Assembly (NCBI GenBank): GCA_013041785.1
Contig: JABDRK010000213.1
Coordinates: 1-11,017, forward strand
Source of the DNA: Eudoraea sp.
GTDB lineage: Bacteria; Bacteroidota; Bacteroidia; Flavobacteriales; Flavobacteriaceae
Length of the DNA stretch: 11,017 nucleotides
Direction of reading: 5' to 3'
Below the pieces are notes generated by a model. It did not search any database. It worked only from the letters and a program-made list of their open reading frames with translations, and had not been told where the DNA came from. Shown piece by piece: positions 1 through 11,017 of this stretch (the stretch's first letter is position 1; every line of letters starts with the position of its first letter). The position numbers and the translations under genes were made by a program.

Positions 1-797
1 TGGGCCTTATGGTAGGCGCTACGCTTTATTTTCATCCGGAAGTGACCATGAAAGAAAAGGACAAGACTACCATTACCGCAGAATATACCGTGCAACCTGT
101 GGAAGGGCAGGAAGTCAAATCGACCAAAACCAACATTCCTTTCTTTAAAAATAATGAGCTGGATTACAGTTCACTGGTTTCCTGGATTGGCGAAGGAGCC
201 GAAAAATATGCCTGGTTGGTATTTATCCCCATTGTGATTTTCATTGTAACTGCGGTTTCCAATGGAGCTAATCTCACAGATGGGATAGACGGACTTGCCG
301 CGGGGACCTCAGCCATAATTGTACTCACCCTGGGAATTTTTGCATGGGTATCCGGGAATATCATTTTTTCAGATTATCTCGACATATTCTTTATCCCCCG
401 TGCAGGGGAACTTGTCATTTTCATAGCTGCTTTTGTGGGGGCACTGGTTGGTTTCCTTTGGTATAATGCCTTTCCCGCACAGGTATTTATGGGAGATACC
501 GGAAGCCTTACCATTGGTGGGGTCATCGCGGTTATAGCGCTGATTGTAAGAAAGGAATTGTTGATCCCGCTATTATGCGGAATCTTTTTCGCCGAATCCT
601 TGTCTGTTATGTTACAGGTGAGCTATTTCAAGTATACCAAGAAGAAATACGGGGAAGGCAAGCGCATCTTCCGCATGTCACCATTACATCACCATTACCA
701 AAAAAAGGGATATCACGAAAGCAAGATTGTAACCCGGTTCTGGATTACCGGAATCCTACTTGCAATAATCACCATCGTGACACTCAAAGTACGGTAA
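1..797 (+). CDS. mraY: Phospho-N-acetylmuramoyl-pentapeptide-transferase MraY (5' end missing)
   Basis: Integral membrane enzyme that transfers phospho-MurNAc-pentapeptide from its UDP carrier to undecaprenyl phosphate, giving lipid I on the inner face of the cytoplasmic membrane. The reading frame is open from base 3, so the true start lies upstream and about 265 C-terminal residues are present. Family signatures are clear: the [10 protein letters not shown] segment at 270-299 with its catalytic-site aspartates, GDTGS at 492-506, and [11 protein letters not shown] with the HHH triad at 687-695. The protein ends in TLKVR, as in E. coli MraY. The hydrophilic stretch before and after PFFK (about 45-200) is longer than in proteobacterial MraY, which I associate with Bacteroidetes homologues. 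The TAA stop is one base from murD, which points to coupled translation in the dcw operon. Confidence 0.97.
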
Positions 798-798
798 G

Positions 799-2133
799 AT
801 GGAGCGGTTGGTCATACTTGGAGGTGGAGAAAGTGGGGTTGGTACGGCCGTATTGGGAAAGAAAAAAGGATTTGAAATATTCCTCTCGGATGCGGGGAAA
901 ATAAAAGAAGAATACAAAAACGTTCTTGTACATCTTGGGATTGATTGGGAAGAAGGCAGGCATTCTGAAGAAAAGATTCTGACAGCGGATCTGGTCATGA
1001 AGAGTCCCGGTATACCAGATGCGGTTCCTTTGGTTCAGCAGTTGGTGCAACAGGGAACCCCGGTGATATCAGAGATTGAATTTGCTTCTCGCTATACAGA
1101 TGCCTTTATCATAGGCATTACCGGCAGTAACGGAAAGACCACAACCACCATGCTTACCCACCATATTTTAAAAAATGGAGGTTTACATGTAGGCATGGCA
1201 GGAAATATTGGCGACAGTTTTGCCCGAATGGTAGCAGAACAGGATTACCAATTCTATGTGCTGGAAATAAGCAGTTTTCAATTAGACGGTATCCTGGATT
1301 TCAGACCGGACATTGCGATTATTACAAATATTACACCAGATCACCTGGACCGCTATGATTACCGGTTTGAAAACTATATCGCCTCTAAATTCAGAATTGC
1401 CATGAACCAGGACACCTCGGATTCATTCCTGTACGACATGGATGATCCGGTGGTGACCAACTGGCTTGAGGAACACCCAATCCAACCCAAACCCTTTCCC
1501 TTTTCACTTGAAAAGCAAGTGGAGCAGGGGGCATGTATTAAGAACGAGAACATATTGATTAGGACGCCTAATAAAACAATTGAAATGAGGACAGACGCTT
1601 TAGCACTTTCAGGCAAGCACAATTTAAAGAATACCATGGCTGCAGCAACTGTGGCCAATCTGGTAGGGATCAGGAAAGATACCATACGGGATTGTATTGA
1701 GAACTTCCTGGGAGCACCCCACCGTTTGGAAAGAGTGCTTAAAATCCATCATGTTGAATATATAAACGATTCCAAAGCCACAAATGTCAATGCAACTTAT
1801 TACGCTCTGGAAAGCATGAACACCCCCACGGTTTGGTTGGTAGGCGGAGTGGATAAGGGGAACGATTACAAGCCCTTGTTGCCGCTGGTCAGGGAAAAGG
1901 TAAAGGCCATTATATGTATTGGTATGGACAACACCAAAATCAAAGAAACCTTTGGGAATGTCGTAGACCTGCTTGTGGAAACCTATGCCATGTCAGAAGC
2001 GGTAAAGGTAGCTTATAAGATAGCAGAAAGAGGGGACAGCGTTTTGCTTTCACCTGCCTGTGCCAGTTTTGATCTTTTTGAAAATTACGAAGACCGGGGA
2101 AACCAGTTTAAGGAAGCAATTAAAAATCTGTAG
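799..2133 (+). CDS. murD: UDP-N-acetylmuramoylalanine--D-glutamate ligase MurD
   Basis: Cytoplasmic ATP-dependent ligase that adds D-glutamate to UDP-MurNAc-L-Ala, the second amino-acid step of the peptidoglycan stem peptide. It has 444 residues, a normal length. The N-terminal dinucleotide-like fold starts with VILGGGESG (5-13). The ATP P-loop GITGSNGKTTTT is at 106-117. Other Mur-ligase landmarks are EISSFQLD (156-163), TNITPDHLDRY (176-186), K197 in the position of the carbamylated lysine of E. coli MurD (from memory), SGKHNLKN (271-278), PHRLE (307-311) and DSKATN (324-329). The C-terminal motif SPACASFDLFENYEDRG is MurD-type, which separates it from MurC, MurE and MurF. The ATG follows the mraY stop by one base, and ftsW begins three bases after its TAG. 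All motifs are intact. Confidence 0.98.
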   Translation: MERLVILGGGESGVGTAVLGKKKGFEIFLSDAGKIKEEYKNVLVHLGIDWEEGRHSEEKILTADLVMKSPGIPDAVPLVQQLVQQGTPVISEIEFASRYTDAFIIGITGSNGKTTTTMLTHHILKNGGLHVGMAGNIGDSFARMVAEQDYQFYVLEISSFQLDGILDFRPDIAIITNITPDHLDRYDYRFENYIASKFRIAMNQDTSDSFLYDMDDPVVTNWLEEHPIQPKPFPFSLEKQVEQGACIKNENILIRTPNKTIEMRTDALALSGKHNLKNTMAAATVANLVGIRKDTIRDCIENFLGAPHRLERVLKIHHVEYINDSKATNVNATYYALESMNTPTVWLVGGVDKGNDYKPLLPLVREKVKAIICIGMDNTKIKETFGNVVDLLVETYAMSEAVKVAYKIAERGDSVLLSPACASFDLFENYEDRGNQFKEAIKNL

Positions 2134-2136
2134 GAA

Positions 2137-3339
2137 TTGAAAAGATTTGCTGCAAATATTGGAGGAGATAAGGCGATTTGGGGCCTGGTTGCCCTGCTTG
2201 CCCTGTTTTCTTTTTTACCGGTATACAGTGCCAGCAGCAATTTGGTCTATGTGGTTGGTAATGGCACTACCATGGGTCATTTGGTGAAACACGGAATGTT
2301 GTTGTTTCTGGGATTTGGAATCATCTATGGCGTTCACAAGATCCCTACCCATTTCTTCAAGGGGCTTTCAATAATTGCCATGCCATTGGTCCTGGTGCTT
2401 TTGGTTTTTACACTGGCGCAAGGGACAACCATTGATGGGGCCAATGCCAGTCGCTGGATCCGTATTCCCTTTGTAGGCATTACATTCCAAACTTCCAACC
2501 TGGCAGCAGTTGTCCTCATGATTTATATCGCCCGCTATCTGGGCAAGGTCCGCGATAAAAAGATTAGGTTCAGGGAAAGCATTTTACCGCTTTGGGTCCC
2601 TGTTTTTTTAGTGGTCACGTTGATCCTCCCTGCAAACTTCTCAACGGCTGCAATTCTGTTCTTTATGGTGCTTGTGCTTTGTTTTTTGGGTGGATATCCG
2701 CTTAAATACCTCTCCGGAATGATTGGAGCAGGCTTATTGGGCCTCGTACTCTTTGTACTCACGGCCAAAGCCCTACCGGATTTATTTCCCAATAGGGTGG
2801 ACACCTGGATCAGCCGGATAGAAAGTTTCTGGGATCCTGCGGATACAGAGGGCGACTATCAGATTGAAAAGGCAAAAATAGCCATAGCAAATGGCGGAAT
2901 AGTGGGCAATGGAGCAGGAAAGAGTGTCATGAAGAATTTTTTACCACAGAGCTCCTCTGATTTTATCTATGCAATCATTATTGAAGAATACGGACTGGTA
3001 GGCGGCTTGACACTGATGTTTATCTACCTGCTGTTACTCTTCCGGATTATTGTAGTTGCCAATGTCAATCAGAGTGTATTTGGTAAGCTCCTGGTAGTCG
3101 GGGTAGGATTACCTATTGTGTTTCAGGCCCTGATCAATATGGCGGTTGCGGTAGAGCTGTTTCCCGTGACCGGACAAACCCTGCCTCTTATCAGCAGTGG
3201 GGGGACCTCCATTTGGATGACCTGTCTGGCAATAGGGATAGTGCTCAGTGCCAGCAGTAAGGTAAACAGGAAATATGAGCTTGAAAAGACAGCGATAGAT
3301 GAAACCAACCCTTTAGAAGTATTGAGTGGGCAATTATAG
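2137..3339 (+). CDS. ftsW: Septal peptidoglycan polymerase FtsW (SEDS family)
   Basis: Polytopic SEDS glycosyltransferase that polymerises lipid II at the septum together with a class B penicillin-binding protein. It has 400 residues and about ten hydrophobic segments. Recognisable stretches are [13 protein letters not shown] after the large extracytoplasmic loop, [19 protein letters not shown] containing D275 at the place of the catalytic SEDS aspartate, and [17 protein letters not shown] near the C-terminus. The start is a TTG at 2137. An in-frame TAG (the murD stop) sits two codons upstream, so the frame cannot extend further, and the next in-frame start-type codon would remove the first membrane helix. 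The non-ATG start three bases after murD suggests dependence on coupled translation. The last 14 bases overlap murG. RodA is the main alternative, but the dcw position supports FtsW. Confidence 0.96.
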
Positions 3340-4417
3340 GTTTATCCTCTCAGGGGGAGGAACAGGAGGACATATATATCCGGCAATAGCAATTGCTAAT
3401 GCATTAAAGGACAAGTATCCGGAAGCTGAATTTTTATTTGTAGGCGCAAAGGACCGGATGGAAATGGAAAAAGTACCCCAGGCGGGATACAAAATAATAG
3501 GATTATGGATAAGCGGATTGCAACGAAGGTTAACATTAAAAAATCTGCTTTTCCCACTAAAACTGATAAGTAGTTTGCTGAAGGCAGGGAAAATAGTACG
3601 ACAGTTCAGACCCGATATCGCAATCGGGACCGGAGGTTTTGCCAGCGGGCCTGTATTGCAGGTTGCCGCAAAGCGGGGAATTCCCTGTGTGCTCCAGGAA
3701 CAGAATTCCTACGCCGGACTAACCAATAAAATTCTGGCGGGAAAAGCCGACAGGATATGTGTGGCCTATGATCATATGGAGCGATATTTCCCAAAAGACA
3801 AGATTGTAAAGACGGGTAATCCGGTTCGGGAACAAATTGTTGCAGCAGACAGCTCTAAGAAGGAAGCATTTGCATTTTTTGGTTTAAATCCTGACCAACA
3901 AACCGTCCTGGTATTGGGAGGAAGCCTGGGAGCCAGACGTATTAACCAGTTGATCGAATCCCAACTTTCTTTATTTGAGGAAATGGGGATACAAGTTTTA
4001 TGGCAATGCGGGAAGGGATATTACACACAGTACAAAAAATATGACGGCCATACTGTGAAGGTACTGGATTTCGTAAATCGCATGGATCTGGCTTATGCCG
4101 TAGCAGATGTAATCATCTCAAGGGCAGGGGCCAGTTCGGTATCCGAACTATGTATAGTGGGCAAACCCGTGATTTTTATTCCTTCACCCAATGTAGCTGA
4201 GGACCATCAAACAAAAAATGCCATGGCTTTGGTTGAAGAGTCGGCTGCCCTAATGATTGCAGAAGGGAACCTTGACGGGAAATTCCCGGGCCTTTTCCGC
4301 GAACTGATGGAATCTCAATCACAACGGGAACAACTGTCAAAGGAAATAAAAGCACTGGCGCTCCCAAAAGCCACGGAGCATATTGTGGAGGTAATCGAAT
4401 CCGTGTTGAAAAACTAA
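3326..4417 (+). CDS. murG: Lipid I GlcNAc transferase MurG
   Basis: Peripheral membrane GT-B glycosyltransferase that adds GlcNAc from UDP-GlcNAc to lipid I, forming lipid II. It has 363 residues, the usual length. The N-terminal glycine loop GGGTGGH (10-16) marks the family. Further signatures are GTGGFASGP (101-109), QEQNSYAG (124-131), TGNPVR (163-168), [11 protein letters not shown] (197-207, the second glycine loop) and, in the C-terminal UDP-GlcNAc domain, [11 protein letters not shown] followed by AEDHQTKNA. The start is a GTG at 3326 inside the 3' end of ftsW (14-nt overlap in another frame). It places the glycine loop at the expected distance from the N-terminus, and no in-frame ATG upstream is possible without a much longer overlap. 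The gene ends one base before murC. Confidence 0.97.
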
Positions 4418-4418
4418 T

Positions 4419-5771
4419 ATGGAAATAAAGGACATACATAGGGTTTACTTTATTGGGATCGGAGGCATCGGTATGTCGGCCCTGGCCCGTTATTTCCATT
4501 TAACAGGTAAAGGGGTTGCCGGTTATGACAAAACAGAAACTCCCTTAACACGTGAGTTGACTGAGTCTGGTATAGCAATCCATTATAGCGATCGCCTTGA
4601 GGACATCCCGCCTCAATTCCTGGATAAAGCAGGTACCCTGATCGTATATACCCCAGCCGTTCCCGATACACATAGCGAGTTAACGTATTTCCGAAAGCAT
4701 GGATTTAGCTTAAAAAAACGTGCTGAGGTATTGGGGATGATCACCAGGGATACCTTCTGTTTTGCAGTGGCTGGTACCCATGGCAAGACCACTACTTCCT
4801 GTATACTGGCGCATTTGTTGAACGAGTCGGGCACACCACTTACTGCTTTTTTAGGCGGTATTTCCGAGGATTTCAACAGCAATTTTCTCATGAAAGGTTC
4901 TGCCTATACGGTGGTGGAAGCCGATGAATTTGATCGTTCTTTCCTGCACCTTTCCCCGGATATAGCCTGTATTACCTCAATGGATGCCGACCATCTGGAT
5001 ATCTACGGGGATCACGAAAACCTAAAAAAGTCCTTCCTGGAGTTCTCGCGAAGATTAAAACCGGGAGGTACGCTTTTGGTAAAAAACGGACTTTCGATTC
5101 CCGGTACTACCTATGGCATTGAGGACAACGCAGACTATTGTGCCTTAAATCTCAAAATTGAAAAAGGCAGCTACATTTTTGACCTGGAAACCCCGGAGAC
5201 CACCCTTCAGGGTATCCGATTCAACAAACCAGGCCGTCACAATCTGCTGAACGGGGTTGCTGCTCTGGCGATGGCACTCAAGGCGGGTTCTGAACCCGGG
5301 AAGTTGATGGATGCGATGGAGACCTTTAAAGGGGTACAGCGGCGATTTTCTTATGCAATCAAGGAAGAAGGGTTTGTATTTATTGATGATTATGCACATC
5401 ACCCTACAGAAATTGATGCTGTTTATGAGGCCATTCAGGAAATGCATCCAGGGAAGGAGACCACGGTGGTTTTTCAGCCGCATTTGTATTCCAGGACCCG
5501 GGATTTTGGGGATGCCTTTGCGAAAAGTCTGGAAAAATTTGATCGTGTTTTATTACTGGAGATTTATCCGGCAAGGGAAAAACCCCTGGAAGGAATTACA
5601 GCCGAATGGCTGCTTGAAAAAATAGAAAATCCAAACAAAAAACTGGTTAAAAAAAACGAAATGACCAAAGAAATAATCCAGCATTTGCCGGAGGTTCTGA
5701 TTACCCTCGGAGCTGGTGATATTGGTCTGGAAATAAATAATATTAAAAAGGAATTGGCACATGCGATTTAA
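4419..5771 (+). CDS. murC: UDP-N-acetylmuramate--L-alanine ligase MurC
   Basis: Cytoplasmic ATP-dependent ligase that attaches L-alanine to UDP-MurNAc, the first amino acid of the stem peptide. It has 450 residues. The N-terminal UDP-binding fold starts with YFIGIGGIGMSALA (10-23). The P-loop is AGTHGKTTT (118-126). Also seen are VEADEFDRS (166-174), the MurC variant of the second ligase motif, MDADHLDIYGDH (188-199), GRHNLLN (272-278), DDYAHHPTE (323-331), FQPHLYSRTRDF (352-363) and a C-terminal GAGDIG. The AHHPTE and HLYSRT motifs separate it from MurD. Mpl shares some of these motifs, but the dcw position and length favour MurC. ATG at 4419 is one base after the murG stop. The last 11 bases overlap ftsQ. 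No ddl gene follows, unlike in E. coli. Confidence 0.97.
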   Translation: MEIKDIHRVYFIGIGGIGMSALARYFHLTGKGVAGYDKTETPLTRELTESGIAIHYSDRLEDIPPQFLDKAGTLIVYTPAVPDTHSELTYFRKHGFSLKKRAEVLGMITRDTFCFAVAGTHGKTTTSCILAHLLNESGTPLTAFLGGISEDFNSNFLMKGSAYTVVEADEFDRSFLHLSPDIACITSMDADHLDIYGDHENLKKSFLEFSRRLKPGGTLLVKNGLSIPGTTYGIEDNADYCALNLKIEKGSYIFDLETPETTLQGIRFNKPGRHNLLNGVAALAMALKAGSEPGKLMDAMETFKGVQRRFSYAIKEEGFVFIDDYAHHPTEIDAVYEAIQEMHPGKETTVVFQPHLYSRTRDFGDAFAKSLEKFDRVLLLEIYPAREKPLEGITAEWLLEKIENPNKKLVKKNEMTKEIIQHLPEVLITLGAGDIGLEINNIKKELAHAI

Positions 5772-6480
5772 TTGGAATTATCCTAAAGTAGTGGGATTAA
5801 CACTTTGTATAGCAAGTCTTTATGCTTTTTCTGATTATCGAAGTAATCAACGTGAGCTTAATGGAATCGATATCGATTTTGTTGGGGAAAACAGTTTGTA
5901 TGTAACTCAGGATGTCGTTAATAAATTGTTAATACAAAATTATGGGACCCTAAAAAACGTCCCTAAAGAAGACATAGATTTGAATACTATAGAAAAGGTC
6001 ATCGAGACCAATGATATGGTGAAAAATGCCCATGTATATCTTACTATTAATGGAAAACTTAAATCTAAAATTGCGCAAAGGCAGCCTATTGGACGCATCG
6101 AAGGATTAACCCAATTCTATTTGGACGAGGATGGCAAAGAAATGCCCCTTTCCGAAAAGCATTCTGCACGCGTTCCGATCATTACGGGGAATATTACAGG
6201 GAAGAGCCTTGAGGATGTTTATGTCATTTTGCAATTCATCAATGATGATGATTTTCTGCGAAAGAATATTATCGGCATTCACATTGAAGAGCAGGATAAC
6301 TATCAACTCAGATTCCGGGTAGAGAATTTTGTTGTCAACCTCGGGGATGTTACGGATCTCGATGAGAAATTCAGCAATTTCAAAGCCTTTTATGCCAAAG
6401 CAATGAGGGACCAGACTTTGGATGAATATAAAATAGTAAGCTTAGAATTTGACAACCAGGTGGTATGTACGAAAATTTAG
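5761..6480 (+). CDS. ftsQ: Cell division protein FtsQ/DivIB
   Basis: Bitopic divisome protein that links cytoplasmic and extracytoplasmic division factors. It has 239 residues: a short basic cytoplasmic N-terminus, one membrane helix (about 9-25, VVGLTLCIASLYAF) and an extracytoplasmic region. A POTRA-like segment follows (about 33-107: GIDIDFVGENSLYVTQDVV, then a region ending KSKIAQRQPIGRI), and FYLDEDGKEMPLS (119-131) matches the signature of the FtsQ beta domain. Primary sequence conservation in this family is low, so the call rests on topology, these segments and the position between murC and ftsA. By eye the gene is more AT-rich than ftsA and ftsZ, which may reflect weaker constraint. 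Its start overlaps the murC end by 11 bases and its stop is five bases before the preferred ftsA start. Confidence 0.9.
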   Translation: MRFNWNYPKVVGLTLCIASLYAFSDYRSNQRELNGIDIDFVGENSLYVTQDVVNKLLIQNYGTLKNVPKEDIDLNTIEKVIETNDMVKNAHVYLTINGKLKSKIAQRQPIGRIEGLTQFYLDEDGKEMPLSEKHSARVPIITGNITGKSLEDVYVILQFINDDDFLRKNIIGIHIEEQDNYQLRFRVENFVVNLGDVTDLDEKFSNFKAFYAKAMRDQTLDEYKIVSLEFDNQVVCTKI

Positions 6481-6485
6481 AAAAT

Positions 6486-7811
6486 ATGGAACAGGCAAAT
6501 TTTTCCGTTGGCTTGGACATCGGAACAACCAAGATAGTGGCCATAATTGGTCAGGAGAACGAATATGGTAAGATAGAAGTGCTTGGAACAGGCAGGTCCA
6601 AAAGCCTGGGGGTACATCGTGGCGTAGTTAATAATATTACCCAAACCATCCGGTCCATACAACAAGCAGTGGAAATGGCGGAAGCCGACGCGGGCCTTAA
6701 GATTGGTTCTGTAGTTGTGGGAATTGCCGGGCAACACATCCGGAGCCTGCAGCACAGCGATTACATCACACGCCCCAATTCAGAAGAAGTGATCAATGAA
6801 GAAGACCTTGAAAAGCTCTGTAACCAGGTTTATAAACTGGTAATGTTGCCAGGTGAGGAGATTATCCATGTATTGCCACAGGAATACAAGGTAGACGGTC
6901 AGTGTGAGATCAAGGAACCTATCGGGATGTACGGTGGCCGACTGGAAGCCAATTTCCATGTGGTAGTAGGACAGGTATCCTCCATTAAGAATATTGGGCG
7001 TTGCATAAAAAGTGCGGGCCTGGATTTGGGGAACATCACCCTGGAGCCCATTGCATCATCGGAGGCTGTATTGAGTCAGGAAGAAAAAGAGGCCGGCGTT
7101 GCCCTTCTCGACATCGGTGGCGGAACGACGGACCTGGCCATTTTTAAGGACGGAATCATTCGGCATACCGCAGTAATTCCTTTTGGGGGCAATGTGATTA
7201 CCGAGGACATCAAGGAAGGATGCTCCATTATCGAAAAGCAGGCTGAGCTGTTGAAAATCAAATTTGGGTCAGCATGGCCCGGGGAAAACAAGGATAATGA
7301 AATCGTATCTATTCCAGGCCTCAGAGGCAGGGAACCTAAGGAGATCACCCTGAAAAACCTCTCTAAGATAATTCACGCACGGGTTGTGGAAATAGTGGAA
7401 CAGGTATACCTCGAGATTAAAAACTATGGTCATGAAGACCAGAAAAAGAAACTTATAGCGGGGATTGTATTGACTGGCGGGGGAAGCCAATTAAAACATT
7501 TAAAACAGTTGGTAGAATACATCACCGGTATGGACACCAGGATTGGGTACCCCAATGAACATCTGGCCGGAGATTCTGAAGAAGAGATCGCCAGTCCCCT
7601 TTACGCCACCGCGGTTGGTCTTCTTATGAATGCGATCGAAAACAAGAACCGTATCAGAAGTTTAGAAGCCGAAGAAGCTCCTGGGGACGAAGAAATGGTG
7701 TTGGAAGCACATGGCGAAGGCACTATCGACCAGGCAACTGCCAAACCGAGAAAATCGGTATTTGAAAAGTGGTCTGAGAAACTAAAAGATTTTCTGGATA
7801 ACGCAGAATAA
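6486..7811 (+). CDS. ftsA: Cell division protein FtsA, actin-like membrane tether of FtsZ
   Basis: Actin-fold ATPase that binds the FtsZ C-terminal peptide and anchors Z-ring filaments to the membrane. With the start at 6486 it has 441 residues. Phosphate-1 motif VGLDIGTTKIVAIIG is at 8-22, phosphate-2 motif DIGGGTTD at 209-216, and the adenosine-site motif LTGGGS at 329-334. An acidic linker rich in Glu leads to a C-terminal amphipathic helix SVFEKWSEKLKDFLDNAE (424-441), the usual membrane-targeting element. ATG 6486 gives MEQANFSVGLDIG, the N-terminal spacing I expect for flavobacterial FtsA, and avoids overlap with ftsQ. An in-frame ATG at 6465 would add seven residues and overlap ftsQ by 16 bases. 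It has an AGGTGG just upstream, but that lies too close to act as a normal ribosome-binding site, so it remains possible but less likely. Confidence 0.96.
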   Translation: MEQANFSVGLDIGTTKIVAIIGQENEYGKIEVLGTGRSKSLGVHRGVVNNITQTIRSIQQAVEMAEADAGLKIGSVVVGIAGQHIRSLQHSDYITRPNSEEVINEEDLEKLCNQVYKLVMLPGEEIIHVLPQEYKVDGQCEIKEPIGMYGGRLEANFHVVVGQVSSIKNIGRCIKSAGLDLGNITLEPIASSEAVLSQEEKEAGVALLDIGGGTTDLAIFKDGIIRHTAVIPFGGNVITEDIKEGCSIIEKQAELLKIKFGSAWPGENKDNEIVSIPGLRGREPKEITLKNLSKIIHARVVEIVEQVYLEIKNYGHEDQKKKLIAGIVLTGGGSQLKHLKQLVEYITGMDTRIGYPNEHLAGDSEEEIASPLYATAVGLLMNAIENKNRIRSLEAEEAPGDEEMVLEAHGEGTIDQATAKPRKSVFEKWSEKLKDFLDNAE

Positions 7812-7851
7812 ACCTACATAGAAGCAGATAATAACCAGTAACTGAAAAGAC

Positions 7852-9774
7852 ATGAGCAAGAACACCGAATTTGATAATATTTCCTTTGATCTTCCCAAAA
7901 ATCAAAGCAACGTCATAAAAGTTATAGGCGTAGGGGGTGGAGGCAGCAATGCTATAAACCACATGTTCCAGGCAGGCATCAATGGGGTCGACTTTGTGAT
8001 ATGCAATACCGATGCCCAGGCATTGCAGAACAGTGCCGTTCCAACCAAGATCCAGTTAGGGGTTTCCCTTACGGAAGGACTGGGCGCAGGTGCCAACCCC
8101 GAAGTTGGGGAGCAGGCTGCCCTGGAAAGCATGGAAGAAATCAAGCAAATGCTGAGCCACAATACCAAAATGGCCTTTATTACGGCAGGAATGGGCGGAG
8201 GTACGGGTACAGGGGCCGCCCCTATAATTGCCAAACAGGCCAAAGAAATGGATATTCTTACCGTGGGTATTGTAACCATGCCTTTCCAGTTTGAAGGAAA
8301 AAATAGGTGTAAGCAGGCTCAGTTGGGGATTGAGCGCCTTAGGGCGAATGTGGATTCCCTCATCGTTATTAACAACAACAAATTGCGGGAGGTGTATGGA
8401 AATCTCGGTTTCAAGGCCGGATTTTCCAAGGCAGATGAGGTGTTGGCCACTGCTGCCCGTGGGATTGCCGAGGTAATTACCCACCATTATACCCAGAACA
8501 TTGACTTGCGCGACGCTAAAACCGTCCTTGCCAATAGTGGTACCGCTATTATGGGGTCTGCAACAGCATCTGGTTCAGCCCGAGCCCAGGAGGCCATTAT
8601 GAAGGCCCTTGATTCTCCCTTATTGAATGACAACAAAATCAACGGGGCCAAGAACGTTCTCTTGCTCATCGTTTCAGGCGCCCAGGAAATTACCATTGAT
8701 GAAATTGGGGAGATAAACGATCACATTCAAATTGAAGCAGGCCATGGAGCCAATATCATTATGGGTGTGGGCGAAGACGAAAATCTTGGAGATGCCATAG
8801 CCGTTACGGTTATCGCCACAGGATTTAATATGGACCAGCAAAACGATATTGTAAATACCGAAACCAAAAAAATAATCCATACGCTGGAAGACGACCAAAA
8901 AGCGGAACAGAACTGGGAAGAAGAGCCGGTGAAGCATACCCTGGAGATGGAGGATGAGGTTTTTGAACCGGTAATACGCCATGAACTGCTGGAGGAAGAG
9001 GAATTTATAGAACTGATCCCAACGACAAATTATATCAGGAACTTCAATGTGTTTTACGAAGAGGTGATTGCTGAAGGGGTTAAAGAAGAAGATTTTCTGA
9101 TCATAGATGCCAAGGAGAAACTTCGCAATTTGGAAGTGATTGATCCGGAAGTAGTTTCCCCCACTCCGGTTGACAAGGATCAGATGGCTATAAGTTTTGA
9201 CCTTCCCTTAAATGAGAAAACCGGGGATGAAGAGCAGGCTGATAATGTGATCACTTTTAGTCTGGATGATGAGGTTCGCGATATGGATATTAATGAACAT
9301 ATCGAAGTGATCCCGGTTTTGGAATACAACAAAGAAGGAGAAACCAGGTATAGCCTTGAGGATTATATGGAATTGGAAAACCAACTTACAGGCGCCAAAT
9401 CCAAGGCTGAGGAATTTGAGCCTAAACTAATGGATGATGAGCTGGTTTTTGAAAAAAGGACCATTCAACCTGCGGAAGGAGACGGTGATAAAAAGCCTGA
9501 TGAGGTTGATCCGATCAATAGCTCTATCGAAGATCTGCTTCGGGAAAGGGCAGACGAACGCCGGCGAAAGCTTAAAGATTTCAATTACAAGTTTCAGAAT
9601 AATCTGAGCAATATAGATGAGATAGAAAAGGAACCTGCCTATAAGCGCCAGGGGGTAGATCTGGATGAAAACCCCAAGGAAGGTAAGGTGTCCAGAACAA
9701 CATTGGGAGAGGACAGCAATGATGAAATTCAATTGCGGTCCAACAACTCCTTTTTACACGATAATGTGGATTAG
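7852..9774 (+). CDS. ftsZ: Cell division GTPase FtsZ with a long C-terminal linker
   Basis: Tubulin-like GTPase that polymerises into the Z-ring. It has 640 residues, far longer than E. coli FtsZ (383) because of the C-terminal part. The GTPase core covers about 20-330: VIGVGGGGSNAINHM (24-38), CNTDAQAL (51-58), the tubulin signature GGGTGTG (115-121) and synergy-loop motif NIDLRDA (216-222) with D218 and D221. After TGFNM the sequence becomes an acidic, probably disordered linker of more than 250 residues. PAYKRQGV (595-602) resembles the conserved C-terminal peptide that FtsA binds, but it is not terminal: about 38 residues follow, ending IQLRSNNSFLHDNVD (626-640). The 40-nt gap after ftsA shows no clear promoter. 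A strong terminator follows the stop by 22 bases. Confidence 0.98.
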   Translation: MSKNTEFDNISFDLPKNQSNVIKVIGVGGGGSNAINHMFQAGINGVDFVICNTDAQALQNSAVPTKIQLGVSLTEGLGAGANPEVGEQAALESMEEIKQMLSHNTKMAFITAGMGGGTGTGAAPIIAKQAKEMDILTVGIVTMPFQFEGKNRCKQAQLGIERLRANVDSLIVINNNKLREVYGNLGFKAGFSKADEVLATAARGIAEVITHHYTQNIDLRDAKTVLANSGTAIMGSATASGSARAQEAIMKALDSPLLNDNKINGAKNVLLLIVSGAQEITIDEIGEINDHIQIEAGHGANIIMGVGEDENLGDAIAVTVIATGFNMDQQNDIVNTETKKIIHTLEDDQKAEQNWEEEPVKHTLEMEDEVFEPVIRHELLEEEEFIELIPTTNYIRNFNVFYEEVIAEGVKEEDFLIIDAKEKLRNLEVIDPEVVSPTPVDKDQMAISFDLPLNEKTGDEEQADNVITFSLDDEVRDMDINEHIEVIPVLEYNKEGETRYSLEDYMELENQLTGAKSKAEEFEPKLMDDELVFEKRTIQPAEGDGDKKPDEVDPINSSIEDLLRERADERRRKLKDFNYKFQNNLSNIDEIEKEPAYKRQGVDLDENPKEGKVSRTTLGEDSNDEIQLRSNNSFLHDNVD

Positions 9775-9796
9775 TCTTTTTTTGTTAAACCATGAT

Positions 9797-9834
9797 AAGC
9801 CCGGAAACGAAGTTTGTTTTCGGGTTTATTTTTT
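9797..9834 (+). terminator. Rho-independent terminator closing the dcw cluster
   Basis: A 12-bp stem (9797-9808 with 9816-9827, including two G-U pairs) around the CCCG/CGGG core encloses a 7-nt loop. It is followed by an A and then six T residues (9829-9834). It begins 22 bases after the ftsZ stop. A further T-run at 9776-9783 lies just after the stop codon. The shape is that of a classic intrinsic terminator and marks the end of the mraY-ftsZ transcription unit. Confidence 0.88.
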
Positions 9835-9841
9835 ATCTTCG
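9814..9841 (+). promoter_or_regulatory. Candidate Bacteroidetes-type promoter for the yqeY unit
   Basis: TTG at 9814-9816 and TATCTTCG at 9834-9841 are separated by 17 bases. This fits the flavobacterial -33/-7 pattern TTG / TAnnTTTG with one mismatch in the -7 box. The start ATG of the next gene is 22 bases downstream of the box, leaving a short leader. The -33 element lies inside the terminator hairpin. Inferred from consensus only. Confidence 0.5.
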
Positions 9842-9863
9842 TGGGGCTAAAAACCTAAGACTT

Positions 9864-10313
9864 ATGGGACTGCAACAACAGGTTATGAGTGAGATGAAAA
9901 CGGCGATGAAAGCTAAAAACACAGTAGCTTTGGAATCTCTTCGAGCAATAAAATCTGCTTTATTACTGGCTCAGACCGAAAAAGGGGCAGGAGGGGAGTT
10001 GTCTGAAGCCGATGAGGTTAAGCTGGTACAAAAACTGGTAAAACAACGGAAAGACAGTGCTGCAATCTACAAGGAACAAGGCAGGGATGATCTGGCGGCT
10101 CCTGAACTGGCTCAGGCCGAAGTGATTGCCCGTTTCCTGCCAGAGCAGCTTACTGAAGAGGAGATTGAAAAAGTGGTGGTCCAGACCATTGATGCTATTG
10201 GGGCCAATGGGATGAAGGATATGGGGAAGGTAATGGGAATGGTTACCAAGGAACTGGCCGGACAGGCAGATGGCAAGACCATATCCACAATTGTACGCGC
10301 TAAACTCTCCTAG
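9864..10313 (+). CDS. GatB/YqeY domain-containing protein
   Basis: Small cytoplasmic protein of 149 residues, the usual size of YqeY proteins, related to the C-terminal helical domain of the GatB subunit of tRNA-dependent amidotransferase. The molecular role of stand-alone YqeY is not settled; a link to aminoacyl-tRNA is an inference from the GatB relationship. Family hallmarks are the N-terminal helix QQQVMSEMKTAMKAKN, LESLRAIKSALL, the KQRKDSAAIYKEQGRDDLA segment, then ARFLPEQLTEEEIE and GMKDMGKVMG near the end. ATG 9864 is preferred because the conserved N-terminus begins there. An in-frame ATG at 9792 would add 24 residues encoded by the terminator and the promoter. The TraR/DksA-like gene starts five bases after its stop, so the two are probably co-transcribed. 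Confidence 0.92.
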   Translation: MGLQQQVMSEMKTAMKAKNTVALESLRAIKSALLLAQTEKGAGGELSEADEVKLVQKLVKQRKDSAAIYKEQGRDDLAAPELAQAEVIARFLPEQLTEEEIEKVVVQTIDAIGANGMKDMGKVMGMVTKELAGQADGKTISTIVRAKLS

Positions 10314-10318
10314 ATCCG

Positions 10319-10645
10319 ATGAAAACGGAGGAACTCCGGGAACTCCTGGAGGCTGAGATCAGCAAGACCGAAAAAAAGATAGCCCGTTATGAGGAGATGA
10401 CAGGGCCAGTTGCTCCTGACAATGCTATTGGTCGTGTTTCCCGCATGGATGCCATCAACAATAAGAGTGTGATGGATGCCGCCCTTAGAAAGGCAAGGCA
10501 AAGCCTGCAAGGACTACACAACCATTTAAATAAATTGGGAACCCCGGAATTTGGCAGCTGTGTAAAATGTGGACAAAATATCCCGATTCAACGTATTTTA
10601 TTAGCTCCAGAAAGTAGTTTTTGCGTAAATTGCGCCCGCAAATAG
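10319..10645 (+). CDS. Short TraR/DksA-family zinc-finger protein
   Basis: Protein of 108 residues, shorter than E. coli DksA (151). An N-terminal charged helical hairpin (about 1-70, KTEELRELLEAEISKTEKKI and VMDAALRKARQSLQGLHNHL) is followed by a zinc finger of the form C-x2-C-x17-C-x2-C with C81, C84, C102 and C105. Between the helices lies APDNAIGRVSRMDAINNK, where DksA has its DxxDxA tip; that motif is not present in the same form. Family knowledge suggests binding in the RNA polymerase secondary channel and modulation of initiation, but whether this short type does so is inference. It probably shares a transcript with the YqeY gene five bases upstream. The ATG at 10319 gives the expected N-terminal helix. 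Confidence 0.85.
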   Translation: MKTEELRELLEAEISKTEKKIARYEEMTGPVAPDNAIGRVSRMDAINNKSVMDAALRKARQSLQGLHNHLNKLGTPEFGSCVKCGQNIPIQRILLAPESSFCVNCARK

Positions 10646-10648
10646 GCA

Positions 10649-10657
10649 GGCCGCGTA
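10649..10657 (+). repeat. Duplicated tRNA-Arg 5' fragment, part 1 (tRNA positions 1-9)
   Basis: GGCCGCGTA here is identical to the first nine bases of the tRNA-Arg gene at 10977-10985. It lies four bases after the stop of the TraR/DksA-like gene. Alone a 9-mer match would be weak. It matters because the next 11 tRNA bases resume at 10697, exactly where the intervening palindromic element ends. Confidence 0.75.
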
Positions 10658-10696
10658 CCCGCCCGAACGTACCTACGGCAGTTCGGTACGGGCGGG
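10658..10696. repeat. 39-bp palindromic miniature element inside the tRNA fragment copy
   Basis: The element begins CCCGCCCG and ends CGGGCGGG, perfect 8-bp inverted termini. Its ends coincide with the break between the two pieces of the duplicated tRNA 5' end. Inside are two further complementary pairs, GAAC (10665-10668) with GTTC (10681-10684) and GTACC (10669-10673) with GGTAC (10685-10689). Their order crosses, so they are alternatives or could form a pseudoknot. It is very GC-rich compared with its surroundings. It could be a REP-like or MITE-like repeat. It may also slow transcription after the upstream gene, although no T-tract follows. Confidence 0.75.
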
Positions 10697-10707
10697 GTTC
10701 AACTGGA
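10697..10707 (+). repeat. Duplicated tRNA-Arg 5' fragment, part 2 (tRNA positions 10-20)
   Basis: GTTCAACTGGA here is identical to 10986-10996, the bases of the tRNA-Arg gene that directly follow the nine matched by part 1. The match stops after this point. Together the two parts form a 20-bp direct repeat that flanks the GIY-YIG gene. Confidence 0.8.
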
Positions 10708-10741
10708 GCTGTTAGATTGGATTGATTTAGGATTGGGGAGA

Positions 10742-10999
10742 GTGCATTGGGTGTATTTAATTTATAGTGAAGGGTATAACCGATACTATGTTGGCCTGAG
10801 CAATTCTCCTAATAGAAGATTAAAAGAACATAACATCGGGAAAACCAAATCCACAAGACCATATCGTCCATGGATTTTGGTACATTCCGAAGGGTTTTCT
10901 ACCTTCGCCGAGGCTCGAAAACGAGAAAAATATTTGAAGTCTGCCGCTGGCAGGCGATGGCGTAAAGTAAATATAAGGCCGCGTAGTTCAACTGGATAG
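10742..10999 (+). CDS. GIY-YIG family nuclease, 3' end overlapping tRNA-Arg
   Basis: Small single-domain protein (85 residues from the GTG at 10742) of the GIY-YIG nuclease superfamily, resembling the YhbQ/UPF0213-type proteins. VYLIYS (4-9) and YYVGLS (15-20) stand for the GIY and YIG strands. Arginines R25-R26 in NRRLKEH and E62 in EARKREKYLKS sit at the expected catalytic Arg and metal-binding Glu. After KVNI the frame enters the tRNA gene: the last residues RPRSSTG and the TAG stop come from tRNA positions 1-23. The natural C-terminal helix may therefore be shortened. The start is uncertain; TTG 10733 (three residues longer) or GTG 10751 are alternatives, and there is no ATG. The GGGGAG before 10742 could serve as a ribosome site but is very close. 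Activity is not shown. Confidence 0.82.
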   Translation: MHWVYLIYSEGYNRYYVGLSNSPNRRLKEHNIGKTKSTRPYRPWILVHSEGFSTFAEARKREKYLKSAAGRRWRKVNIRPRSSTG

Positions 11000-11017
11000 A
11001 ATATCAGATTTCGGCTC
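10977..11017 (+). tRNA. tRNA-Arg (anticodon UCG), 3' part outside the window
   Basis: The first 41 bases fit a tRNA. The acceptor 5' strand is GGCCGCG, followed by T8 and A9. The D-stem is GTTC/GAAT with A14 and G18-G19 in the loop. The anticodon stem is TCAGA, pairing with a 3' strand of which only TC is in the window. The loop is TTTCGGC, giving anticodon TCG at 11011-11013, an arginine tRNA for CGN codons. The window ends within the anticodon stem, so the T-arm and acceptor 3' strand cannot be checked. The GIY-YIG frame covers its first 23 bases. Confidence 0.85.

Follow-up and report, generated by a model that had tools for sequence, protein, structure and literature searches.

The unit at positions 10649–10976 of the window, the whole 11,017-nt stretch of DNA analysed here, is probably (about three chances in four) a small chromosomal mobile element of the homing type, whose one gene encodes a minimal GIY-YIG nuclease apparently directed at tRNA genes; we infer its cutting and movement from sequence. 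Across many families within a single bacterial phylum, units of this kind occupy indispensable genes. Since empty, single and tandem states coexist within a genus, the invasion of an essential target by a homing gene without the death of its host becomes directly testable. A search of the open-licence PMC literature found no description of such elements in Bacteroidota, and subscription papers or preprints could contain one.

The window is one entire contig of a source genome that is 87.85% complete. Its right end carries yqeY and a TraR/DksA-type gene, both assigned by Pfam, and the genes further upstream read as mraY to ftsZ from their translations. The TraR/DksA-type zinc-finger gene occupies 10319–10645 on the forward strand (PF01258, 3.5e-9) and is the left neighbour of tRNA-Arg(tcg) in near relatives. 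Immediately beyond it lies the broken tRNA copy in two forward-strand pieces, tRNA positions 1–9 (GGCCGCGTA, 10649–10657, an exact match to the tRNA start at 10977) and tRNA positions 10–20 (GTTCAACTGGA, 10697–10707, also exact). The two pieces are separated, between tRNA positions 9 and 10, by a 39-bp imperfect palindrome (10658–10696; minimum free energy −21.1 kcal/mol), a hairpin element of which the sole CCCGCCCG..CGGGCGGG match in the source genome is this single copy; some relatives carry inserts at the same 9/10 place. The GIY-YIG stretch of 269 nt (10708–10976) fills the space between the broken copy and the tRNA, and the first 41 nt of tRNA-Arg(TCG) (10977–11017, forward strand) end the contig. 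These 41 nt are identical to the beginning of an intact tRNA-Arg(tcg) in a same-genus genome (L036, on the contig of L006, genome G126). ARAGORN made no tRNA call on the window, the tRNA being cut at the contig end at 11017, and since the contig stops inside the tRNA, additional units past its end are possible.

The preliminary description of this DNA had proposed a split copy of the tRNA 5' end, in order and exact, with a palindrome as the separator of its pieces and a repeat flanking a 269-bp nuclease unit; the coordinates and letters, the 39-nt imperfect palindrome and the 269 nt of 10708–10976 were all confirmed. Within the window, the ordered pair GGCCGCGTA..GTTCAACTGGA at a spacing of 0–60 nt occurs only in this copy and in the tRNA itself. 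When the letters of the 350 nt preceding the tRNA were shuffled 20000 times, the ordered pair never appeared (0 of 20000), which rules out a chance origin of the split copy. The window's broken copy is unrecognisable beyond tRNA position 20 and looks like the remnant of a longer one, because the clear copies in relatives reach at least tRNA position 27 in 37 of 38 cases.

The nuclease ORF (10733–10999, forward strand) matches PF01541 at 1.2e-16. It opens with TTG at 10733 and closes with the TAG at 10997–10999, inside the tRNA; from comparison with relatives, the GTG at 10742 seems the likelier start. The catalytic Y, YxG, R, H, E and K are retained in 93–94 of the 94 relatives' domains, so that the conserved residues and the Pfam match together mark the catalytic domain of a family to which homing endonucleases belong, although the GIY-YIG domain occurs in repair nucleases too. 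Structure prediction gives one GIY-YIG domain with high confidence (mean pLDDT 96.4). The nearest solved proteins by sequence are UPF0213 (1zg2, 1.8e-13) and an SLX1 homolog (7wme, 8.7e-8); by fold they are likewise UPF0213 and Slx1, and I-TevI is remote. Models of phage homing endonucleases gave weak matches, at best 3.9e-4 for TIGR01453, which is below its cut-off, and 9.8e-4 for PHROGs, and the window's own protein matched neither in the same comparisons. A single-protein query, which reaches close relatives only, found no relative in viral contigs, and a query of the same reach matched 2 of 50,697 phage records, both Staphylococcus at 41.8% identity. Within that close-relative reach, this near-absence disfavours a phage vector.

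The window nuclease was used as the query against 199 genomes of the family, of which 115 matched. Loci were taken from the matches listed, blind to tRNAs, with nine places left out, and 10 overlapping loci were removed before counting; L035 is the same place as L133. The 102 non-overlapping loci among the matches listed hold 155 GIY domain hits. In class A, a same-strand tRNA starts at most 150 nt after the GIY domain; in class B, a same-strand tRNA ends at most 260 nt before it, both limits having been chosen after a first inspection of the loci. Among the matches listed, class A comprises 45 and class B 33 of the 102 loci; 78 of 102 thus adjoin a same-strand tRNA, against 0 of 65 TraR/DksA control loci (L050–L114). 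The remaining 24 of these 102 have no tRNA call inside the set distances. The window itself falls in this group, as its tRNA is truncated. Several more are located at contig ends or next to fragments of tRNA, and in some, L177 and L182 for instance, nothing clear is visible.

The same arrangement extends beyond the family. The nuclease matched 168 of 295 genomes in a class sample, where 23 of 27 further loci from other families, taken as best-scoring hits, lie beside a tRNA (one locus, L274, belongs to both classes A and B, hence 23 distinct loci); among these best-scoring hits the copy stands more than 5 points above 6 shuffles in 20 of 23. In a phylum sample, 82 of 148 genomes matched, all 21 loci from other classes adjoin a tRNA and 15 of the 21 have a copy more than 5 points above 10 shuffles, these again being best-scoring hits. 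Neither sample of loci was a random draw. The units occur at many tRNA types, and the earlier proposal that the same layout would be met at other tRNA genes is borne out at many of them.

In class A, a copy of the 5' part of the resident tRNA precedes the first nuclease. It was counted as clear where it scored more than 5 points above the best of 20 shuffles, as it does in 38 of 45 loci. The clear copies begin at tRNA base 1 in 35 of 38 loci and end at tRNA positions 27–40 in 29 of 38, and the mean identity of class A copies to the resident tRNA is 98%. The tRNA of the resident amino acid fits the copy better than the tRNA of any other amino acid in the set compared in 36 of 38. In class B, the mirror arrangement, a 3' part of the tRNA follows the nuclease, is clear in 26 of 33 loci and often extends past the tRNA end; its breaks fall mostly in the anticodon or T arm, as judged by eye. 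On sequence grounds, the broken copy is a derivative of the resident tRNA. In 7 of 45 class A and 7 of 33 class B loci no clear copy was found; some cassettes therefore have no duplicate that can be recognised. The proposal of an insertion that duplicates part of the tRNA is supported overall, these 7 and 7 loci speaking against it. Its narrower form, a 20-bp duplication of the 5' part, describes the window; elsewhere the copies are longer, and the mirror form duplicates the 3' part.

Hairpin inserts are frequent inside the broken copies. In 40 of the 45 class A loci, inserts of 12–60 nt interrupt the copy. Among these 56 inserts, 31, spread over 26 class A loci, are strict hairpins, in that they fold better than 99 or more out of 100 shuffled versions of the same insert. 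A looser rule is satisfied in 38 of 45 loci, yet 498 of 1120 shuffled inserts pass it too, so the strict count alone stands. The strict hairpins lie at tRNA positions 21–24 in 16 loci and at positions 8–11 in 8 loci, and 26 of the 31 sequences are distinct. Both favoured sites read TA|G in many of these tRNAs (by eye). Meanwhile, palindromes of the same kinds are present away from tRNAs. In L246 (1490–2160, G174:C12), tandem tRNA-Leu-like copies each carry two hairpins, one in the D-arm and one in the T-arm, and no GIY ORF is present in the stretch read; in L251 (1479–1562, G011:C15), a single palindrome sits within a tRNA-Leu-like stretch. Given the palindromes away from tRNAs and the scarred tRNA-Leu without GIY, the hairpins are not exclusive to the nuclease element. 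Random invasion by palindromes is nevertheless disfavoured as a full account, because strict hairpins cluster at few positions and their type tracks the nuclease lineage.

The latter relationship was examined on a nuclease tree of 94 labelled loci with stop-free domains of at least 60 residues (72 columns), 45 of the 91 inner branches of which are drawn open. The label of class plus amino acid changes 29 times on this tree, against a shuffled mean of 65.9, and 0 of 200 shuffles were as low; the class A Leu and class B Met groups span several families. Such a linkage between nuclease and tRNA type could partly reflect vertical descent at orthologous loci. For 37 loci typed by hand, the hairpin type changes 6 times, compared with 11–17 times in 200 shuffles, and for the Arg loci taken alone, 2 changes were counted against at least 5 in shuffles. 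Furthermore, two hairpin types are carried by 4 of the 8 genomes with at least two typed loci. From these change counts and the presence of two types in one genome, the hairpin type follows the nuclease lineage more than the host genome. Related nucleases reside in Arg, Ala, Met and Leu tRNA genes, and we infer that target switches happened, the dead copy then being taken from the new resident tRNA.

At the locus of the window itself, relatives whose TraR/DksA protein is 62–73% identical have tRNA-Arg(tcg) next to it in most cases. As had been predicted for an empty site, 11 relatives (L037–L040, L043–L046, L049, L008 and L009) carry the TraR/DksA match followed after 6–54 nt by one intact tRNA-Arg(tcg). 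Fragments already lying at such sites would have spoken against insertion; in the nine gaps scored, no tRNA fragment stands above shuffles (0 of 9; the gaps of L008 and L009, outside these nine, are 9 and 6 nt long). Partly filled states were recognised by eye in other relatives: a scarred 5' copy with an apparent nuclease start at the contig end in L041, a scarred copy with an apparent decayed nuclease in L042, a scarred copy from which the nuclease is absent in L047, and shorter remains in L048 and in the same-genus L036, where GGCCGCGTA is followed by CCCGC as in the window. In L035 (3321–4010), one intact tRNA-Arg has element traces on both sides, the order being scarred 5' copy, tRNA, nuclease and scarred 3' copy. 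In L152 (577–1374), a single tRNA-Arg is preceded by a 5'-type array and followed by a GIY fragment. In L049, L128 and L151, fragments ending in tRNA 3'-end sequence lie downstream of the tRNA, and in L043 tandem repeats do so; no nuclease gene is present in the stretches seen of these four.

Units also form arrays. In 13 class A loci the last two units share 93–100% identity; eight nuclease domains are found in L144 and four in L150, and a contig of G405 has ten hits spaced 457 bp apart. In one genus of seven genomes, a single locus is empty in G593, holds one unit in G590 and three in G198, each unit being 307 bp, and element-less alleles at the same locus, a property of homing endonucleases, are thereby found. 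The left flanks of these three alleles share 71–93% identity and the right flanks 67–86%, and the motif TAnnTTTG, which we take to be the Bacteroidota −7 element, precedes the first tRNA-like start by 60, 60 and 59 nt in G593, G590 and G198, respectively. In the filled alleles, the broken copy occupies the tRNA's exact place behind this promoter-like motif. A second promoter type, for which the upstream genes differ and the comparison covers the promoter region only, is followed after 20 nt by the start of the tRNA in G591, G592 and G595; G594 has the start of the dead copy at this distance and the tRNA 308 nt further on. Of the 38 class A loci with clear copies, 21 have TAnnTTTG at most 60 nt upstream of the copy; on the reverse strand the count is 1. 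The array of G198 (L281) has an upstream flank common to G590 and G593, and a stretch of 246 nt that begins just ahead of the tRNA shares 98.8% identity with another tRNA-Arg(acg) locus, in G595 (L282), a likeness that suggests recombination across tRNA genes.

These features can be assembled into a provisional mechanism. The nuclease would cut a tRNA gene in the D-arm or anticodon region, and repair would then insert the nuclease gene and, along with it, another copy of whichever tRNA part would otherwise be destroyed; this second part may be a target duplication or may be imported by the element. In the form seen in the window, the old 5' end would remain upstream as a dead copy, with the intact tRNA downstream; in the mirror form, the intact tRNA would lie upstream and the dead 3' part downstream. 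If the nuclease cut the intact tRNA gene, it would attack its own host. The hairpins probably prevent the dead copy from functioning as a tRNA, being cut as a target or offering a perfect repeat through which the unit could be lost precisely. Arrays would arise when the intact tRNA is cut again beside the homologous dead copy and recombination adds units. In the 5' form, the dead copy, the nuclease and the tRNA probably make up one transcript, because the dead copy often stands behind the tRNA's own promoter-like motif. A more elaborate version, which we regard as rather doubtful, would make these units, of about 300 bp and phylum-wide, two-part elements in which a tRNA-specific GIY-YIG nuclease is paired with a cognate hairpin at the tRNA-fold joints 9|10 and 22|23; this Slx1-like nuclease would recognise a cruciform or the tRNA gene in folded form instead of plain sequence, duplicate the invaded part and disable the spare with the hairpin.

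The preliminary description had also offered a decayed tandem tRNA, meaning that a duplication came first, that the nuclease gene settled between the copies later and that one copy then decayed. Long copies at tRNA-Pro and a few other genes (L156, L197, L160 and L327), two ARAGORN-called tRNAs around the GIY domain in L274 and the GIY-less scarred tRNA-Leu tandem of L246 agree with such a history. Its weakness is that the upstream copies mostly end at tRNA positions 27–40, that the empty relatives examined have one tRNA at the locus and never two, and that a neutral duplicate gives no reason why a 5' part should lie before the GIY gene and a 3' part after it. As a general account it is therefore unlikely, and it keeps a place at some tRNA-Pro loci (L156 and L197).

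A service to the host, for example the regulation of the tRNA transcript or the amplification of the tRNA gene under stress or phage attack, would fit the physical coupling of tRNA and nuclease, which is visible in the motif upstream of the copy (21 of 38 against 1) and in the nuclease stop inside the tRNA (28 of 45). Amplification driven by SegB also helps phage T6 against Septu, according to excerpts of a published account (PMC13096335). A parasite that is gained and lost is nevertheless the better fit to the patchy presence within one genus, to the decayed remnants recognised by eye (L036, L042, L047 and L048) and to the many tRNA types, and domestication is very unlikely. The homing-type element remains the preferred reading.

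A practical consequence concerns annotation, since the nuclease frame runs into the tRNA and stops inside it in 28 of the 45 class A loci. In 23 of those 28 frames, the stop ends at tRNA base 10 or 23, near the hairpin places in the dead copies.

Several known systems resemble the unit in part. A group I intron is rejected: no self-splicing RNA interrupts a functional tRNA here, the window has no Rfam match at gathering scores and the relatives keep an uninterrupted tRNA. Integrase-type elements insert in a tRNA gene and keep the tRNA whole by carrying a piece of it, and like them the Bacteroidota units leave the tRNA gene whole. They differ in having no integrase, a single small nuclease ORF and a duplicated piece broken by inserts; the 328-bp window unit has only the GIY ORF on its coding strand, and the 307-bp units elsewhere are without an integrase because they are too short for one. 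The UPF0213 and Slx1 GIY-YIG nucleases, the closest solved relatives of the window nuclease by sequence and fold, share its minimal GIY-YIG fold. Slx1 is a structure-specific nuclease of branched DNA, and to our knowledge residence in tRNA genes is not a feature of either family.

The units can be regarded as a chromosomal counterpart of phage SegB. Excerpts of the published accounts describe SegB of T-even phages as a free-standing GIY-YIG homing endonuclease in phage tRNA regions (PMC13096335, PMC2988022) that cuts inside tRNA genes with the preferred motif RAWTSGAAC, and whose nuclease activity is required for tandem amplification of segB with tRNA-Tyr (PMC13096335). As far as these excerpts go, SegB and the Bacteroidota units have in common a GIY-YIG nuclease adjoining tRNA genes of many types. 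SegB is phage-borne; by contrast, the Bacteroidota units are chromosomal and about 300 bp long, with the catalytic domain forming nearly the whole protein. A partial tRNA copy, rebuilding of the tRNA and a hairpin scar, all present in the Bacteroidota units, are not mentioned in the excerpted SegB accounts.

Simultaneously, the units form a bacterial parallel to the gene-repairing endonuclease ORFs (mORFs) of fungal mitochondria. According to excerpts of the published description, mORFs carry with them an additional copy of the end of atp6, atp9, cox2 or nad3, and the native gene end is left behind, unexpressed in two of four cases (PMC3630166). Both kinds of element thus place an endonuclease gene in a host gene along with a second copy of a gene end, a combination of ORF and second host-gene part found in 38 of 45 class A and 26 of 33 class B loci. 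On the same excerpts, the mORFs concern the 3' end of mitochondrial protein genes, whereas the Bacteroidota units concern either end of tRNA genes. Furthermore, the inserted end of a mORF is diverged and probably foreign, in contrast to the class A copies, whose mean identity of 98% to the resident tRNA sets them apart from an inserted copy of that diverged kind.
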